Position numbers and translations under genes: made by a program. From contig NZ_KE384020.1 of assembly GCF_000423465.1 (NCBI RefSeq), forward strand, positions 79,409-143,408: a DNA stretch of 64,000 nt, in the 5' to 3' direction. A model generated the notes under the pieces. The model was not told where the DNA came from. It worked only from the letters and a program-made list of their open reading frames with translations, and did no database searches. This document shows, piece by piece, positions 1 through 64,000 of this stretch. Numbering within the stretch: position 1 is the stretch's first letter; each line of letters opens with the position of its first letter. The DNA is from Propionicicella superfundia DSM 22317 (lineage in GTDB: Bacteria; Actinomycetota; Actinomycetes; Propionibacteriales; Propionibacteriaceae).

Positions 1-1
1 T

Positions 2-322
2 ACCCCGGTCCAGGCGGCCATGGTCGCCGCCCTGGCGGACCAGGGGCACGTCGAGGAACAGCGAGCCCGCTATCTGGCGCGCCGGACGGTGCTGGCCGCC
101 GCGCTGGAGGCGGCGGGGTTCCGGATCGACGCGAGCGAAGGATCGCTGTACCTGTGGGCGACGCGTGCCGAACCGTGCCGCCGCACGGTCGCCTTCCTCG
201 CCGAGCGGGGGATCCTCACCGCTCCCGGCGACTTCTACGGTGACCCGACGCACGTGCGGGTCGCCCTGACCGCGACGGACGAGCGGGTGGCTGCCGCGGC
301 CGAGCGGCTCGTGGCCGGCTGA
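2..322 (+). CDS. dapC: Succinyldiaminopimelate transaminase, C-terminal part
   Basis: This is the last 106 codons of a gene that begins before the window. The reading frame is open from base 2 to the TGA at 320-322. The sequence is the small C-terminal domain of a fold-type I, PLP-dependent aminotransferase, including a segment (SLYLWA, then GILTAPGDFYG) typical of actinobacterial DapC. The PLP lysine lies upstream and cannot be seen. DapC would transaminate N-succinyl-2-amino-6-ketopimelate, the step between DapD and DapE, and both of those genes follow within 3 kb. The neighbours are the main reason for choosing DapC over another class I aminotransferase. Confidence 0.75.
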   Translation, partial: TPVQAAMVAALADQGHVEEQRARYLARRTVLAAALEAAGFRIDASEGSLYLWATRAEPCRRTVAFLAERGILTAPGDFYGDPTHVRVALTATDERVAAAAERLVAG

Positions 323-334
323 CGCCCGCCCGCG

Positions 335-1216
335 TCACCCCGCGCGCGTCACCACGACGCCGGTGACCGCCTCGGCGGCGTCGGCCCAGGTGCCCAGGGC
401 GGCGTCCGCCGGTGTCCAGGAGGACTGCTCCAGCGACACGCCCGTCACGCCGTAGCGGGCGTAGTTCGCCGCCACCGCGTGAGCGACCGCCCAGCCGATC
501 TGCGCGTTCGCCGGCGTGATGCGGATCTCCTGGCCGCTCGTGGCGATGGTCACCCTGGTCCCGAACACCGTCGTCAGGAACTCGCCCAGGGAACTCGCGT
601 CGGCGGTCACCTCGACCCGGTCGAGGCAGGTGAGCGAGCGCTGCGTCTGCCCGGTGAGAGCGGCCGCGACCGCACGGGCGTCGTCCTCGTGCTGGGCGTA
701 GGCGTTGGGATAGGCGCTGCGCTGCACGGCCTGGGCGGCCTCGGTGATCTCCATCTGCTGCCAGCCCGTGACCTTGACGAGAGCGTCGTAGAACGCGTTC
801 GTCGAGTAGACCGGATCCATGATCTCCTCCGCCGTGCCCCATCCCTGCGAGGGCCGCTGCTGGAACAGGCCGACGGAGTCGCGGTCGCCGTAGTCCAGGT
901 TCGCGATCTTCGACTCCTGGTAGGCCGTGGCGATGGCGACGGTCGCCGCTCGCTCCGGCAGGCCGCGTTTCACCGACAGGCCGACGATGATCGACGCGTA
1001 GTGCGCCTGGTCGGGGGTGAGCGTCGCGGTGTGGTCGGACGTGGCGGCCGTGCACTGATCGATCGCGGTCGCCTCCCGGGCGGCGTTGGAGATCAGGACG
1101 TACAGGCCGACGGCCGCGGCGACGGCCGCAACGGCGACAGCCAGGACCACGATCGCGGACATCGTCACGGCCGTGGCCGAGGCGGCTCGGCGTTCGGCCC
1201 GTCGGGGTCGGGTCAC
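335..1216 (-). CDS. Membrane-anchored lysozyme-like (transglycosylase-like) protein
   Basis: A 293-residue protein with a basic N-terminus (RPRRAERRAA), one hydrophobic segment at about residues 16-45 and an extracytoplasmic remainder. Residues about 65-190 resemble a lysozyme-fold domain: AIATAYQESKIANL carries a glutamate in the position of the catalytic Glu, followed by DSVGLFQQRPSQGWG, a motif of bacterial transglycosylase-like proteins. Relatives are often misnamed metal transporters; only one membrane segment is present here. Its stop is 9 bp from the stop-side of nothing else: it lies immediately downstream of dapD on the same strand (9 bp gap), so co-transcription with dapD is likely. 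A role in peptidoglycan turnover is inferred, not shown. Confidence 0.7.
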   Translation of the reverse strand: MTRPRRAERRAASATAVTMSAIVVLAVAVAAVAAAVGLYVLISNAAREATAIDQCTAATSDHTATLTPDQAHYASIIVGLSVKRGLPERAATVAIATAYQESKIANLDYGDRDSVGLFQQRPSQGWGTAEEIMDPVYSTNAFYDALVKVTGWQQMEITEAAQAVQRSAYPNAYAQHEDDARAVAAALTGQTQRSLTCLDRVEVTADASSLGEFLTTVFGTRVTIATSGQEIRITPANAQIGWAVAHAVAANYARYGVTGVSLEQSSWTPADAALGTWADAAEAVTGVVVTRAG

Positions 1217-1225
1217 GGGAGCTCC

Positions 1226-2155
1226 TCAGTTGGCATGGAGAGCATCGTTGAGAGTCACCGACCGGCCGTCCTTGACGCGGGCCTCCACGGCCCCGGTCAC
1301 GGAATTGCGCAGGAACAGCAGGCCGGGCCGGCCGCTCAGCTCGCGGGCCTTCACGATCGAACCGTCGGGCAGGGTCACCTTCGTGCCGCCCGTGACGTAC
1401 AGGCCGGCCTCGACGACACAGTCGTCGCCCAGGGAGATCCCGATCCCCGACTCGGCGCCCAGCAGGCACCTGCGGCCGATGCTGATGACCTCGGTCCCGC
1501 CCCCGGACAGCGTGCCCATGATCGACGCTCCGCCACCGATGTCGGAGCCGTCGCCGACGACGACGCCGGCCGAGATGCGTCCCTCCACCATGGACGTCCC
1601 GAGGGTGCCGGCGTTGTAGTTCACGAAACCCTCGTGCATCACGGTCGTGCCTTCCGCCAGGTGGGCACCGAGCCGCACGCGGTCGGCGTCGGCGATGCGC
1701 ACGCCGTGCGGGACGACGTAGTCGACCATGCGGGGGAACTTGTCCACGCCGAAGACCGTGACATGGCCGGTGGCGCGCAATGCCGCCCTGACCTCTTCGA
1801 AATCCGACACCGCGCACGGTCCGGCCGACGTCCAGACGACATTGGGCAGGACCCCGAAGATCCCGTCGAGGTTGAGCTCACGTGGCTTGACGAGACGATG
1901 GGACAGCAGGTGCAGCCGCAGATAGGCGTCCGGGACAGTGGCGGGGGGCCGGTCGAGGTCGATCGTGACCGTGACCGGTTCGACCGTCACCCGCCGCCGG
2001 GCGTCGGCGCCGAGAGCGTCGGTCCCGAGGCGCGGGGCGCCCGGGTCGGCCGCGAGAACGGGGGAGGGGAACCAGGCGTCGAGAACCTGCCCCGAGGCGT
2101 GCACGGTGACCAGGCCCTGCCCGGCCGCCGGTCGCGTCACGGTCGCATCAGTCAT
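1226..2155 (-). CDS. dapD: Tetrahydrodipicolinate N-succinyltransferase
   Basis: A 309-residue DapD of the actinobacterial type, which succinylates tetrahydrodipicolinate using succinyl-CoA in the lysine/meso-diaminopimelate pathway. The C-terminal half has left-handed beta-helix hexapeptide character (repeats around [24 protein letters not shown], read in short pieces, and [16 protein letters not shown]), as in trimeric acyltransferases. ATG at 2155 is preceded by TAGGGT and a 7-nt gap, so the transcript is probably leaderless. It is divergent from dapE, with a 121-bp shared promoter region. Confidence 0.93.
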
Positions 2156-2276
2156 GACCGCAACCCTACCTGCGAGGGGACGAGCGACGCTGTGCGGGGT
2201 GGGCCGGCGGATCGCGGCGCTGCCCGATCCCGGGCGGCTGATCCTCCGGCGATCATCGGATCGCTAGGGTGGGGCC

Positions 2277-3353
2277 ATGGCTCTCGACCTCGATGGTGAC
2301 CTGGCCGCGCTGCTGCGGGAACTCGTCGACATCCCGTCGGAGAGCGGCGACGAGGACGCGCTGGCGACGCAGGTCGTCGAGACGTTGCGCCCGTTCGCAC
2401 ATCTCGACGTGTCCCGGCACGGGAACGCCGTCGTCGCACGGACGCACCTGGGCAGGGCGGCCCGGGTCGTGGTCGCGGGGCATCTGGACACGGTGCCGAT
2501 CGCGGACAACGTGCCCTCGTGGTGCGAGACGGTCGACGGCGAGGACAGGGTGTACGGGCGGGGTTCGTGCGACCAGCTCGGAGGGATCGCCGTCCAGTTG
2601 GCGGTCGCCACCGGCGTCGCCGAACCGAGCCGCGACGTGACGTGGATCTTCTACGACTGCGAAGAGATCGATCACGCCTCCAACGGGCTGGGACGGCTGC
2701 AGCGTGAGCGCCCCGACCTGTTCGACGCGGAGTTCGCCGTCCTCACCGAGCCGACGGGGGCGATGGTCGAGGGCGGGTGCCAGGGCACGTTGCGGGCGCT
2801 CATCCGCACCACCGGGAAGGCCGCCCACTCGGCGCGCCCATGGATGGGGCACAACGCCGTCCACGATCTCGCCTCGGCGCTGGACCGGCTCGTGGAGTAC
2901 GAGCCGAGACAGCCCGAGGTGGACGGTCTGGTGTACCGCGAGTCGCTCAACGCGGTCCGGATCGGCGGCGGCCACGCCGGGAACGTCATCCCCGACAGGG
3001 CGTGGATCGAGGTCAACCTGCGCTATGCGCCCGACCGGAGCGCCGCAGCCGCCGAGCAGTACGTGCGGGACGTGTTCACGGGCTACGAGGTCGAGGTCGT
3101 GGACAACGCGGCCGGCGCGCGCCCGGGCCTCGATCTGCCCGTCGCGGCCGACTTCGTCGCCAGCGTCGGCAGCTCGCCGCGGCCCAAGCTCGGATGGACC
3201 GATGTCGCGCGGTTCAGCGCGCTGGGCGTCCCCGCCGTGAACTTCGGCCCGGGTGATCCGCTGAAGGCGCACGCCGACGACGAATACGTCCCCGTGGCGC
3301 AGGTGCAGGCGTGCCACGACGCGCTGAGGAGGTGGCTCGGTGGTACACGGTGA
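2277..3353 (+). CDS. dapE: Succinyl-diaminopimelate desuccinylase
   Basis: A 358-residue M20-family metallopeptidase-like enzyme that hydrolyses N-succinyl-LL-2,6-diaminopimelate. Visible metal and catalytic motifs are AGHLDTVPIADN (His and Asp), GRGSCDQLGG (bridging Asp) and DCEEID (Glu-Glu). A dimerisation-type insert follows around residues 165-290. The ATG at 2277 sits 6 nt after TAGGGT (2265-2270), a leaderless arrangement. The end overlaps the LOG-family gene by 14 bp. Succinylase-type dap genes on both sides make the substrate assignment firm. Confidence 0.95.
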   Translation: MALDLDGDLAALLRELVDIPSESGDEDALATQVVETLRPFAHLDVSRHGNAVVARTHLGRAARVVVAGHLDTVPIADNVPSWCETVDGEDRVYGRGSCDQLGGIAVQLAVATGVAEPSRDVTWIFYDCEEIDHASNGLGRLQRERPDLFDAEFAVLTEPTGAMVEGGCQGTLRALIRTTGKAAHSARPWMGHNAVHDLASALDRLVEYEPRQPEVDGLVYRESLNAVRIGGGHAGNVIPDRAWIEVNLRYAPDRSAAAAEQYVRDVFTGYEVEVVDNAAGARPGLDLPVAADFVASVGSSPRPKLGWTDVARFSALGVPAVNFGPGDPLKAHADDEYVPVAQVQACHDALRRWLGGTR

Positions 3354-4035
3354 GCGCAGGATCTCTCCCGCCGAGGCGGGCCTGACCGAGGACGAGCGGC
3401 TGCTCGCTCCGGGCAGCCGCGACTGGCTGCACCAGGATCCGTGGCGGGTCCTGCGGATCCAGTCGGAGTTCGTCATGGGGTTCGACTCGCTGGCGGAGCT
3501 CGGCCCGGCGGTCGGCGTCTTCGGTTCCGCCCGGACCAAGCCCACCGAGTCCCTCTACGCCGACGGGGTCGCGCTCGGCAGGGCGCTGGCGTCGGCCGGG
3601 ATGGCCGTCATCACCGGCGGCGGCCCCGGCGCGATGGAAGCCGTCAACAAGGGCGCCGCCGAGGCCGGCGGGCGGTCCGTCGGACTGGGCATCGAACTGC
3701 CGCACGAGCAGTCGGTGAATCCGTATGTGACGCACGATCTGTTGTTCCGCTACTTCTTCGTGCGCAAGGTGATGTTCCTGAAGTACTCGGTGGGGTTCGT
3801 CGCCCTCCCGGGGGGCTACGGCACCTTCGACGAGTTGTTCGAGGCGCTCACCTTGGTCCAGACCGGCAAGGTGCGGTCGTTCCCGATCGTCCTCTACGGG
3901 CGTGAGTACTGGGAGCCGTTGCTGGAATGGCTGACCGGAACGGTGCTGGCGGCCGGGAACGTGTCGGCGGCCGATCTGGACAACGTGTGCGTGGTCGACA
4001 CGATCGACGAGGTGGTCGCCCGCGTGCTCGCCTGA
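3340..4035 (+). CDS. LOG-family Rossmann-fold protein (TIGR00730 type)
   Basis: A 231-residue protein of the LOG (cytokinin riboside 5'-monophosphate phosphoribohydrolase-like) family. Motifs are VFGSARTKP near residue 60, ITGGGPGAMEAVNKGA around 88-103 and LPGGYGTFDE near 155, the PGGxGTxxE signature of the family. The GTG at 3340 is chosen because GGAGG (3328-3332) lies 7 nt upstream inside dapE. The 14-bp overlap implies translational coupling with dapE. LOG proteins release nucleobases from nucleoside monophosphates; why one is tied to DAP synthesis is not evident from the sequence. Confidence 0.88.
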   Translation: MVHGERRISPAEAGLTEDERLLAPGSRDWLHQDPWRVLRIQSEFVMGFDSLAELGPAVGVFGSARTKPTESLYADGVALGRALASAGMAVITGGGPGAMEAVNKGAAEAGGRSVGLGIELPHEQSVNPYVTHDLLFRYFFVRKVMFLKYSVGFVALPGGYGTFDELFEALTLVQTGKVRSFPIVLYGREYWEPLLEWLTGTVLAAGNVSAADLDNVCVVDTIDEVVARVLA

Positions 4036-4068
4036 CACTCCTGCGGTGGCACGTGGGACAATGGGCGC

Positions 4069-4395
4069 ATGCAATGGGCACTGGCACTGCTGGCCGTCGC
4101 CATCCTCGGGGTGGCGGCCATCGCCGCGAGCGGTCGCTTCGAGGGTCTTCCCCCCGTCGTCGACGACACCCCCGCGCCGTACATACCGGAGGGCGAGCTG
4201 ACCGCAGCGACGCTGCGGGAGGTCCGTTTCACCGTGGAGACGCGCGGTTACGCCATGCAGCAGGTCGACGCGCTGCTGGCTCAGCTCGCGGCCCAGATGA
4301 CCCGAACTGCGGAGCGTTCGCCCGACCTGAGCCCTGCGACAGGGGATAATGGGGAGAACGCCCGAATTGACAGGAGCAGCGAATGGCAGCGATGA
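4069..4395 (+). CDS. Small membrane-anchored DivIVA-domain protein
   Basis: A 108-residue protein with an N-terminal hydrophobic helix (WALALLAVAILGVAAIA) and a short segment, TLREVRFTVETRGYAMQQVDALLAQLA at residues about 45-72 (read in pieces), that matches the DivIVA/Wag31 N-terminal motif F..x.RGY...VD..L. It lacks the long coiled coil of true DivIVA. ATG at 4069 follows GACAAT with a 6-nt gap. The end overlaps the start of the DUF3117 gene by 13 bp. A role at the membrane or cell pole is inferred only. Confidence 0.75.
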   Translation: MQWALALLAVAILGVAAIAASGRFEGLPPVVDDTPAPYIPEGELTAATLREVRFTVETRGYAMQQVDALLAQLAAQMTRTAERSPDLSPATGDNGENARIDRSSEWQR

Positions 4396-4553
4396 AGCCG
4401 CGCACCGGCGAAGGTCCAATGGAAGTGACGGTCGAAGGACGCGTCATCGTGATGCGGATCCCGGCCGAAGGGGGCGGCCGTCTTGTGGTGGAGCTCAACG
4501 CCGCCGAAGCAGCCGAACTGCGGACAGCCCTCGACTCGGTGACGGGGAGTTAG
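4383..4553 (+). CDS. DUF3117 domain protein
   Basis: A 56-residue protein starting MAAMKPRTGEGPMEV and containing RIPAEGGGRLVVELNAAEA. This is the highly conserved small actinobacterial DUF3117 family, whose members are about 55 residues long, so the gene is full length. The function is unknown. The start overlaps the upstream DivIVA-like gene by 13 bp, and GGAG in the upstream reading frame (caggagcagcga before the ATG) can serve as the ribosome binding site. A strong hairpin follows 19 bp after the stop. Confidence 0.9.
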   Translation: MAAMKPRTGEGPMEVTVEGRVIVMRIPAEGGGRLVVELNAAEAAELRTALDSVTGS

Positions 4554-4571
4554 CCGGGCGTACTCGTGACG

Positions 4572-4606
4572 ACGGGTGGCCGGGGACGACGTCCCCGGCC
4601 ACCCGT
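4572..4606. terminator. Bidirectional hairpin terminator between DUF3117 and glgA
   Basis: A perfect 15-bp stem (4572-4586 with 4592-4606) closes a 5-nt loop and is followed by TTT on the plus strand. It separates the convergent DUF3117 gene and glgA, so it can end transcription from both sides. Confidence 0.8.
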
Positions 4607-4624
4607 TTCGCATCGATGTCGTCC

Positions 4625-5818
4625 TCAGCGTGCCTGGTGCACGCGAATGGCCTCCTCGTAGACGGCGATCGTCTCCTGCGCGATCTTCTCCCAGGAGAAC
4701 TCGGCGATGCAGCGTTCCCGTCCGGCGAGGCCGAACCGCTCGGCGAGGCCCGGATCCCGCGTCAGCAGGTTGATCCGCTCGGCGAAGTCGGCCTCGAACG
4801 CCCGCACGAACGCCGGATCGTCGGCCTGCCGGGGGTCGTACGGGACGAGATAGCCGGTCTCGCCGTCGACCACCACATCGGGGATGCCGCCGACGCGCGA
4901 CGCGACGACCGCGGTCCGGCAGCTCATGGCCTCGAGGTTGACGATGCCGAGCGGCTCGTAGATCGACGGGCAGGCGAACACCGTGGCGTGGGTGAGAACC
5001 TGTGCCACCGCCTTGCGCGGCAGCATCTCCTGCACCCAGGTGACGCCGCCGCGACCTGCCTGGAGCGACGCGAACGCCTCCTGGAACTCAGCGGCGATCT
5101 CGGGTGTGTCGGGAGCGCCGGCGAGCAGCAGCAGTTGCGTGCCGGGATCGAACTGCTCGGCCGCCCGCACCAGGTGGACCAGCCCCTTCTGACGTGTGAT
5201 CCGTCCCACGAACACGACCAGCGGTCTGTCGAGGTCGATGCCGAGCCCCGTCAGCACGTCCGTCGCGGGATCGGGGGCGAACTCGTCGGGGTCGATCCCG
5301 TTGCGGACGACATGGACCTTCGCCGGATCGAGCTCGCCGTAGGAGGCGAGGACATCGGCGCGCATCCCGGTCGACACCGAGATCACCGCCGCGGCGTCCA
5401 GGAACGCGGTCTTCTCAGCCCACGACGAGATGCGGTAGCCCCCGCCGAGCTGTTCGGCCTTCCACGGGCGATGCGGTTCGAGCGAGTGGGACGTCACGAC
5501 ATGGGGGACATCGCGGAACTTCGCCGCGACGAGCCCGGCGAAGTTCGCGTACCAGGTGTGCGAATGGACGACGTCGACGTCGCCCACCGCATCGGCCATC
5601 GCGACATCGGTGCCGAGGATGCGGATCGCCGCGTTCGCGCCGGCAGGGAAGTCCTCGGGATGCGCCGTCGCGCCCTCGCGCGGCTCACCCATGCACTGGA
5701 CGTCCACGCTCGCGGCATACTTTCGCAACTGCGGCACGAGCTGCCCCACGTGCACGCCGGCACCGCCATAGATGTGAGGGGGATACTCCCTGGTCAGAAT
5801 CGAAACGCGGAGTGGCAT
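4625..5818 (-). CDS. glgA: Glycogen synthase (actinobacterial GT4 type)
   Basis: A 397-residue glycosyltransferase with two Rossmann halves. The N-terminal donor/acceptor loop is EYPPHIYGGAGVHV. The C-terminal half has VFVGRITRQKGLVHLVRA and the EX7E-like segment PSIYEPLGIVNLEAMSC. This is the GT4-type GlgA of actinobacteria (in mycobacteria implicated in ADP-glucose use for glucan and maltose-1-phosphate synthesis) rather than the longer GT5 enzyme. It is divergent from glgC, which supplies ADP-glucose, across a 145-bp shared upstream region. Confidence 0.92.
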   Translation of the reverse strand: MPLRVSILTREYPPHIYGGAGVHVGQLVPQLRKYAASVDVQCMGEPREGATAHPEDFPAGANAAIRILGTDVAMADAVGDVDVVHSHTWYANFAGLVAAKFRDVPHVVTSHSLEPHRPWKAEQLGGGYRISSWAEKTAFLDAAAVISVSTGMRADVLASYGELDPAKVHVVRNGIDPDEFAPDPATDVLTGLGIDLDRPLVVFVGRITRQKGLVHLVRAAEQFDPGTQLLLLAGAPDTPEIAAEFQEAFASLQAGRGGVTWVQEMLPRKAVAQVLTHATVFACPSIYEPLGIVNLEAMSCRTAVVASRVGGIPDVVVDGETGYLVPYDPRQADDPAFVRAFEADFAERINLLTRDPGLAERFGLAGRERCIAEFSWEKIAQETIAVYEEAIRVHQAR

Positions 5819-5963
5819 GGCCCGATCGTGTCACATCCCCCCGACGGGAACAACGAGACCGGGTCTTTGCCCACGGGACAGGGGTGTTCGGCGATGCGAG
5901 ATGGACGTCGGCAATTGTCGGGGACCGGTTGCCGGGCACCTTCGAACCCCCTAGGTTCTAGGT

Positions 5964-7181
5964 ATGAGTACACGACCCCACGTCCTGTCTATCGTGCTTG
6001 CGGGCGGCGAGGGAAAGCGCCTCATGCCCCTGACCGCCGACCGCGCCAAGCCCGCTGTCCCGTTCGGTGGCACCTACCGGTTGATCGACTTCGTCCTGTC
6101 CAATCTGGCCAACTCCGATCTGACGAAGATCTGCGTCCTGACGCAGTACAAGTCGCACTCGCTCGACCGTCACATCTCGGTCACCTGGCGGATGTCGACG
6201 ATGCTGGGAAGCTATGTCACGTCGGTCCCCGCTCAGCAGCGGACCGGCAAGCAGTGGTACCAGGGGAGCGCCGATGCGATCTTCCAGTCGATGAACCTCA
6301 TCAACGACGAGAACCCCGACTACGTCGTCGTCTTCGGGGCCGACAACATCTACCGGATGGACGTCGAGGCGATGATCGAGGCGCACATCGCCTCCGGCAT
6401 GGATGCGACCATCGCCGGGATCCGCGTCCCGCGCCAGGAGGCGTCGGCGTTCGGCATCATCGACGCGGACGCGGGCGGCGTCATCAGCCGGTTCCTGGAG
6501 AAGCCGGCCGATCCGCCGGGCCTGCCCGACAGCCCCGACGAGTCGTTCGCCTCCATGGGGAACTACGTGTTCACCCGGAAGGCCTTCGTGGAGGCGCTCA
6601 ACCGCGATGCCGCCGACGAGGGGTCCAAGCACGACATGGGCGGCAACATCGTGCCGTCCTTCGTGGACCAGGGCCGGGCGCAGGTCTACGACTTCACCCA
6701 GAACGACGTGCCGGGGTCCACGGAGAAGGACCGCAACTACTGGCGCGACGTGGGCACGATCGACGCGTACCACGAGGCGCACATGGATCTCGTGTCGGTG
6801 GTCCCCGAGTTCAACCTCTACAACCGCGAGTGGCCGATCTGGACGTCGCAGGCGCAGGCGCCGGGCGCGAAGTTCGTGCTGCGAGGGACGGCGGAGGACT
6901 CGATCGTGAGCGCCGGCACCATCATCTCCGGCGGGGATGTGGACCGGTCGGTTCTGTCGCCCAACGTTCGCATCGACAAGTGGGCGAAGGTCGACGAGTC
7001 GATCCTCTTCCCGAACTCGAAGGTCGGCCGCAACGCGGTCGTCCGCCGCGCGATCCTCGACAAGAACGTCGTGGTGCCGGACGGCGCCGAGGTCGGGGTG
7101 GATCACGAGGCCGACCGGGCGAGGGGACTGTTCGTGTCCGACGGCGGGATCACGGTCGTGCCGAAGAACATGCACCTGTAG
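5964..7181 (+). CDS. glgC: Glucose-1-phosphate adenylyltransferase
   Basis: A 405-residue ADP-glucose pyrophosphorylase that commits glucose-1-phosphate to glycogen. The nucleotidyltransferase signature [19 protein letters not shown] lies at residues about 12-30, and [10 protein letters not shown] and GADNIYRMD follow. The C-terminal region about 290-400 has hexapeptide-repeat character ([20 protein letters not shown]). ATG at 5964 follows TAGGTT (5952-5957) by 6 nt, a leaderless pattern. It is divergently transcribed from glgA. Confidence 0.95.
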
Positions 7182-7252
7182 CGCTCGCGATCGCCGCGGC
7201 GACCGCGGTCGAGGGTCCGGTCCCGACGACGGCGTGCGGGACCGCCCCGGGC

Positions 7253-7915
7253 TCAGCGGCGAACGGCGGCCAGCAGTCCGTCGCCCACAGGGATGAGCGT
7301 GGGGAGGAACTCGTCGCTGGCCGTGACGGCCTCGATCGCCTCCCGCATGATGACGGTGTCGTCGGCTTCGTCGTCGGGGTCGCCGATCCGGTCGTGCGCG
7401 AACGCATGGTTGAGCACGAGCACGCCGTGCGGCCGCAGCAGGCGTTCGGCCTGGGCGATGTACTCGACCGACTCGAGGATGTCGGCATCGGCGAAGACGA
7501 TGTCGTACCCCCCGTCGGTGAGCCGAGGCAGCACGTTGAGCGCCGATTCGGCGATGAGCCGGAACCGCTGGGTCGGGATCGCGGCGGCGAGGAACGCCCT
7601 GCGGGCGGCGGCCTGGTGCTCGCTCTCGATGTCGATGCTGGTCAGGACCCCGCCGGGCACCATCCCGGAGAGGAAGGCCAGCCCCGACACGCCGGTGCCG
7701 GTGCCGAGTTCGACCACGGCCCGGGCGCCGGTGGCGGCGGCGAGGAACGACAGGATGCTCGCGGTGGCGGGACTGACGGGCTGCACGCCCAGCTCGGCGG
7801 CGGCGGCGCGCGCCTGCTCGTCGGGTGCGGTCGCGGGAGCGAACGACTCGGCGAAATCCTGGGACGCCGCCCTGGCAGCGAGCTTGGCGGCGGATTGCTT
7901 GGTGACCACGCGCAC
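7253..7915 (-). CDS. Class I SAM-dependent O-methyltransferase
   Basis: A 220-residue protein of the catechol-O-methyltransferase-like family (methyltransf_3). Motif I is VVELGTGTGVSGLAFL at residues about 72-87, with an acidic post-I segment LTSIDIES and the motif VFADADILESVEYI further on. Actinobacterial relatives commonly lie near sigE, and sigE is 1.1 kb away here. The substrate is unknown. The gene is convergent with glgC across a 71-bp gap that holds only a weak 7-bp inverted repeat (7219-7225/7237-7243). Confidence 0.85.
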   Translation of the reverse strand: MRVVTKQSAAKLAARAASQDFAESFAPATAPDEQARAAAAELGVQPVSPATASILSFLAAATGARAVVELGTGTGVSGLAFLSGMVPGGVLTSIDIESEHQAAARRAFLAAAIPTQRFRLIAESALNVLPRLTDGGYDIVFADADILESVEYIAQAERLLRPHGVLVLNHAFAHDRIGDPDDEADDTVIMREAIEAVTASDEFLPTLIPVGDGLLAAVRR

Positions 7916-8021
7916 AGCCTAGCGACCGGCGGTTCGGCCAGACAGCGGGGGTGAACCCCGCCTCGACAGTTCCCCGGCGGACCTCCCGGCCTGCGCGAGG
8001 CCGCGCCCCTACACTGACCGC

Positions 8022-8912
8022 ATGATCTCGACTGCGACGCCTCCCTTCGGCCGACTGGTCACCGCCATGGTGACGCCGTTCGCCGCCGACGGGTCGATCG
8101 ACCATGCGGAGGCGGAGAAGCTGGCCACCCACCTCGTGGACGTCCAGCGCAACGACGCTCTCGTCGTGTCCGGCACGACGGGCGAGGCGCCGACCACCAC
8201 CGACGACGAGAAGGACGCGCTGCTGCACACCGTTGTCGGCGCGGTCGGCGACCGGGCCAGGATCATCGCCGGCGTCGGGACGTTCGACACCGCCCACTCC
8301 ATCGACCTCGCCCGCCGGGCGGCGGCCGCGGGAGCCGATGGCCTGCTGGTGGTCACGCCGTACTACTCGCGGCCGCCGCAGGACGCGATCGCGGCGCACT
8401 TCCTCTCCGTCGCCGACGCGACCGACCTGCCCGTCGTGCTGTACGACATCCCGCACCGCTCGGGTGTCCCGATCGAGACCTCGACGCTGCTGCGCGTCGC
8501 CGAGCACCCGCACATCGTGGCCGTGAAGGACGCCAAGGGCCAGCCGGCGGCGTCCGCCCAGGTCATGGCCGAGACCGACCTCGCGTACTACGCCGGCGAC
8601 GACGCCATGCTGCTGCCCCTGCTGGCGATCGGCGGCGCCGGCGTCGTCGGGACGTCCACCCATTTCACCGGTGTGGCGACCGCGGGGATCATCGATGCCT
8701 TCCTGACCGGCGATCCTGCCGGGGCGCTGGCACGCTTCCGTGCCGTGCTGCCGGTGTACAGCGGCGTGTTCGCGACCCAGGGATGCATGCTCGTGAAGGC
8801 CGGGCTCGCGGCCCGTGGATTCGCACCCGCCGTGCTCCGCCCGCCGCTGCTGGCGGCCACCGCCGAGCAGGCGGCCGCATTCGTCGCCATCCTCGACGCC
8901 GCGGGCCTCTAG
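8022..8912 (+). CDS. dapA: 4-hydroxy-tetrahydrodipicolinate synthase
   Basis: A 296-residue DHDPS that condenses pyruvate with aspartate semialdehyde at the start of the DAP/lysine branch. SGTTGEAPTT holds the Thr-Thr pair of the active site, VTPYYSRPPQ the catalytic Tyr, and VAVKDAKG the Schiff-base Lys. The length is normal for the family. ATG at 8022 is 6 nt after TACACT (8010-8015), a leaderless pattern. It belongs to the same pathway as dapC/dapD/dapE at the left end but is separated from them by the glycogen genes. Confidence 0.95.
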   Translation: MISTATPPFGRLVTAMVTPFAADGSIDHAEAEKLATHLVDVQRNDALVVSGTTGEAPTTTDDEKDALLHTVVGAVGDRARIIAGVGTFDTAHSIDLARRAAAAGADGLLVVTPYYSRPPQDAIAAHFLSVADATDLPVVLYDIPHRSGVPIETSTLLRVAEHPHIVAVKDAKGQPAASAQVMAETDLAYYAGDDAMLLPLLAIGGAGVVGTSTHFTGVATAGIIDAFLTGDPAGALARFRAVLPVYSGVFATQGCMLVKAGLAARGFAPAVLRPPLLAATAEQAAAFVAILDAAGL

Positions 8913-9030
8913 CCCGGGGGCGAGCCAGGCTCGCCGTCCGGTCACGTCACGCCTCCGCGGCGGCGTCACAGGATTCTCCCAGGAAGACGTGGCACACTGA
9001 GGGGGCCGAGTCGTACGGAGGTGAGGCGCC

Positions 9031-9633
9031 ATGGTGTGGATGCGGCGGACGTCCCCGAAGGCCGCGCCGGCATGGACTCCTCCGACCTGGGAGGAACTCG
9101 TCGCGACGCACTCCGCGCCGGTGTACCGCCTCGCATACCGCCTGACGGGCAACCGGTTCGATGCCGAGGATCTCACCCAGGAGGTCTTCATCAAGGCGTA
9201 CCGCTCGATCAACCAGTTCCAGCCCGGGACGCTGTCCGGGTGGCTGCACCGCATCACCACGAACCTCTTCCTCGACGGCGCCCGCAAACGGGCGCGCGTG
9301 CGCGTCGACAACCTGTCCGAGCAGAACCAGGTGGCCGACACCGTCGCCACGCCGGACGAGATCGTGCACGACGCCGACCTCGATCACGACATCGCCGCGG
9401 CGCTCGGCCACCTCAACCCGCAGGTCCGGGCCGCCGTCGTGCTGTGCGACATCGAAGGTCTCAGCTACGAGGAGGTGGCCGCCGTCCTCGACGTGAAGAT
9501 CGGCACGGTGCGCAGCCGCATCCACCGCGGCCGCAGCCAGTTGCGCGAGGCGCTGGCTCATCGCGCACCTGGCAGGGGGCGGAGCAGGTACCTGGGGATC
9601 GATGCGATCGCGGACGAGGTCGTCCGGCAGTGA
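9031..9633 (+). CDS. sigE: ECF RNA polymerase sigma factor, SigE type
   Basis: A 200-residue extracytoplasmic-function sigma factor. Region 2 includes [18 protein letters not shown] (about 48-65) and [13 protein letters not shown]. Region 4 includes [20 protein letters not shown], a helix-turn-helix near residues 147-166. GGAGGTGAG lies 9 nt before the ATG. The stop overlaps the GTG of the anti-sigma gene (GTGA), so the pair is co-translated. The order sigE, anti-sigma, tatB matches the mycobacterial sigE-rseA-(htrA)-tatB locus, here without htrA. Confidence 0.93.
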
Positions 9634-11066
9634 TCGGAGGCCTCCGGTACGGATGCCGGGAACTCTCACCCCGTTATTCGCAGTACGTCGACGACGATGC
9701 GGGTCCCCTTCTCACCGACGTCATCGAGCGCCATCTGCTCACCTGCGAGTCCTGCACAGCCGAGGTCGTCGCGTTGCGGCGCGTGCGCGACCGGCTCAAC
9801 GCCACGGGGGAGCCGGGCACGGCCGACGGAGGCCTCACGACACGGCTCGTCTCGATCGCGGGTCCCGAGGCAAGCCGGCCCCTGGCCCTCAGGGCGGGGC
9901 AGGGCCCTCTTCCCACGCGCGCGCAGGCGCGGCGGCGGCTCGTCGCCGCCGGCGTCCTGTTCACGCTGACCGCGATCCTCGCCTGGGGCGGGATCGGGTT
10001 GACCGCCGCCCCGACGCTGCTGGGCGCCGAGGACCTGGCCGACGAGGACCGCACGGAGTTCACCACCGTCCTCAACAGCACGCCGTTGGAGATGCCGGTC
10101 GTGGTCGCGCTGCTGGCCGTCGGGCCCGACACCGTGGGCCAGCCCACGTCCGCCGCGACCGCGGCGGTGTTCCGCCGGGACACCCCCCTCGCGCAGCCGG
10201 CCGCCGCGCTCACGCGTGCCGTGGCGCAGCAGGTGCAGTCCCACGGGACGGCCCGGGTCACGCTGCGCACGGCCGACGGCTACCGGACCGCGACCGCGAC
10301 CGTGGCGGTCGGCGCGGGCGCGGCGACCGTCGAGGTGTTCGACGCGGCCGGCGACGTGGCCCACCACGGCTATCTGCCCCGCGGGTCGGTCGACCTGCCC
10401 GACTGGCTCGCCGGCTCCTACACCCTGTCGGGCTGGTCCGGCGCCGCCGAGGTGGCCGGGCGGGTCGCGACCGTCGTCGAGGCGTCCCTGCCGAACCGCG
10501 TGGTGGCGCGCTGGTGGCTGGACGAGGCGACCGGGACGGTCCTGTGGCTGGAGCGGTACGCCCCCGACGGAGCCGTCACGTTGTCCGCCGGGTACACCGA
10601 CTTCTTCCCGACCGCCGTCGCGGACGGCTCCGTCAGCAGCTCGCTGCTGCGGCAGGGCGACGACACGATCATGTCGGAGGACCAGCAGTGCCCGAAGGGG
10701 TGGACGTGCGCCGACACCGTCCACGGCTTGCCGCTGGTCGGGCGGGTGGCCGACCGGCTCGAGGATCCGACGAGCATCCAGTCCGTGTACAGCGACGGGG
10801 TGACGACAGTGTCGGTGCGGCAGCGCCGAGGGACGCTGTCCGGGATCCCCGACGGGTTCACCCGCAGCGCCGACAGCCTGGTCGCCGACGGGCTTCCCGC
10901 CACGGTGATGTGGCAGAGCGGTGCCAGCGTCTACACGGTCACGACCAACGACTGCCTCACCGTCGCCCGCGAGGTCGCCGCCGCGCTGCCCCACGACCAG
11001 GGGTTCGGCACCGACCTGCTGAGCCGTGTCGTCGCGGGCTGGGCGGACATCGTGGAGCGGATGTAG
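9630..11066 (+). CDS. Membrane anti-sigma factor with RseB-like extracytoplasmic domain
   Basis: A 478-residue protein. Residues 1-50 form a zinc-binding anti-sigma domain: H35-x3-C39-x2-C42 in [10 protein letters not shown]. One hydrophobic segment lies at about 105-130 ([21 protein letters not shown], read in part). The large outside domain contains [20 protein letters not shown] and YTDFFP, similar to the MucB/RseB lipid-sensing fold. The start is the GTG at 9630, which overlaps the sigE stop. Mycobacterial RseA is much shorter, so this looks like sensor and anti-sigma factor in one chain. It should sequester SigE at the membrane and release it under envelope stress. Confidence 0.82.
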
Positions 11067-11076
11067 CCTCGTCCTT

Positions 11077-11415
11077 GTGGGCGGCACGGAGATCTTCTTC
11101 CTCGTGGTGCTCGGGGTCGTCATCTTCGGCCCCGAGAAGCTGCCCGACCTCGCGCGCAAGAGCGCCCGGGTCGTCCACTACCTGCGGGGCGTCGCCAACA
11201 ATGCCCGGCACACTCTCAACGACGAGCTCGGTCCCGAGTTCGCCGGAATGGACCTGGGCGATCTGAACCCGCGGACCTTCGTCCAGAAGCACCTGCTCGC
11301 CGAGGGCGAGCCCGTGACACAGGAGATCCGGTCGCTCGCCGACGACATCAAGGCCCCGGTCCCCGCCCCGCCCCGCCCCCCCGTCCGCCCGGCCTTCGAC
11401 TCCGAGGCCACCTGA
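11077..11415 (+). CDS. tatB: Twin-arginine translocase subunit TatB
   Basis: A 112-residue TatA/B-family protein. One N-terminal transmembrane helix (EIFFLVVLGVVIFGPEKLP) has the F-G-P hinge, followed by an amphipathic helix and a proline-rich tail. Position behind sigE and the anti-sigma gene matches tatB in mycobacteria. GTG at 11077 is chosen because it lies 7 nt after TAGCCT (11064-11069) and gives the normal N-terminus; an upstream in-frame start would run through the anti-sigma gene. Confidence 0.88.
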   Translation: MGGTEIFFLVVLGVVIFGPEKLPDLARKSARVVHYLRGVANNARHTLNDELGPEFAGMDLGDLNPRTFVQKHLLAEGEPVTQEIRSLADDIKAPVPAPPRPPVRPAFDSEAT

Positions 11416-11472
11416 CGTCCGACGCCTGGCGCGATCGTGCCGCGGGCGGCCTGTGAGGAGTACCCTCCACTC

Positions 11473-12735
11473 GTGAACGAGCTCGGCACCGCGATCTTCC
11501 TGTCGCGCATCGTGGGACTGCCCGTGCTGGACGGATCAGGGGATCAGATCGGCACGGTGCGCGATGTCGTCATCCAGTCCCGGATCGCCCGCCCTCCCAG
11601 GGCGCAGGGGCTCGTCGTCGAACTGTTCGCACGGCGCCGGATCTTCGTCCCGATGCTGCGGATCCACCACATCGACGCCCAGCAGATCACCATCTCCGGT
11701 GTCGTGAACACGCTGCGCTTCCAGATCCGCGAGTCCGAGGTCCTCGTGATCGAGAACCTGATCGACCGCACGATCACGCCCCGCGGCGGGGACCGGCCCG
11801 AGACGGTGTTCGACGTGTCCATGAAACTCGTCCGCAAGGGGGAGTGGGAGCTGTTCGAGGTGGCGCTGCGGGAAGCGTCGCGGCGTCCCTTCTCCCGTGG
11901 GCACGTGCGCATCGTGCCGTGGAGCGACGTCCCCGACTTCGTCCTGTACTCCGAGCAGAGCGCCGACCACGTCGTTGCCAAGCTCGTGGACATGAAGCCC
12001 GCCGATGTGGCGCGCGAACTGCACTCCATGGCGCCCGACCGGCGGGCCGCGGTGGCCAAGGCGATGGACGACTCCACTCTCGCCGAGGCGCTCGAGGAAC
12101 TGCCGGAGCGGGAGCAGGTGCTCCTCATCTCCGTGCTCGACATCGAGCGCGCGGCGGACGTCCTGGAGGAGATGGACCCCGACGACGCGGCCGACCTGAT
12201 CGCCGAGCTCGCCCCCGACGTGGCCGAGCGGATGCTGTCGCGGATGCAGCCGGAGGATGCGCAGGACGTCCGCCGGCTGCTGACCTATCCGCAGGCCACG
12301 GCGGGCGGCCTGATGACACCGGAACCGGTCATCATCGCGTCGGACGCCACGGTGGCCGACGCCCTGTCCCTGCTGCGGGCCGAAGACCTCCCGCCGGCAC
12401 TGGCGGCGATGGCGTTCGTCGTGCGCCCGCCGCTCGATGCGCCCACCGGCCGGTTCGTCGGCGGCGTCCACATCCAGCGGCTGCTGCGCGAGCCGCCGTC
12501 GGACATGGCGGCACGTTTCGTGGACCCGCTGCTCGAACCGCTCCCGCCCGACGCCGACATCGCGTTCGTGAGCCGCTATTTCGCGACGTACGATCTCGTG
12601 TGCGCACCGGTGGTCGACGAGGATCAGCGTCTGCTGGGGGCGGTCACGGTGGATGATGTTCTCGACCATCTGCTCCCCGACGACTGGCGGGGGATCCAGT
12701 TGGGCACGTCGCGACGGGAGGTGAGCAGTGGCTAG
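11473..12735 (+). CDS. Soluble PRC-barrel / MgtE N-domain / CBS protein
   Basis: A 420-residue cytoplasmic protein without membrane segments. An N-terminal PRC-barrel-like part (FLSRIVGLPVLDGSGDQIG) is followed by MgtE intracellular N-domain repeats (residues about 170-270, e.g. EEMDPDDAADLIAELAPDVA) and two CBS motifs (from TAGGLMTPEPVII to the C-terminus). MgtE transporters carry these domains ahead of a pore, which is missing here. GTG at 11473 has GAGGAG 12 nt upstream. It overlaps the DUF1003 gene by 8 bp, so the two products may work together. A Mg2+-sensing role is inferred. Confidence 0.85.
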   Translation: MNELGTAIFLSRIVGLPVLDGSGDQIGTVRDVVIQSRIARPPRAQGLVVELFARRRIFVPMLRIHHIDAQQITISGVVNTLRFQIRESEVLVIENLIDRTITPRGGDRPETVFDVSMKLVRKGEWELFEVALREASRRPFSRGHVRIVPWSDVPDFVLYSEQSADHVVAKLVDMKPADVARELHSMAPDRRAAVAKAMDDSTLAEALEELPEREQVLLISVLDIERAADVLEEMDPDDAADLIAELAPDVAERMLSRMQPEDAQDVRRLLTYPQATAGGLMTPEPVIIASDATVADALSLLRAEDLPPALAAMAFVVRPPLDAPTGRFVGGVHIQRLLREPPSDMAARFVDPLLEPLPPDADIAFVSRYFATYDLVCAPVVDEDQRLLGAVTVDDVLDHLLPDDWRGIQLGTSRREVSSG

Positions 12736-13264
12736 CGCGCAGGCGAAGCTCAATACCCCGGGTGGCCGTCGCCGATGGGGCCCCCGGCGCAGGATGGACA
12801 GCGATTCGTTCGGGAGGTTCGCCGAGGGCGTCGCACGGTACATGGGCACGGCGAACTTCGTCATGTGGATGACCGTGTTCGTCGTCGTGTGGGTGCTGGC
12901 GAACGTCCTGCTGGTGACCGGGCTGCGATGGGATCCGTACCCGTTCATCCTGCTCAACCTGTTCTTCTCGACCCAGGCGTCGTACGCGGCGCCGCTGATC
13001 CTGCTCGCGCAGAACCGGCAGGAGGCGCGCGACCGGATCAGCTTGGAGAACGACCGCGAGATGGCGGCGCAGTCGCGGGCGGACATGGACTTCCTGGCCC
13101 GCGAGATCGCCTCGCTGAGGCAGAAGGTCAACGACCTCGCCAGCCGCGATTTCGTGCGTTCGGAGCTGCGCGAGCTGGTGGAGGAATTGCGCGAGGACCA
13201 GCGGCAGCCGGACGTCGGCTCCACAGGCGAGCGGCCCGCGTCGTCCCAGGGGGCGTCGTTGTAG
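12728..13264 (+). CDS. DUF1003 membrane protein
   Basis: A 178-residue protein with a basic N-terminus, two hydrophobic segments (about 47-68, FVMWMTVFVVVWVLANVLLV, and about 75-100) separated by a short turn with NLFFSTQASYAAPLILLAQNRQ, the DUF1003 signature, and a charged coiled-coil tail. The start GTG at 12728 lies inside the end of the MgtE-N/CBS gene. The function of DUF1003 is not established; the overlap with an Mg-sensor-like gene suggests a channel or partner role. Confidence 0.85.
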   Translation: MASAQAKLNTPGGRRRWGPRRRMDSDSFGRFAEGVARYMGTANFVMWMTVFVVVWVLANVLLVTGLRWDPYPFILLNLFFSTQASYAAPLILLAQNRQEARDRISLENDREMAAQSRADMDFLAREIASLRQKVNDLASRDFVRSELRELVEELREDQRQPDVGSTGERPASSQGASL

Positions 13265-13274
13265 TCTGGCAGAC

Positions 13275-14429
13275 ATGTCCGACCACGAGCTCCTGCCTGC
13301 TGTCATGGCCGCCCTGGCCACCGTCAACGATCCCGAGATCCGTCGTCCGATCACCGATCTGGACATGGTGGAATCGGTCGACATCGACGAGGCCGGGCAG
13401 GTGTCCGTCTCCGTGCTGCTCACCATCGCCGGGTGTCCGCTGTCGGCGTCCATCCGCGAACTGGTGACCGCGGCGGTCTCCGCGGTTCCCGGGGTGACCG
13501 GTGTGTCGCTGACGCTGGGGGTCATGACCGAGGAGCAGCGCAAGGCGATGCAGACCAAGCTGCGCGGGGGTCGTCCCGAGCCCCGGATCGTCTTCAACGA
13601 ACCCGGAAACCCGACGCAGGTGATCCTGGTGGCCTCGGGGAAGGGAGGCGTCGGCAAGTCCTCGGTGACGGTCAACCTCGCCTCCGCCCTCGCCGCCCGC
13701 GGCCACAAGGTGGGCCTGCTGGACGCCGACATCTACGGCCATTCGATCCCGTCCATGCTGGGCCTGCAGGACGCCGCTCCGACGACCGTCGACGAGACGA
13801 TCATGCCCGTGAGCCTCGGCGACATCCGGGTCATCTCCGTCGGCATGCTCAAGCAGAGCCGCGACCAGGTGATCGCGCTGCGGGGGCCCATGCTGCACAA
13901 GCTGCTGGAGCAGTTGCTGGCCGACGTCTTCTGGGGCGACGTCGACTTCCTGCTGCTCGACCTTCCCCCCGGCACGGGCGACGTGGCCCTGTCGCTCGGC
14001 CAGTTGCTGCCCAGCGCAGAGGTGCTGGTCGTGACGACGCCGCAGCACGCTGCGGCAGAGGTCGCCGAGCGCGCCGGCACCATGGCGTCGATGCTGGAGC
14101 AGCGGGTGATCGGTGTCGTCGAGAACATGGCATACCTCGAGACGACCTGCCCCCACTGCGATACCGTCCACAGGGTCGACGTGTTCGGGTCCGGCGGCGG
14201 CGCGGCGGTCGCCCAGGCGCTGACGAGGCGGCTCGGGTACGAGGTGCCGCTGCTCGGCCAGATCCCCCTCGATCCCGGGCTGCGCGCCGCATCCGACGTC
14301 GGTCTGCCGCTCGTCTCCGCCGACGCCGAACGGGCGGCGTCCCAGGCACTCAACGACGTGGCCGATGCCTTGTCGGCCCGTGAGAAGGACCTCGTCGGCA
14401 AGTCCCTCGGCATCACCCCCGTGCAGTGA
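13275..14429 (+). CDS. mrp: Mrp/NBP35-family P-loop ATPase, iron-sulfur cluster carrier
   Basis: A 384-residue ApbC/Mrp protein. An N-terminal MIP18/DUF59 domain (about 1-100) precedes a deviant Walker A motif GKGGVGKSSVTVN near residue 120. LLDADIYGHSIPSMLG and LLLDLPPGTGD follow. The CPHC motif near residue 295 is the family's cluster-binding cysteine pair. ATG at 13275 lies 7 nt after TAGTCT (13262-13267). It is 10 bp after DUF1003, in the same direction, and 1 bp before the amidotransferase gene. Confidence 0.92.
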   Translation: MSDHELLPAVMAALATVNDPEIRRPITDLDMVESVDIDEAGQVSVSVLLTIAGCPLSASIRELVTAAVSAVPGVTGVSLTLGVMTEEQRKAMQTKLRGGRPEPRIVFNEPGNPTQVILVASGKGGVGKSSVTVNLASALAARGHKVGLLDADIYGHSIPSMLGLQDAAPTTVDETIMPVSLGDIRVISVGMLKQSRDQVIALRGPMLHKLLEQLLADVFWGDVDFLLLDLPPGTGDVALSLGQLLPSAEVLVVTTPQHAAAEVAERAGTMASMLEQRVIGVVENMAYLETTCPHCDTVHRVDVFGSGGGAAVAQALTRRLGYEVPLLGQIPLDPGLRAASDVGLPLVSADAERAASQALNDVADALSAREKDLVGKSLGITPVQ

Positions 14430-14430
14430 C

Positions 14431-15150
14431 GTGACGACCGTCCACATCGTCCTCAACGACTCCGAGGTGCCGCTGGAGCGGTTCGGCCCGTGGCTGGCGC
14501 AGCCGGGTGTGGAACTCGTCGTACACGACCTTCCGGCGGGGGACGCCCTGCCGTCGCCGGATGCCGACGGCATCGTCATCATGGGCGGTCGGCAGAATGC
14601 CTACGCCGACGACGATTCGCCGTTCCTGGCCGAGGTGCGGCGCCTCGTCGTCGAGTGCGTGACGGTGGGTACGCCCGTGCTGGGCGTCTGCCTGGGCGCG
14701 CAGCTCATCGCGGCGGCGACCGGGGGCCGTGTCACGGTCGCCGATCCGCGCGGCGGAGAGCACGGGTACGTGCGGATGCGGGGCACCGCGGCGGGCACGG
14801 CCGATCCTGTGCTGGGGCCCGCGCTGGCGGCCGGCTCGCAGGACGCCGCGTGGGTTCCGGTGATGCACGGCGATGCCGTGACGGAGTTGCCGCCGGGGGC
14901 CGACCTGCTCGCGTCGTCCGATGTCTACGTCCAGGCCTTCCGCGTCGGAAGTGCGATCGGGGTCCAGTTCCACCCCGAGGCGAGCCCCGACCTGCTGGAG
15001 CGCTGGGCGCGGCTGACCGGAGGGGATGCCGCGGCCATCCGCCCCGCCGCGGCTGTGGCCGATCCCGAAGCCGAGGCGGTGGGCGCCGCGCTGGCTCTCG
15101 CCTGGGTGGGCACGCTGCGCCCGGGGGCCGAGAGCCGCCGGGCGGGCTGA
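14431..15150 (+). CDS. Class I glutamine amidotransferase-like protein
   Basis: A 239-residue GATase1 domain protein. The nucleophile elbow GVCLGAQLIA holds the catalytic Cys, and GVQFHPEAS near residue 178 the His-Glu pair. GTG at 14431 is one base after the mrp stop codon region (TGA at 14427-14429), implying tight coupling. Stand-alone GuaA-like amidotransferases of this kind have unknown partners; the substrate cannot be told from the sequence. Confidence 0.82.
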   Translation: MTTVHIVLNDSEVPLERFGPWLAQPGVELVVHDLPAGDALPSPDADGIVIMGGRQNAYADDDSPFLAEVRRLVVECVTVGTPVLGVCLGAQLIAAATGGRVTVADPRGGEHGYVRMRGTAAGTADPVLGPALAAGSQDAAWVPVMHGDAVTELPPGADLLASSDVYVQAFRVGSAIGVQFHPEASPDLLERWARLTGGDAAAIRPAAAVADPEAEAVGAALALAWVGTLRPGAESRRAG

Positions 15151-15246
15151 CTCCGGCGTGCACGCCGGCCGCGTCCGCAGCGCCGAGAGCGTCGCCGCCT
15201 GTGGCTGCGACAAAGCGGCTCGGCGGCGGGCCACTAGGCTGGATAC

Positions 15247-16179
15247 GTGACCTCCTCTCGCGCCCGCCGCACCGTCCTCGCCGTCCCCGGCTCCTCCGAC
15301 CGGTTCATCGCCAAGGCCCGCACGCTCCCCGTGGATGCCCTCTTCCTCGATCTCGAGGATGCCGTGGCGCCGGCCGTGAAGGCGGAGTCGCGGGAGCGCA
15401 TCGTCCAAGCCCTCACCGACGGGGGATTCGCCGCGCCCACCGTGACGGTCCGGGTCAACGACTGGACGAGCCCGTGGACCTACGGCGACGTCATCGAGGT
15501 CGTGTCGGGCGCCGGGGCGCACGTGGACGCGCTCGTCCTGCCGAAGGTGAGCACGCCGGACCACATCCGGGCGCTGGACCTTCTGCTGACCCAGGTGGAG
15601 CGCAACGCCGGCCTGCCGGTGGGCCGGATCGGGATCGAGGCGCAGATCGAGGACGCCGTCGGGCTCCTGCACGTGGCCGCGATCGCCGCGGCGAGCCCGC
15701 GACTGGAGTCGCTCGTGTTCGGCCCCGGGGACTTCATGGCCAGCATGGGCATGGCGTCGCTGAACGTCGGGGCGCAGCCCGACGGGTACGTGGGAGACGC
15801 GTTCCATCACGTGCTCATGTCGATCCTTGTGGCAGCACGCGCGCATGGGCTGCAGGCCATCGACGGGCCGTTCGTGGCGATTCGCGATGTCGAGGGGTTC
15901 ACCGCATCCGCACGGCGGTCTGCGGCTCTCGGCTACGACGGCAAGTGGGTGCTGCACCCCGCGCAGGTCGAGGCCGGCAATGTCGTGTTCACCCCGCCCG
16001 CGGCCGACATCGAGCGAGCCCACCGCATCATGGCCGCCTACGCCGAGGCGACCGCCGCCGCGGGGGGTGCCGTCGGCGCGATCGTCGTCGACGACGAGAT
16101 GGTCGACGAGGCGGGTGTGAAGGTGGCGCAGGCGACCCTCGCGAAGGCCCGCGCAGCCGGTCTCGGGACCACGCCATGA
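15247..16179 (+). CDS. HpcH/HpaI aldolase / citrate lyase beta-like protein
   Basis: A 310-residue TIM-barrel CoA-ester lyase of the CitE/malyl-CoA lyase family. VPGSSDRFIAKA opens the barrel, LDLEDAVAP carries metal-ligand acidic residues, and FGPGDFMASMGM lies near residue 158. No citF or citD genes are nearby, so true citrate lyase is unlikely; a malyl- or citramalyl-CoA lyase/thioesterase role fits better. GTG at 15247 follows TAGGCT (15235-15240) by 6 nt, a clear leaderless arrangement. Confidence 0.85.
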   Translation: MTSSRARRTVLAVPGSSDRFIAKARTLPVDALFLDLEDAVAPAVKAESRERIVQALTDGGFAAPTVTVRVNDWTSPWTYGDVIEVVSGAGAHVDALVLPKVSTPDHIRALDLLLTQVERNAGLPVGRIGIEAQIEDAVGLLHVAAIAAASPRLESLVFGPGDFMASMGMASLNVGAQPDGYVGDAFHHVLMSILVAARAHGLQAIDGPFVAIRDVEGFTASARRSAALGYDGKWVLHPAQVEAGNVVFTPPAADIERAHRIMAAYAEATAAAGGAVGAIVVDDEMVDEAGVKVAQATLAKARAAGLGTTP

Positions 16180-16246
16180 CCTCGCCATCCACCCGCGCCG
16201 GGCGGCCGCCGCGGACGTCCCCCCACTCACAGACACGGAGTCCCTC

Positions 16247-16741
16247 ATGACACAGCCCGCCGCCGAATCCCCGTTCGATCTCGCCTTCCCGCAGTCCATC
16301 GCCACGTATCCCACGTACGCCGAGGCGCAACGGGCCGTCGATTTCCTCTCCGACGAGAAGTTCCCCGTCGAGAACCTCGCGATCGTGGGCACCGACCTGC
16401 GGCTCATGGAGCGCGTCACCGGGCGCCGGACATGGGGCACCGTCCTCCGCGACGGGGCGATCAACGGCCTGGGCACAGGCCTGCTCGTCGCGCTCCTGTT
16501 CTTCCTCTTCTTTCCGGGCAGCACGCTCCTGCTGTTCGTGTCGGCCCTGCTCATCGGCGTGGTCATCTCGGTGATCTTCGGAGCTGTCGCGTACGCGCTG
16601 AGCTCCGGTCGCCGCGACTTCAACTCGATCGCCAAGACCGTGGCGACGAGCTACGAGGTGCTGTGCGAGCACAAGGTCGCCGAGCAGGCGCGCGAGATGC
16701 TGCTGCGCCTGCCGGGCGCCCGCGCGGCCGAGTTCGAGTAG
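16247..16741 (+). CDS. General stress protein 17M-like membrane protein
   Basis: A 164-residue protein. Residues about 14-60 (TYPTYAEAQRAVDFLSDEKF, then LAIVGTDLRLMERVTG) match the YflT/general stress protein 17M domain. Two hydrophobic, glycine-containing segments at about 78-120 follow, then a soluble tail. Relatives are stress-inducible in some bacteria but have no known activity. It starts 67 bp after the CitE-like gene in the same direction. Confidence 0.8.
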   Translation: MTQPAAESPFDLAFPQSIATYPTYAEAQRAVDFLSDEKFPVENLAIVGTDLRLMERVTGRRTWGTVLRDGAINGLGTGLLVALLFFLFFPGSTLLLFVSALLIGVVISVIFGAVAYALSSGRRDFNSIAKTVATSYEVLCEHKVAEQAREMLLRLPGARAAEFE

Positions 16742-16761
16742 GCCGTTCCCTTCCGGAGGGT

Positions 16762-16825
16762 CCGCCGAACGCTCCCGAACTGCCGAAAAGCCGCGACAAT
16801 CCGGCAGGAACGGAGCGTTCGGCGG
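16762..16825. repeat. Palindromic intergenic repeat, copy A
   Basis: A perfect 14-bp outer inverted repeat (16762-16775 and 16812-16825, arm CCGCCGAACGCTCC) encloses inner TGCCG/CGGCA arms. It lies between the convergent stress protein and trpB-like genes and could act as a terminator. Related copies are at 50342-50404 and 53537-53598. Confidence 0.8.
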
Positions 16826-16831
16826 GCCTGC

Positions 16832-18142
16832 TCAGGAGTCGAGCATGTCGCCCGACAGGTACTCCGCGTAGGCGGGCAGGTCGAGTTGACCGTTGCCCGA
16901 CACCCCGATGAGGATGACCGGCGACTCGCCGGCCTCGGTGGCCCGGCGCGCCTCACGCAGCGCCCCCGCGATCGCGTGGTTGGACTCCGACGCGGGGACG
17001 ATGCCCTCCGCGTTCGCGAACAGGACACCGGCGGCGAACGCCTCGCGCTGCTTGATCGCGATCGCCTCCAGCAGGCCCTCGTGGTAGGCGTGGCTGACCA
17101 GCGGAGCCATCCCGTGGTAGCGCAGCCCGCCCGCGTGGACGGGGTCGGGGACGAACTCGGCACCGAGCGAGTACATCTTCAGCAGTGGCGTCAGGTGCGC
17201 CGTGTCGCCGAAGTCGTAGGTGTATTCGCCCTCGGTGAGCGACGGGGCGGCCTTCGGCTCACACGCCACGATGCGCGTCGCGGAGCGTCCCTCGAGGTTC
17301 TCGCGGATGAACGGGAAGCTGAGCCCGGCGAGGTTCGATCCGCCGCCGGCGCATCCGAACAGGACGTCGACCTGCTCCTCGTCGAACATCCCGATCTGCG
17401 TCAGCGCCTCCTGGCCGATGACGGTCTGGTGGAGCAGGACGTGGTTCAGCACGCTGCCGAGGGAGTAGTTCGCGTCCGGATCGCCCGCTGCGACCTCCAC
17501 CGCCTCGCTGATCGCCATGCCGAGACTCCCGGACGTGTCCGGGAAGCGCTCTCGCAGGGCGCGCCCGGTCTCGGTCACCTCGGACGGGCTGGCCGTCACG
17601 CGAGCGCCGTAGGTCTCCATGAGCATCCGGCGGTACGGCTTGCCGTCGTACGAGCCGCGCACCTGCCACACGTCGCAGGCGAGTCCGAACGCCTGACACG
17701 CGAACGCCAGCGCCGAGCCCCACTGGCCCGCGCCCGTCTCGGTCGCGAGCCGCTTGATGCCGGCCTGCGCGTTGTAGTAGGCCTGTGCGACGGCGCTGTT
17801 GGTCTTGTGACTGCCGACGGGGCTCGCGCCCTCGTACTTGTAGTAGATCCGTGCCGTCGTCCCCAGCGCCTCCTCCAGCCGCACGGCCCGCCGCAGCGGG
17901 GACGGCCGCCACAGGCGGTAGAGCTCACGCACCGGAGCGGGGATCTCGATCCACCGCTCGGTGCTGGCCTCCTGGAGGATCAGGCCCATCGGGAAGATCG
18001 CCGCGAGGTCGTCGGGCACGAGCGGTTCCCGCGTGCCGGGGTGCAGCGGCGGCGGCGGAGGAGTCGGGAAGTCGGCGACGATGTTGTACCAGTGCGTCGG
18101 GATCTGGGACTCGTCGAGAACGGCGGTGGTCATGGAAGTCAC
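16832..18142 (-). CDS. TrpB2-type PLP-dependent tryptophan synthase beta-like protein
   Basis: A 436-residue protein of the TrpB2 (TIGR01415) branch. It has the longer N-terminal extension (WYNIVADFPTPPPPPLHPGT) and SPVGSHKTNSAVAQAY, whose Lys forms the Schiff base. GCAGGGSNLAG binds the phosphate. No trpA is nearby; TrpB2 enzymes can condense indole and serine without TrpA. GTG at 18142 is chosen because TAGTCT lies 6 nt upstream, two codons before an in-frame ATG. Confidence 0.9.
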   Translation of the reverse strand: MTSMTTAVLDESQIPTHWYNIVADFPTPPPPPLHPGTREPLVPDDLAAIFPMGLILQEASTERWIEIPAPVRELYRLWRPSPLRRAVRLEEALGTTARIYYKYEGASPVGSHKTNSAVAQAYYNAQAGIKRLATETGAGQWGSALAFACQAFGLACDVWQVRGSYDGKPYRRMLMETYGARVTASPSEVTETGRALRERFPDTSGSLGMAISEAVEVAAGDPDANYSLGSVLNHVLLHQTVIGQEALTQIGMFDEEQVDVLFGCAGGGSNLAGLSFPFIRENLEGRSATRIVACEPKAAPSLTEGEYTYDFGDTAHLTPLLKMYSLGAEFVPDPVHAGGLRYHGMAPLVSHAYHEGLLEAIAIKQREAFAAGVLFANAEGIVPASESNHAIAGALREARRATEAGESPVILIGVSGNGQLDLPAYAEYLSGDMLDS

Positions 18143-18204
18143 AAGGTGAGACTAGCGATCCCGCACCGTGGCGCGAGGCCGTTCCGGATCCGCGGATCGC
18201 GGCG

Positions 18205-19083
18205 TCACAGCCACTTGTTGCGGCGGAAGGCGAAGAAGATCGTCAGCATCAGCACGGCCATCACCACGAGGACGACGTAGTAGCCGTACGGCGTCGCCAG
18301 TTCGGGCATGTGCTGGAAGTTCATCCCGTAGATCCCGGCGATGGCGGTGGGGACCGCGAGGATGCCGACGGCGGCCGAGATCTTCCGCATGTCCTGGTTG
18401 TCGGCCACCGACTGCCGCGCCAGGGCCGCCTGAAGCACCGTCGACAGGATGTCGTCGAACGACGTGAGCGCCTCACGCACCTCCACATGGTGATCGCTCA
18501 CCTCGCGGAAGTAGGCCCTGGCTTCGAGAGGGATGTTCGGCAGATCCTTCTGCGCCAGGGTCAGCAGCGGAAGCGCCACCGGCATCGCGCAGCGGCGGAA
18601 CTCGATGAGTTCGCGCTTCAGCAGGTACGCGCGGTCGATACGCCCGGTGCCGGAGTCGGCGAAGACCATCTCCTCGACCTCGTCGACGTCCTCCTCCATC
18701 TCGGCCGCCACGCGGGCGTAGTCGTCGACGACGCCGTCGAGGATCTCGTAGAGGATCCGCCAGGTTCCCTGGGCGAGCTGTTCGGGGTGCCGCTCCAGGC
18801 GGGAGCGCACCGCGCGCATCTGGGCCGGGCCCTTGCGGCGGACCGTGAGGACGAAGTGCGAGGTCAGGAACACCATCACCTGTCCGGTCGTGACGATCTC
18901 GGCCGCGTCGGCGATGGTGGCGTGGTCGACGTAGGCGGCTGTCGAGACGACCAGGAAGATCGTGTCCTCGAACACCTCCAGCTTCGATCGATCGTGCCCG
19001 TTCACGGCGTCGTCCACCACGAGCGGGTGTATCCCGAAGAAGTCGGCGAACCAGGCGAGGTCGTCATCGGACGGATCCTTCAT
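18205..19083 (-). CDS. corA: CorA-type divalent cation transporter (N-terminus in another frame)
   Basis: The open frame gives 292 residues of a CorA-family Mg2+/Co2+ channel. Two C-terminal membrane segments flank the signature GIYGMNF (near residue 255), and the protein ends RRNKWL. ATG at 19083 is an internal methionine: the frame continues upstream as GLIWVGMKDPSD, the normal CorA context, but has no start codon. A separate frame upstream (ATG at 19217) supplies a plausible N-terminus, so a 1-nt deletion near 19126-19131 is suspected. It follows pepP on the same strand. Confidence 0.85.
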   Translation of the reverse strand: MKDPSDDDLAWFADFFGIHPLVVDDAVNGHDRSKLEVFEDTIFLVVSTAAYVDHATIADAAEIVTTGQVMVFLTSHFVLTVRRKGPAQMRAVRSRLERHPEQLAQGTWRILYEILDGVVDDYARVAAEMEEDVDEVEEMVFADSGTGRIDRAYLLKRELIEFRRCAMPVALPLLTLAQKDLPNIPLEARAYFREVSDHHVEVREALTSFDDILSTVLQAALARQSVADNQDMRKISAAVGILAVPTAIAGIYGMNFQHMPELATPYGYYVVLVVMAVLMLTIFFAFRRNKWL

Positions 19084-19217
19084 CCCGACCCAGATGAGCC
19101 CGTCCCCCGAACGTGCCCGGGCCGCGGATCGTGCAGGCTCTCGTCGCGCTGGGCGATCCCGTCGACGTAACGGGTGTACGAGTAGTCCGCGGTCGGGCTC
19201 GGACCCGCGGTGCTCAT
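19084..19217 (-). other. Probable N-terminal part of corA, out of frame
   Basis: ATG at 19217 overlaps the pepP stop (ATGA) and opens a frame beginning MSTAGPSPTADYSYTRYVDG and reaching DESLHD. The corA frame resumes as AARARSGDGLIWVG. Adding one base near 19126-19131 would join both into one CorA of about 337 residues. This is either a real frameshift mutation or a sequencing error. Confidence 0.6.
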
Positions 19218-20698
19218 GCGCCGGTGTCGAGCAGCCGGCCCATCCAGTCCTCCACCTCGTCGGCGGTCCGCGGCAGATGGTGGGACAGGATCACCGGACC
19301 CTCCTCGGTGACCAGGACGTCATCTTCGATCCGGACCCCGATGCCGCGGTACTCCGCGGGCACGAGCAGATCGGTGGCCTTGAAATAGAGGCCGGGCTCG
19401 ACGGTGACGACCATGCCGGGGGCGAGGAGGCCGTCGCGGTAGTTCTCGCGCCGGGCCTGCGCGCAGTCGTGCACGTCCAGGCCGAGATGATGGCTGGTGC
19501 CGTGCACCATCCAGCGACGGTGATGGCCGCCGGTCTCGGTGTCGAGCGACTGGGCGGCCGGAACCGGCAGGATGCCCCACTCCTCCAGATGACGTGCGAT
19601 GACGGCGATGGCGGCCTCGTGGACGTCCCCGTAGCGCGTCCCCGGTCGCACGACGGCCATCGCCGCGTCGGCGGCCTCCAGGACCGCGTCGTACACACGC
19701 CGCTGAGCGGGCGAGAAGCGTCCCGTGACGGGAAGCGTCCGCGTGATGTCGGCGGTGTACAGCGAATCACGCTCCACACCCGCGTCCATGAGGATCAGCT
19801 CTCCGGGGCGGATGTCCCCGTCGTTGCGGATCCAGTGCAGTGTGCAGGCGTGGTCCCCGGCGGCTGCGATCGTGTCGTACCCGACAGCGTTGCCGCGGTG
19901 GCGGGCGTGGAGTCCGAAGACGCCCTCGACCCATCGTTCGCCGCGACCGTTGGCGACGGCGGCGGGCAGCTCACGCACCACCGCCTCGAAGCCCACGGCC
20001 GTGTCGGCGCAGGCGGCCTCCAACTCGGCGATCTCGTAGGCATCCTTCACGAGCCTCGACTCGCTCACGAACACGCCGAGGTCCTCGTCGGCCGTCGCGG
20101 CCGTCGCCGGATCGGTGCCCCGGTCGGCACGGATGGCCGCCACCTGCGCCGACACGGCGTCGTCGGCTCCGGGGACGACCCGCAGCGGAACGTCCCCTGC
20201 GGCGAGATCCGCCGCGAGGTCGTCGGCGGGCCGGCACTCCACACCGGTCAGGGCCGCCATCTCCGCCAGGGACTCGCGTTGCCCGACCCACATCTCGCCG
20301 TAGCGGGAATCGGCATAGAACTCCTCGTCGGTGCGGGGGGCGCGCGGGCGGAAGTAGAGCCGGGCGGCGTGCCCGTCGCCCGCGGGGTCGAGCAGCAGGA
20401 CGGCGTCGGGCTCACGGTCGGTGCCGAGACCGGTGTAGTACGCGAAGGCGGTATGGGGGCGGAAACGATAGTCGCAGTCGTTCGACCGCGTACGAAGACC
20501 ACCGGCCGGAAGCACAAGGCGCTCCCCCGGGAACCGGGCCGAGAGCAGCCCGCGGCGCGCCGGCGTCCGTTCGGCTGCCGCCAGCAGCTCGAACCCCGTG
20601 GTCGGATAGTCCTGCCACCCGTCGGGGATGAACGCGCGGAAGGCGGCCGAGAACGGTGTCTGGCGGTTGGGCAGGGCGGGACGTTCGTCGCTGGTCAT
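19214..20698 (-). CDS. pepP: Xaa-Pro aminopeptidase (M24B)
   Basis: A 494-residue aminopeptidase P. The N-terminal domain contains FRPHTAFAYYTG. The pita-bread catalytic domain has the metal ligands in LILMDAGVERDSLYTADITR (two Asp), GTSHHLGLDVHD (His), VTVEPGLYF (Glu) and GVRIEDDVLV (Glu). ATG at 20698 is chosen because GGAGG lies 5 nt upstream; an ATG four codons earlier (20710) is possible. The stop overlaps the putative corA start by ATGA. Confidence 0.92.
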   Translation of the reverse strand: MTSDERPALPNRQTPFSAAFRAFIPDGWQDYPTTGFELLAAAERTPARRGLLSARFPGERLVLPAGGLRTRSNDCDYRFRPHTAFAYYTGLGTDREPDAVLLLDPAGDGHAARLYFRPRAPRTDEEFYADSRYGEMWVGQRESLAEMAALTGVECRPADDLAADLAAGDVPLRVVPGADDAVSAQVAAIRADRGTDPATAATADEDLGVFVSESRLVKDAYEIAELEAACADTAVGFEAVVRELPAAVANGRGERWVEGVFGLHARHRGNAVGYDTIAAAGDHACTLHWIRNDGDIRPGELILMDAGVERDSLYTADITRTLPVTGRFSPAQRRVYDAVLEAADAAMAVVRPGTRYGDVHEAAIAVIARHLEEWGILPVPAAQSLDTETGGHHRRWMVHGTSHHLGLDVHDCAQARRENYRDGLLAPGMVVTVEPGLYFKATDLLVPAEYRGIGVRIEDDVLVTEEGPVILSHHLPRTADEVEDWMGRLLDTGA

Positions 20699-20822
20699 GT
20701 GGGCCTCCATAGATCCGTTCTCGATCTTAGGCAGTCCACCCCGCCGCGGTGCACCGGACCGGACCGGCATCCGCGTCGCGCCGCCGGTGGCGGGACGGGC
20801 CCGGCTTCGCAAAGATGTCCTC

Positions 20823-21383
20823 ATGGCAGAGCTGTACCTCGTCCGACACGGAGAGACGGAATGGTCGAAGTCGGGCCAGCACACGTCCGTGACGGATCTC
20901 GACCTGACCGAGCACGGCGTGGAGCAGGCCCGCGCGCTGCGCTCTCGGCTGTTCCCCGAGGACTTCCAGCTTGTCCTCGCCAGCCCGCGGCTGCGGGCGC
21001 AACGGACCGCGAAGCTCGCCGGATTCGGGCATTACGAGGTCGACGAGGACCTCTCCGAGTGGTACTACGGCGACTTCGAGGGCATGACCAGCGTGCAGAT
21101 CCGCGAACAGGTGCCCGGCTGGCGGATCTGGTTCAACGGCTGCCCCGACGGGGAGTCCGCCGACCAGGTGCGGGCGCGGCTGACGCGCGTCATGACCCGC
21201 GTCCGCGAGTCGGGGGTGGATCGGGCGATCTGCTTCGCCCACGGCCATGCGCTGCGGGTACTGGCACTGTGCTGGCTGGACTTCCCGATCGCCTTCGGGC
21301 AGTCCTTCCCGCTGGCGGTCGGCAGCGTGTCGATCATGGGCCATGAGAAGGAGTCGGCCGCGATCCTGCGCTGGAACAGCTAG
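20823..21383 (+). CDS. Histidine phosphatase family protein
   Basis: A 186-residue phosphoglycerate-mutase-like phosphatase. LYLVRHGETEWS carries the phospho-accepting His in the RHG motif, and ICFAHGHALRVL carries the second His. ATG at 20823 lies 6 nt after AAAGAT (20811-20816). It precedes the cobalamin genes by 169 bp. A CobC-like alpha-ribazole phosphatase role is possible from this position, but family members act on many phosphoesters, so the substrate is left open. Confidence 0.85.
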   Translation: MAELYLVRHGETEWSKSGQHTSVTDLDLTEHGVEQARALRSRLFPEDFQLVLASPRLRAQRTAKLAGFGHYEVDEDLSEWYYGDFEGMTSVQIREQVPGWRIWFNGCPDGESADQVRARLTRVMTRVRESGVDRAICFAHGHALRVLALCWLDFPIAFGQSFPLAVGSVSIMGHEKESAAILRWNS

Positions 21384-21551
21384 GGTGCTCTCGTAGACCC
21401 GGCACGGGCCACGGCGCGCCCGGGAGGCTGCGCTCGCGTCGCCTTCGACGCCGACGGGCGCATGGCGACCGTCCTTCGACGGATCGCTTGCCCCCCGGAT
21501 GCTCTCGCCATCGCCCGAGGCGACACGACACACACCTTGGAGGCATCCCTG

Positions 21552-22601
21552 ATGACCCTGTCCGACATCTTGGCACCCGTCGATCCGCCCGCGGCCGACG
21601 TCTATGTGGAGGCGGTCGCGCGCAGCGACGACCAGGCCAAACCCGTCGGCGCCCTGGGGCGGCTGGAGGAACTCGCGGCCTGGATATCGGCCTGTCAGGG
21701 CGTGTGTCCGCCCGAGCCGCTCACCGAGGTCCGTGCTGTCGTCTTCGCCGGGGACCACGGCGTGTCCGCGCATGGCGTGTCGGCCTATCCGGCCACGATC
21801 ACGCCCCAGATGCTGGCCGGCATCGTTGCCGGCGGCGCCGGCGTGAACGCCCTGGCGCGCGCCGCGGGCGTCCACGTCAGGGCCGTCGACATCGGCGTGG
21901 CCGTCGACCTTCCCGGGCTGTCACCCGACGTCACGGCGCACAAGATCATGCACGGGTCCCGCCCGCTGCACATCGAGGACGCCCTGACCGCCGAGGAGAC
22001 CGAGGCAGCGCTGCTGGCCGGCGACGCCATCGCGGCGGCTGAGATCGAGGCCGGGGCGCAACTGCTCATCAGCGGGGACCTGGGGATCGGCAACACCACT
22101 CCGGCCGCAGCGCTCATCGCGTCGACCCTCGACGTGCCCGCGTCCAAGGCGTGCGGGCGCGGCACCGGGCTCGACGAGGGAGGTCTCGCGGCCAAGGTCG
22201 CGCTGGTCGACGCGGCACTGCAGCGCGTCGGCGACGTCGCCCCCCTGCGTCGCCTCGCCGCGCTCGGCTCTGCGGATATGGCCGCTGCCGTCGGCTTCAT
22301 GATCGGTGCGGCACGCCGCCGCGTGCCGATCCTCGTGGACGGCGTCATCGCCGCGTCCGAGGCGCTGCTGGCGGAGCAACTGGCGCCGGGAGCGCGGCTG
22401 TGGATGCGGGCCGGGCACCGCTCGACCGAGCCGGGCATCACGCTGGCGCTCGACAGCCTCGGCCTCGAGCCGATCCTCGATCTGCGGATGCGCCTCGGGG
22501 AGGGGACCGGCGCCGTCCTCGCCGTGCCGATCGTCCGTGCCGCCGTCGGTGCCCTGCGCGAGGTGGCCCTTCTCAGCGAGATCACCGGCGGGCACTCGTG
22601 A
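21552..22601 (+). CDS. cobT: Nicotinate-nucleotide-dimethylbenzimidazole phosphoribosyltransferase
   Basis: A 349-residue CobT that makes alpha-ribazole phosphate, the lower-ligand nucleotide of cobalamin. Visible motifs are KPVGALGRLEELAAW, FAGDHGVSAHGVSAYP near residue 70 and GDLGIGNTTPAAAL near 175. ATG at 21552 has GGAGG 8 nt upstream; a longer frame starting at 21462 has no such support. The stop overlaps the cobS GTG (GTGA). No cobalamin riboswitch was recognised in the 168 bp upstream. Confidence 0.95.
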   Translation: MTLSDILAPVDPPAADVYVEAVARSDDQAKPVGALGRLEELAAWISACQGVCPPEPLTEVRAVVFAGDHGVSAHGVSAYPATITPQMLAGIVAGGAGVNALARAAGVHVRAVDIGVAVDLPGLSPDVTAHKIMHGSRPLHIEDALTAEETEAALLAGDAIAAAEIEAGAQLLISGDLGIGNTTPAAALIASTLDVPASKACGRGTGLDEGGLAAKVALVDAALQRVGDVAPLRRLAALGSADMAAAVGFMIGAARRRVPILVDGVIAASEALLAEQLAPGARLWMRAGHRSTEPGITLALDSLGLEPILDLRMRLGEGTGAVLAVPIVRAAVGALREVALLSEITGGHS

Positions 22602-23353
22602 TCGCACTCGTCCCCGGCGCCCGACTGGCGCTGGGGACGGTGACGGCGATCCCGGTGCCCCCGCCCGACAGGGTCGACGAGGACGTCGCACGGACGGCGA
22701 TGCTGCTGGCGCCGTTCGCCGTGCTGCCCGTCGCCCTGGTCGCCTCCGGTGCGTCGGCAGGGCTCGCCGCGCTCGGCGTCCCCCGACTCGCCGCCGGTCT
22801 GGTCTGCATCGCGTTGCTGGCGCTGGGGACGCGGGCGATCCACCTGGACGGGCTCGCCGACACCTGTGACGCGCTCGGCGTCCCCGGTGACCGGGACCGG
22901 GCGCTGGAGGTCATGAAGCGTGGCGACGTCGGACCGATGGGGGCGGGCGCGCTCGTCCTCGTCCTCGGTCTCCAGGCCGCGTGCCTCGGTGACCTTCTCG
23001 CGCATCCCTGGGGGTGGGCCATCGCCGCGGCCGGGCTGGCGGCGTCCCGCTGCGCACTGGCACTGGGCTGCACGCCGCTGGTCCCGGCCGCCCGTCCCGG
23101 CGGGCTGGGCAAGGCGGTGGCCGGCAGCGTCCCCGTGTGGGCCGCCGTCGTGAGCGGCGCGCTCTGGGCCGGGCTCGTCGCGCTCCTCACCCTGCCGGGG
23201 TGGGGCGCATTGGCCGTCCTCGCTGCCCTCGGCGCGGTCGTGGGCCTTCTGTCCGTCGCCGTGCGGCGGTTCGGCGGGATGACCGGGGACGTCCTCGGTG
23301 CCGCCGTCGAACTCGCCGCCGCGGTCGTCCTGCTCGGCCTCACCGTGGTCTGA
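22598..23353 (+). CDS. cobS: Adenosylcobinamide-GDP ribazoletransferase
   Basis: A 251-residue integral membrane enzyme that joins adenosylcobinamide-GDP to alpha-ribazole (phosphate), the last step of cobalamin assembly. The family motif is IHLDGLADTCDALG near residue 88, and GDVGPMGAGAL follows. Several hydrophobic segments cover the C-terminal half. The GTG at 22598 overlaps the cobT stop, so the two are translationally coupled. It is convergent with cobU, 69 bp away. Confidence 0.92.
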   Translation: MIALVPGARLALGTVTAIPVPPPDRVDEDVARTAMLLAPFAVLPVALVASGASAGLAALGVPRLAAGLVCIALLALGTRAIHLDGLADTCDALGVPGDRDRALEVMKRGDVGPMGAGALVLVLGLQAACLGDLLAHPWGWAIAAAGLAASRCALALGCTPLVPAARPGGLGKAVAGSVPVWAAVVSGALWAGLVALLTLPGWGALAVLAALGAVVGLLSVAVRRFGGMTGDVLGAAVELAAAVVLLGLTVV

Positions 23354-23422
23354 CCGCCTCCGCGGCGCGTGCCGCCCGCCCTGTCGCGTCCGACGGGGCC
23401 AGGCCACCGGGCCAGGCGGCAT

Positions 23423-23968
23423 TCACAGCCTCAGCGGCCGCCCCGCGACCATCAGGACCACCTCGTCGGCCGTTTCGGCCAGCCGCTGGTTGAGACGGCC
23501 GAGCCCGTCGGCGAACAGCCGGCCGGCGCGATGGTCCGGGACCACACCCCACCCGACCTCGTTGGTCACGGCCAGGACGGGCAGCGGGCAGCGTGCCCAC
23601 GCGGCCGTCAGCCGGTCCACCTCGGCAGCCCATCGCGCCTCCCACGCGACGCGTGGGGCGTCCCATGCCGCGAGACTGTCGAGCGTGCGGGTGACCCACA
23701 GGCCGAAGCAGTCGATGAGAACAGGCCCGGTCGCGTCCTCGAGAACGGCCGCGATGTCGAGGGTCTCGACGGTCCGCCAGGTCTGCGGCCGGGACGACTG
23801 ATGGCGGGCGACGCGCAGGGCCCACTCGGGATCGGCGTCGGGATCGGCGGGATAGCCCGTCGCGACATAGGTGACAGCGGGCGCTCCGCGCAGCCGATCC
23901 TCGGCGTAACGCGACTTCCCGCTCCGGACCCCGCCCGTGACCAACACCCTGCCGACATGCTCGTGCAT
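23423..23968 (-). CDS. cobU: Adenosylcobinamide kinase / phosphate guanylyltransferase
   Basis: A 181-residue CobU/CobP that phosphorylates adenosylcobinamide and transfers GMP to it, producing the CobS substrate. Walker A is GGVRSGKSRYAE at residues about 13-24. ATGYPADPD and NEVGWGVVPDHRAGRLF follow, all family hallmarks. ATG at 23968 is 7 nt after AATACT. A much longer upstream open frame is only antisense to other genes. Together with cobT and cobS it completes the nucleotide-loop assembly set. Confidence 0.94.
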   Translation of the reverse strand: MHEHVGRVLVTGGVRSGKSRYAEDRLRGAPAVTYVATGYPADPDADPEWALRVARHQSSRPQTWRTVETLDIAAVLEDATGPVLIDCFGLWVTRTLDSLAAWDAPRVAWEARWAAEVDRLTAAWARCPLPVLAVTNEVGWGVVPDHRAGRLFADGLGRLNQRLAETADEVVLMVAGRPLRL

Positions 23969-24037
23969 GATCGGAAGTATTCCGGACGGCCGGCGCCGCG
24001 GCGGTAGGGTCGTCCCAGCAACCGAAAGGAACCACTC

Positions 24038-24781
24038 ATGCAGGCATCGGTGCCCGACCAACTGCACCTGCTGGATCTGCAGGAGATCGACACCGAGATC
24101 GCGCGGCTCCGGCACGCGGCGTCGTCCCTGCCCGAACTCGCCGAGCTCGCCGTGGCGCGCAAGGAGCACCAGGCGGTGTCGCAGGAACTCGTCGCCGCCG
24201 AGACCCAGGTGAGCGACCTCGAGCTGGCCGAGCGGAAGGCCGAGGAGGATGTGGTCCCGGTCCGCGAGCGGCTCGCGCGGGACGAACGGCAGGTCGCCGA
24301 CGGCAGCGTGACCGATCCGAAGGCGCTCTCGGGGCTGCTGGGCGAGATCGAGCACCTGAAGAAGCGGATCGGAGACCTGGAGGATGCGCAGCTCGAGGTC
24401 ATGGAGCGACTGGAGGCCGCGCGATCGGCCGCCGAGACGGCGGCCGCCGAGAAGGCGCGCATCGCCGCAGACGGCCGCCGCCTCACCGCCACACGGAACG
24501 AGAAGGCCGCGGCGTTCGCCGATCAGGTGTCGCAGCAGGAGGCTGCTCGCGGCGAGCTGGTCGGAGCGCTGCCGACCGACCTGCTGGCGCTGTACGAGCG
24601 GATCCGGACGAAGAACGGCGGCGTCGGCGCCGCCCTGCTCCAGCGGGGCCGGTGCGGGGGCTGCACGCTGCAGTTGACCAACGAGGAGATGAGCCGCATC
24701 CGTGCCACCGGGGCCGACGAGCTGGTCCGGTGCCCCGAGTGCGACAGGATCCTGGTCCGGACCGCCGAATCGGGGCTGTGA
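24038..24781 (+). CDS. Coiled-coil zinc-ribbon protein (CT398/YbgI-region type)
   Basis: A 247-residue protein. Residues about 20-170 are charged heptad-like coiled coil, and the C-terminus carries four cysteines as C-x2-C (GRCGGCTL) and C-x2-C (VRCPECDRIL), a C4 zinc ribbon. The family is widespread in actinobacteria, usually next to an RNase H gene as here (3-bp gap). AAAGGA precedes the ATG. Function is unknown; nucleic-acid or flagellar-type roles have been proposed for distant relatives. Confidence 0.85.
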   Translation: MQASVPDQLHLLDLQEIDTEIARLRHAASSLPELAELAVARKEHQAVSQELVAAETQVSDLELAERKAEEDVVPVRERLARDERQVADGSVTDPKALSGLLGEIEHLKKRIGDLEDAQLEVMERLEAARSAAETAAAEKARIAADGRRLTATRNEKAAAFADQVSQQEAARGELVGALPTDLLALYERIRTKNGGVGAALLQRGRCGGCTLQLTNEEMSRIRATGADELVRCPECDRILVRTAESGL

Positions 24782-24784
24782 CCG

Positions 24785-25339
24785 GTGGCCAGACGCGAGG
24801 GACAGACCGGGCCGACCATCTTCGACACCGCTGCGCCCGCCGACGGCGCAGGGACGACGGAAGCGGCACCGGCGCCCACGCCGGGACCGGACGACGCGGC
24901 ACCTGCCGGTTCCGCTCGGCCCCCGCGACTGACCGTCTGCGCCGACGGCGGCGCCCGGGGCAACCCCGGCCCGGCGGCCTACGGAGCGCTCGTGCGGGAC
25001 GCCTCGACAGGCGAGGTGCTCGACCAGGAGGGTCTGACGCTCGGATCGACGACCAACAACGTCGCCGAGTACAGCGGGCTCATCGCCGGGCTCGAGATGG
25101 CCAGGGCGATCAACCCCGACGCGGCGGTGGACGTCCGCATGGACTCCAAGCTCGTCATCGAGCAGATGGCGGGTCGGTGGAAGATCAAGAACCCGGCCAT
25201 GAAGGACCTGGCGGCACGGGCGCAGCGGGTGCGGCCCGCCCGGGTGACCTGGACCTGGGTGCCGCGGGCGGAGAACAAGGCGGCCGACGCGCTGGTCAAC
25301 AAGGCCCTCGACGGGTCGCCGACGGTGCGGAGAGGCTGA
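24785..25339 (+). CDS. RNase HI-like ribonuclease
   Basis: A 184-residue protein with a low-complexity N-terminal tail (about 1-50) and an RNase H domain. DGGARGNPGPAAYG holds the first catalytic Asp, EYSGLIAGLE the Glu, RMDSKLVIEQM the second Asp, and NKAADALVN the last Asp, so all four acidic positions are filled. It should cleave RNA in RNA:DNA hybrids. In many actinobacteria an RNase H domain is fused to a CobC-like phosphatase; here the phosphatase domain is absent and a phosphatase gene stands alone at 20.8 kb. Confidence 0.88.
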   Translation: MARREGQTGPTIFDTAAPADGAGTTEAAPAPTPGPDDAAPAGSARPPRLTVCADGGARGNPGPAAYGALVRDASTGEVLDQEGLTLGSTTNNVAEYSGLIAGLEMARAINPDAAVDVRMDSKLVIEQMAGRWKIKNPAMKDLAARAQRVRPARVTWTWVPRAENKAADALVNKALDGSPTVRRG

Positions 25340-25370
25340 CGCCCGGCGGGGCGTGAGAACGGGGGACACC

Positions 25371-26795
25371 ATGACCGGCCGGGTCGTGAGGACATTCGAG
25401 GCCGTTCCGCCGGAGCTCGTGACCGGGTTGCGGCGGTTGCGCGAGGACCTCGCCGTCCCGAGGGACTTTCCCCCCGCCGTCCTCGCCGCCGCGGAGGCCG
25501 CGGCCCGCGACGTCCCGTCGCCCGGGACCGATCTCACGGGCCTGCCGTTCGTGACGATCGACCCGCAGGGTGCCCGCGACCTCGATCAAGCGGTGCTCGT
25601 CGAGCGCGCCGGAGCCGGGTACCTCGTCTCGTACGCCATCGCGGATGTCGCCGCGTTCGTCGGGGCCGGCGACCCCGTGGACGCCGAGGCCCGGCGCCGG
25701 GGGCAGACCTTCTATGCGCCGACCGCGAAGGCGTCCCTGCACCCGCCTGTGCTGTCCGAAGGGGCGGCGAGCCTGCTCCCCGGTGGCGAGCGGCGGGCGC
25801 TGGTGTGGCGCCTCGCGCTCGATGCCGACGGGGAGTTGCAGAGCACGCGCCTCGACCGTGCGCTCGTGCGCAGCCGGGCACAGCTCACCTACGAGGGGGC
25901 GCAGGCAGCGCTCGACGGCGGGAGCGCCGACGGGTCGCTTCGACTGCTGGCCGAGGTCGGACGGCTGCGGGAGAGGCTCGAGGCGGCACGTGGGGGAGTG
26001 AACCTGGAACTGCCGGAGCAGGAGGTGCACGCAGACGGCAGCCGGTGGCGGCTGGCATATCGCACGCCGCTGCCCGTCGAGGGATGGAACGCGCAGATCT
26101 CGCTCCTCACCGGCACGGCGGCCGCCCGGCTCATGCTGGAGGCAGGCGTCGGGATCCTGCGCACGCTGCCGCCGGCCGAGCCCGGGGCGGTCGAGAAGCT
26201 GCGCCGCCGCGCCGAAGCGCTGCGCATCCCCTGGCCGGTCGACCTGGACTATCCCGGCTTCGTTCGCAGCATCGACGCGTCGTCGCCCGCGGGAGCCGCG
26301 ATGCTGAACGCCTGTACGTCGCTGTTCCGCGGCGCCGGGTACCACGCATTCGACGGGGACGCGCCGGCGGAGGCGATCCACGCGGCGATCGGGCTGCCCT
26401 ACGCGCATACCACCGCGCCGTTGCGCCGTCTCGTCGACCGGTTCTCCTTGGAGGTGTGCGCAGCCGTCGCGGCCGGGCGGGAGGTTCCCGATTGGGTGCG
26501 TGCGGCCTTGCCGGAACTGCCCGGCCTCATGCGGGAGTCCGACGGGCGCGCCAAGAAGTACGAGCGGGGCATCATCGACCTCACCGAGGCGCTCGTGCTC
26601 GCGCCCGAGGTCGGGCGCGTGTTCACGGGAACCGTCATCGAGGTGGCCGGCGACGGACGCTCCGGCACGCTGCAGATCGCCTCCCCGGCGGTGTCGGCGC
26701 GGGTGCGCGGCGAGGCTCTCGAACTCGGGGTCGAGGTCGCCGCAACGCTCGTGAAGGCGGACGCCGCCGTCGGGTCGGTCGAGTTCCGGGTCTGA
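25371..26795 (+). CDS. RNB-domain exoribonuclease
   Basis: A 474-residue RNase II/R-type nuclease. The catalytic motif is TIDPQGARDLDQAV near residue 65, with DLDQ in place of the classical DLDD, a form common in actinobacterial members. YAIADVAAFV and PYAHTTAPLRRLVDRF follow. The C-terminal 60 residues resemble a short S1-like beta domain. The usual N-terminal cold-shock domains of RNase R are missing. ATG at 25371 is preferred to the GTG at 25353 because a purine-rich GGGGGA lies close upstream. Confidence 0.88.
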   Translation: MTGRVVRTFEAVPPELVTGLRRLREDLAVPRDFPPAVLAAAEAAARDVPSPGTDLTGLPFVTIDPQGARDLDQAVLVERAGAGYLVSYAIADVAAFVGAGDPVDAEARRRGQTFYAPTAKASLHPPVLSEGAASLLPGGERRALVWRLALDADGELQSTRLDRALVRSRAQLTYEGAQAALDGGSADGSLRLLAEVGRLRERLEAARGGVNLELPEQEVHADGSRWRLAYRTPLPVEGWNAQISLLTGTAAARLMLEAGVGILRTLPPAEPGAVEKLRRRAEALRIPWPVDLDYPGFVRSIDASSPAGAAMLNACTSLFRGAGYHAFDGDAPAEAIHAAIGLPYAHTTAPLRRLVDRFSLEVCAAVAAGREVPDWVRAALPELPGLMRESDGRAKKYERGIIDLTEALVLAPEVGRVFTGTVIEVAGDGRSGTLQIASPAVSARVRGEALELGVEVAATLVKADAAVGSVEFRV

Positions 26796-26876
26796 ACGTT
26801 CGCGCCCGACTCCACCGGCGGGGTCGCCCTGCCGGAGCGGACATCGATCGTCGCGTACGGGAGCGGGGGGACGGGC

Positions 26877-26898
26877 CGGCCTGTAAGCCGGATTCTGT
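26877..26898. repeat. attL-like direct repeat: displaced rnpB 3' end
   Basis: These 22 bp are identical to 29475-29496, the 3' terminal part of rnpB (core CTGTAAGCCGGATTC). The match stops sharply on both sides. It is the outer boundary of an element inserted in rnpB. Confidence 0.85.
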
Positions 26899-27005
26899 TT
26901 TCAGCCTGGACGGCCGGAAACGGGCAGGTTGCCGAGGTTGGCAAAGCCGGTTTGACTAGGGGTTTCGCGGTTGAGCAGGTTGGCGGGTTGAGAGGCGTGT
27001 TGAAG

Positions 27006-27037
27006 ATTCTGCGGACTCCCTGCGGACTCCCAACCCA
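27006..27037. repeat. Paired GCGGACTCCC repeats at the left element end
   Basis: GCGGACTCCC occurs at 27011-27020 and 27022-27031. The same pair with the same 11-bp spacing is at 29403-29412 and 29414-29423 near the right end. The surrounding 32 bp match with one substitution and one indel. They may be arm-type integrase sites or a second integrase tail. Confidence 0.6.
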
Positions 27038-27051
27038 GTCTGCGGATGTGT

Positions 27052-27070
27052 CGCGACCGACCCGGTCGCG
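27052..27070 (-). terminator. Short hairpin downstream of the DUF4143 gene
   Basis: An 8-bp stem, CGCGACCG (27052-27059) with CGGTCGCG (27063-27070), encloses a 3-nt loop 20 bp after the DUF4143 stop. No clear T-run follows. Confidence 0.45.
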
Positions 27071-27089
27071 GCAAGGTGGCGGACGTCCG

Positions 27090-28343
27090 CTACGGCCCGA
27101 GCGCGGTGATCGGCACGACTGTCACGCCGTCCGGCCGGCGGTACGCGAACCGGCCGCCGGTGATCGCGATCAGCGCGACGGGTCTGCCGTGTTTCTCGGG
27201 ATCGACCTTGTCCGCCATGTACAGCAGGGCCTCGGCCGCCGCATCCGCCTGAGCCTCTCCGAGTTTGACCTCGACGGCCGCCCAACGGCCTTCCGGGAGG
27301 TCGATGACGGCGTCGACCTCCTTGTTCTCCTTGGTGTCGCGCCAGGAAGACAGCGTTGCTCCAAGCGGCTGGCTGTACACGCGGAGGTCCCGCATCACCA
27401 GCGATTCGAAGTGGAGGCCGGCTGCGTTGAGGTCCGCGAGGAGGTCTGCGCTGCCGACTCCCAGAGCCGCTGTCCCGAGGGAGGGATCGACGAAGTGGTG
27501 AACTGGGCTGGTTCGCAGTCTGGTGCGCGAGCGAAGGTGTGGCTGCCAGGCCGGGAGAGGCTCGATGAGCATCAGCCGATCAAGGGCATCGAGATAGTTG
27601 ACGACCGTCTGGTCGTCGATCGGCCCGTTCTGCCCTCCGACGTCAACAGCGACCTGGGACCGGTTGAGCACTGTTCCGGCCGCGCGTCCGAGTGACGCGA
27701 GCAGACGAGCGATATTACCCGGGTTCCGTCGTGTCCCGAGCGCGGGGACATCGACCTCGGCGATCGTACGGTTGTACCCCGCCAGCCAGGCTCTCGCGTC
27801 CCGCTCGGTCAACACCATGGCCTCAGGCCAGCCCCCAACCACCACTCGCTCGATCAGATCGGGGACGGTCAGCGTCGCCGGAGCACCGGTGGGCTCCTCA
27901 CCGGCAAGGATCGCAGCCAGGCTTACGGCACCCGACGAGTGGCCGGATTCGAACAGGCTCATGGGGCGCATCCGCAAGTGACCAATACGACCGGCCCCCG
28001 AGTGCAGGCGTGCGTTGTCGCGCGGTCTGGACGAGCCTGTCAGGACGTACAACCCCTTCTCTCGATGGTCGTCCACGGCGCGGCGGACGTGATTCCAGAT
28101 CTCCTGGGCCTCCTGCCACTCATCGAACAGGATCGGCGTTGGCGACGCGAAGAGTTGGTCGGGGTGTGTCTCCAGTGCGGCGAGAGCCGCTCGGTCGGTG
28201 TCCAGACGGAAGGTCGTTCTGGCCATCTGGGACGCCGTCACCGTCTTGCCGACCGCCTTGGGTCCATCGATGAGAACTGCGCCCATGAAACCCATGAGGT
28301 GGCGAAGCTCTGCGTCAGCGACGCGCGGACGGTAGGCCTGCAT
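27090..28343 (-). CDS. AAA-type ATPase with DUF4143 domain
   Basis: A 417-residue ATP-binding protein. Walker A is DGPKAVGKT near residue 27 and Walker B ILFDEWQ near 72, with TGSSRP as sensor-like motif. The C-terminal DUF4143 domain has LDALDRLMLIEPLPAW, and the nuclease-like triad arrangement EVDAVID ... AAVEVKLG (PD-D/ExK-like). Such proteins are common mobile cargo, but their role is unknown. It is the only intact gene in the rnpB-inserted element and is lower in G+C than its surroundings. The stretch 28344-28368 upstream may hold its promoter. Confidence 0.85.
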   Translation of the reverse strand: MQAYRPRVADAELRHLMGFMGAVLIDGPKAVGKTVTASQMARTTFRLDTDRAALAALETHPDQLFASPTPILFDEWQEAQEIWNHVRRAVDDHREKGLYVLTGSSRPRDNARLHSGAGRIGHLRMRPMSLFESGHSSGAVSLAAILAGEEPTGAPATLTVPDLIERVVVGGWPEAMVLTERDARAWLAGYNRTIAEVDVPALGTRRNPGNIARLLASLGRAAGTVLNRSQVAVDVGGQNGPIDDQTVVNYLDALDRLMLIEPLPAWQPHLRSRTRLRTSPVHHFVDPSLGTAALGVGSADLLADLNAAGLHFESLVMRDLRVYSQPLGATLSSWRDTKENKEVDAVIDLPEGRWAAVEVKLGEAQADAAAEALLYMADKVDPEKHGRPVALIAITGGRFAYRRPDGVTVVPITALGP

Positions 28344-28368
28344 GACGTCAGACTACATCCGCGCCCTG

Positions 28369-28460
28369 TGAAATCGGAGATCGGCCGGGCTTGAAATCGG
28401 AGATCCGTCGGCCCTGAAACCGGAGATCCGTCGGTACCGAGGTCGGAGATTCGTCGGTCT
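28369..28460. repeat. Four tandem 23-bp repeats
   Basis: Units start at 28369, 28392, 28415 and 28438. The first three begin TGAAAYCGGAGATC and the fourth is diverged (CGAGGTCGGAGATTC). The array sits just downstream of a truncated minus-strand reading frame. Multiple short terminal repeats of this sort occur at ends of IS21-like elements, so this may be a lost IS end. Confidence 0.75.
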
Positions 28461-28499
28461 TCAGCGATCGATGCCGCACCCGTGCTGAGGACAGAGACT

Positions 28500-28668
28500 T
28501 CACCGGCCGGGGGTGAGGTCGGGTCCGGGCCTACCCAGTGTGGGGGGTTCTGGGCGGCGGTCGATTCGGGTGTCGGTGGTGGGTGGCTGTTTGGGTTTGA
28601 GTTGGGCGCGGCGGGCTTCGGCGGCGTGCTGGATGGCGGTCCAGCGGCTGGTGAGCTGGTCGGCGGTC
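28500..28668 (-). pseudogene. Truncated C-terminal coding remnant, possibly of a transposase
   Basis: A minus-strand frame ends at 28500 with TADQLTSRWTAIQHAAEARR, then a basic, proline-rich tail ending LGRPGPDLTPGR. It is about 55 residues long and has no N-terminus: the sequence switches at about 28668 to a plus-strand gene remnant. The basic tail together with the adjacent 23-bp repeats suggests the 3' end of an insertion sequence, but I cannot name the family. Confidence 0.4.
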
Positions 28669-28962
28669 GACACGGCGTGGGACGAGGACGAACGGCACGC
28701 CACCTGGTTCTACTTCGCTTCGGGAACTTTGTTCCGCACCTATATGGGCTACTCGCCGTGCCGGATCTGCGGCAGGGACAACGGCGCCGCCGAGTACACG
28801 GACGGCACCTATGTCTGGCCGGAGGGCCTTGCGCACTACATCTACGACCACGCGGTGCGGCTGCCCGAAGACCTGGTCCGTCACGCCCGGAGACGTCTGG
28901 ACACGCTTGAAGGCAGCGGTGTCGCGGCGGACTGGTGGATGAGCGCGACAGCCAAGGAGTAA
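28668..28962 (+). pseudogene. 5'-truncated gene of an uncharacterised actinobacterial family
   Basis: From about 28668 the plus frame reads DTAWDEDERHATWFYFASGT and then FRTYMGYSPCRICGRDNG, TDGTYVWPEGLAHYIYDH and VRLPEDLVRHARRR, ending at TAA 28960-28962. The PCRICG...WPEGLAHY pattern belongs to a conserved family of unknown function whose members are longer at the N-terminus. Upstream, codon use changes and the better coding frame is on the other strand, so the 5' part has been replaced by the IS-like remnant. Translation from a spurious upstream start at 28513 is possible but unlikely to be functional. Confidence 0.65.
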
Positions 28963-29025
28963 CCCGGACGTGTCCGGTCGGTCGCGATTGGGGCGGATGA
29001 CTTTTCGACCCCGGCGTCGTCTGCC

Positions 29026-29163
29026 CTAGACAGCCTCCGACGTGTACTGCTCCTCGGGCCAGGCTTCGACGTCGCGTCTGAGGTAGGCGACCTTGCGGGC
29101 GCCGAGCTTGAAGCTCTTGGGGCCCTGGCCGATGTGGCGCCACCACCGAATGGTCGTGGCGGG
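29026..29163 (-). pseudogene. Truncated excisionase-like HTH protein
   Basis: A minus-strand frame ending at TAG 29028-29026 encodes PATTIRWWRHIGQGPKSFKL followed by GARKVAYLRRDVEAWPEEQ. This matches the C-terminal two-thirds of a winged HTH_17/AlpA-type excisionase, in which a TIRxWR recognition helix precedes GPxSFKLGxRKVAYLRxDVEAW. The first helix and start are missing. It abuts the truncated integrase in opposite orientation at about 29163, showing a deletion that removed both N-termini. Confidence 0.7.
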
Positions 29164-29168
29164 CAAAG

Positions 29169-29450
29169 ATGGAGGCGGCCAAGCTCGACGGCTTCGACTT
29201 CCACGAGTTGCGGCACTACTACGCGTCGCTGCTGATTCGATACGGCGAGTCGGTCAAGACGGTTCAGGCCAGGCTCGGACACAAGTCGGCCGAGGAGACC
29301 CTGAACACCTACTCGCACCTGTGGCCCGACTCCGACGATCGCAGCCGGGATGCCGTCGATGCAGCCCTGAAGGCGGAGTCCGCGGAGAAGTCCGAGAATT
29401 CTGCGGACTCCCAGCGGACTCCCACCCAAGGCACGCCTCATCTGGCCTAG
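29169..29450 (+). pseudogene. Tyrosine integrase, C-terminal catalytic fragment
   Basis: The frame encodes the last 93 residues of a phage-type tyrosine recombinase. FHELRHYYASLLI carries the box II His and Arg (HxxR), VQARLGHKSAEETLNTYSHL the second His (GH) and the Tyr nucleophile. The box I arginine and the arm- and core-binding domains are absent, so it cannot be active alone. Its stop is 25 bp from the attR-like repeat, the usual place for the integrase of an rnpB-inserted island. Confidence 0.85.
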
Positions 29451-29466
29451 TCAGGGCCAGATGAGG
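29436..29466. terminator. Hairpin between integrase fragment and rnpB
   Basis: A perfect 12-bp inverted repeat (29436-29447 and 29455-29466, arm CCTCATCTGGCC) has the integrase stop codon in its 7-nt loop. It can terminate both the integrase transcript and rnpB. Confidence 0.7.
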
Positions 29467-29469
29467 GGA

Positions 29470-29818
29470 TGAGTCGGCCTGTAAGCCGGATTCTGTGATC
29501 GGCGACCATCTATCTGCGACGTCCGTTGCCGGACGCCTGGTGCGACCTACCCGGGAACCTCGCGCGAGCAACGCTCAGACGGTTCCCGCGGGCCGAAGCC
29601 CTTCTTGGTCTTGCTCCGGGTGGGGTTTGCCGAGCCGTCCCGGTCACCCGGGACGCTGGTGGTCTCTTACACCACCGTTTCACCCTTGCCCTCTCGGGCG
29701 GTCTGTTCTCTGTGGCACTTTCCCGCGGGTCACCCCGGGTGGGCGTTACCCACCACCCTGCTCTGTGGAGTCCGGACTTTCCTCGACATATCGCCGCGGT
29801 CGCCCGGCCGACTCGTCC
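29470..29818 (-). ncRNA. rnpB: RNase P RNA (type A)
   Basis: The minus strand carries the conserved RNase P core: GAGGAAAGTCCGGACTCC (29785-29768) near the 5' end, CAGAGAACAGACCGCC-like sequence in the middle, and the 3' end GAATCCGGCTTACAGGCCG. The ends GAGTCGGCC (29814-29806) and GGCCGACTC (29479-29471) pair to form helix P1. TACCCT at 29831-29826 is a good -10 for a start near 29818. The RNA removes 5' leaders from pre-tRNAs. Its 3' end is the insertion site of the 26.9-29.5 kb element. End points are approximate. Confidence 0.93.
29475..29496. repeat. attR-like direct repeat within the intact rnpB 3' end
   Basis: This is the second copy of the 22-bp repeat at 26877-26898, here inside functional rnpB. 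The integrase fragment lies on its left, so the element occupies the interval between the two copies. Confidence 0.85.
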
Positions 29819-29953
29819 GCCGACAAGGGTAGCGCGTCGTGCCGCTCATCACGCCATACGCGGCATGGGGGCGCGGGCACCGCCGACGTCCATCGCCAGG
29901 GCGACCCCGGCCGGGGGCCGCAGGCCGACACGTCCACGGGCGGGGACGGGGCC

Positions 29954-30802
29954 TCAGGGGACCGTGAGCACCTCGGCTCCGTCGGCGGTGACGACGAGCG
30001 ACTGCTCGAACTGTGCAACGCGGCTGCGGTCGGCCGTGACGACCGTCCACTTGTCCCTCCAGACCTCCCAGTCGTACCCGCCGAGTGTCAGCATGGGCTC
30101 GATGGTGAACGTCATCCCCTCCTCGATGACCGTGTCGTACCGGGGATCGTCGTAGTGCGGGATGACGAGACCCGAGTGGAACGCCGAATGGACGCCGTGG
30201 CCGGTGTAGTCGCGGATCACCCCGTACCCGAATCGTTTCGCGTACGACTCGATGACCCGGCCGATGACGTTGACCCTGCGGCCCGGCCTGACCGCTCGGA
30301 TCCCGCGGTTCATGGCCTCCTTGGTCCGCTCCGCGAGATCGCGAGACGCCGCGGGGACGTCGCCGCAGAAGAAGGTGGCGCAGTTGTCCCCGTGGACGCC
30401 GTCCTTGAAGAGGGTCACGTCGATCTTCACGAGGTCGCCGTCCTCCAGGGGGCGCGTGTCGGGGATGCCATGGCAGATGACCTCGTTGACCGAGGTGCAG
30501 ATCGACTTCGGGAAGCCACGGTAGCCGAGGGCCGACGGGTAGGCGCCGTGGTCCAGCGCGTACTCGTGCGCCACCGCGTCCAGCTTGTCCGTCGTGACGC
30601 CGGGGGCGACGGCCTTGGCGGCCTCGTGCATCGCCCGTGCGGCGATCCGCCCGACCTCGCGCATCCGCTCGATCGTCTCGGGGGTCTGGACGTGTGAGCC
30701 GGTGTAGGGCTGCGGAGCGGGCTTGTCGACGTAGTCGGGGCGTGCGATGGTGGCGGGAACAGACCGCCGGGGTGTCAACGGGTAGGGCTTGATTCGACTC
30801 AC
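29954..30802 (-). CDS. map: Methionine aminopeptidase, type I
   Basis: A 282-residue enzyme that removes N-terminal Met from nascent proteins. The N-terminal extension of about 40 residues ([14 protein letters not shown]) is the type 1c form found in actinobacteria. Metal ligands lie in [17 protein letters not shown] (two Asp), [11 protein letters not shown] (His) and [11 protein letters not shown] (Glu), with a final Glu near the C-terminus. The GTG at 30802 is preferred to ATG 30814 because TATGAT lies 7 nt upstream of it. Confidence 0.93.
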
Positions 30803-30849
30803 ACCCCCGATCATAGGATGCGGTCACGACGACGCCGTTGGGAGGTGTC

Positions 30850-31068
30850 ATGGCCGACACGTGGTGGTTCTGTCTCCGGCACCATGCGGTCGAGCCCTAC
30901 GACGGCTGCAAGGCCGAGGAGCGGCTCGGTCCGTACGGGCGCTACGAGGAGGCGGCCGAAGCGCTGAAGCGGGTTCAGCAGCGCAACACCGAGTGGGATG
31001 AGGATCCGCGCTTCGCCGAGGACGAGGATGAGGACGACCGGGAGGGATGGGGCCCGTTCCGTCACTGA
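30850..31068 (+). CDS. Small conserved acidic protein of unknown function
   Basis: A 72-residue protein beginning MADTWWFCLRHHAVEPYDGC and ending in an acidic stretch (EDEDEDDREGWGPF). Cys and His residues (CLRHH ... GC) could bind a metal, but no known motif is evident. Similar short proteins with CLxHxxVE and RLGPYxxxEEAA occur in actinobacteria. ATG at 30850 has GGAGG 4 nt upstream. It is divergent from map and overlaps the end of the EamA gene by 7 bp. Confidence 0.75.
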   Translation: MADTWWFCLRHHAVEPYDGCKAEERLGPYGRYEEAAEALKRVQQRNTEWDEDPRFAEDEDEDDREGWGPFRH

Positions 31069-32087
31069 CCGCGGCGGATGCCGAGCGGGTCTGGACTCCC
31101 GCATGCCTCATCCGTGAGTGCAGACAGCGCGGGGCGCGTCGTCAGGGGTTCGGCCGGGTCGCGGCTCTCCCGAGCGCGCGCGCCGTCGTCCCCGGGATCG
31201 GCGTGGACGCACGCGATGCCGGCGAGGATCAGCGCACCGCCGGCGAGTTGCAGCCAGGTGAGACGTTCGCCGAGGAGCAGCCAGGCGTACAGTGTCGCGG
31301 CCACGACTTCGAGCAGACCCAGGAAGGACGCGAGGCGCGAACCGAGGATCGCCGATCCGGTGATGCTGCACACGTAGGGGACCGCCGTGGCCGCGACCCC
31401 CGCGATGGCCAGCGGAAGCCAGACCGGAACCGTGTTTCCGTACAGGAGCACGTCGGCCGTCGTCAGGTGCAGGGGGAGCAGCCCGACCAGGCCTCCGACG
31501 CCCAGGGCGGCCGAGCCGACCAGGAGGCTCACGCCGGCCAGTGCGACCGGATGGACCCCGGGGACGGGTTTCGCGGCGATGAGGTAGTACACCGCGCAAC
31601 TGGCCATGGCGCCCAGGGCCAGCGCCAGCCCGATCGCGTCCGGCGCCGTCGCCGCCCCGGGGCCGACGACGAGCACCAGGCCGGCGAGGGAGACGCCCGC
31701 GCCCAGGAGGACGATTCTCGCGGGCGATCTGCGCGTTCGTGCCCAGGCCCAGGCGACCAGCGCGACCGGGGCCAGGTACTCGAGCAGGATCGCGGTGCCG
31801 ACCTGGAGTCGCTGGACGGCCGCGATGTAGCAGAACTGGCTGGCGGCGACCCCGACCACGCCGAGGGCGAGGACCTGAGCCCGGGCTGCCCACAGTCGTC
31901 CCCAGCGCCCCCGCATGAGCAGCAGCGTCACCGGGAGGAGGACGAGGGCCGCGATGGTCACACGGAGGCCGACCGCGGCGGCCGGCGACCACCCCGCCTC
32001 GACGACCGTCTTCAGAACCGGGCCGGAGAGGCCGAAGGTGAAACTCGCGGTGATCGAGGCGACCAGGCCGAAGGACCGCCCGCGCAT
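31062..32087 (-). CDS. EamA/DMT-family transporter
   Basis: A 341-residue membrane protein with about ten hydrophobic segments in two homologous halves, as in the drug/metabolite transporter family. LLEYLAPVALVAWAW in the first half and LGSRLASFLGLLEVVAATLYAWLLLGE in the second (read in pieces) are the EamA end-of-repeat motifs. The C-terminal 45 residues are hydrophilic and variable. It probably exports a small metabolite, perhaps an amino acid; the substrate is unknown. Confidence 0.85.
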   Translation of the reverse strand: MRGRSFGLVASITASFTFGLSGPVLKTVVEAGWSPAAAVGLRVTIAALVLLPVTLLLMRGRWGRLWAARAQVLALGVVGVAASQFCYIAAVQRLQVGTAILLEYLAPVALVAWAWARTRRSPARIVLLGAGVSLAGLVLVVGPGAATAPDAIGLALALGAMASCAVYYLIAAKPVPGVHPVALAGVSLLVGSAALGVGGLVGLLPLHLTTADVLLYGNTVPVWLPLAIAGVAATAVPYVCSITGSAILGSRLASFLGLLEVVAATLYAWLLLGERLTWLQLAGGALILAGIACVHADPGDDGARARESRDPAEPLTTRPALSALTDEACGSPDPLGIRRGQ

Positions 32088-32164
32088 GTGCCGCTCCTGT
32101 GTTCGATGGTGCCCGATGTCACGGGCTAAAGTTGATGTCGTCCCTTACGTTAGTGGTCCGTTGA

Positions 32165-32722
32165 GTGAGGTTCGAATTGCGTTTCGCCCCTGACACCGAG
32201 GAGACGCTCGCCTTCCTCGTGGCCCTTGTCAACACCGCCCCGGGCGCGTCCCGCAGCGGAGAGGACGAGGTGCCCGGCGTGCCGGAGCTGATGGCGTTGC
32301 TGGACGAGTTCCGCTACTCGGGGCGCCGCGACCGTGATGACGCCGAGCTCGCCCAGGTGAAACGGACGCGGTCGCGACTGCGCCACATGTTCGACCTGGA
32401 TCGCGACGAGGCCGTCACAGAGGTGAACACCATGCTCAGGGACGGGAGAGCCCTGCCGTTCCTCACTCGCCACGACGACTTCGACTGGCATCTCCACGCC
32501 ACCGAGCCCGGCGCGCCGCTCGCCGAGCGGATGCGCGTCGAGGTGGCGCTGGCGCTGGTCGACGTCATCCGCGGCGACGAGTGGGACCGGCTGCGGGTCT
32601 GCGAGGCGCACGACTGCGACGGCGTCCTGCTGGACCTGTCCCGCAACGGGGCGAAACGGTACTGCTCGGTGCGCTGCGGCAATCGCATGAACATGATCGC
32701 CTACCGCCGTCGTCTGGGCTGA
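32165..32722 (+). CDS. CGNR zinc-finger protein (ABATE-domain type)
   Basis: A 185-residue protein with an N-terminal ABATE-like domain (FAPDTEETLAFLVALVNTA) and a C-terminal CGNR zinc finger: CEAHDCDGVLLDLSRN with two cysteines, then YCSVRCGNRMNMIAYRRR with the CGNR motif. The family contains putative transcriptional regulators in actinobacteria, often next to a transporter, as here (divergent EamA gene, 77-bp gap). Regulation of that transporter is inferred. The start is GTG at 32165. Confidence 0.85.
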   Translation: MRFELRFAPDTEETLAFLVALVNTAPGASRSGEDEVPGVPELMALLDEFRYSGRRDRDDAELAQVKRTRSRLRHMFDLDRDEAVTEVNTMLRDGRALPFLTRHDDFDWHLHATEPGAPLAERMRVEVALALVDVIRGDEWDRLRVCEAHDCDGVLLDLSRNGAKRYCSVRCGNRMNMIAYRRRLG

Positions 32723-32728
32723 GACAGA

Positions 32729-32761
32729 ACCGCCGCCGGACCAGGAGGGTCCGGCGGCGGT
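32729..32761. terminator. Bidirectional hairpin terminator
   Basis: A perfect 14-bp stem (32729-32742 with 32748-32761) and 5-nt loop lie between the convergent CGNR and pntB genes. Confidence 0.8.
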
Positions 32762-32778
32762 CGCTGCGACGGGCTGCG

Positions 32779-34167
32779 TCACAGGGCCTTGAGGATGTCC
32801 TCCACCCGCTCCTTGGCGTCGCCGAAGAGCATCGCCGAGTTCTCCTTGAAGAACAGCGGGTTCTGCACACCCGCGTACCCGGCGTTCATGGACCGCTTGA
32901 ACACGACGACCTGCCCGGCCTCCCAGACGTGCAGGACCGGCATCCCGGCGATCGGCGAGCCCGGCTCGTCGATCGCCGCGGGGTTGACCGTGTCGTTGGC
33001 CCCGATGACGAGCACCACGTCGGTGTCGGGGAAGTCGTCGTTGATCTCGTCCAGCTCGAGGACGATGTCATAGGGCACCTTCGCCTCCGCCAGGAGCACG
33101 TTCATGTGGCCCGGCAGGCGGCCGGCGACAGGATGGATGCCGAACCGGACGTTCACGCCCAGGTCCCGCAGTCGCCGGGTGATCTCCGCCACCGGGTACT
33201 GCGCCTGCGCCACCGCCATTCCGTACCCCGGCGTGATGACGACGCTCTTCGCGCTCTTCAGCAACTCGGCGACCTCGATGGCCGAGGTCTCGCGGTACGT
33301 GCCGTAGTCCTGCTCGCCGGTGGTGAGCTGACCGTCGGACCCGAAGCCACCGAGGATCACGGACACGAACGAACGGTTCATGCCCTTGCACATGATCCAC
33401 GACAGGAACGCGCCGGAGGCGCCGACGAGGGCGCCCGTGACGATGAGGAGGTCGTTGTTGAGCATGAACCCCGCGGCGGCCGCGGCCCAGCCGGAGTACG
33501 AGTTCAGCATCGAGATCACGACCGGCATGTCGCCGCCGCCGATCGACGCCACCAGGTGGTAGCCGAAAGCCAGCGAGATCGCCGTCATGAGCACGAGCGG
33601 CAGCCAGGACTCCGAGGTGCAGAACCACACGCCGAGCACGGTGATGACGACCAGCGCGCCGAGATTCAGCCAGTTCTTCCCGGGCAGGCGCAGCGGCTTG
33701 CTCGACATCTTGGCCGACAGCTTGAGGAAGGCCACGATCGAGCCGGTCAGCGTCACAGCGCCGATGAAGATGCCGACGAACACCTCGATGAGGTGGACGA
33801 GATGCATGTCGGCGGCGACGTCCTGCGGGGCGAGGAACGAGTTGAACCCGACCAGCACGGCGGCCAGGCCGACGAAGCTGTGCAGCAAGGCGATGAGCTG
33901 CGGCATCTCGGTCATCTCGACGGTGACCGCGCGCCAGACGCCGATCGCCGCGCCGATGAGCATGGCGGCGAAGGTGAGCAGAAGCAGCAGCCACCAGTTG
34001 CCCTCCGACATGCCGAAGGCGATGGTCGCGACGAGCGCGATGGCCATGCCGATGATGCCGTAGAAGTTCCCGTTGCGGGCGGTCTCGTGCTTGGACAGGC
34101 CCCGGAGGGCGAGGACGAACAGCAGCGCGGACAGCAGATATGCCGCAGTGAGCAGGCCGGTGATCAT
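32779..34167 (-). CDS. pntB: NAD(P) transhydrogenase beta subunit
   Basis: A 462-residue PntB. The N-terminal half has about eight membrane helices forming the proton channel. The C-terminal domain III binds NADP(H), with [18 protein letters not shown] and [20 protein letters not shown] (read in pieces) and [16 protein letters not shown]. With PntA it couples proton re-entry to reduction of NADP+ by NADH. The ATG overlaps the pntA stop (ATGA at 34167-34164), so subunits are co-translated. A hairpin terminator follows. Confidence 0.95.
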
Positions 34168-35717
34168 CGCTCCTCCCTCCGGAACATCTGCAGCATTCGA
34201 TGCGTGACCGTGAAGCCGCCGAAGATGTTGATCGATGCGATGAGAACGGCGACGAACGCCATGATCGTGACCGCGATGTTGCCTGTGGTGAGCTGGAGGA
34301 GCGCGCCCACGATGATGATGCCCGAGATCGCGTTCGTCACGGACATGAGCGGCGTGTGCAGTGCGTGGTGGACGTTGCCGATCACGTAGAAGCCGACGAT
34401 CACCGCCAGCGCGAACACCGTCAGGTGCCCGAGGAACGCGGCCGGCGCGAACGCCCCGAGCAGGATGATGCACAGCGCGGCGACACCCGCACCGGCGATC
34501 TTGACGACCGCCCCGGAGCCCTTCTTCGGCTCGACCTTCTCGGGTACCGGCGCGGCGGCGGCCTTCACCGGCGCGGCGCTGACCTGCACCCTGGGCGGCG
34601 GCCACAGGATGTCACCCGCATTGGTGACCGTGAGACCCCGGATCACCTGGTCGTCGAGGTCGAGGTGGACCTGACCGTCCTTCTCGGGGGTGAGAAGCGT
34701 GAACAGGTTGACGAGGTTCGTGCCGTACAACTGGGACGCCTGGGCGGGCATCCGTCCGGCGAGGTCGGCGTAGCCGAGGATGATGACACCGTTCGGGGTG
34801 ACGTACTTCTCACCGGGCCGCGTGAGCTCGCAGTTGCCGCCCGAACTCGCCGCGAGGTCGACGACGATGCTGCCGGGCCTCATGGTCTGGACCATGTCGG
34901 CGGTGATGAGGCGGGGCGCCGGCCGCCCCGGGATCTGCGCGGTGGTGATGATGATGTCGACCTCGGTGGCCTGCTGGGCGTACAGCCGTTGCGCGGCGGC
35001 GTCGAAGTCGGACGACGTCTCCTTCGCGTATCCGTCGGCGCTCGGCCCCTGCATCTCGGCCTCGATCGTGAGGAAGGTCGCGCCCATGGACTCGACCTGT
35101 TCGGCGACCTCGGGCCGGACGTCCACGCCGCGGACGATCGCTCCCATGCTCACTGCGGTGCCGATCGCGGCGAGCCCCGCGACGCCGGCGCCCAGGACAA
35201 GGACCTTCGCCGGCGGGATCTTGCCTGCGGCGGTCACCTGACCGGAGAAGAGGCCGCTGTACTCGTGAGCTGCCTCGACCACGGCGCGGTAGCCGGCGAG
35301 GTTCGCCATCGAGCTGAGGACGTCCATGGACTGGGCACGCGAGATCCGCGGCACGGCGTCCATGGCGAGAGTGGTCACCTGGCGCTGGGCGAGCTCGGTG
35401 AGCAGGTCGGGCGAACTGGCCGGGGAGACGAGACACGCAAGCTTCGTGCCCGGCGCCAGCCAGGCCCGTTCCGCCTCCGTCGGGATGTTGACCTTGAGGA
35501 TGACGTCGCTGGCCCACACGTCGTGGGCATCGGCGATCTTCACGCCCGCGGCGGCGTAGTCCGCGTCGGAGAAGTTCGCGCCCGCGCCGGCGCCGGACTG
35601 TATCGCGACGTCATATCCCAGGGCGATGAGCTTCTTCGCCGTCGCGGGGGTTGCGGCGACACGCTGCTCCCCCGGGGCGGATTCAATGGGTATGCCGATT
35701 CTCACAGGCCCGAACAT
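34164..35717 (-). CDS. pntA: NAD(P) transhydrogenase alpha subunit
   Basis: A 517-residue PntA with domains dI and dII in one chain, similar to the E. coli form. Domain I contains [15 protein letters not shown], the NAD-binding [17 protein letters not shown] near residue 175 and [16 protein letters not shown] Pro/Ala/Lys-rich linker (about 380-405) leads to about four membrane segments at the C-terminus. Some actinobacteria split this gene in two; here it is not split. It is the first gene of the pntAB operon. Confidence 0.95.
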
Positions 35718-35866
35718 ACCGTCGGCGGTGTCGTTCGCGCGGACGTCCAGGAATGTTCGGGCCGGCTCATCCGGGGATGCACCTCCGAGCCGATTCCCGG
35801 AGCGCCGGGCATCCGCCCGGCCTTCGACGATACGACCGGCCGCGTGGCGCCGCTACCCTGAAGCCC

Positions 35867-36586
35867 ATGGCTGCACGCGGCGGGTCGTTCCAGGCGGAGG
35901 TCCTCTCCCGAACCGGGTTGTCCCCGCACCTGCTGCGGCTGGAACTCGGCGGGCCGTCGCTGTCCGGTTTCGTCTCCACCGGAATCGTCGACGAATGGGT
36001 CGGGCTGGTCGTGCCGGGGCAGTACGCGAACCGGTTCTACACCGTCCGGGCGTGGGACGGCGCCGTCCTCACGCTGGACGTCGTCCTCCACGAGCACGGT
36101 CTGGTCACCGAATGGGCGGCAGGCGACTGTGTCGGGGACACGGTCACGATCACTGCGCCGAAAGGCTCGTTCTCGCTGCCCTCCGAGGCGCGATGGGTGT
36201 ACCTGGTGGGCGATCTCACCGCACTTCCGGCCTTGGCCCGAGCGGCCGAGGAACTGCCGCCGGGCCTGCCCGTGCGTATCTGGGCGGAGGCCCCGGCCCC
36301 GCTGGGCGGCTATTTTCCCGCCGGGCTCGAGGAGCGCGGGGATCTGGTGTGGGCCGGCCCGGGCGGCGACGGGACGTCCCGTCTCGCGGCCCTCGTCGAG
36401 GGACTGCCGTGGCCGGATGATCCGGGCTACTTCTGGATGGCGGGGGAGTCGTCCCAGATGCGGGCGATCCGGAGCTTCCTCCTGCGCGAACGCCGTCTGC
36501 CGCATTCGGCCTACGACGTCATGGGGTACTGGCGCGCGCAGACGGCAGGGTCTCGCCGGGCGGCAGAGTCCGTGACGCGTTCCTGA
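35867..36586 (+). CDS. Siderophore-interacting FAD-binding protein
   Basis: A 239-residue SIP/ViuB-family flavoprotein. The N-terminal FAD-binding beta barrel includes RFYTVRAWDG, close to the RxYTxR motif, and TITAPKGSF. The C-terminal SIP domain has WMAGESSQMRAIRSFLLRER and YDVMGYWRAQ. Family members reduce ferric siderophores with NAD(P)H. No siderophore uptake genes are in the window. ATG at 35867 lies 7 nt after TACCCT (35854-35859). It is divergent from pntA. Confidence 0.88.
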   Translation: MAARGGSFQAEVLSRTGLSPHLLRLELGGPSLSGFVSTGIVDEWVGLVVPGQYANRFYTVRAWDGAVLTLDVVLHEHGLVTEWAAGDCVGDTVTITAPKGSFSLPSEARWVYLVGDLTALPALARAAEELPPGLPVRIWAEAPAPLGGYFPAGLEERGDLVWAGPGGDGTSRLAALVEGLPWPDDPGYFWMAGESSQMRAIRSFLLRERRLPHSAYDVMGYWRAQTAGSRRAAESVTRS

Positions 36587-36607
36587 CCACCGCCCGCGGA
36601 GGAGACC

Positions 36608-37495
36608 TCAGGCGACCGCCAGGCTCGAGGTGGCCGCGTCGACGAGCTTTTGGATGTCGGAGCGGCCGATCGTCGCCGACGTCTGGTACAGCGACAGGTA
36701 CTCACCCTGCTGTGTGTCGACCACGATCACGTCGATGACGTCGCCCTCGATCTGCTGGCTCTCGTGACCGGTGACGCGGATCTCGGAGCGGATATGCCAC
36801 GCGCGCTTGCCGCTGATCGTCACCTCTTTGCTGAAGACGTCGGTCCGTCCGCGGAAGCCGTTGTAGAAGTCCGACGACGCGAGGCACTGCATGACGACCT
36901 CGGCCGACTGCTGCGGGGTGTCGAAACCGTCGGCCATGCGCAGTGCCCCCACCGCGATGTCGTTGAACCAGCCCGAGGCGATCGTGTGGGTCTGTGACTG
37001 GACGTCGTAGGCGAACGACAACCCCATGGTGCCGACGGTCCAGCCGGGGATTTGGTTGACGGTGAGGCCGCCTCCGGTGAGTTTGCCGGTGGTGTTTTGG
37101 CTTTGTCGGGCGTTGGGGTTGCCGTCGGCGCAGTTGACTTGGGTGCCGCCGGTGGGTTGGGGGTTGGTGGGGGTGTTGCTGGGTCCGGTGGGTGGGGGTG
37201 TGGTGGGTTGGGAGGTTTCGTCCCAGGAGGTTTGGGTGGGGGTGGAGGTGTCGACGGGTCCGGTGGTGGTGTTGGTGGTGGTGGTGAAGGGGTTGGCGAT
37301 GAGGAGGATGGTGATGAGGGTGAGGACGAGGGCGGCGGCGCCGATGCCGATGAGGAGGGCGGTGGGGGGTTTCTTGCGGTGGGGTGGTGTGGTGCCGGGT
37401 GTGGGGCTGGTGGTGGGTGACCAGGTGGTTCCGTCCCAGTAGCGGAACTGTCCGGGCGCACCACCCGGATCCGGATACCAACCGGGAACGGACAT
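36608..37495 (-). CDS. DUF2510 membrane-anchored protein with Thr/Pro linker
   Basis: A 295-residue protein. Residues 1-35 form a DUF2510 motif (PGWYPDPGG ... FRYWDGTTW). One transmembrane segment lies at about 46-68, followed by a Thr/Pro/Asn-rich linker (about 69-120) and a C-terminal extracytoplasmic domain with DVIVVDTQQGEYLSLYQTSA. The linker and membrane region use NNC, CAA and AAA codons almost exclusively, whereas the C-terminal domain uses the local CAG/CTG/ACG style. The first codons lie in a 69-bp repeat shared with 38488-38556. Function unknown. Confidence 0.82.
   Translation of the reverse strand: MSVPGWYPDPGGAPGQFRYWDGTTWSPTTSPTPGTTPPHRKKPPTALLIGIGAAALVLTLITILLIANPFTTTTNTTTGPVDTSTPTQTSWDETSQPTTPPPTGPSNTPTNPQPTGGTQVNCADGNPNARQSQNTTGKLTGGGLTVNQIPGWTVGTMGLSFAYDVQSQTHTIASGWFNDIAVGALRMADGFDTPQQSAEVVMQCLASSDFYNGFRGRTDVFSKEVTISGKRAWHIRSEIRVTGHESQQIEGDVIDVIVVDTQQGEYLSLYQTSATIGRSDIQKLVDAATSSLAVA
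37415..37483. repeat. 69-bp direct repeat, copy 1 (DUF2510 5' end)
   Basis: The 69 bp encode codons of the DUF2510 motif on the minus strand and are identical to 38488-38556. Identity ends at both borders, which points to recent duplication or gene conversion. Confidence 0.85.
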
Positions 37496-37648
37496 CCGCC
37501 GACCTCCTCACTGCATGTGGCCCGGGGCAGGAGCCCTGGCTCTGGTGCGTACCAGTCTCCCCGATGGCGGGCCGCAAACCGGGGATCCGGTGGCGGGAAG
37601 GTCACGTGGCGACGCCGACAGAGCCCCCGTCGCGACGGCACGGGTCGG

Positions 37649-38191
37649 TCACATGCCCGCCAGCACCGCTTGACCGAAGACGCCGAAGATGACGAACGGC
37701 GCGATGACGCCCAGCACCAGGGCGGTGACGCTCAGCGGTCGCATCGATCCCTTGACGGTGGCCACGATGGCGAGGATCCACCCCACAAGCCCGGCGATGC
37801 AGATCGCGAAGAGGATCATGGTCGGCTCCTGCACGGGCGCCAGCTCCGACGGCGACAGCCCGGAGGTGTCCCAGGTTCCGTACTGCTGCAGGATGAGGTT
37901 GTACGCATTCCCGACGGACCGGCCGTACCAGGCGCCCACGATCCCAGCACCGATGACGAGCAGGAACGACACGATGCCCAGAACCGGCGAGGCCTTCTTC
38001 GCGGGGACCGGAGTGGGTGGCATGCCGTACCCGGCCTGGGGAGCACCGTAGGGGGGCGCTCCTGCGCCGTAGGGGACGGTCGGCTGCTGTCCCGGGTACG
38101 GCGACGATCCGGCGTAGGGTGACGGGCCCGCGTAGGGCGACGGCTGCTGCTGGTACGGGGATTGTCCCGGGTTGTAAGGCGGTTGCGCCAT
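37649..38191 (-). CDS. DUF4190-type membrane protein with Pro/Tyr-rich N-terminus
   Basis: A 180-residue protein. The first 65 residues are a low-complexity Pro/Tyr/Gly/Gln region with repeated PSPYAG-like units. A hydrophobic helix at about 68-92 (SPVLGIVSFLLVIGAGIVGAW, in part), and two more at about 122-175, follow in DUF4190-like layout. It lies 153 bp upstream of the DUF2510 gene on the same strand. The function is unknown; such proteins may sit at the cell envelope. Confidence 0.78.
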   Translation of the reverse strand: MAQPPYNPGQSPYQQQPSPYAGPSPYAGSSPYPGQQPTVPYGAGAPPYGAPQAGYGMPPTPVPAKKASPVLGIVSFLLVIGAGIVGAWYGRSVGNAYNLILQQYGTWDTSGLSPSELAPVQEPTMILFAICIAGLVGWILAIVATVKGSMRPLSVTALVLGVIAPFVIFGVFGQAVLAGM

Positions 38192-38407
38192 GCGACCAGC
38201 CTAGTCGCCGGCACCAGGGCGCCGATGTCGCCGGGCCGCGGCCCTTGCTGTCGAGGGATGCCGGGGGTGACGGCAGCGTTGGCGGTCCGATATACGGGTC
38301 CCTCGTCACGGTATGTGGCGGGTTGTCCACAGGGGTTGGGGTGTGGGGGTTCGGGAGGTCTTGTCGTGTCGTACGTTTGGGGAGGTCTGTCGGCCTGAGG
38401 GGGCCCC

Positions 38408-38515
38408 ATGCGTGTGCGGGTTCTCGTGGTTGCGGCGGTCGCGGCGGGGGTGGTGGCTGCGTGTCAGTCTCCGGGCCAACACACGATGGGTGACCAGGTG
38501 GTTCCGTCCCAGTAG
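38408..38515 (+). pseudogene. Lipoprotein 5' fragment
   Basis: ATG at 38408 opens a frame with a short basic start, a hydrophobic core (VLVVAAVAAGVVAA) and a lipobox cysteine (VAAC, followed by QSPGQ). After 26 residues it runs into the antisense strand of the 69-bp DUF2510 repeat and stops at TAG 38513-38515. It looks like the signal peptide of a lipoprotein gene whose remainder was lost at the repeat border. It is too short to be functional. Confidence 0.6.
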
Positions 38516-38568
38516 CGGAACTGTCCGGGCGCACCACCCGGATCCGGATACCAACCCGGCTGCGACAT
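38464..38568 (-). pseudogene. Truncated DUF2510 gene copy
   Basis: ATG at 38568 starts MSQPGWYPDPGGAPG and continues through the DUF2510 motif to TTWSP, then reads out of homology and stops at 38464 after 34 residues. The 5' 69 bp of motif DNA are identical to the intact gene at 36608-37495, but the membrane segment and the rest are missing. CGATCTCC-style purine stretch GGAG (GGAGGGAGCGCCC) precedes the ATG, so the start was once functional. Confidence 0.7.
38488..38556. repeat. 69-bp direct repeat, copy 2
   Basis: Identical to 37415-37483; see that entry. Here the repeat joins a lipoprotein signal-peptide fragment on one side and an old DUF2510 start on the other. Confidence 0.85.
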
Positions 38569-38748
38569 GGGCGCTCCCTCCCGATCTCCTTTCTCCAAAA
38601 TACCCGGCCCACCGCACGATTCGCTGTGAGCGGCCGCCCCATCGCGTCGGACGGCGAGCGTCGTCCCAGGGGTACGGCCCGGAACAACGCCCTGCGCCGC
38701 TGCATGGGCGGCGACCACGCGACGCTGTTCGATGTTCGATGTTCGAAT

Positions 38749-38764
38749 GTAACGAGCATGTAAC
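38749..38764 (+). promoter_or_regulatory. Possible GlnR half-sites upstream of glnA2
   Basis: Two GTAAC half-sites are separated by exactly 6 nt (38749-38753 and 38760-38764), 25 bp before the glnA2 ATG. The actinobacterial GlnR box is built from GTnAC/GAAAC half-sites at this spacing. The other two half-sites of a full box are not clear. The rest of 38192-38788 holds only the repeat and gene fragments listed separately. Confidence 0.5.
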
Positions 38765-38788
38765 ACGCGACACGGCAGACTTAGGCTC

Positions 38789-40126
38789 ATGGACAAGCAG
38801 ACGGAATTTGTGCTGCACACCATGGAGGAGCGGGACATCCGGTTCGTCCGGCTCTGGTTCACCGACGTCCTGGGGTACCTCAAGTCCGTGGCGATCGCAC
38901 CGGCCGAGGTGGAAGGCGCCCTGAGCGAGGGGATCGGCTTCGACGGCTCGGCGATCGAGGGATTCGCCCGGGTGTACGAGTCGGACATGGTGGCGTACCC
39001 CGACGCGTCGACCTTCCAGCTCCTGCCCTGGCGCGGACTGAAGCAGGGAACGGCGCGCATGTTCTGCGACATCAAGCTTCCCGACGGCTCACCGTCCTAT
39101 GCCGATTCCCGGTTCGTCCTGCGGCGTGCGCTGAAGAAGGCCGCAGGCCTGGGGTTCACGTTCTACACACACCCCGAGATCGAGTTCTACCTCTTCAAGA
39201 CCCCCATCGTCCCCGGTCAGGTGCCTGTCCCCGTCGACAGCAGCGGCTACTTCGACCACACGACGACGGCAGCCGGCGTGGACTTCCGCCGGAAGGCGAT
39301 CACGATGCTGGAACAGATGGGCATCCCGGTCGAGTTCTCCCATCACGAAGGCGGCCCCGGGCAGCAGGAGATCGACCTGCGGTACTCCGACGCCCTCACG
39401 ATGGCCGATGCGATCATGACGTTCCGCGTCGTCATCAAAGAGGTGGCGGCGATGGAGGACATGTTCGCATCCTTCATGCCCAAACCACTGGCCGAACACC
39501 CCGGGTCGGCGATGCATACGCATGTCTCGCTGTTCGAGGGCGACCGGAACGCCTTCTACGACGCGTCGGCCGAGCACAACCTGTCGAAGATCGGCCGCAG
39601 CTTCATCGCCGGGCTGCTGCACCACGCCGGCGAGATCACCGCCGTGACGAACCAGTGGGTCAACTCCTACAAGCGGCTCGCAGCCGGAGGGGAGGCCCCC
39701 GCGTACATCTGCTGGGGGCAGAACAACCGCTCGGCTCTCGTCCGCGTGCCGCTGTACAAGCCGCAGAAGGGCTCGAGCGCCCGCATCGAGCTGCGCTCGG
39801 TGGACTCGTCGGTCAACCCGTATCTGGCGTTCGCCGTCATCCTCAACGCCGGGCTGTCCGGCATCGAACAGGAACTGCCGCTACCCGAGGGCGCCGAGGA
39901 CGACGTGTGGTCGCTCACCGAGCGGGAACGTCGGGCCATGGGCATCCGGCCCCTGCCCCAGAGCCTTGCCCAGGCGATCGCGTTGATGGAAAACTCGGAA
40001 CTGGTCGCCGAAACCCTCGGGGAGCACGTCTTCGACTTCTTCTTGCGGAACAAACGCGCTGAGTACGCTGAATACCGCCGCGAGGTCACCCCGCACGAGC
40101 TCACCAAGCTCCTGCCCACTCTCTGA
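38789..40126 (+). CDS. glnA2: Type I glutamine synthetase, GlnA2 type
   Basis: A 445-residue glutamine synthetase of the shorter GlnA2 class. The start MDKQTEFVLHTMEERDIRFV and the following WFTDVLGYLKSVAI closely match mycobacterial GlnA2. Catalytic-domain motifs include GFDGSAIEGFARVYESDM and FMPKPLAEHPGSAMHTH. The NLYELPPEE-like adenylylation loop of GlnA1 is replaced by DDVWSLTERERR, so GlnE control is unlikely. It condenses glutamate and ammonia with ATP, and lies upstream of ndh, about 4.6 kb before glnE. Confidence 0.93.
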   Translation: MDKQTEFVLHTMEERDIRFVRLWFTDVLGYLKSVAIAPAEVEGALSEGIGFDGSAIEGFARVYESDMVAYPDASTFQLLPWRGLKQGTARMFCDIKLPDGSPSYADSRFVLRRALKKAAGLGFTFYTHPEIEFYLFKTPIVPGQVPVPVDSSGYFDHTTTAAGVDFRRKAITMLEQMGIPVEFSHHEGGPGQQEIDLRYSDALTMADAIMTFRVVIKEVAAMEDMFASFMPKPLAEHPGSAMHTHVSLFEGDRNAFYDASAEHNLSKIGRSFIAGLLHHAGEITAVTNQWVNSYKRLAAGGEAPAYICWGQNNRSALVRVPLYKPQKGSSARIELRSVDSSVNPYLAFAVILNAGLSGIEQELPLPEGAEDDVWSLTERERRAMGIRPLPQSLAQAIALMENSELVAETLGEHVFDFFLRNKRAEYAEYRREVTPHELTKLLPTL

Positions 40127-40178
40127 CGGGGCTCATTCTCCCGGCGACCAGGAGTTTTCGAGCCGTTCAGGAGGACAC

Positions 40179-41513
40179 ATGGTTGGCGCTCCCCGCGTCG
40201 TGATCGTCGGGTCGGGATTCGGTGGTCTGTTCGCGGCCCAGGCCTTCAAGCAGGAGAACGTGCGGGTGACGCTCGTCTCGCGTACGAGTCACCACCTGTT
40301 CCAGCCGCTGCTGTATCAGGTCGCCACCGGAATCCTCTCCGAGGGCGTCATCGCCCCGTCGACCCGCGAGGTGCTGCGGCGGCAGAAGAACGCGCGCGTG
40401 CTGCTGGGCGACGTGACGGACATCGACCTGGCGGAGCGGATCGTCACCTCCGAACTGCGAGGATCGAAGTCGACGATCCCGTACGACTACCTCATCGTCG
40501 CGGCCGGCGCCGGGCAGTCCTATTTCGGCAACGATGCCTTCGACTCGTTCGCCCCCGGGCTCAAGACCATCGACGACGCGCTCGAACTCCGCGGGCGGAT
40601 CTTCGGTGCGTTCGAGATGGCCGAGGTCGTCACCGATCCCGCTGAACGCACGCGACAGTTGACCTTCGTCGTCGTCGGGGGCGGACCGACCGGCGTCGAG
40701 GTGGCGGGTCAGATCGCCGAGTTGTCCCGCACCACGCTCGCCAAGGACTTCCGTTCGATCGACCCGCGCGAGGCGCGCGTGATCCTCATCGAGGGGGCGC
40801 CGCAGATTCTCGGCTCGTTCGGTCACGAGCTCAGCGGCAAGGCCAAGCGCGAGCTTCAGAAGCTCGGGGTGGAGGTCCTGACCGGGTACAAGGTGACCGA
40901 TCTGGACGCGCAGGGCGTCGAGATCGAAGACCACGCCGGCAATCGGTCCCGGGTGCACAGCGCCTGCAAGATCTGGGCCGCGGGGGTTCAGGCGAGCCCC
41001 CTTGCCGCGACGCTCGCCGAGCAGTCGGGGGCCGAGGTCGATCGTGCCGGCCGCATCGCGGTCCAACCCGACCTCACGTTGCCGGGCCACCCCGAGGTGT
41101 TCGTCGTCGGCGACATGATGGCGCTCGACGGCCTGCCGGGCGTGGCGCAGGTCGCCATCCAAGGCGGGCGCCATGCGGCGCGGTCGATCGTGACGCGGGA
41201 GCGGACGGCCTTCACCTATCTCGACAAAGGCTCGATGGCGACGATCGCACGCTTCTCGGCGGTCGCGTCCATCGGCCGGCTTCAACTGACCGGTTTCATC
41301 GCCTGGGCTGCGTGGCTGCTGGTGCACCTCATGTACATCATCGGCTTCAAGAGCCAGTTCTCCGCGCTCGTGCACTGGGTGGTGTCGTTCCTCGGCCGCG
41401 GCCGCGCCGAGCGCACGACGACCCGCCAGCAGATCGCGGCGCGGCTGGCCCTGCGACAGGTAGGGGAGGCGTTCCCGCCGGTTCCGCAGGTCAGGGAGCA
41501 AGCGGTCGACTGA
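40179..41513 (+). CDS. ndh: Type II NADH dehydrogenase (NDH-2)
   Basis: A 444-residue flavoprotein. Two dinucleotide-binding motifs are visible: VVIVGSGFGGLFAAQ (FAD) at the N-terminus and FVVVGGGPTGVEVAGQIAE near residue 163 (NADH). HHLFQPLLYQVATG and VFVVGDMMALDG are typical of NDH-2. The C-terminal segment TGFIAWAAWLLVHLMYIIGF is the amphipathic/hydrophobic membrane anchor. It should pass electrons from NADH to menaquinone without pumping protons. GGAG (caggaggacac) precedes the ATG. The last 23 bp overlap the convergent SCP gene. Confidence 0.93.
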   Translation: MVGAPRVVIVGSGFGGLFAAQAFKQENVRVTLVSRTSHHLFQPLLYQVATGILSEGVIAPSTREVLRRQKNARVLLGDVTDIDLAERIVTSELRGSKSTIPYDYLIVAAGAGQSYFGNDAFDSFAPGLKTIDDALELRGRIFGAFEMAEVVTDPAERTRQLTFVVVGGGPTGVEVAGQIAELSRTTLAKDFRSIDPREARVILIEGAPQILGSFGHELSGKAKRELQKLGVEVLTGYKVTDLDAQGVEIEDHAGNRSRVHSACKIWAAGVQASPLAATLAEQSGAEVDRAGRIAVQPDLTLPGHPEVFVVGDMMALDGLPGVAQVAIQGGRHAARSIVTRERTAFTYLDKGSMATIARFSAVASIGRLQLTGFIAWAAWLLVHLMYIIGFKSQFSALVHWVVSFLGRGRAERTTTRQQIAARLALRQVGEAFPPVPQVREQAVD

Positions 41514-42174
41514 TCACCGGGGTGAGCAGGGGCAGCGCCGGCGACAGGTCGGCCTGCCCGCCGCTGGCGGATGCGAGCCCGGCGGCCAGAGCGTCGTCCC
41601 ATGCGAGGGACCCCGTGCCGAGGCGGACGAAGGTGTCCGGGTCGGTCTCGACCACGTTGGGGGGCGTGCCGCGTGTGTGCACCGGGCCGCTGCCGAAGCC
41701 GAGCTGTACGGCGACGACCGGCGGGACCCGCACCTCGATCGTGCGCCCGCCGTACCGCTCGCCGGCGATCGCGGCGAGCGTCCGGGCCGACGCGACGAGG
41801 GCGTCGCGCGGCGGATCGGCCTGGGCGGAGAGGAGGAACGCCGTCAGGTCGCACACGGCGAGCCGGACGAGGTCGGACGATCGAACCGATCCGGCGGGGC
41901 CTCGGACGATCGAGGGCACCCGTGTCTGCGGATCCGCGAGCCCGGCCAGCAGGTCGTCCCATGCGGGCGTGGAGTCGCTCGGCGGATTCACCGGGCGCGC
42001 TGCCGCGTAGGAGGCCAGCGAGCTGGGGCGGGCACCGGGCGTGCGCAGCGCCCCGACGGTCTCGGCCACGATCTCCCGGGCCGTCGGCCAGTCGGCACCC
42101 TGGGCCGTCTCCGCTCGGCGTACCGCCGCGATCGTGCGTTGCAGGAGCCCCAGGTCAGCCGCACGGTTCGCCAT
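41491..42174 (-). CDS. Sterol-carrier family protein
   Basis: A 227-residue protein. The C-terminal 100 residues (RTIEVRVPPVVAVQLGFGSG, then GTPPNVVETDPDTFVRLGTG and LAWDDALAAG) match the bacterial SCP-2 orthologue domain found in actinobacterial sterol carrier family proteins. The N-terminal part is helical. A lipid-binding role is inferred from the fold. ATG at 42174 gives the usual family length; a longer frame to 42297 has no supported start. It is convergent with ndh. Confidence 0.8.
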   Translation of the reverse strand: MANRAADLGLLQRTIAAVRRAETAQGADWPTAREIVAETVGALRTPGARPSSLASYAAARPVNPPSDSTPAWDDLLAGLADPQTRVPSIVRGPAGSVRSSDLVRLAVCDLTAFLLSAQADPPRDALVASARTLAAIAGERYGGRTIEVRVPPVVAVQLGFGSGPVHTRGTPPNVVETDPDTFVRLGTGSLAWDDALAAGLASASGGQADLSPALPLLTPVISRPLAP

Positions 42175-42427
42175 GGAACAGACAGTAGCGCCGTGCGCGA
42201 GCGACCCGGCGCGACCGGTCGATCCGGCGGTAGGCGGGGATAACGTTCTCGTCTCGGTTTCGTGGTCCGGCCCGTCGCGGGTCCGGGGATTCGCCATAGT
42301 GGCGGAGCCGTCGCCCGTCGGTGAGGTCGGGTGCCCGGCGCCGACGAGCGGGCGCGTCGATCGCCCGTCGCCGGCCGGCCGCGCGGGACGTAGCCCGTCG
42401 ACCTGCGCGCGAACGCGAAGGAGAATG

Positions 42428-42904
42428 GTGAACTCGACGCCCGACGACGAGTCTGCGGATCTCCGGGCTCCGCTGCGGAGACGGCGGACGGCGGCCTACG
42501 GCGTTCTGGCGGTCTCGGTGCTGGTGACGATTGCCGGGATCTGGGGGGCGTCCGCGTCCGAGGACGGTGACGATGTCGTCTGGCTGGCGTGGTTCGCGGT
42601 CGTCGCGGCCGGGCTCGCGCTGGGGTTCGTCGTCACCGGGCTGATGGGTGGCCTGGTGCCGTTCACCGCGGGCGGAGCCGTGGCGGCCGGGGCGGCCGGA
42701 GCGGGTGCCGCCATGCTGTTCCTGATCGGCGATCAGTTCGCGCTGGGTGCGGGCGCCGGGCTTGGCGCCGTCGCGAGCGGTGCCCTGGGAGTGTGGCTCT
42801 GGACCTCACCGGGCCGCCATCGACTGGCGACCGCCCTCGGTTTCCCGGAGGGAAAGCCGAAGCCGGGCCCGCCGCCACGACGTGTCATCGGTCCCGGCGC
42901 CTGA
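42428..42904 (+). CDS. Small membrane protein of unknown function
   Basis: A protein of about 158 residues with an acidic N-terminus (NSTPDDESADLRAPL), then hydrophobic segments at about 22-40, 50-75, 78-95 and 98-118, the middle ones glycine/alanine rich ([20 protein letters not shown]). The C-terminus is basic and proline-rich. No family is recognised. GTG at 42428 is preferred because AAGGAG lies 4 nt upstream; ATG at 42425 would leave only 1 nt. The 253 bp upstream to the SCP gene show nothing recognisable. Confidence 0.65.
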   Translation: MNSTPDDESADLRAPLRRRRTAAYGVLAVSVLVTIAGIWGASASEDGDDVVWLAWFAVVAAGLALGFVVTGLMGGLVPFTAGGAVAAGAAGAGAAMLFLIGDQFALGAGAGLGAVASGALGVWLWTSPGRHRLATALGFPEGKPKPGPPPRRVIGPGA

Positions 42905-42919
42905 CGGGGCCGCCGACGG

Positions 42920-43177
42920 CTACGCCGTCGGGGAGTCCTCGAATGCGCGCAACGCAACGCGCAGGTCCGTCTCCGTCGGCTCGGTCAGGACCTTCTGCCC
43001 GAGCGCGACGATCGGCCAGCGGGCGTCACCGCCGTTCAAGGCGAGCGCGGCCTCCGTCGCGCGCTCGTCACCGGCGACGTCGACCCAGCGGTACGCGATC
43101 TGTGCTTCGTCCAGCACACGGCGGGCAACGACAGTGTCGACGCACGTCTCCAGTCCATAGACCGTCACGAGGCTCAT
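42920..43177 (-). CDS. Glutaredoxin-like thioredoxin-fold protein
   Basis: An 85-residue protein starting MSLVTVYGLETCVDTVVARRV, then LDEAQIAYRWVDVAGDERA, the beta-alpha-beta opening of a glutaredoxin/mycoredoxin fold. The CxxC redox pair is reduced to one cysteine (CVDT), and the cis-proline region is RWPIVALG. A monothiol or purely structural role is likely. AAGGAG lies 5 nt before the ATG. It is convergent with the membrane protein gene and divergent from glnE. Confidence 0.78.
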   Translation of the reverse strand: MSLVTVYGLETCVDTVVARRVLDEAQIAYRWVDVAGDERATEAALALNGGDARWPIVALGQKVLTEPTETDLRVALRAFEDSPTA

Positions 43178-43391
43178 CTGTTCTCCTTCGCGCCGCCGGG
43201 CGGCAGGACCGGGCGTCGAACGTGACCCGGGTGCGGCTCCCGAGTGACAGGGAAAGTACCACGCGGTGCTCGGCACCGGGTTGCGCGCATCCCGGTGCGC
43301 GAGACTCGGGCAGGAGCGGCGACCTTCGCTCACCTGGGTCGAAGTGGAGGGGTTGCCACCATTCGCACGGTTGATGACTACCATCGTCGGC

Positions 43392-46355
43392 GTGAGCAGG
43401 ATGGCGACACTGGCAGGGACGCTGGCGCGCATGGGTTTCATCGATGCGAACCACGCGGCGGTCGTGATCGAGGGCATCCTGGCGGACTTCCGGGGCGAGG
43501 ACTGGCAGTGCTCCGACCTGATCACGCAGATCCTCTCCACCGCCGATCCCGATCTCTGCCTCGGCTCGGCGCAGCGGCTGATCGCGGCCAGGCCGGGGCT
43601 GCTGGACGAGGCGACGGCGGATCCCGGGTTCGCCGGGCGGATCTTCCAGGTTCTCGGGGCGAGCGTCGCCCTCGGACAGCATCTGTACGCCCACCCGGAC
43701 GATGCCGACGTGCTGCGGCCCATCCCCACGAGGACACCCGCCCCGGAGCTGCGCACCGAACTGCTGTCGGCCGTCGGAGCGGATCCGTCATCGCGGACGC
43801 CGGTGGCGAGCGGGACGGGCGACGACCTTCGCCGCGCCTATCGGCGTGCCTTGCTGCGGATCGCGGCGCGGGACGTCACGGCCGCCGACCCCCTGGACGT
43901 GCTGCCGGATGTCTCCGCCGAACTCGCCGACCTGGCCGACGCGACGGTGGAATCGGCGCTGGCGCTCGCCCGGGCCGACGTGCCCGAGTGGCCGACAACC
44001 CGGCTGGGCATCGTGGCCCTCGGCAAGACCGGTGCGCGGGAGCTCAACTATGTCAGCGATGTCGACGTCCTGTACGTGGCCGAGCCGGCTGCGGACGGGA
44101 CGGCGGTGTCCTCCGACGCCGCGATCGCCACCGGGACGAAGCTCGTCGCGGCGCTCAGCCGGATCTGCTCCGCGCACACGGGGGAGGGAACGATCTGGCC
44201 GATCGATGCCGCCCTGCGACCGGAGGGCAAAGCCGGACCCCTCGTCCGCACCATGGCGAGCCACCGGTCCTACTACGAGAAGTGGGCGAAGCCCTGGGAG
44301 TTCCAGGCGATGCTCAAGGCGCGGCCGATGGCCGGTGATCTCGCCCTCGCGCAGGAGTTCTGCGACCTCGTCTCCGTGGGAGTGTGGGCGGTCGGCGAGC
44401 GCGAGCACTTCGTGTCCGATGTGCAGGCGATGCGCAAGCGGGTGATCTCGCTCATCCCCGCGCGGGACCGGACCAGGGAGATCAAACTCGGTGCCGGAGG
44501 CCTGCGCGACGTCGAGTTCACCGTCCAGTTGCTGCAGCTTGTCCACGGTCGCGCCGACCTCCGGCTGCGCAGCCGCGGGACGTTCCCGGCCTTGGAAGCC
44601 CTTATCGCCTACGGGTATGTCGGTCGGGCGGACGGCGCCGAACTCGAACGGGAGTACCGGTTCCAGCGGCTCTTGGAACACCGCCTCCAGTTGTGCAAGC
44701 TGCGGCGCACCCATCTGATGCCGGAGGACCGGCTGGAGGCGCGGCGCCTCGCTCGCAGCGTCGGGCTGCGCGACGGCGAGTCCGTGCAGGACGCGTGGCG
44801 GACGTCCAGCCAGACGGTTCTGCGCCTGCACAGCCGGATGTTCTACTCGCCGCTGCTGGAGGCCGTGTCGCGGATCTCGCGCGACCGCGTGCGCCTGTCG
44901 GCCGACGCTGCCGAGACGTGGCTGACCGCCCTCGGCTACGGCGACGCGAAGGCCGCGCTGCGGCACATCGAGGCGCTGTCGAGCGGCATGTCCCGCAAGG
45001 CCGAGATCCAGCGGCAACTGCTGCCCGCGATGCTGGGCTGGTTCGCCGAGGCGCCCAACCCGGACAACGGGCTGCTGGCGTTCCGGCAGGTCTCGGAGGC
45101 TCTCGGGGACACGCACTGGTACCTGCGCGCGCTGCGCGACGAGGGGGCGATGGCGGAGCGGCTGGCGCACATCCTCTCGGCGAGCCGGTACGCCGTGGAT
45201 CTCCTGCTGCGGGCGCCGCAGAACGTGGCGCTGCTGTCGGATCCGAGCGGTCTCGAACCCCGCGCGACCGAGGACGTCCGCGCCGAGATGACCGTGTCCG
45301 CCCGACGCCACGATTCCGCCGATCTGGCCATCGAGGTGGTGCGGGCCGTCCGGCGACAGGAACTGCTGCGGCTGGCCATGGGCGACCTGCTCGACGAGGC
45401 GGTGAGCCTGGACTCCCTCGGCGAGGGGCTGAGCTCGGTGGCGAGCGCCACCATCGACGCGGCGCTGGAGATCGCGGCTCGCGACGTCCCCGGTGCTCCC
45501 GAGATCGGCGTGATCGCGGTGGGCCGCTGGGGCGGCAACGAGATGTCCTACGCGTCCGATTCCGATGCGATGTTCGTCATCGACGACTCCGACGATCCCG
45601 AGGACGTGCGGCGTGCCATCGATGTCGTTGGCCGGCTGCGGACGCTGCTGTCCCAGCCGGGGCGCGATCCGTCCTTCGTGATCGACGCGGATCTGCGTCC
45701 CGAGGGCAAGGGCGGGCCGATGGTGCGGACGATCGGTTCGTACGCGAAGTACTACGAACGATGGGCTTCGACGTGGGAGGCGCAGGCGATGCTGCGGGCG
45801 CGGCCCGGAGCGGGCTCGCGGCGGCTGGGGGAGCGGCTGGTCGCCGTGCTCGACCCCGTGCGGTACCCGAAGGGAGGTCTCACGGACAAACAGGTCACCG
45901 AGATCCGCCGGCTCAAGGCGCGGATGGAGGTGGAGCGGATGCCGCGCGGGACCGACCCGGCCAAGCACACCAAGCTCGGCCCCGGCGGGCTGTCCGACGT
46001 CGAGTGGGTCGTCCAGTTGCTGCAGTTGCAGCACGGGTGCGAACTCCCCGGCCTGCGGGACACGTCGACGCTGGGCGCGCTGCGTGAGGCGCAGGAAGCC
46101 GGCCTCGTGACGACCGGAGACGCGCAGGCGCTGCGGGGCGCGTGGCGACTGGCGAGCCGCCTCCGGAACGCGATCATGCTCGTCCGGGCCCGTCCCGGCG
46201 ACGTCATCCCCACCGACCCGCGCGAACTCGCTGCGATCGCCGAACTGCTCGGCTACGGCCGCGGGCACGCCTCGGCCCTCATCGAGGACTACCTGCGCCG
46301 GAGCCGGCTGGCGCGCTCGGTCGCGCTGCGCCTGTTCTGGGGCGAGGAGGGCTGA
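43392..46355 (+). CDS. glnE: Glutamine synthetase adenylyltransferase/deadenylase
   Basis: A protein of about 987 residues with two nucleotidyltransferase halves. The first has ELNYVSDVDVLYVAEPA near residue 220 and the second NEMSYASDSDAMFVIDDS near 720. Repeated segments LRPEGKAGPLVRTMASH and LRPEGKGGPMVRTIGSY, and LGAGGLRDVEFTVQLLQLVHG versus LGPGGLSDVEWVVQLLQLQHG (read in pieces), show the internal duplication. It modifies the adenylylation Tyr of GlnA1. GTG at 43392 is chosen because TACCAT lies 7 nt upstream; ATG at 43374 or 43401 is possible. Confidence 0.93.
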   Translation: MSRMATLAGTLARMGFIDANHAAVVIEGILADFRGEDWQCSDLITQILSTADPDLCLGSAQRLIAARPGLLDEATADPGFAGRIFQVLGASVALGQHLYAHPDDADVLRPIPTRTPAPELRTELLSAVGADPSSRTPVASGTGDDLRRAYRRALLRIAARDVTAADPLDVLPDVSAELADLADATVESALALARADVPEWPTTRLGIVALGKTGARELNYVSDVDVLYVAEPAADGTAVSSDAAIATGTKLVAALSRICSAHTGEGTIWPIDAALRPEGKAGPLVRTMASHRSYYEKWAKPWEFQAMLKARPMAGDLALAQEFCDLVSVGVWAVGEREHFVSDVQAMRKRVISLIPARDRTREIKLGAGGLRDVEFTVQLLQLVHGRADLRLRSRGTFPALEALIAYGYVGRADGAELEREYRFQRLLEHRLQLCKLRRTHLMPEDRLEARRLARSVGLRDGESVQDAWRTSSQTVLRLHSRMFYSPLLEAVSRISRDRVRLSADAAETWLTALGYGDAKAALRHIEALSSGMSRKAEIQRQLLPAMLGWFAEAPNPDNGLLAFRQVSEALGDTHWYLRALRDEGAMAERLAHILSASRYAVDLLLRAPQNVALLSDPSGLEPRATEDVRAEMTVSARRHDSADLAIEVVRAVRRQELLRLAMGDLLDEAVSLDSLGEGLSSVASATIDAALEIAARDVPGAPEIGVIAVGRWGGNEMSYASDSDAMFVIDDSDDPEDVRRAIDVVGRLRTLLSQPGRDPSFVIDADLRPEGKGGPMVRTIGSYAKYYERWASTWEAQAMLRARPGAGSRRLGERLVAVLDPVRYPKGGLTDKQVTEIRRLKARMEVERMPRGTDPAKHTKLGPGGLSDVEWVVQLLQLQHGCELPGLRDTSTLGALREAQEAGLVTTGDAQALRGAWRLASRLRNAIMLVRARPGDVIPTDPRELAAIAELLGYGRGHASALIEDYLRRSRLARSVALRLFWGEEG

Positions 46356-46541
46356 GGCCGGCGGGAGGCCGCATGGGAGCGTGTCCCGTGGGCGGATGGA
46401 CCGCGCCGTCGTCCGTCCGCTGCACGGTGGACCGGTTGCAGTACCTCCGCCTGTCAACGGGGTGTCTGTGGAGTAATGTCGGGACGGTATGAGCCGGTGC
46501 CGCGCGGTCGCGCGCACCACCCACATTGCGGGAGGGAAACG

Positions 46542-46985
46542 ATGAAGATTGCCTTCGGGTGCGATCCGAATGCCACGGAGCTCAAGCAGGCGCTGATCGC
46601 CAAGGCCGAGAGCCTGGGGCACGAGACCGTCGACTACGGGTCGGATGATCCGGTGTACGCCAACGTCGCCATCGACGTCGCCACGGCCGTGGCCGCGGGG
46701 GAGGCCGACCGGGGCGTCGTCGTCTGCGGAACCGGCATCGGCGTGTCCATCTCCGCCAACAAGGTCAAGGGCGCCTACTGCGCGTTGCTCGGGGATGCCT
46801 ACCAGGCCCAGCGCGCGACGCTGTCCAACAACGCCAACATGATTGCCATGGGCCAGCAGACCCACGGCATCAAGACGGCCGAGGTGCTGCTCGAGATCTA
46901 CCTCGCCAACACCTACGACCCGGCCAGCCGGAGCGCCCCGAAGCTGGCCCGCATCTACGAGTACGAGGGTGCCGAGGAAGCCTGA
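46542..46985 (+). CDS. rpiB: RpiB/LacAB-family sugar-phosphate isomerase
   Basis: A 147-residue isomerase. MKIAFGCDPNATELKQALIA opens the Rossmann-like fold, and GVVVCGTGIGVSISANKVKG carries the active-site Cys and anion hole. RATLSNNANMIAMGQQT follows. Ribose-5-phosphate isomerase B is the best guess, but related enzymes act on erythrulose-4-phosphate or allose-6-phosphate. GGGAGGG lies shortly before the ATG. It is 186 bp downstream of glnE and has its own leader; nothing else is seen in the 139-bp gap that follows. Confidence 0.85.
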   Translation: MKIAFGCDPNATELKQALIAKAESLGHETVDYGSDDPVYANVAIDVATAVAAGEADRGVVVCGTGIGVSISANKVKGAYCALLGDAYQAQRATLSNNANMIAMGQQTHGIKTAEVLLEIYLANTYDPASRSAPKLARIYEYEGAEEA

Positions 46986-47124
46986 GCCCTCGTCCCTGGT
47001 CTGCATCGCGGCTCCCGTCACACTGGCGGGGGCCGCGGTGTGTCCGGGGCCGGTTCGTGGAGGGCGTCCGGGCCCGCGGGCGGTCACCGTTCGCGGACGG
47101 GGAGGGTGTCGTCCGCGTGGCTGG

Positions 47125-47658
47125 TCAGCGTGCGGGTCTTCGTGCGTTCCAGGCCGCGCGCACCTGCCGGTCGGCAGCCGTCAGGTCGGCGCTCACGCGC
47201 CCGTCGACGCCGGCCGGGAAGTAGCGGCGCCGGCGCCGCTCCAGAGTCAGCACGTACCACCACGGCGGCGTCATGTTGGACTTCGACCGGTTGTGGCCCC
47301 GGCAGAGCGCCTGGCCGTTGCCCACGACGGTCGGTCCGCCCTTCGACCACGGGTAGACATGATCGGCCTCCTGCGCGTCGTCGGGGCACCGGCCCCACGC
47401 AAGGAACACCGACCCCTCGCACCGGTTTCCCGCCCGCGCCATCACGTCCCGCCGCGCCTGGCCTTTGAACCTGCGCCACTCGTCACGTCGGGTGAGGATC
47501 CCGGGGCCGCGGCCGGGCAGCGGCGTCCGTGCGACGACGAGGAAGACCACGATCCCGACGAACCACGGAAGAACGGGTTCGAATGCGCTCAGGAGTCCCG
47601 CGCTCAGCAGCCCCCCGAACAGCGCCTCCCAGGTCCGGAGCATCCCCTCCCAATCCAT
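47125..47658 (-). CDS. HNH endonuclease with N-terminal membrane segment
   Basis: A 177-residue protein. Residues about 22-45 are hydrophobic (LSAFEPVLPWFVGIVVFLVV), so the protein is likely membrane-anchored. The HNH domain follows: CEGSVFLAWGRCP with two zinc-binding cysteines, EADHVYPWSKGG with the catalytic His, and NGQALCRGHNRSKSN with the Asn and final His. The basic C-terminus RRRRRYFPAG could bind DNA. Target and role are unknown. It is divergent from the thioesterase gene. Confidence 0.82.
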   Translation of the reverse strand: MDWEGMLRTWEALFGGLLSAGLLSAFEPVLPWFVGIVVFLVVARTPLPGRGPGILTRRDEWRRFKGQARRDVMARAGNRCEGSVFLAWGRCPDDAQEADHVYPWSKGGPTVVGNGQALCRGHNRSKSNMTPPWWYVLTLERRRRRYFPAGVDGRVSADLTAADRQVRAAWNARRPAR

Positions 47659-47812
47659 GGGGTCAACGTATTGGCGCCCGCTGCGGTTGCGCGGCGCTTC
47701 CGCCGACCCGGGTTGTCCCCTCTTCGCAGGCGGCCGACGCCGTCCGTGCCGGGGCGCCGGCAGGTGCGGGCTTCTTGACGGCGCACTGTGGGGGCAGGAA
47801 TCCTTGGCGCGC

Positions 47813-48232
47813 ATGGAGATCGTCCCCGTCACGGCATCGCATCTGGTGATGTCCGGTGACCTGAATCACCACGGCACTCTGTTCGCCGGTCAATGCGCGC
47901 TCTGGTTCGTGGAGGCGGGCCTGATGGCCGCGTCGCGACTCGTCCCGGCCCGCAACGTCGTGTGCGTGAACGTGCACGGATTCACGTTCACCCGGCCGGT
48001 GGCGCTGGGTGAAATGGTCGTGTTCGCGGCCAAAGTGGTGCTCACGGGCCGCTCCAGCATGATCGCGCACATCGCCGCGACCGCCGGTGGCGGGGGGCAG
48101 GTCGTGTCGGGGTTCGTGACGTTCGTCAACGTCGACGAGGAGGGCCGGCCGGCGCCGCACGGCGCCGTCGTCGAGGCGACCACCCCGGTCGACGTGGCGC
48201 TGCGCGATCGGGCCGCGGCGCTGCGACGCTGA
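47813..48232 (+). CDS. Acyl-CoA thioesterase, hotdog fold
   Basis: A 139-residue single-hotdog protein of the YciA/BACH class. The opening LNHHGTLFAGQCALWFVEAG holds the N-H-x-G-T-L-F-G-like motif with the acidic general base, and VNVHGFTFTRPVALGEMV the second strand. Such enzymes hydrolyse acyl-CoAs, the specificity being unclear here. ATG at 47813 gives a normal length; the longer frame upstream is unsupported. Confidence 0.85.
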   Translation: MEIVPVTASHLVMSGDLNHHGTLFAGQCALWFVEAGLMAASRLVPARNVVCVNVHGFTFTRPVALGEMVVFAAKVVLTGRSSMIAHIAATAGGGGQVVSGFVTFVNVDEEGRPAPHGAVVEATTPVDVALRDRAAALRR

Positions 48233-48318
48233 CGGGGTGCGGGTCGGCGCTGCGCGTGCTCGCGAACCGACCGGGACGCCGGGCCTCACGCGGGCGCCAT
48301 CGCGCCCATGGACAAAGA

Positions 48319-48358
48319 GTGGCCCCCGGCACCGCGTCTCCGCAGTGCCGGGGGCCAC
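48319..48358. terminator. Hairpin terminator downstream of glnA1
   Basis: A perfect 14-bp stem, GTGGCCCCCGGCAC (48319-48332) with its complement at 48345-48358, encloses a 12-nt loop 18 bp past the glnA1 stop; CTTTGTC follows on the minus strand. It may also serve the convergent thioesterase gene. Confidence 0.8.
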
Positions 48359-48375
48359 GTCCGCCCACGACAGGC

Positions 48376-49806
48376 TCACATGTCGTAGTACATCTCGAAC
48401 TCGTGCGGGTGGGGACGGAGCCGGATGGCGTCGATGTCGGCGCGCTTCATCTCGATCCACGTCTCGATCAGGTCGGCGGTGAAGACGTCGCCCACGAGGA
48501 GGAAGTCATGGTCGGCTTCCAGCGCCTTGAGGACCGCGTCGAGCGAATCCGGGACGGTCGGCACCAGAGCGTGCTCCTCCGGCGGGAGCTCGTACAGGTC
48601 CTTGTCGACGGGCGCGGGCGGCTCGATCTTGTTCTGGATGCCGTCGAGGCCGGCCAGCAGCATGGCGGGGAACGCCAGGTAGGGGTTGGCCGACGGGTCG
48701 GGGCAGCGGAACTCGAGGCGCTTGGCCTTCGGGTTCGAGCCGGTGATCGGGATCCGGACCGACGCCGAACGGTTGCGGCTGGAGTACACCAGGTTGACCG
48801 GCGCCTCGAAGCCCGGCACCAGCCGGTGGTAGCTGTTCACGGTCGGGTTGGTGAACGCCAGCACGGCCGGCGCGTGGTGCAGCAGGCCGCCGATGTACCA
48901 GCGGGCCAGATCGGACAGCCCCGCGTAGCCGGCCTCGTCGTAGAACAGCGGCGCGCCGTCCTTCCAGATGGACTGGTGCACGTGCATGCCCGAACCGTTG
49001 TCGCCGAAGATCGGCTTCGGCATGAAGGTGGCGGTCTTGCCCGCCTCCCAGGCCGTGTTCTTGATGATGTACTTGTACTTCATCAGGTTGTCGCCGGCGT
49101 TGAGCAGCGAGGAGAACTTGGTTGCGATCTCGCTCTGGCCGGCCGTGCCGACCTCGTGGTGGGCGCGCTCGATGGACAGGCCCGATTCGATGAGGTTGCG
49201 CACCATGTCGTCGCGCAGGTCGGCGAAGTGGTCGACCGGGGGCACCGGGAAGTAGCCCCCCTTGTACTTGACCTTGTAGCCGCGGTTGCCGCGACCGTCG
49301 GTGTCGGTCTCGGCGCCGGTGTTCCAGGCGCCGGCCTCGGAGTCGATGTAGTAGAACCCGGCGTTCTGCTTGGTCTCGTACCGCACCGAGTCGAACACGT
49401 AGAACTCGGCCTCGGGGCCCATGTAGGCGGTGTCGCCGATGCCCGTGGAGGCCAGGTAGTTCTCGGCCTTGCGCGCGATGTTGCGCGGATCGCGGCTGTA
49501 CGGCTCCTTGGTCAGCGGATCGTGGACGAAGAAGTTGAGGACCAGGGTCTTCGCCTTGCGGAACGGGTCGAGGAACGCCGTGGTGGCGTCGGGGAGCAGG
49601 GACATGTCGGACTCGTGGATCTTCTGGAACCCGCGGATCGACGAGCCGTCGAACGAGAGTCCCTCCTCGAAGACCTCAGGGCCGAAGAAGTTGGCCGGGA
49701 CCGTGAAGTGCTGCATCACTCCAGGCAGGTCACAGAACCGGACGTCGATCGTCTCGACATCCTCATCCTTGATGAAGGCCAACAGGTCGTCGGCGCCTTT
49801 GAACAT
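48376..49806 (-). CDS. glnA: Type I glutamine synthetase, GlnA1 type
   Basis: A 476-residue dodecameric-type glutamine synthetase. [38 protein letters not shown] and the ATP-binding [19 protein letters not shown] are present. [11 protein letters not shown] near residue 405 contains the Tyr adenylylated by GlnE. GGAGG precedes the ATG (GGAGGAAACATG). TAGGGT at 49842-49837 is a plausible -10, and a four-half-site GlnR-like operator lies just upstream of it. This is probably the main, adenylylation-controlled ammonia-assimilating enzyme. Confidence 0.95.
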
Positions 49807-49852
49807 GTTTCCTCCATGTGCTTGGTGGTCGTAGAAACCCTAGGCACGCCGC

Positions 49853-49890
49853 GTTTCCCATCAGTTGCCGGTTTGTTGCGGGCGTGTTAC
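49853..49890 (-). promoter_or_regulatory. GlnR-like operator upstream of glnA1
   Basis: On the minus strand four pentamers, GTAAC, GCAAC, GCAAC and GAAAC, are spaced by exactly 6 nt each (plus-strand starts 49886, 49875, 49864, 49853). This matches the GlnR arrangement GTnAC-n6-GaAAC-n6-GTnAC-n6-GAAAC in all spacings. It ends about 11 bp upstream of the proposed -10, an activator-like position. Confidence 0.7.
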
Positions 49891-49914
49891 AGCGCCGTCG
49901 TCTACGGTGGGGCC

Positions 49915-50334
49915 GTGAACGACGGACCCACCTTTGCGGGGGCGAGACTCGGCCTGCCCGAAAAGGGCTCCGGCTCGCTGGCCACCTGGCACGCGCGCAT
50001 CGCCGCGCTGGTCATCGACTGGGCGGCGTCCATGATCGTGGCGTCTGCGGTCTTCGGCCCACAGGTGCTCGTCGGACACGACTGGCGCACCTGGATGGTC
50101 ATGGCGGTCTTCTTCGTGGAGTCGACGGTCCTCGGAGCGGTGGTCGGCGGTTCGTTCGGCAAGGTCCTGGCCCGGATCGCGGTGGTGCGCCTCGACGGCG
50201 GCCGCATCGGGTGGGCTCGGGCGGCGTCCCGGGCACTGATGCTGTGCCTGGTGATCCCGGCGGTGGTCGTCGGTGCCGATCGGCGCGCGCTCACCGACGT
50301 CCTGCTCGGCACGGTTGTCGTCAGTCGACGCTGA
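49915..50334 (+). CDS. RDD-family membrane protein
   Basis: A 139-residue protein with the RDD-type pattern: WHARIAALVIDWAASMIVAS, with Arg and Asp in the first helix, and further hydrophobic segments at about 52-80 and 105-125. KVLARIAVVRLDGG separates them. RDD proteins are small membrane proteins of uncertain function, some implicated in cation transport. GTG at 49915 lies 6 nt after TACGGT (49903-49908). It is divergent from glnA1 across the GlnR-like operator. Confidence 0.8.
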   Translation: MNDGPTFAGARLGLPEKGSGSLATWHARIAALVIDWAASMIVASAVFGPQVLVGHDWRTWMVMAVFFVESTVLGAVVGGSFGKVLARIAVVRLDGGRIGWARAASRALMLCLVIPAVVVGADRRALTDVLLGTVVVSRR

Positions 50335-50341
50335 CGCGGGT

Positions 50342-50404
50342 CGGCGAACGCTCGCAAACCCCCGGAATCTGGCCGATTTCCGGCGGATTCCGAGCGCTCG
50401 GCGG
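50342..50404. repeat. Palindromic intergenic repeat, copy B (diverged)
   Basis: CGGCGAACGCTCG at 50342-50354 and CGAGCGCTCGGCG at 50391-50403 form an imperfect outer inverted repeat around inner GGAATC/GATTCC arms. The length and layout match copies A (16762-16825) and C (53537-53598). Confidence 0.65.
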
Positions 50405-50439
50405 GTGTGGCCCCGACCAGTCCGAGTAGGGTCGTCGTC

Positions 50440-51120
50440 ATGATCCCGCTCGCCGGCGACGATCGCCCCCTCCCGGTGGAGGTCGCCGATCCGGTGACGC
50501 TACGCCGGTTCTCGATCAAGCCCCACCATCTCGACGCTTACCTCGAACTCCTTCCCCGACATGTGGACGTCCGTGCGCGGGCGGGGTGGACGACGCATCG
50601 TCTGCTGCTGGAGACGCAAGCCGAGCCGAAGCTGACCTGGGTCGCCTCCCATCCCACGCCGGTGCTCGGCGACCGGGCCGTGAGAGCCGATCCCGCCACC
50701 TCCGACCTCGACGCGCTCACGGCTCCGCACGTGTTCCGCAACGAGGTCGTGCGTCCGGTGCGGGTCGAGCGCCTGACCCACGCGACGCCGGAGTCCGTCC
50801 GTGGCCGCATCGCCATCCTGCGCCGCTATGCGATCACGAACGAATGGGGCGGCTTCCTGGACATCTGGCGGCGGATCGCCGACGTCCGCGATGCCTACGG
50901 TTTCCGATGCCTGTTCGCGGTCGCCGACGAGCCGAAGGACATGTTCACCTGGTCCTTCGACTTCGCCGGCGACTTCGCCGACTTCCCGGCCGCGCAGCGG
51001 GAGTACTACCACGACCCCGCCCGAATCGCGCTCCGCGGAGTCTTCGACTACATGGCGGACTACGCGATCACGCCGGCCGAGCAGCTCGACACCACGGGCC
51101 GCCGCTTCGCCGCGTGCTGA
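50440..51120 (+). CDS. Protein of unknown function with two barrel-like halves
   Basis: A 226-residue protein. Two segments, one at about 24-75 (FSIKPHHLDAYLELLPRHVD, then THRLLLETQAEPKLTWVAS) and one at about 125-175 (LRRYAITNEWGGFLDIWRRI, then RCLFAVADEPKDMFTWSFDF), have the same plan of long helix, hydrophobic strand and W-x-S/F. This resembles a tandem dimeric alpha/beta-barrel (NIPSNAP-like) arrangement. I recognise no named family. ATG at 50440 lies 7 nt after TAGGGT (50427-50432), a strong leaderless start. Confidence 0.7.
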   Translation: MIPLAGDDRPLPVEVADPVTLRRFSIKPHHLDAYLELLPRHVDVRARAGWTTHRLLLETQAEPKLTWVASHPTPVLGDRAVRADPATSDLDALTAPHVFRNEVVRPVRVERLTHATPESVRGRIAILRRYAITNEWGGFLDIWRRIADVRDAYGFRCLFAVADEPKDMFTWSFDFAGDFADFPAAQREYYHDPARIALRGVFDYMADYAITPAEQLDTTGRRFAAC

Positions 51121-51141
51121 GACCGCGGGCGTCCGGCGGGG

Positions 51142-51654
51142 CTATCGGGGTTCGCCGCGCGGAGGGCCGGGCTCCCCGAGAGGTCGCTGCATCCACATGA
51201 CGTCGTGCCACGAGCCGTCCTTCCAGCCGATGCCGCGGAACGTGCCGACCGGCGTGAAGCCCATCGCGGTGTGCAGGCCCACGCTCGCGGGATTCGGGAC
51301 GGCGATGCACGCCGTCGCCATGCGGTAGCCGCGGCGGGCGAGCCGCGACAGGAGCTCCGTGTACAAGGCGCGGCCGAGCCCGCGCCCCCTGGCCGTGGCA
51401 TCGAGGTAGATGCTGACCTCTGCCGCCCACCGGTAGGCGGCTCGGGCCGCATGCCTGCCCGCGTACCCGTACCCGAGCACCCGGTCGTCCTCGGTCGCGA
51501 CGACCCACTCGATCGCCCGGCGCATCCGCCCGGCGAGTTCGGGGGGTTCCGGAGCCTCGACCTCGAACGAGACGACGGTGTCGGTGACGTACGGCGCATA
51601 GATGGCGGCGCAGGCGGCGGCGTCGGCGCCGGGGTCGGCGGTGCGAATCTGCAT
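51142..51654 (-). CDS. GNAT N-acetyltransferase, phosphinothricin-acetyltransferase-like
   Basis: A 170-residue GNAT. CAAIYAPYVTDTVVSFEVEAPE is the N-terminal motif of the Pat/Bar-like group, VSIYLDATARGRGLGRALYTEL holds the acetyl-CoA-binding R-G-x-G-x-G/A loop (read in pieces), and LHTAMGFTPVGTFRGIGWK follows. Members acetylate methionine sulfone/sulfoximine-type or other small amines; the substrate here is not known. It is convergent with the unknown gene before it. Confidence 0.85.
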   Translation of the reverse strand: MQIRTADPGADAAACAAIYAPYVTDTVVSFEVEAPEPPELAGRMRRAIEWVVATEDDRVLGYGYAGRHAARAAYRWAAEVSIYLDATARGRGLGRALYTELLSRLARRGYRMATACIAVPNPASVGLHTAMGFTPVGTFRGIGWKDGSWHDVMWMQRPLGEPGPPRGEPR

Positions 51655-51739
51655 GATGGCATTGTCCCGCCGCCGACGGCTCGGGCCGGACGCGTGGCCA
51701 CGTCGCGCACGCGGTGCAGGGCGCCCCTAAGCTGTGACG

Positions 51740-53518
51740 GTGGCACATCTCCTCGGCGCGGAATCCGTTCAGCTCGAGTACCCCACCCGGATCGTGTTCG
51801 ATTCCGTGACGCTGGGCGTCAACGAGGGCGACCGCATCGGGATCGTGGGCCGCAACGGGGAGGGGAAGTCCACTCTCCTGGGACTGCTGACCGGTCGGAT
51901 CGCACCCGGTGCGGGCCGTGTCACCCGGCGTGGCGATGTCCGGATCGGCGAACTGCGGCAGGCCGACGATCTCGACCCCGCCGCGACCGTCCGCAGCGTC
52001 CTCGTGGGGGAGCGTCCCGATCACGAATGGGCGTCGGTCGCGGCGACCCGCGACATCCTGGCCGGCCTCGTGACCGGCGTCGATCTCGAGGCGACGATCG
52101 GAACGCTCAGCGGCGGGCTGCGCCGGCGGGTGGCGATGGCCGCCCTTCTCATCGAGGACTGGGACGTCCTCGTCCTCGACGAGCCCACCAACCATCTCGA
52201 CCTGGCCGGGATCTCCTGGCTGGCCGCGCACCTGCGGGGCCGGTGGGCGCACAACGCGGGCGGGCTGCTGGTCGTGACCCACGACCGGTGGTTCCTGGAC
52301 GCCGTGTGCACAGCCACGTGGGAGGTGCACGACCGGATCGTGGAGCCCTTCGAAGGCGGATACGCCGCGTACGTGCTGCAACGGGTCGAGCGTGACCGGA
52401 TCGCCGCCGCGACGGAGGCGAAGCGGCAGAACCTGATGCGCAAGGAGCTCGCCTGGCTGCGGCGGGGCGCACCGGCGCGGACGTCGAAGCCGAAGTTCCG
52501 GATCGAGGCGGCGAACCGGCTGGTCGCCGACGTGCCGCCACCGCGCGACCGGGTCGAGCTCACGCGGCTGGCCACGGCCCGGCTCGGCAAGGATGTCGTC
52601 GACATCCTCGATGCAGACGTCCGCTACGACGAGACGGAGGTGTTGCGCGGCGTCACGTGGCGTATCGGGCCCGGAGAACGGACCGGCATCCTCGGCGCCA
52701 ACGGCGCCGGCAAGTCGACCCTGCTCGGACTCGTCTCCGGCACGGTGCGGCCGTCGTCGGGCCGGGTGAAGAGGGGCAAGACCGTCCGGCTGGGCGTCCT
52801 CGACCAGCAGTTCGCCGATCTCGCCGAGATCGCCGACGACCGTGTGAGCGACGTCCTCGGCCGCACGCGTGCCACCTTCACCGTGGACGGGCGGGATCTC
52901 ACCCCCGCTCAGCTCCTGGAGCAGCTCGGGTTCTCTCGTGCCCACCTCTCGGCGCGGGTGGCCGACCTGTCGGGCGGTCAGCGGCGCCGGCTGCAGTTCC
53001 TGCTCGTCCTGCTCACCGAGCCCAACGTGCTGATCCTCGACGAGCCGACGAACGATGTCGACACCGACATGCTCGCGTCGCTGGAGGACCTGCTCGACTC
53101 GTGGCCGGGAACGCTGCTGGTCGTCTCGCACGATCGTTATCTCACCGAGCGGATCACCGATCAGCAGTACGCGATCCTGGACGGCCGTCTGGTCCACCTG
53201 CCCGGCGGGGTGGACGACTACCTGCGCATCCTCGCCGAGCGGGAGGCCGCCCCGCGTGCGAGGACCGCCCCTCCCGTGCGCTCCGGCGGTGGGGGCGGTG
53301 CGGAACAGCACGCTGCCCGCAAGGAGCTGGCCGCGGTCGAGCGCCGACTGGACAGGCTGTCCGCCGACATCGCCGACCTGCATGACGCGATGGCGTCCCA
53401 CGATCCGTCCGACTACGAGGGTCTCTCCGGGCTGGACCACCGTGTCCGTGAGCTGCAGGCCGAGGTCGCTGCACAGGAGGGCCGCTGGCTGGAGCTGGCA
53501 GAGGAACTCGACGCCTGA
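51740..53518 (+). CDS. ABC-F family ATP-binding protein
   Basis: A 592-residue soluble protein with two ABC ATPase domains. The first has Walker A GRNGEGKSTLLG, signature LSGGLRRR and Walker B LLIEDWDVLVLDEPTNHLD. The second has GANGAGKSTLLG, LSGGQRRRLQ and VLILDEPTNDVD. An interdomain linker of the ABC-F type (about 200-270) is followed by a C-terminal coiled coil (about 525-590). There are no membrane domains. Likely roles are ribosome-associated translation factor or ribosome protection. GTG at 51740 is chosen since TAAGCT lies 6 nt upstream. Confidence 0.92.
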   Translation: MAHLLGAESVQLEYPTRIVFDSVTLGVNEGDRIGIVGRNGEGKSTLLGLLTGRIAPGAGRVTRRGDVRIGELRQADDLDPAATVRSVLVGERPDHEWASVAATRDILAGLVTGVDLEATIGTLSGGLRRRVAMAALLIEDWDVLVLDEPTNHLDLAGISWLAAHLRGRWAHNAGGLLVVTHDRWFLDAVCTATWEVHDRIVEPFEGGYAAYVLQRVERDRIAAATEAKRQNLMRKELAWLRRGAPARTSKPKFRIEAANRLVADVPPPRDRVELTRLATARLGKDVVDILDADVRYDETEVLRGVTWRIGPGERTGILGANGAGKSTLLGLVSGTVRPSSGRVKRGKTVRLGVLDQQFADLAEIADDRVSDVLGRTRATFTVDGRDLTPAQLLEQLGFSRAHLSARVADLSGGQRRRLQFLLVLLTEPNVLILDEPTNDVDTDMLASLEDLLDSWPGTLLVVSHDRYLTERITDQQYAILDGRLVHLPGGVDDYLRILAEREAAPRARTAPPVRSGGGGGAEQHAARKELAAVERRLDRLSADIADLHDAMASHDPSDYEGLSGLDHRVRELQAEVAAQEGRWLELAEELDA

Positions 53519-53536
53519 CGGCACGCGCGAGGAATG

Positions 53537-53598
53537 CGCCGAACGCTCCGGAGTTGCCGGATTTTGAGGGGTTTCCGGCAGTTGGGGAGCGTTCGGCG
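53537..53598. repeat. Palindromic intergenic repeat, copy C
   Basis: A perfect 13-bp outer repeat (53537-53549 and 53586-53598, arm CGCCGAACGCTCC) surrounds inner TGCCGGA/TCCGGCA arms. A 19-bp part of the right arm (53577-53595) is repeated at 53608-53626. It lies between convergent genes and may end their transcripts. Confidence 0.8.
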
Positions 53599-53647
53599 GA
53601 CGGGCTCGGCAGTTGGGGAGCGTTCGTCCGAGGGTGGACGGCCGAGG

Positions 53648-54409
53648 TCAGCGGCCCCGCATCGCGCGGTGTGCGCCGCGCATGTTCGGGATCGGTCCAC
53701 GGGGGATCGGAACCTTCGGGCGCACGGCATCGAGAGCCTTCAGCCGCTGCTTCACCTCGATGAGCTGATGGGCCTGCAGCTTCTTCGGGAGCTTCTTGAT
53801 GCGCTTGGAGAGCTGCTCCAGCGGAACCTCGTCGGCGCCGTCGCCCATCATGATCGCCGTGACGGGCGTCCCATAGGCGACCTGCTCGTGGCGGCGCTGC
53901 TCGGTGGCGAGCAACTGCTTGCCGCGGGCGTTGTCCCCTTCGCCGATGAGAACGATGCCGGCCGGGCCGACGGTGCGATGCACGAGGTTCATGGACTTGT
54001 CGATCGCGATGGCCGTCTCGCTGTCCCACTTCTTCTTGTCCAGCTCGGACAGGGCGACCTCGGCGGATCCCTTCTCGCCGTGATAACGCCGGTAGTTCGC
54101 ACCCTTGGCGCGCCACAGGAGCACCCACAGCGCGGCTGTGACACCGAGGAAGAGACCGAGCAGGGAGTAGATCAGCCACGCGTCCAGGACGATGCCCAGG
54201 ATGACCATGGCGAGAACGGCAGCCGCGAAGGCGCCCACCATCCAGACGATGAGCTGCGGATCGTATTCCTTCGTCCGCTTGAAGACCTCCACGATCTGGC
54301 GGGGCCAGCTCCAGTCGCGCGGGTTGTCACTGGTCTTCTTGCGCAGCTTCGCCGCCTTGCGCTCGGCTTTCTGCTTCGCCGCAAGTTCCTTCGCCCGCTC
54401 GCTTGCCAT
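53648..54409 (-). CDS. DUF4191 membrane protein
   Basis: A 253-residue protein. A basic Lys/Ala/Arg-rich N-terminal helix (about 1-30) is followed by two membrane segments (about 53-75 and 80-100) and a soluble domain with NLVHRTVGPAGIVLIGEGDN and RVKQ-like basic C-terminus (PKVPIPRGPIPNMRGAHRAM). This is the DUF4191 family of actinobacteria, normally found near lipA or lipoyl-enzyme genes; here it lies downstream of sucB, which carries lipoyl domains. The function is unknown. Confidence 0.85.
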   Translation of the reverse strand: MASERAKELAAKQKAERKAAKLRKKTSDNPRDWSWPRQIVEVFKRTKEYDPQLIVWMVGAFAAAVLAMVILGIVLDAWLIYSLLGLFLGVTAALWVLLWRAKGANYRRYHGEKGSAEVALSELDKKKWDSETAIAIDKSMNLVHRTVGPAGIVLIGEGDNARGKQLLATEQRRHEQVAYGTPVTAIMMGDGADEVPLEQLSKRIKKLPKKLQAHQLIEVKQRLKALDAVRPKVPIPRGPIPNMRGAHRAMRGR

Positions 54410-54544
54410 GTCGTCAGCTCCGGTGAACGTGTTGGGAAATGGCCTGTCGGCCGCTGGGGGAGAATAACCCCGCCGCTCAATCCTACGGCACGGAAAAGCC
54501 TGCGGTGGAGGCGTCGCAGGCCATCCGAGAAGCGGTTGGGGTTG

Positions 54545-54581
54545 CCCATGGGGCGGCTCCGGGGAGGATCCGCCCCATGGG
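54545..54581. terminator. Hairpin terminator downstream of sucB
   Basis: A perfect 12-bp stem, CCCATGGGGCGG (54545-54556) with its complement at 54570-54581, lies 16 bp past the sucB stop. The rest of the DUF4191-sucB gap shows nothing else. Confidence 0.75.
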
Positions 54582-54596
54582 ACTGTCTCGAAGGAC

Positions 54597-56483
54597 TCAG
54601 AGACCGAACTCGGCCCCGAAATCGCCTTCTTCGAGACGGGCCTTCACATGGCTCAGGAAGCGAGCGGCATCCGCGCCGTCGACGAGCCGGTGATCGTAGG
54701 ACAGCGACAGGTACATCATGTCGCGAACGGCGATGATGTCGCCCAGATTGGCATCGGCGACGACGACCGGACGCTTGACGAGCGCACCCGTGCCCAGGAT
54801 CGCGGCCTGGGGCTGGTTGATGATCGGCGTGTCGAACAGGGTGCCGGCCGAGCCGTAGTTGGTGACCGTGAAGGTGCCACCGGTCAGCTCGTCGGGCGTG
54901 ATCCGGCTGTCCCGGGCTCGCGCGGCCACGTCGGCGATCTTCTTCGCCAGGCCGCCGACAGACAGATCGCCCGCATCGGGGATGACCGGCACCAGGAGCC
55001 CCTTGGAGGTGTCGACCGCGATGCCGAGGTGCTCGCCGGACGGGTAGGTGATCGTGCCTGCGGCCGTGTCGATGGTCGCGTTGAGCTTGGGGTAGGCCTG
55101 CAGCGACTCGACGACGGCCTTGCAGATGAACGGCAGGTAGGACAGCCCGGCGCCCTCGCGCTTCTTGAACTCGTCCTTGGCCAGCGCCCGGACCTTGGAG
55201 ATCCGGCTGAGGTCGACCTCGACGGTCGCCGTCAGTTGCGCCGAGGTCTGCAGCGACTCCACCATGCGGCGGGCGATCGTGGCTCGCATGCGCGTCAGCT
55301 TCTCGGTCGTGCCCTTGGCCGCGGTGGCCGGCGCCGACGTGGGTGCCGCCGGCGCGACCGGTGCGGCGGTCGCCGCTGTCGGGGTCGCGACCGGTGCAGG
55401 TGTCGTCGGCGCGGCCGGTGCGGCGGGCGCGGGTGCCGCCGGTGTGGCCGGCGCCGCCACTGCCTGTGCGGCAGCCGCCTGCTTGGCCTCGGCGGCGGCC
55501 ACGATGTCCTGCTTGCGAACGCGTCCGCCGACGCCCGTGCCGGTGACCTCGGCGAGATCGACACCGTACTCGGTCGCCATCCGTCGCACGAGGGGGGTGA
55601 CGTAGATGCCGTCGGCGACGGGCTCAGCGGCTCGGGCGGGTGCTGCGGGTGCGGAGCTTGGCGCCGGAGCGGAGGTCGGGGCCGGAGCGGGTGCAGGCGT
55701 CGGGGTCGCTGCAGGCGCGGGGCTCGGCGTCGGTGCGGGGGTCGGGGCCGGAGCGGGTGCGGGGGTCGGGGCCGGAGCGGGTGCAGGCGTCGGGGTCGCA
55801 GCAGGTGCGGGAGTCGGAGCCGGGGCCTGTGCGGGCGCGGCGGCATCGCCGATGATGGCGAGGACGGCGCCGACCTCGGCGGTCTCGTCCTCGGCCACGC
55901 GGATCTCGAGCAGCGTGCCGGCCACGGGCGACGGGATCTCCGTGTCGACCTTGTCGGTGGACACCTCCAGCAGCGGCTCGTCGGCGGCGACCGTGTCACC
56001 CACCGACTTGAGCCAGCGCGACACCGTCCCCTCGGTGACCGACTCGCCGAGCGCGGGAAGGACGACATCGGTGCCCTGCGCAGGAGCCGAGGGAGCCGCT
56101 GCAGGTGCGGCCGGGGCTGCGGGCTCCGGCGTGGATGTCGGCGCGGGCGTCGGCTCGGGTGCGGATGTCGGAGCCGGCGTGGGCTCCGGCGCGGCGGGAG
56201 GCTCGGGCTCCGAGTGGGGCTGCGGGGCGGCCGTCCCCGCCTCGGACGGATCCCCGATGATGGCGAGGACGGCGCCGACCTCGGCGGTCTCGTCCTCGGC
56301 GACGAGGATCTCGAGGACCACGCCGGCGACCGGTGAGGGGATTTCGGTGTCGACCTTGTCCGTCGACACCTCGACGAGCGGCTCGTCCGCGGCGACGTCG
56401 TCTCCGACTGTCTTGAGCCAGCGGGAGATGGTGCCTTCCGTCACGCTTTCACCGAGGGCAGGAAGAGGGACTTGGGTCGACAT
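54597..56483 (-). CDS. sucB: 2-oxoglutarate dehydrogenase E2, dihydrolipoamide acyltransferase
   Basis: A 628-residue E2 protein. Two lipoyl domains (about 1-78 and 140-215) each have the [15 protein letters not shown] motif with the lipoylated Lys. Ala/Pro/Thr-rich linkers separate them from a peripheral-subunit-binding domain ([20 protein letters not shown]) and the catalytic domain, whose motif [16 protein letters not shown] carries the His and Asp-Gly. The family in actinobacteria serves oxoglutarate or pyruvate dehydrogenase complexes. No E1 or E3 gene is in the window. Parts of the two lipoyl-domain coding sequences are identical at DNA level. Confidence 0.93.
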
Positions 56484-56621
56484 GCACTGACTCCTTCGCG
56501 CAGCACGGGTTTCCTCGCGTTCAGACTATCCCGGATGCGCACAGCGTGCATCGCCGTGTCCGGCCGCCCCCGTGGGGATGCCGGTCGCCGGGAGTCGCGC
56601 CCGGCGGGGAATAATGGGACT

Positions 56622-56930
56622 GTGCGAGTTCCCCGTCTCTTCCGCTCCCGCGGCGCCGGCGCCGGCCCGGCCGTCGACGCATCGTTGAAGCATCTGGCCG
56701 GGTTCTGCGACACCCGGCGGGGCGTCGAGGCGTGGATCGAACAGCCCAGCACCTTCGCCCGGCCGAGCCTGCTGCTCATCGCCCACGACGGGGAGTGGAC
56801 GCGGCGATCCATCCCCGACGTGGCCTGGGGACGTGCCTTCGCCGCGAAGCGCCGGATCCCCGCCTACGACGCGGGGGTCGTCCCCTACCCGCAGCGCATG
56901 CGCGACTTCAACGCGCGCCGTCGCGACTGA
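56622..56930 (+). CDS. Small conserved protein of unknown function
   Basis: A 102-residue basic protein: RVPRLFRSRGAGAGPAV, then LKHLAGFCDTRRGVEAWIEQ, RPSLLLIAHDGEWTRRSIPD and RIPAYDAGVVPYPQRMRDFN. No domain with known activity is recognised, but the strong W/P/Y pattern and family-like conservation in actinobacteria support a real gene. GTG at 56622 lies 6 nt after AATAAT (56610-56615). It is divergent from sucB and convergent with pepA, leaving 6 bp between their stops. Confidence 0.72.
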   Translation: MRVPRLFRSRGAGAGPAVDASLKHLAGFCDTRRGVEAWIEQPSTFARPSLLLIAHDGEWTRRSIPDVAWGRAFAAKRRIPAYDAGVVPYPQRMRDFNARRRD

Positions 56931-56936
56931 CGGCGG

Positions 56937-58442
56937 TCAGGATGCCAGCGCCGTCGCGAGCGCGATGAGCGTGCGGACGCCGAACCCGGTCCCTCCTGTG
57001 GGGACGTAGTCGTACGCCTCGCCGTCGTTGAACGCGGGTCCGGCGATGTCGAGGTGGGCCCAGGACCGATCCGGATCGACGAACTCGCGGAGGAACGCCG
57101 CGGCGGTCAGCGCGCCGCCGTACCGCTTGGTGCTGCTCGACCGCAGGTCGGCCACCGAGGACTTCAGACCGTCGCCGATCTCCTCGGGGATCGGGAGTTG
57201 CCAGAACAGCTCCCCGGCCGACTCGGCCGCGTCGAGCACCCGGTCCGCAGTGAGGTCGTCGGAGGCCATCAGACCGGCCGTCCGCAGTCCGAGAGCCACC
57301 ATGCAGGCCCCCGTGAGGGTGGCGATGTCCACGACGAGATCCGCGTCGTCGGCGTTCGAACGGGCCAGTCCGTCGGCCATCACCAGCCGGCCCTCCGCGT
57401 CGGAGTTCGCGTTCTCCACCGTCTTGCCCCCATGGATCGTGAGGACGTCGGAGGGTCGGTAGGCGGTTCCCGACGGGAGATTCTCGGCCAGGCAGGCGTA
57501 CGCGGTGATGCTGATCTTCAGGCCGAGGTCGGCGATCGCGCGCGTCGCCGCGAGGACCGCGGCGGCTCCCGACATGTCGCACTTCATCGTGTACATGCCC
57601 TCGGGCGTCTTCAGGTCCAGGCCCCCGGAGTCGAACGTGATGCCCTTGCCGACGAGCGCCAGGTGGAAGCGCGCGCCGCGCGGTGCATAGCTGTAGCGCA
57701 CCAGGCGCGGCGGGTGGGACGACCCGCCGCCGACGGCGAGCAGCCCCCCGTACCCCTCCTTGCGCAACTGCGTCTCGTCGAGCACCTCGACACCGATGCG
57801 CGCCGCCTTCGCCCGTGTCCGGGCATCGTCCGCGAACGACTCCGGATACAGCAGGTTCGCCGGCAGATTGATCCAGTCGCGCGCCGCGCACACCGCCTCG
57901 GCGATGATCACGGCCGTGGAGACGGCTTGTCTCGCCTCGGCCTTGCCGGAGGCGCTGACGATGGTGAGAGCGCCGACGGCCGCAGGCTCGGGGCTGGCCG
58001 TCTGCTTCTGGTAGCGGTAGGCACCGAGCAGCGCACCCTCAGCGGCGCCCCGGATCACCTCGGGCTCGACGGCGTCCAGCGACACGGCGATGCGCAGGCC
58101 GGCGGCGCCGCTCACTCCGGCCGCCGTGCGCACGCCCGTCCCGGCGGCGCGACGCACCTGCTCCGGAGTCGCGTCGGCGCTGGGCAGACCCGTGAGCACG
58201 ATCCGCAGGTCGCCGGGCCCGGGGACGACAGTCGCCGTTCCGAGCTTCGCCTCGGCACCCAGCGAGCGGGCGAGGGCGAGCAGCGGACGCCCGAGCTGCC
58301 TGGTCACCGACTTCTCCACGTCGGCCGGGACGCCGAGGAGGACACCGCCTGCCGGCCCCGGGGCGATCCCGACGACGACGACATCGGCATCGGCCGGGAC
58401 GGTGCGAGCGAGGCTGATGGACGGAAGCCGGCTTCCGGACAT
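56937..58442 (-). CDS. pepA: Leucyl aminopeptidase (M17)
   Basis: A 501-residue aminopeptidase. LVGKGITFDSGGLDLK carries the catalytic Lys and metal Asp near residue 258, MKCDMSGAAAVLA the next Asp, and NANSDAEGRLVMADGL the M17 signature (NTDAEGRL, here with Ser). The N-terminal half is the usual non-catalytic domain. It removes N-terminal residues such as leucine from peptides. ATG at 58442 has AGGAAGG 5 nt upstream; a GTG two codons earlier is a less good start. Confidence 0.94.
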   Translation of the reverse strand: MSGSRLPSISLARTVPADADVVVVGIAPGPAGGVLLGVPADVEKSVTRQLGRPLLALARSLGAEAKLGTATVVPGPGDLRIVLTGLPSADATPEQVRRAAGTGVRTAAGVSGAAGLRIAVSLDAVEPEVIRGAAEGALLGAYRYQKQTASPEPAAVGALTIVSASGKAEARQAVSTAVIIAEAVCAARDWINLPANLLYPESFADDARTRAKAARIGVEVLDETQLRKEGYGGLLAVGGGSSHPPRLVRYSYAPRGARFHLALVGKGITFDSGGLDLKTPEGMYTMKCDMSGAAAVLAATRAIADLGLKISITAYACLAENLPSGTAYRPSDVLTIHGGKTVENANSDAEGRLVMADGLARSNADDADLVVDIATLTGACMVALGLRTAGLMASDDLTADRVLDAAESAGELFWQLPIPEEIGDGLKSSVADLRSSSTKRYGGALTAAAFLREFVDPDRSWAHLDIAGPAFNDGEAYDYVPTGGTGFGVRTLIALATALAS

Positions 58443-58496
58443 GGTCACCTTCCTAGGTGTTGGGGGTCGATCGGGGACAACCTTAATCGCCGTTCG

Positions 58497-58691
58497 TCAC
58501 TGTGAGAGCGACATCGGGCCGTAGACCAGCCGGTCGCCCTCGTAGAGCCACACGTCGGCCCATCCGTCCTCGACCAGGTCCTCATACGATTCGGTCAGCC
58601 ACTGCTCGGCGAGCTGCTGCGTCGCGAACCCGTGGCCGACCCCGGCCTGCTCCGCGGAGGGTTCGCCCGCCGCCATCCACTGCCAGCTCAC
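58497..58691 (-). CDS. Small conserved protein coupled to DUF3043
   Basis: A 64-residue acidic protein starting VSWQWMAAGEPSAEQAGVGH and ending DRLVYGPMSLSQ. The pattern F-x-x-Q-x-x-A-E-x-W-L-x-E-x-Y-x-x-L and a W-rich C-terminus suggest a small alpha/beta domain, but no named family is recognised. The GTG start overlaps the DUF3043 stop (GTGA at 58691-58688), so translation is coupled. A function cannot be assigned. Confidence 0.75.
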   Translation of the reverse strand: MSWQWMAAGEPSAEQAGVGHGFATQQLAEQWLTESYEDLVEDGWADVWLYEGDRLVYGPMSLSQ

Positions 58692-59284
58692 AGCTTGTCG
58701 CCCCGCTTGTACACGGGACGGGGCTGACGCAGGCGACGCACCGCGATCGCGCGGTTGACGAAGTAGAAGAGCAGTCCCTTGGGCGATTCGCCGGGGTGAC
58801 GCTCCCGCAGGAACCGCTTGAACAGCCGCCAGTGGAGCCAGATCTCGATGACGGTGGCGAACAGCAGCCCGTACGACACGAACATCGAGATCTGCATCAC
58901 CTGGACCGCGACGGCCCCGGTGCCCCAGACCTGCTGGCCCACGAGAGTGATCAGGATCGTCACGAGCAGCACCGGCATCAGGAACTCGCTGAGCATCCAG
59001 TGGGAGTCGACCCAGTCGCGGGCCGACGTCCGGCCGGGCGCGGCATCGGCGGCGTCCATCGACCTGATCCGGGCCTCGCGGGCCGCCTCGCGCTCGCGCG
59101 CCTTGGCCTGTTTGGGGCTCAGTTGCGGCCGCACGCGCTCCCGCCGTGCCGCCTCGGCCTCTTTGCGGGACGGTGTCGGGGTGGCCTTCTTGGTGCGTCC
59201 GGACGGCGCGGCCTCCTCGACCGTCTCCGACTCGGACGTCGACACCTCGGCGTCGTTGCGCTTGTAGGGGCTGAACAGACCCAC
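58688..59284 (-). CDS. DUF3043 membrane protein
   Basis: A protein of about 198 residues. The N-terminus carries LFSPYKRND and a Lys/Arg/Glu-rich segment (SRKEAEAARRERVRPQLSPK). ARDWVDSHWMLSEFLMPVLL leads into two membrane segments (about 105-125 and 133-155), followed by a basic C-terminus. This is the actinobacterial DUF3043 family of unknown function. GTG at 59284 is preferred for its 8-nt spacing from GAAGG; GTG at 59290 is an alternative. It is divergent from the glycerate-kinase-like gene. Confidence 0.85.
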   Translation of the reverse strand: MGLFSPYKRNDAEVSTSESETVEEAAPSGRTKKATPTPSRKEAEAARRERVRPQLSPKQAKAREREAAREARIRSMDAADAAPGRTSARDWVDSHWMLSEFLMPVLLVTILITLVGQQVWGTGAVAVQVMQISMFVSYGLLFATVIEIWLHWRLFKRFLRERHPGESPKGLLFYFVNRAIAVRRLRQPRPVYKRGDKL

Positions 59285-59391
59285 GATCACTGCCTTCGGT
59301 AGAACTCGCTGACGGGGGCAATCTTAGGCCGTGTCGCGCCCCGGAATCGCCTCGCGCCGGGGGGAGTCGGACCGCTGGCACAATGTGCGGC

Positions 59392-60393
59392 GTGAAAGTG
59401 GTGGTCGCGTGCGATGCGGTGGGGGAGACACGGGCGGTCCACGCCGGACGAGTGCTCGCCCAGGCGTGGCGTGACGCCGGTGCGCAGGTCGCGCTCGTCC
59501 CGATGGGTGCGACGGGTTCCGATCTCGTGACGGCGCTCCGGGACGCCGGTGCGGCGACCGGGACGGACCCGTTCCCGACGGCGCGCACCCCGGATGCGCT
59601 CGTGGTCGTTCCGCCGCGGGTGGAACAGCCGGCCTGGACCGGCACCAGCGAAAGCGCGGGAACGGCGCTGGAGGCCGCGCTCGCCGACCCCCGCGCGCTG
59701 GTCGCGGTCGATCTCACGACGGTCCCGGCCCACGACGGGGGCGCCGGCCTGCTGTCCGCCCTCGGCGCGACGGCCGACACGGCGCTGACGGGCGGCTGGG
59801 GAGCGCTCGACGGCATCACCGCGCTGGATCTCGAGGCGCCCCGCGCCCGGCTCGCCGGATGCGAGCTCGTCGGGCTGGTGGACATCGACGACACCGCGAC
59901 CCCGCTCACGAGCCTGCGGGGGGTCAGTTCGGTGCGCGGACGCGCCGAGGGACTCGATCTCTCCGAGATCGTCGCCGCCGACACCGCGCTCGGAGCGCTG
60001 GCCGCGCTGGCCGGCGTCGACGGTGTCCTCCCGGGCCCCGGCGCCGCCGGAGGAAACGGGCTGGCCGTCCTGGCGCTCGGCGGCACCCTCACCACCGCGC
60101 CGGCACTGTCGGCCGGGCTCGCCCACCTCGACCGGTCGCTGGCGCGCGCAGACCTGCTGGTGAGCGCGTGCACGAGTCTCGACATCGGGAACTACGGCGG
60201 CCCGGTCGTCCGCCACCTCGCCGGCCTGGCCGTCGCGCACGGCGTCCCGCTCGTCGTGGGCGCGGGACATCTTGCGATGGGCGGGCGGGAGTTGCGGGCT
60301 CACGGCGTGGAGGCCGGGTATGCCCTCGACGCGACGACGGCGCGGTCGCTGAGGTCGTCGGCGGCGGGCATGGTGCGCACGTGGACGTGGTAG
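59392..60393 (+). CDS. Degenerate glycerate-kinase-like protein
   Basis: A 333-residue protein with the two-domain plan of GlxK-type glycerate kinases: VKVVVACDAVGETRAVHAG at the N-terminus, GCELVGLVDIDDTATPL in the middle and PGPGAAGGNGLAVLALGG near residue 220. The usual phosphotransfer segment (D-L-V-I-T-G-E-G-S-F-D) is here LLVSACTSLDIGNYGG, lacking the GEG. Catalysis of glycerate phosphorylation is therefore doubtful. GTG at 59392 lies 7 nt after CACAAT. It is followed 90 bp later by erpA. Confidence 0.75.
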   Translation: MKVVVACDAVGETRAVHAGRVLAQAWRDAGAQVALVPMGATGSDLVTALRDAGAATGTDPFPTARTPDALVVVPPRVEQPAWTGTSESAGTALEAALADPRALVAVDLTTVPAHDGGAGLLSALGATADTALTGGWGALDGITALDLEAPRARLAGCELVGLVDIDDTATPLTSLRGVSSVRGRAEGLDLSEIVAADTALGALAALAGVDGVLPGPGAAGGNGLAVLALGGTLTTAPALSAGLAHLDRSLARADLLVSACTSLDIGNYGGPVVRHLAGLAVAHGVPLVVGAGHLAMGGRELRAHGVEAGYALDATTARSLRSSAAGMVRTWTW

Positions 60394-60483
60394 GTGTTTG
60401 GGCGCGTCCCGGAGGCGATCTACAATCGGGGACGCGACCATGCCGCGCACGCATGACGGGAATCTCTACAGCGGGAGACGAAC

Positions 60484-60816
60484 ATGACGGTGGAAATCAC
60501 GCAGGGCGTCCTGTTGACCGACGAGGCGACGACGAAGGTCAAGGAACTGCTCGGTGAGAAGGACCTGTGGCTCCGCGTCGCCGTGCAACCCGGCGGATGC
60601 TCCGGGCTGCGCTATCAGCTCTACTTCGACGACCGCGAACTCGACGGCGATGTCGTCAACGAGTTCGACGGCGTCCGCGTGGTGACCGACCGGATGAGTG
60701 CCCCCTACCTGATGGGGGCGACGATCGGCTTCTCCGACACGATCGAGGCCCAGGGCTTCACCATCGACAACCCCAACGCCACCGGGTCCTGCGCCTGCGG
60801 CGACTCCTTCCACTGA
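60484..60816 (+). CDS. erpA: Iron-sulfur cluster insertion protein, ErpA/HesB type
   Basis: A 110-residue A-type carrier. The three cluster-binding cysteines are present: one in QPGGCSGLRYQLYF near residue 40 and two in GSCACGDSFH at the C-terminus. It passes [Fe-S] clusters to apo-proteins. GGGAGACGAAC just before the ATG gives a ribosome binding site. It precedes the cytochrome oxidase operon by 156 bp; related genes are often found in that position in actinobacteria. Confidence 0.93.
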   Translation: MTVEITQGVLLTDEATTKVKELLGEKDLWLRVAVQPGGCSGLRYQLYFDDRELDGDVVNEFDGVRVVTDRMSAPYLMGATIGFSDTIEAQGFTIDNPNATGSCACGDSFH

Positions 60817-60972
60817 CCCGGCGGGCGCCGGCGCGCCCGATTTCCGAGGGATCTGCAGAAAAAGCGGCCGTTTCGACGCCTCCAGGGGAGGCGCCGGAGC
60901 GGCCGTTTGGGTTAGTGTTGCGCCACAACTCGGTCTGGCTACCGTCCTCGACGGCTCGTGGGAAGGACACGC

Positions 60973-61833
60973 GTGATTCCACACAGAACCGGGCGTGCGG
61001 CACGCCGGTGGCTCATCGGCACGACGGCGGCGGGTGTCGTCCTGCTCGCCGGCTGCTCGCAGGAGCAGACCGAGCAGTGGGGGCGGTTCGGCCTGCCGAC
61101 ACTGGCCAGCGACCAGGGACAGGCGATCGGCGACCTGTGGGTCGGGGCGTGGATCGCCTCGCTGGCCGTGGGAGTGTTCGTCTGGGGCCTGATCGGCTGG
61201 GTGGTGGTCCGCTACCGGGCGCGGCACACGGGCGGCGTGCCGAAGCAGACCCGGTACAACCTGCCGATCGAGTTGCTGTACACGCTCGTTCCGTTCCTCA
61301 TCATCGGCGTTCTGTTCTTCTTCACGGTCAGGGCACAGGACACGGTCAATCGCAAGGTCGACCAGCCCGACGTCACCATCAACGTCGTCGGCCAGAAGTG
61401 GTCATGGACCTTCAACTACATGGAGGCGGACGACGCGCGCGTGGGCGCCGTCGTCCATGAGGCAGGCACGATCGAGCGCACCCCCGATCTGTATCTGCCC
61501 GTCGGGAAGACCGTGCGGTTCAACCTGCAGTCGGCCGACGTGATCCACTCGTTCTGGATCCCGAACTTCTACTACAAGCTGGACGTGATCCCCGGCCATC
61601 CGAACTCGTTCGACGTCACGCCCACGGAGAAGGGCGAGTACCTCGGCAAGTGCGCGGAGTTCTGCGGCACGTACCACTCGGCCATGCTGTTCAACGTGAA
61701 GGTCGTCGACGAGGCCCAGTACTACGCCTATCTCGACGGGCTGAAATCCAAGGGACAGACGGGCGAGATCACCATCCCCTCGAAGGTCACGGCGATCCCC
61801 GTCCCGTCGCGGAGTGAGGAGGAGCACAGGTGA
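60973..61833 (+). CDS. ctaC: Cytochrome c oxidase subunit II (lipoprotein)
   Basis: A 286-residue subunit of the aa3-type terminal oxidase. The N-terminal signal peptide ends at a lipobox (VVLLAGC), and two membrane helices follow (about 55-78 and 98-118). The cupredoxin domain has [12 protein letters not shown] and the CuA site [16 protein letters not shown] at 60973 has GGAAGGA 5 nt upstream, better than GTG 60958. In the upstream gap a hairpin-like CGCCTC/GAGGCG and two copies of GCGGCCGTTT (60864, 60899) are visible. The stop overlaps ctaD (GTGA). Confidence 0.94.
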
Positions 61834-63548
61834 GCACCGCCGAAGCCGATCTCCAGGCGCGCGCCGCCGCCGCCACGGCCACCGGTGGCCGCACCGGTTC
61901 GCGGTCCCTCGGGGCGTCGTTCATGAAGATCCTCACCACGACCGATCACAAGCTGATCGGCAAGATGTACTTCGTCACAGCGCTGGTCTTCTTCGCGTTC
62001 GGCGGGCTGCTCGCCCTGGCGATCCGTGCCGAGCTGGCGTTCCCGGGTCGGCAGTACCTCAACTTCGACAACTTCAACCAGTTCTTCACGATGCACGGCA
62101 CGATCATGCTGCTGCTGTTCGCGACCCCGATGTTCACGGGATTCGCGAACTTCCTGCTGCCGCTGCAGATCGGCGCACCCGACGTCGCCTTCCCGCGGAT
62201 GAACGCCTTCGCGTTCTGGCTGTTCCTGTTCGGCGGTCTGATCGTGTGCTCGGGCTTCCTCAGCCCGCAGGGCGCGGCCTCCTTCGGCTGGTTCGCCTAC
62301 GCCCCGCTCAGCGACGCCATCAACTCGCCCGGAGTCGGCGGCGACCTGTGGCTGATGGGCTTGTACCTCACCGGCCTCGGGACGATCCTGGGCGCGGTCA
62401 ACTTCATCACGACGATCATCACCCTGCGGGCGCCCGGCATGACGATGTTCCGGATGCCCATCATGGCGTGGAACACCCTGGTCACGTCGATCATGATCCT
62501 GATCGCGTTCCCGATCCTCGCCGCGGCGCTGCTCGTCCTCGAATCCGACCGCCGGCTCGGCACGCACATCTTCGACGCCGCCACCGGCGGCCCGCTGCTG
62601 TGGCAACACCTGTTCTGGTTCTTCGGCCACCCCGAGGTGTACATCATCGCGCTGCCGTTCTTCGGCCTCATCACCGAGATCCTCCCGGTGTTCAGCCGCA
62701 AGCCGCTGTTCGGCTACGTCGGCCTCGTCGCGGCGACGCTCGGCATCGGGGCGTTGTCGATCTCGGTGTGGGCGCACCACATGTTTGTCACCGGCGCGGT
62801 CAACCTGCCGTTCTTCTCGTTCATGACCTTCCTGATCGCCGTCCCGACCGGCGTGAAGTTCTTCAACTGGATCGGGACGATGTGGGGCGGCTCGCTCAAC
62901 TTCGCGACGCCCATGCTGTGGGCGCTGGGCTTCCTCACCACCTTCCTGTTCGGGGGCCTGACCGGCATCATCCTGGCGAGCCCCCCGCTGGACTTCCAGG
63001 TGTCCGACACGTATTTCGTCGTCGCGCACTTCCACTACGTGCTGTTCGGCACGGTCGTGTTCGCGATGTTCGGCGGATTCTATTTCTGGTGGCCGAAGAT
63101 CACCGGGCGGATGCTCAACGAGACGTGGGGGAAGGTCCACTTCTGGCTGCTGTTCGTGGGCTTCCACCTGACCTTCCTCGTGCAGCACTGGCTGGGCGTC
63201 GAGGGAATGCAGCGCCGGATCGTCGATTACCTCCCGTCGGAGGGCTTCACCTTCCTCAATCAGGTCTCCACGGTCGGTGCCTTCATGCTGGGCATCTCGA
63301 TGCTGCCGTTCCTGTGGAACGTGTGGATCACCCGGAAGTCACCGCCGGTGGAGGTCGATGATCCCTGGGGCTGGGGCCGGTCGCTCGAATGGGCGACGTC
63401 CTGCCCGCCGCCACGGCACAACTTCACCAGCCTGCCGCGGATCCGGTCCGAGTCGCCGGCGTTCGATCTGCATCACCCCGAGATCGCGGCCGCAGCGGAG
63501 CACGAACTCGGCGAGGCGACGAACGTCCAGAAGGAGGTCGACCGATGA
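61830..63548 (+). CDS. ctaD: Cytochrome c oxidase subunit I
   Basis: A 572-residue, 12-helix heme-copper oxidase subunit. [20 protein letters not shown] holds a heme a ligand His, [18 protein letters not shown] the CuB His and cross-linked Tyr, WAHHMFVTG the two other CuB His, and [10 protein letters not shown] the heme a and a3 His pair. It reduces O2 and pumps protons. The GTG overlaps the ctaC stop and the stop overlaps the ctaF ATG (ATGA), so the three genes are coupled. The C-terminal tail [20 protein letters not shown] is typical of actinobacteria. Confidence 0.96.
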
Positions 63549-63940
63549 AGGCCGAGGGCTGGATCTTCGGGGTACTGGCGTTGTTCTTCGTCATCGTGAC
63601 GCCGCTGTACTGGGTGATCACGCACGAGACCATCGGGCTGGTCGTGCTGCTGCTGACGGCGGCGCTCACGATCATGATCACGGCATACCTCTTCATCACC
63701 GCGCGAAACATGGATCCGCGGCCCGAGGATCGCACGGACGGCGAGATCGTCGAGGGCGCGGGCGAGCTCGGCTTCTTCCCGCCGTCGAGCATCTGGCCGT
63801 TCTGGAGCGCGCTCACCGTGTCGATCGCGGCGCTCGGACCGGTGTTCGGGTGGTGGCTGACGCTCCTCGGGTTCGGGCTCGGCATCTGGGCACTGTGCGG
63901 CTGGGTGTACCAGTTCTACGTCGGCGAGTACAGCCACTGA
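63545..63940 (+). CDS. ctaF: Cytochrome c oxidase subunit IV (actinobacterial)
   Basis: A 131-residue membrane protein. [20 protein letters not shown] opens the first of about four hydrophobic segments, and [20 protein letters not shown] is the family's hallmark between helices two and three. It ends YVGEYSH. CtaF is a small subunit of the actinobacterial aa3 oxidase (III2IV2 supercomplex). ATG at 63545 overlaps the ctaD stop. The oxidase subunit III and bc1 genes (ctaE-qcr) are not in the window, though they may follow. Confidence 0.93.
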
Positions 63941-63947
63941 CCTCCCC

Positions 63948-63977
63948 GCCGGGCGTGCGGCACCCGTCGCGCCCGGC
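63948..63977. terminator. Short hairpin after ctaF
   Basis: GCCGGGCG (63948-63955) pairs with CGCCCGGC (63970-63977) eight bases after the ctaF stop. No T-run follows, and it is weaker than the other hairpins listed. The last 23 bases of the window show no gene. Confidence 0.4.
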
Positions 63978-64000
63978 ACGCTCCGTGCCGCGAGAGTCAC

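Follow-up and report, generated by a model that had tools for sequence, protein, structure and literature searches.

The region upstream of glnA1 in Propionicicella superfundia DSM 22317 carries, at positions 49853-49890 of the 64,000-nt stretch of DNA analysed here (the window), an array of four short half-sites that we predict to be a GlnR operator. The two GlnR boxes formed by these half-sites are very probably bound by the organism's own GlnR, which would recruit RNA polymerase and activate glnA1 under nitrogen limitation. A GlnR operator had already been proposed in a preliminary description of the window, and this reading is now supported because the genome encodes a GlnR orthologue, the promoter geometry is conserved, and the operator and the regulator occur together in the family.

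On the glnA1 strand (minus), the array consists of GTAAC (half-site 1, 49886-49890), GCAAC (half-site 2, 49875-49879), GCAAC (half-site 3, 49864-49868) and GAAAC (half-site 4, 49853-49857), separated by the spacers ACGCCC, AAACCG and TGATGG, so that four half-sites follow each other at an exact 11-nt pitch with 6-nt spacers. Direct reading of the letters thus reproduced exactly the position, half-sites and 6-nt intervals of the preliminary description. Half-site 1 has the form GTWAC in nearly all relatives, and half-sites 3 and 4 were assigned from the sequence together with comparison of the relatives. The array does not follow the strict a-b-a-b consensus, in that half-site 2 is GCAAC here whereas it is GAAAC in most relatives. 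In all, half-sites of the GTnAC/GnAAC type at 6-nt spacing form two boxes in front of glnA, that is, at the promoter of a nitrogen-assimilation gene.

The glnA1 gene itself (48376-49806, minus strand) encodes a type I glutamine synthetase of 476 amino acids (TIGR00653, E 1.8e-198), and its ATG at 49806 is preceded by GGAGGAA. The array had been described as lying just upstream of TAGGGT and glnA1, and it does: a gap of 10 nt (49852-49843) separates it from TAGGGT (49837-49842, minus strand), which we assign as the putative -10 element of the glnA1 promoter from its sequence and from the spacing of TAnnnT in relatives. We found no consensus -35 element in the glnA1 promoter; the -35 region sits within the operator and is unlike TTGACA.

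We then asked how unusual such an array is. In the window, searched on both strands, a half-site score of 15 out of 16 was reached at the glnA1 array only, and in 20 shuffled versions of the window that preserved dinucleotide counts, each scored on one strand, the highest score was 14.5. Over the whole genome, the glnA1 array is the sole exact occurrence of four GNNAC units at 11-nt pitch, barring a GGCAC-type simple repeat on contig C14. An operator sequence model was trained on the glnA1 operators of 44 relatives, with the window left out, and was run over the 3.6-Mb genome. The glnA1 array was the best match with an E value of 1.1e-6, and the runner-up had an E value of 0.23.

The closest relatives of glnA1, at 88-90% protein identity, are from Propionicimonas and other Propionibacteriaceae, and the set of 80 relatives that we compared covers Propionibacteriaceae, Nocardioides, Intrasporangiaceae and others. 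An array of 11-nt pitch was present within 200 nt upstream of glnA1 in 67 of the 80, compared with none of 400 shuffles, and Cutibacterium and Nocardioides are among the relatives that carry the same array. A TAnnnT motif followed 9-11 nt downstream of the array in 61 of these 67 (less than 1% expected). Among relatives, the glnA1 start codon lies anywhere between about 80 and 185 nt from the array, whereas the -10 element keeps a constant distance to the array, as expected of an operator-promoter unit. All 20 operator loci examined, our own and those of 19 relatives, lie directly upstream of glnA1. We considered whether A-rich pentamers within a GC-rich intergenic region could have come into line by chance. 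Patterns of two half-sites do arise at random, with 50 in the genome and 23 in a reversed control, but the retention of the whole array across genera with a fixed spacing to the -10 element and the whole-genome E value of 1e-6 leave this explanation with next to no credence; on comparative grounds, it is already contradicted by the conservation data.

Because a GlnR operator requires that the genome also encode GlnR, and the preliminary description had made its reading depend on a glnR homologue, we searched the genome for one. Eleven of its proteins carry a DNA-binding domain of the OmpR type (Trans_reg_C), and one of them, G000:C2:135764-136423 (at about 135.8-136.4 kb), has the GlnR-type chains 8hig and 8hih as its best PDB matches (E 4e-69). 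The protein combines the atypical receiver domain of GlnR (Pfam GlnR_1st PF21695, E 1e-32) with an OmpR-type winged helix (Trans_reg_C PF00486), and its alignment with 8hig is almost identical over the recognition helix region. About 730 nt downstream on the same strand is mshD (mycothiol synthase, TIGR03448), with one TM2-like ORF in between, and linkage of glnR to mshD is typical of actinobacteria. By sequence, then, the genome encodes a GlnR orthologue. The scan with the operator model found no GlnR box near glnR itself.

Among 78 genomes of the family, GlnR orthologues (E of 4e-50 or lower) were clearly separated from paralogues (E of 1e-27 or higher). All 57 operator-positive genomes possess GlnR, and all seven GlnR-negative genomes lack the glnA1 operator (Fisher's exact test, p 4e-5, in a test that ignores shared ancestry). 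The Propionibacteriaceae lacking both are G010, G017, G023, G047, G050, G070 and G072. Fourteen genomes have GlnR and no operator match at E of 0.01 or lower, which may be due to weaker forms of the operator, to the strictness of the filters or to genuine loss.

PhoP boxes are also built of 11-nt direct-repeat units. The main protein at the array might accordingly be a different member of the OmpR family, PhoP for instance, and GlnR would then play a secondary part or compete with it. The number of Trans_reg_C proteins in the genome leaves room for such a regulator, and PhoP and GlnR sites overlap or adjoin at amtB in Streptomyces (PMC10704036). The half-sites, however, fit the GlnR consensus, including the invariant A at position 4, and loss of the operator follows loss of GlnR in the family. 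The array is also, we presume, a poor match to the PhoP consensus. Taken together, we regard binding mainly by PhoP or a similar regulator as very unlikely.

How would GlnR act at this promoter? We propose that two head-to-tail dimers of the GlnR protein identified above would occupy the two adjacent boxes, with their four 5-nt half-sites. The operator would replace the -35 element, ending 10 nt upstream of TAGGGT, and GlnR bound there would make contact with RNA polymerase, initiating glnA1 transcription under nitrogen limitation. An operator that ends 10 nt from the -10 element and covers the -35 region has the geometry of a class II activator site, as for activators of the PhoB/OmpR type. 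With the operator in place of the -35 element and 10 nt from the -10 element, recruitment of RNA polymerase and activation of glnA1 are the most likely outcome of GlnR binding; what we infer in this model is that GlnR binds, that its effect is positive and that glnA1 responds to nitrogen.

On the other side of the array lies a gene for an RDD-family membrane protein (49915-50334, plus strand; PF06271, E 1e-5), which is present and divergent from glnA1 in most relatives. A putative -10 element, TACGGT (49904-49909, plus strand), is followed after 5 nt by the GTG start codon at 49915, and a TAnnnT motif 5-8 nt before an in-frame RTG start was found in 40 of 45 relatives, suggesting that the RDD gene probably has its own leaderless promoter. 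We asked whether the operator could serve both genes, such that GlnR would also act on the RDD gene, either as an activator or by occupying the -35 region of that gene. In the window, only 13 nt lie between the -10 element of the RDD gene and the outer half-site, and the place expected for the -35 element of that gene is overlapped by the operator, so that GlnR bound here may affect the RDD gene; about a third of the relatives have similarly tight spacing. In the other relatives, by contrast, 20 to about 117 nt separate the operator from the RDD promoter, with no fixed geometry, and we know of no role for RDD proteins in nitrogen metabolism. In our literature search, no paper came up that ties an RDD gene at glnA to GlnR. 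We therefore consider dual control unlikely. A bidirectional operator would be expected to keep its spacing to both promoters, and spacing here is fixed for glnA1 and variable for the RDD gene (about 4 to 117 nt across relatives), suggesting that joint control of the two genes has not been conserved. The preliminary description, which had held that the RDD gene may share the control of glnA1, was thus correct that the array faces this gene, but our comparison lends no support to shared control as a trait kept among relatives.

We also examined other candidate targets of GlnR. The second-best match of the operator model in the window is a box of two half-sites, GTAAC-n6-GTAAC (38749-38764, plus strand), in front of a glnA2-type glutamine synthetase-like gene (38789-40126, plus strand, 445 amino acids; TIGR00653, E 5.6e-132) whose start, MDKQ, is conserved. 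The box is followed after 11 nt by CAGACT (38776-38781, plus strand), the predicted -10 element of a leaderless promoter conserved in relatives, and CAGACT is 7 nt from the ATG. A box is found at the same place in 17 of 30 genomes (our own and 16 of 29 relatives), compared with 1 of 1500 shuffles, and is missing in the GlnR-less G017; the -10 element is retained in nearly all genomes compared. Just upstream of the box, at 38727-38746, are three direct repeats of the TGTTCGA type, which were not seen upstream in relatives. The window further contains glnE, encoding glutamine synthetase adenylyltransferase (43266-46355, plus strand; NF010707), the true start of which is probably inside this ORF.

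Outside the window, the single amtB of the genome is followed by a P-II gene (glnK), a pair that serves as a second diagnostic target of GlnR, and the amtB-glnK promoter carries three predicted GlnR boxes, ATAAC-n6-GTAAT, CTAAC-n6-GTAAC and ACAAC-n6-GAAAC (L093:4108-4190). The last half-site is 10 nt from AAGAGT (xAnnnT), which is 7 nt from the ATG of a leaderless mRNA, and this layout recurs in relatives. There is no glnD downstream of amtB-glnK; the next gene is ComF-like and on the opposite strand (L093:5557-5981). Scans of the genome with single-box patterns gave mostly chance matches, and none of the 12 neighbourhoods inspected held a clear nitrogen gene. When the box pattern was combined with a filter on -10 spacing, six genome sites remained, of which glnA1, glnA2 and perhaps C2:475580 resemble promoters. 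The last of these (G000:C2:475580-475611) reads GGAAC-n6-GTAAC-n10-TAGCCT-n6-ATG upstream of a LysE-like exporter gene and is a candidate target. A broader proposal would combine a bidirectional switch that includes the RDD gene with one strict layout of glnA1, glnA2 and amtB (last half-site, 10-11 nt, -10 element, the glnA2 and amtB mRNAs being leaderless) as the mark of the core GlnR regulon in Propionibacteriaceae; we find this combination unlikely.

The operator is of a known type, since GlnR sites at glnA and the same a-b-a-b consensus have already been reviewed (PMC10704036). The glnA consensus of S. coelicolor, as that review gives it from Tiffert et al. 2008, is gTnAc-n6-GaAAc-n6-GtnAC-n6-GAAAc. 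Both operators lie in front of the main GSI gene and have two adjacent boxes with four half-sites and 6-nt spacers, and they differ in that half-sites 2 and 3 are both GCAAC here and in that the organism belongs to another family. Conserved GlnR sites in glnA promoters are reported for Propionibacterium acnes, Nocardioides and many other actinomycetes (PMC10704036). The sites listed there for P. acnes and Nocardioides sp. JS614 (Tiffert et al. 2008) concern the same order, gene and operator type, and the Propionicicella site differs from them in species alone. In Mycobacterium smegmatis, glnA1 and glnA2, near glnE, are both under GlnR control, with the motif Gn2AC-n6-GnAACA (PMC3662644), compared with which the glnA2 of the window has one predicted box and a predicted leaderless promoter. 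The glnA2 promoter of Streptomyces coelicolor is bound weakly by GlnR and more strongly by acetylated GlnR (PMC8998196).

The operator is thus a textbook element, known from related bacteria and found here in another lineage. By comparative signs, the standard actinobacterial nitrogen switch operates in this little-studied lineage of Propionibacteriaceae, and the fixed gap of about 10 nt between the last half-site and the -10 element at glnA1, glnA2 and amtB provides a simple search rule for GlnR-activated promoters of the family.
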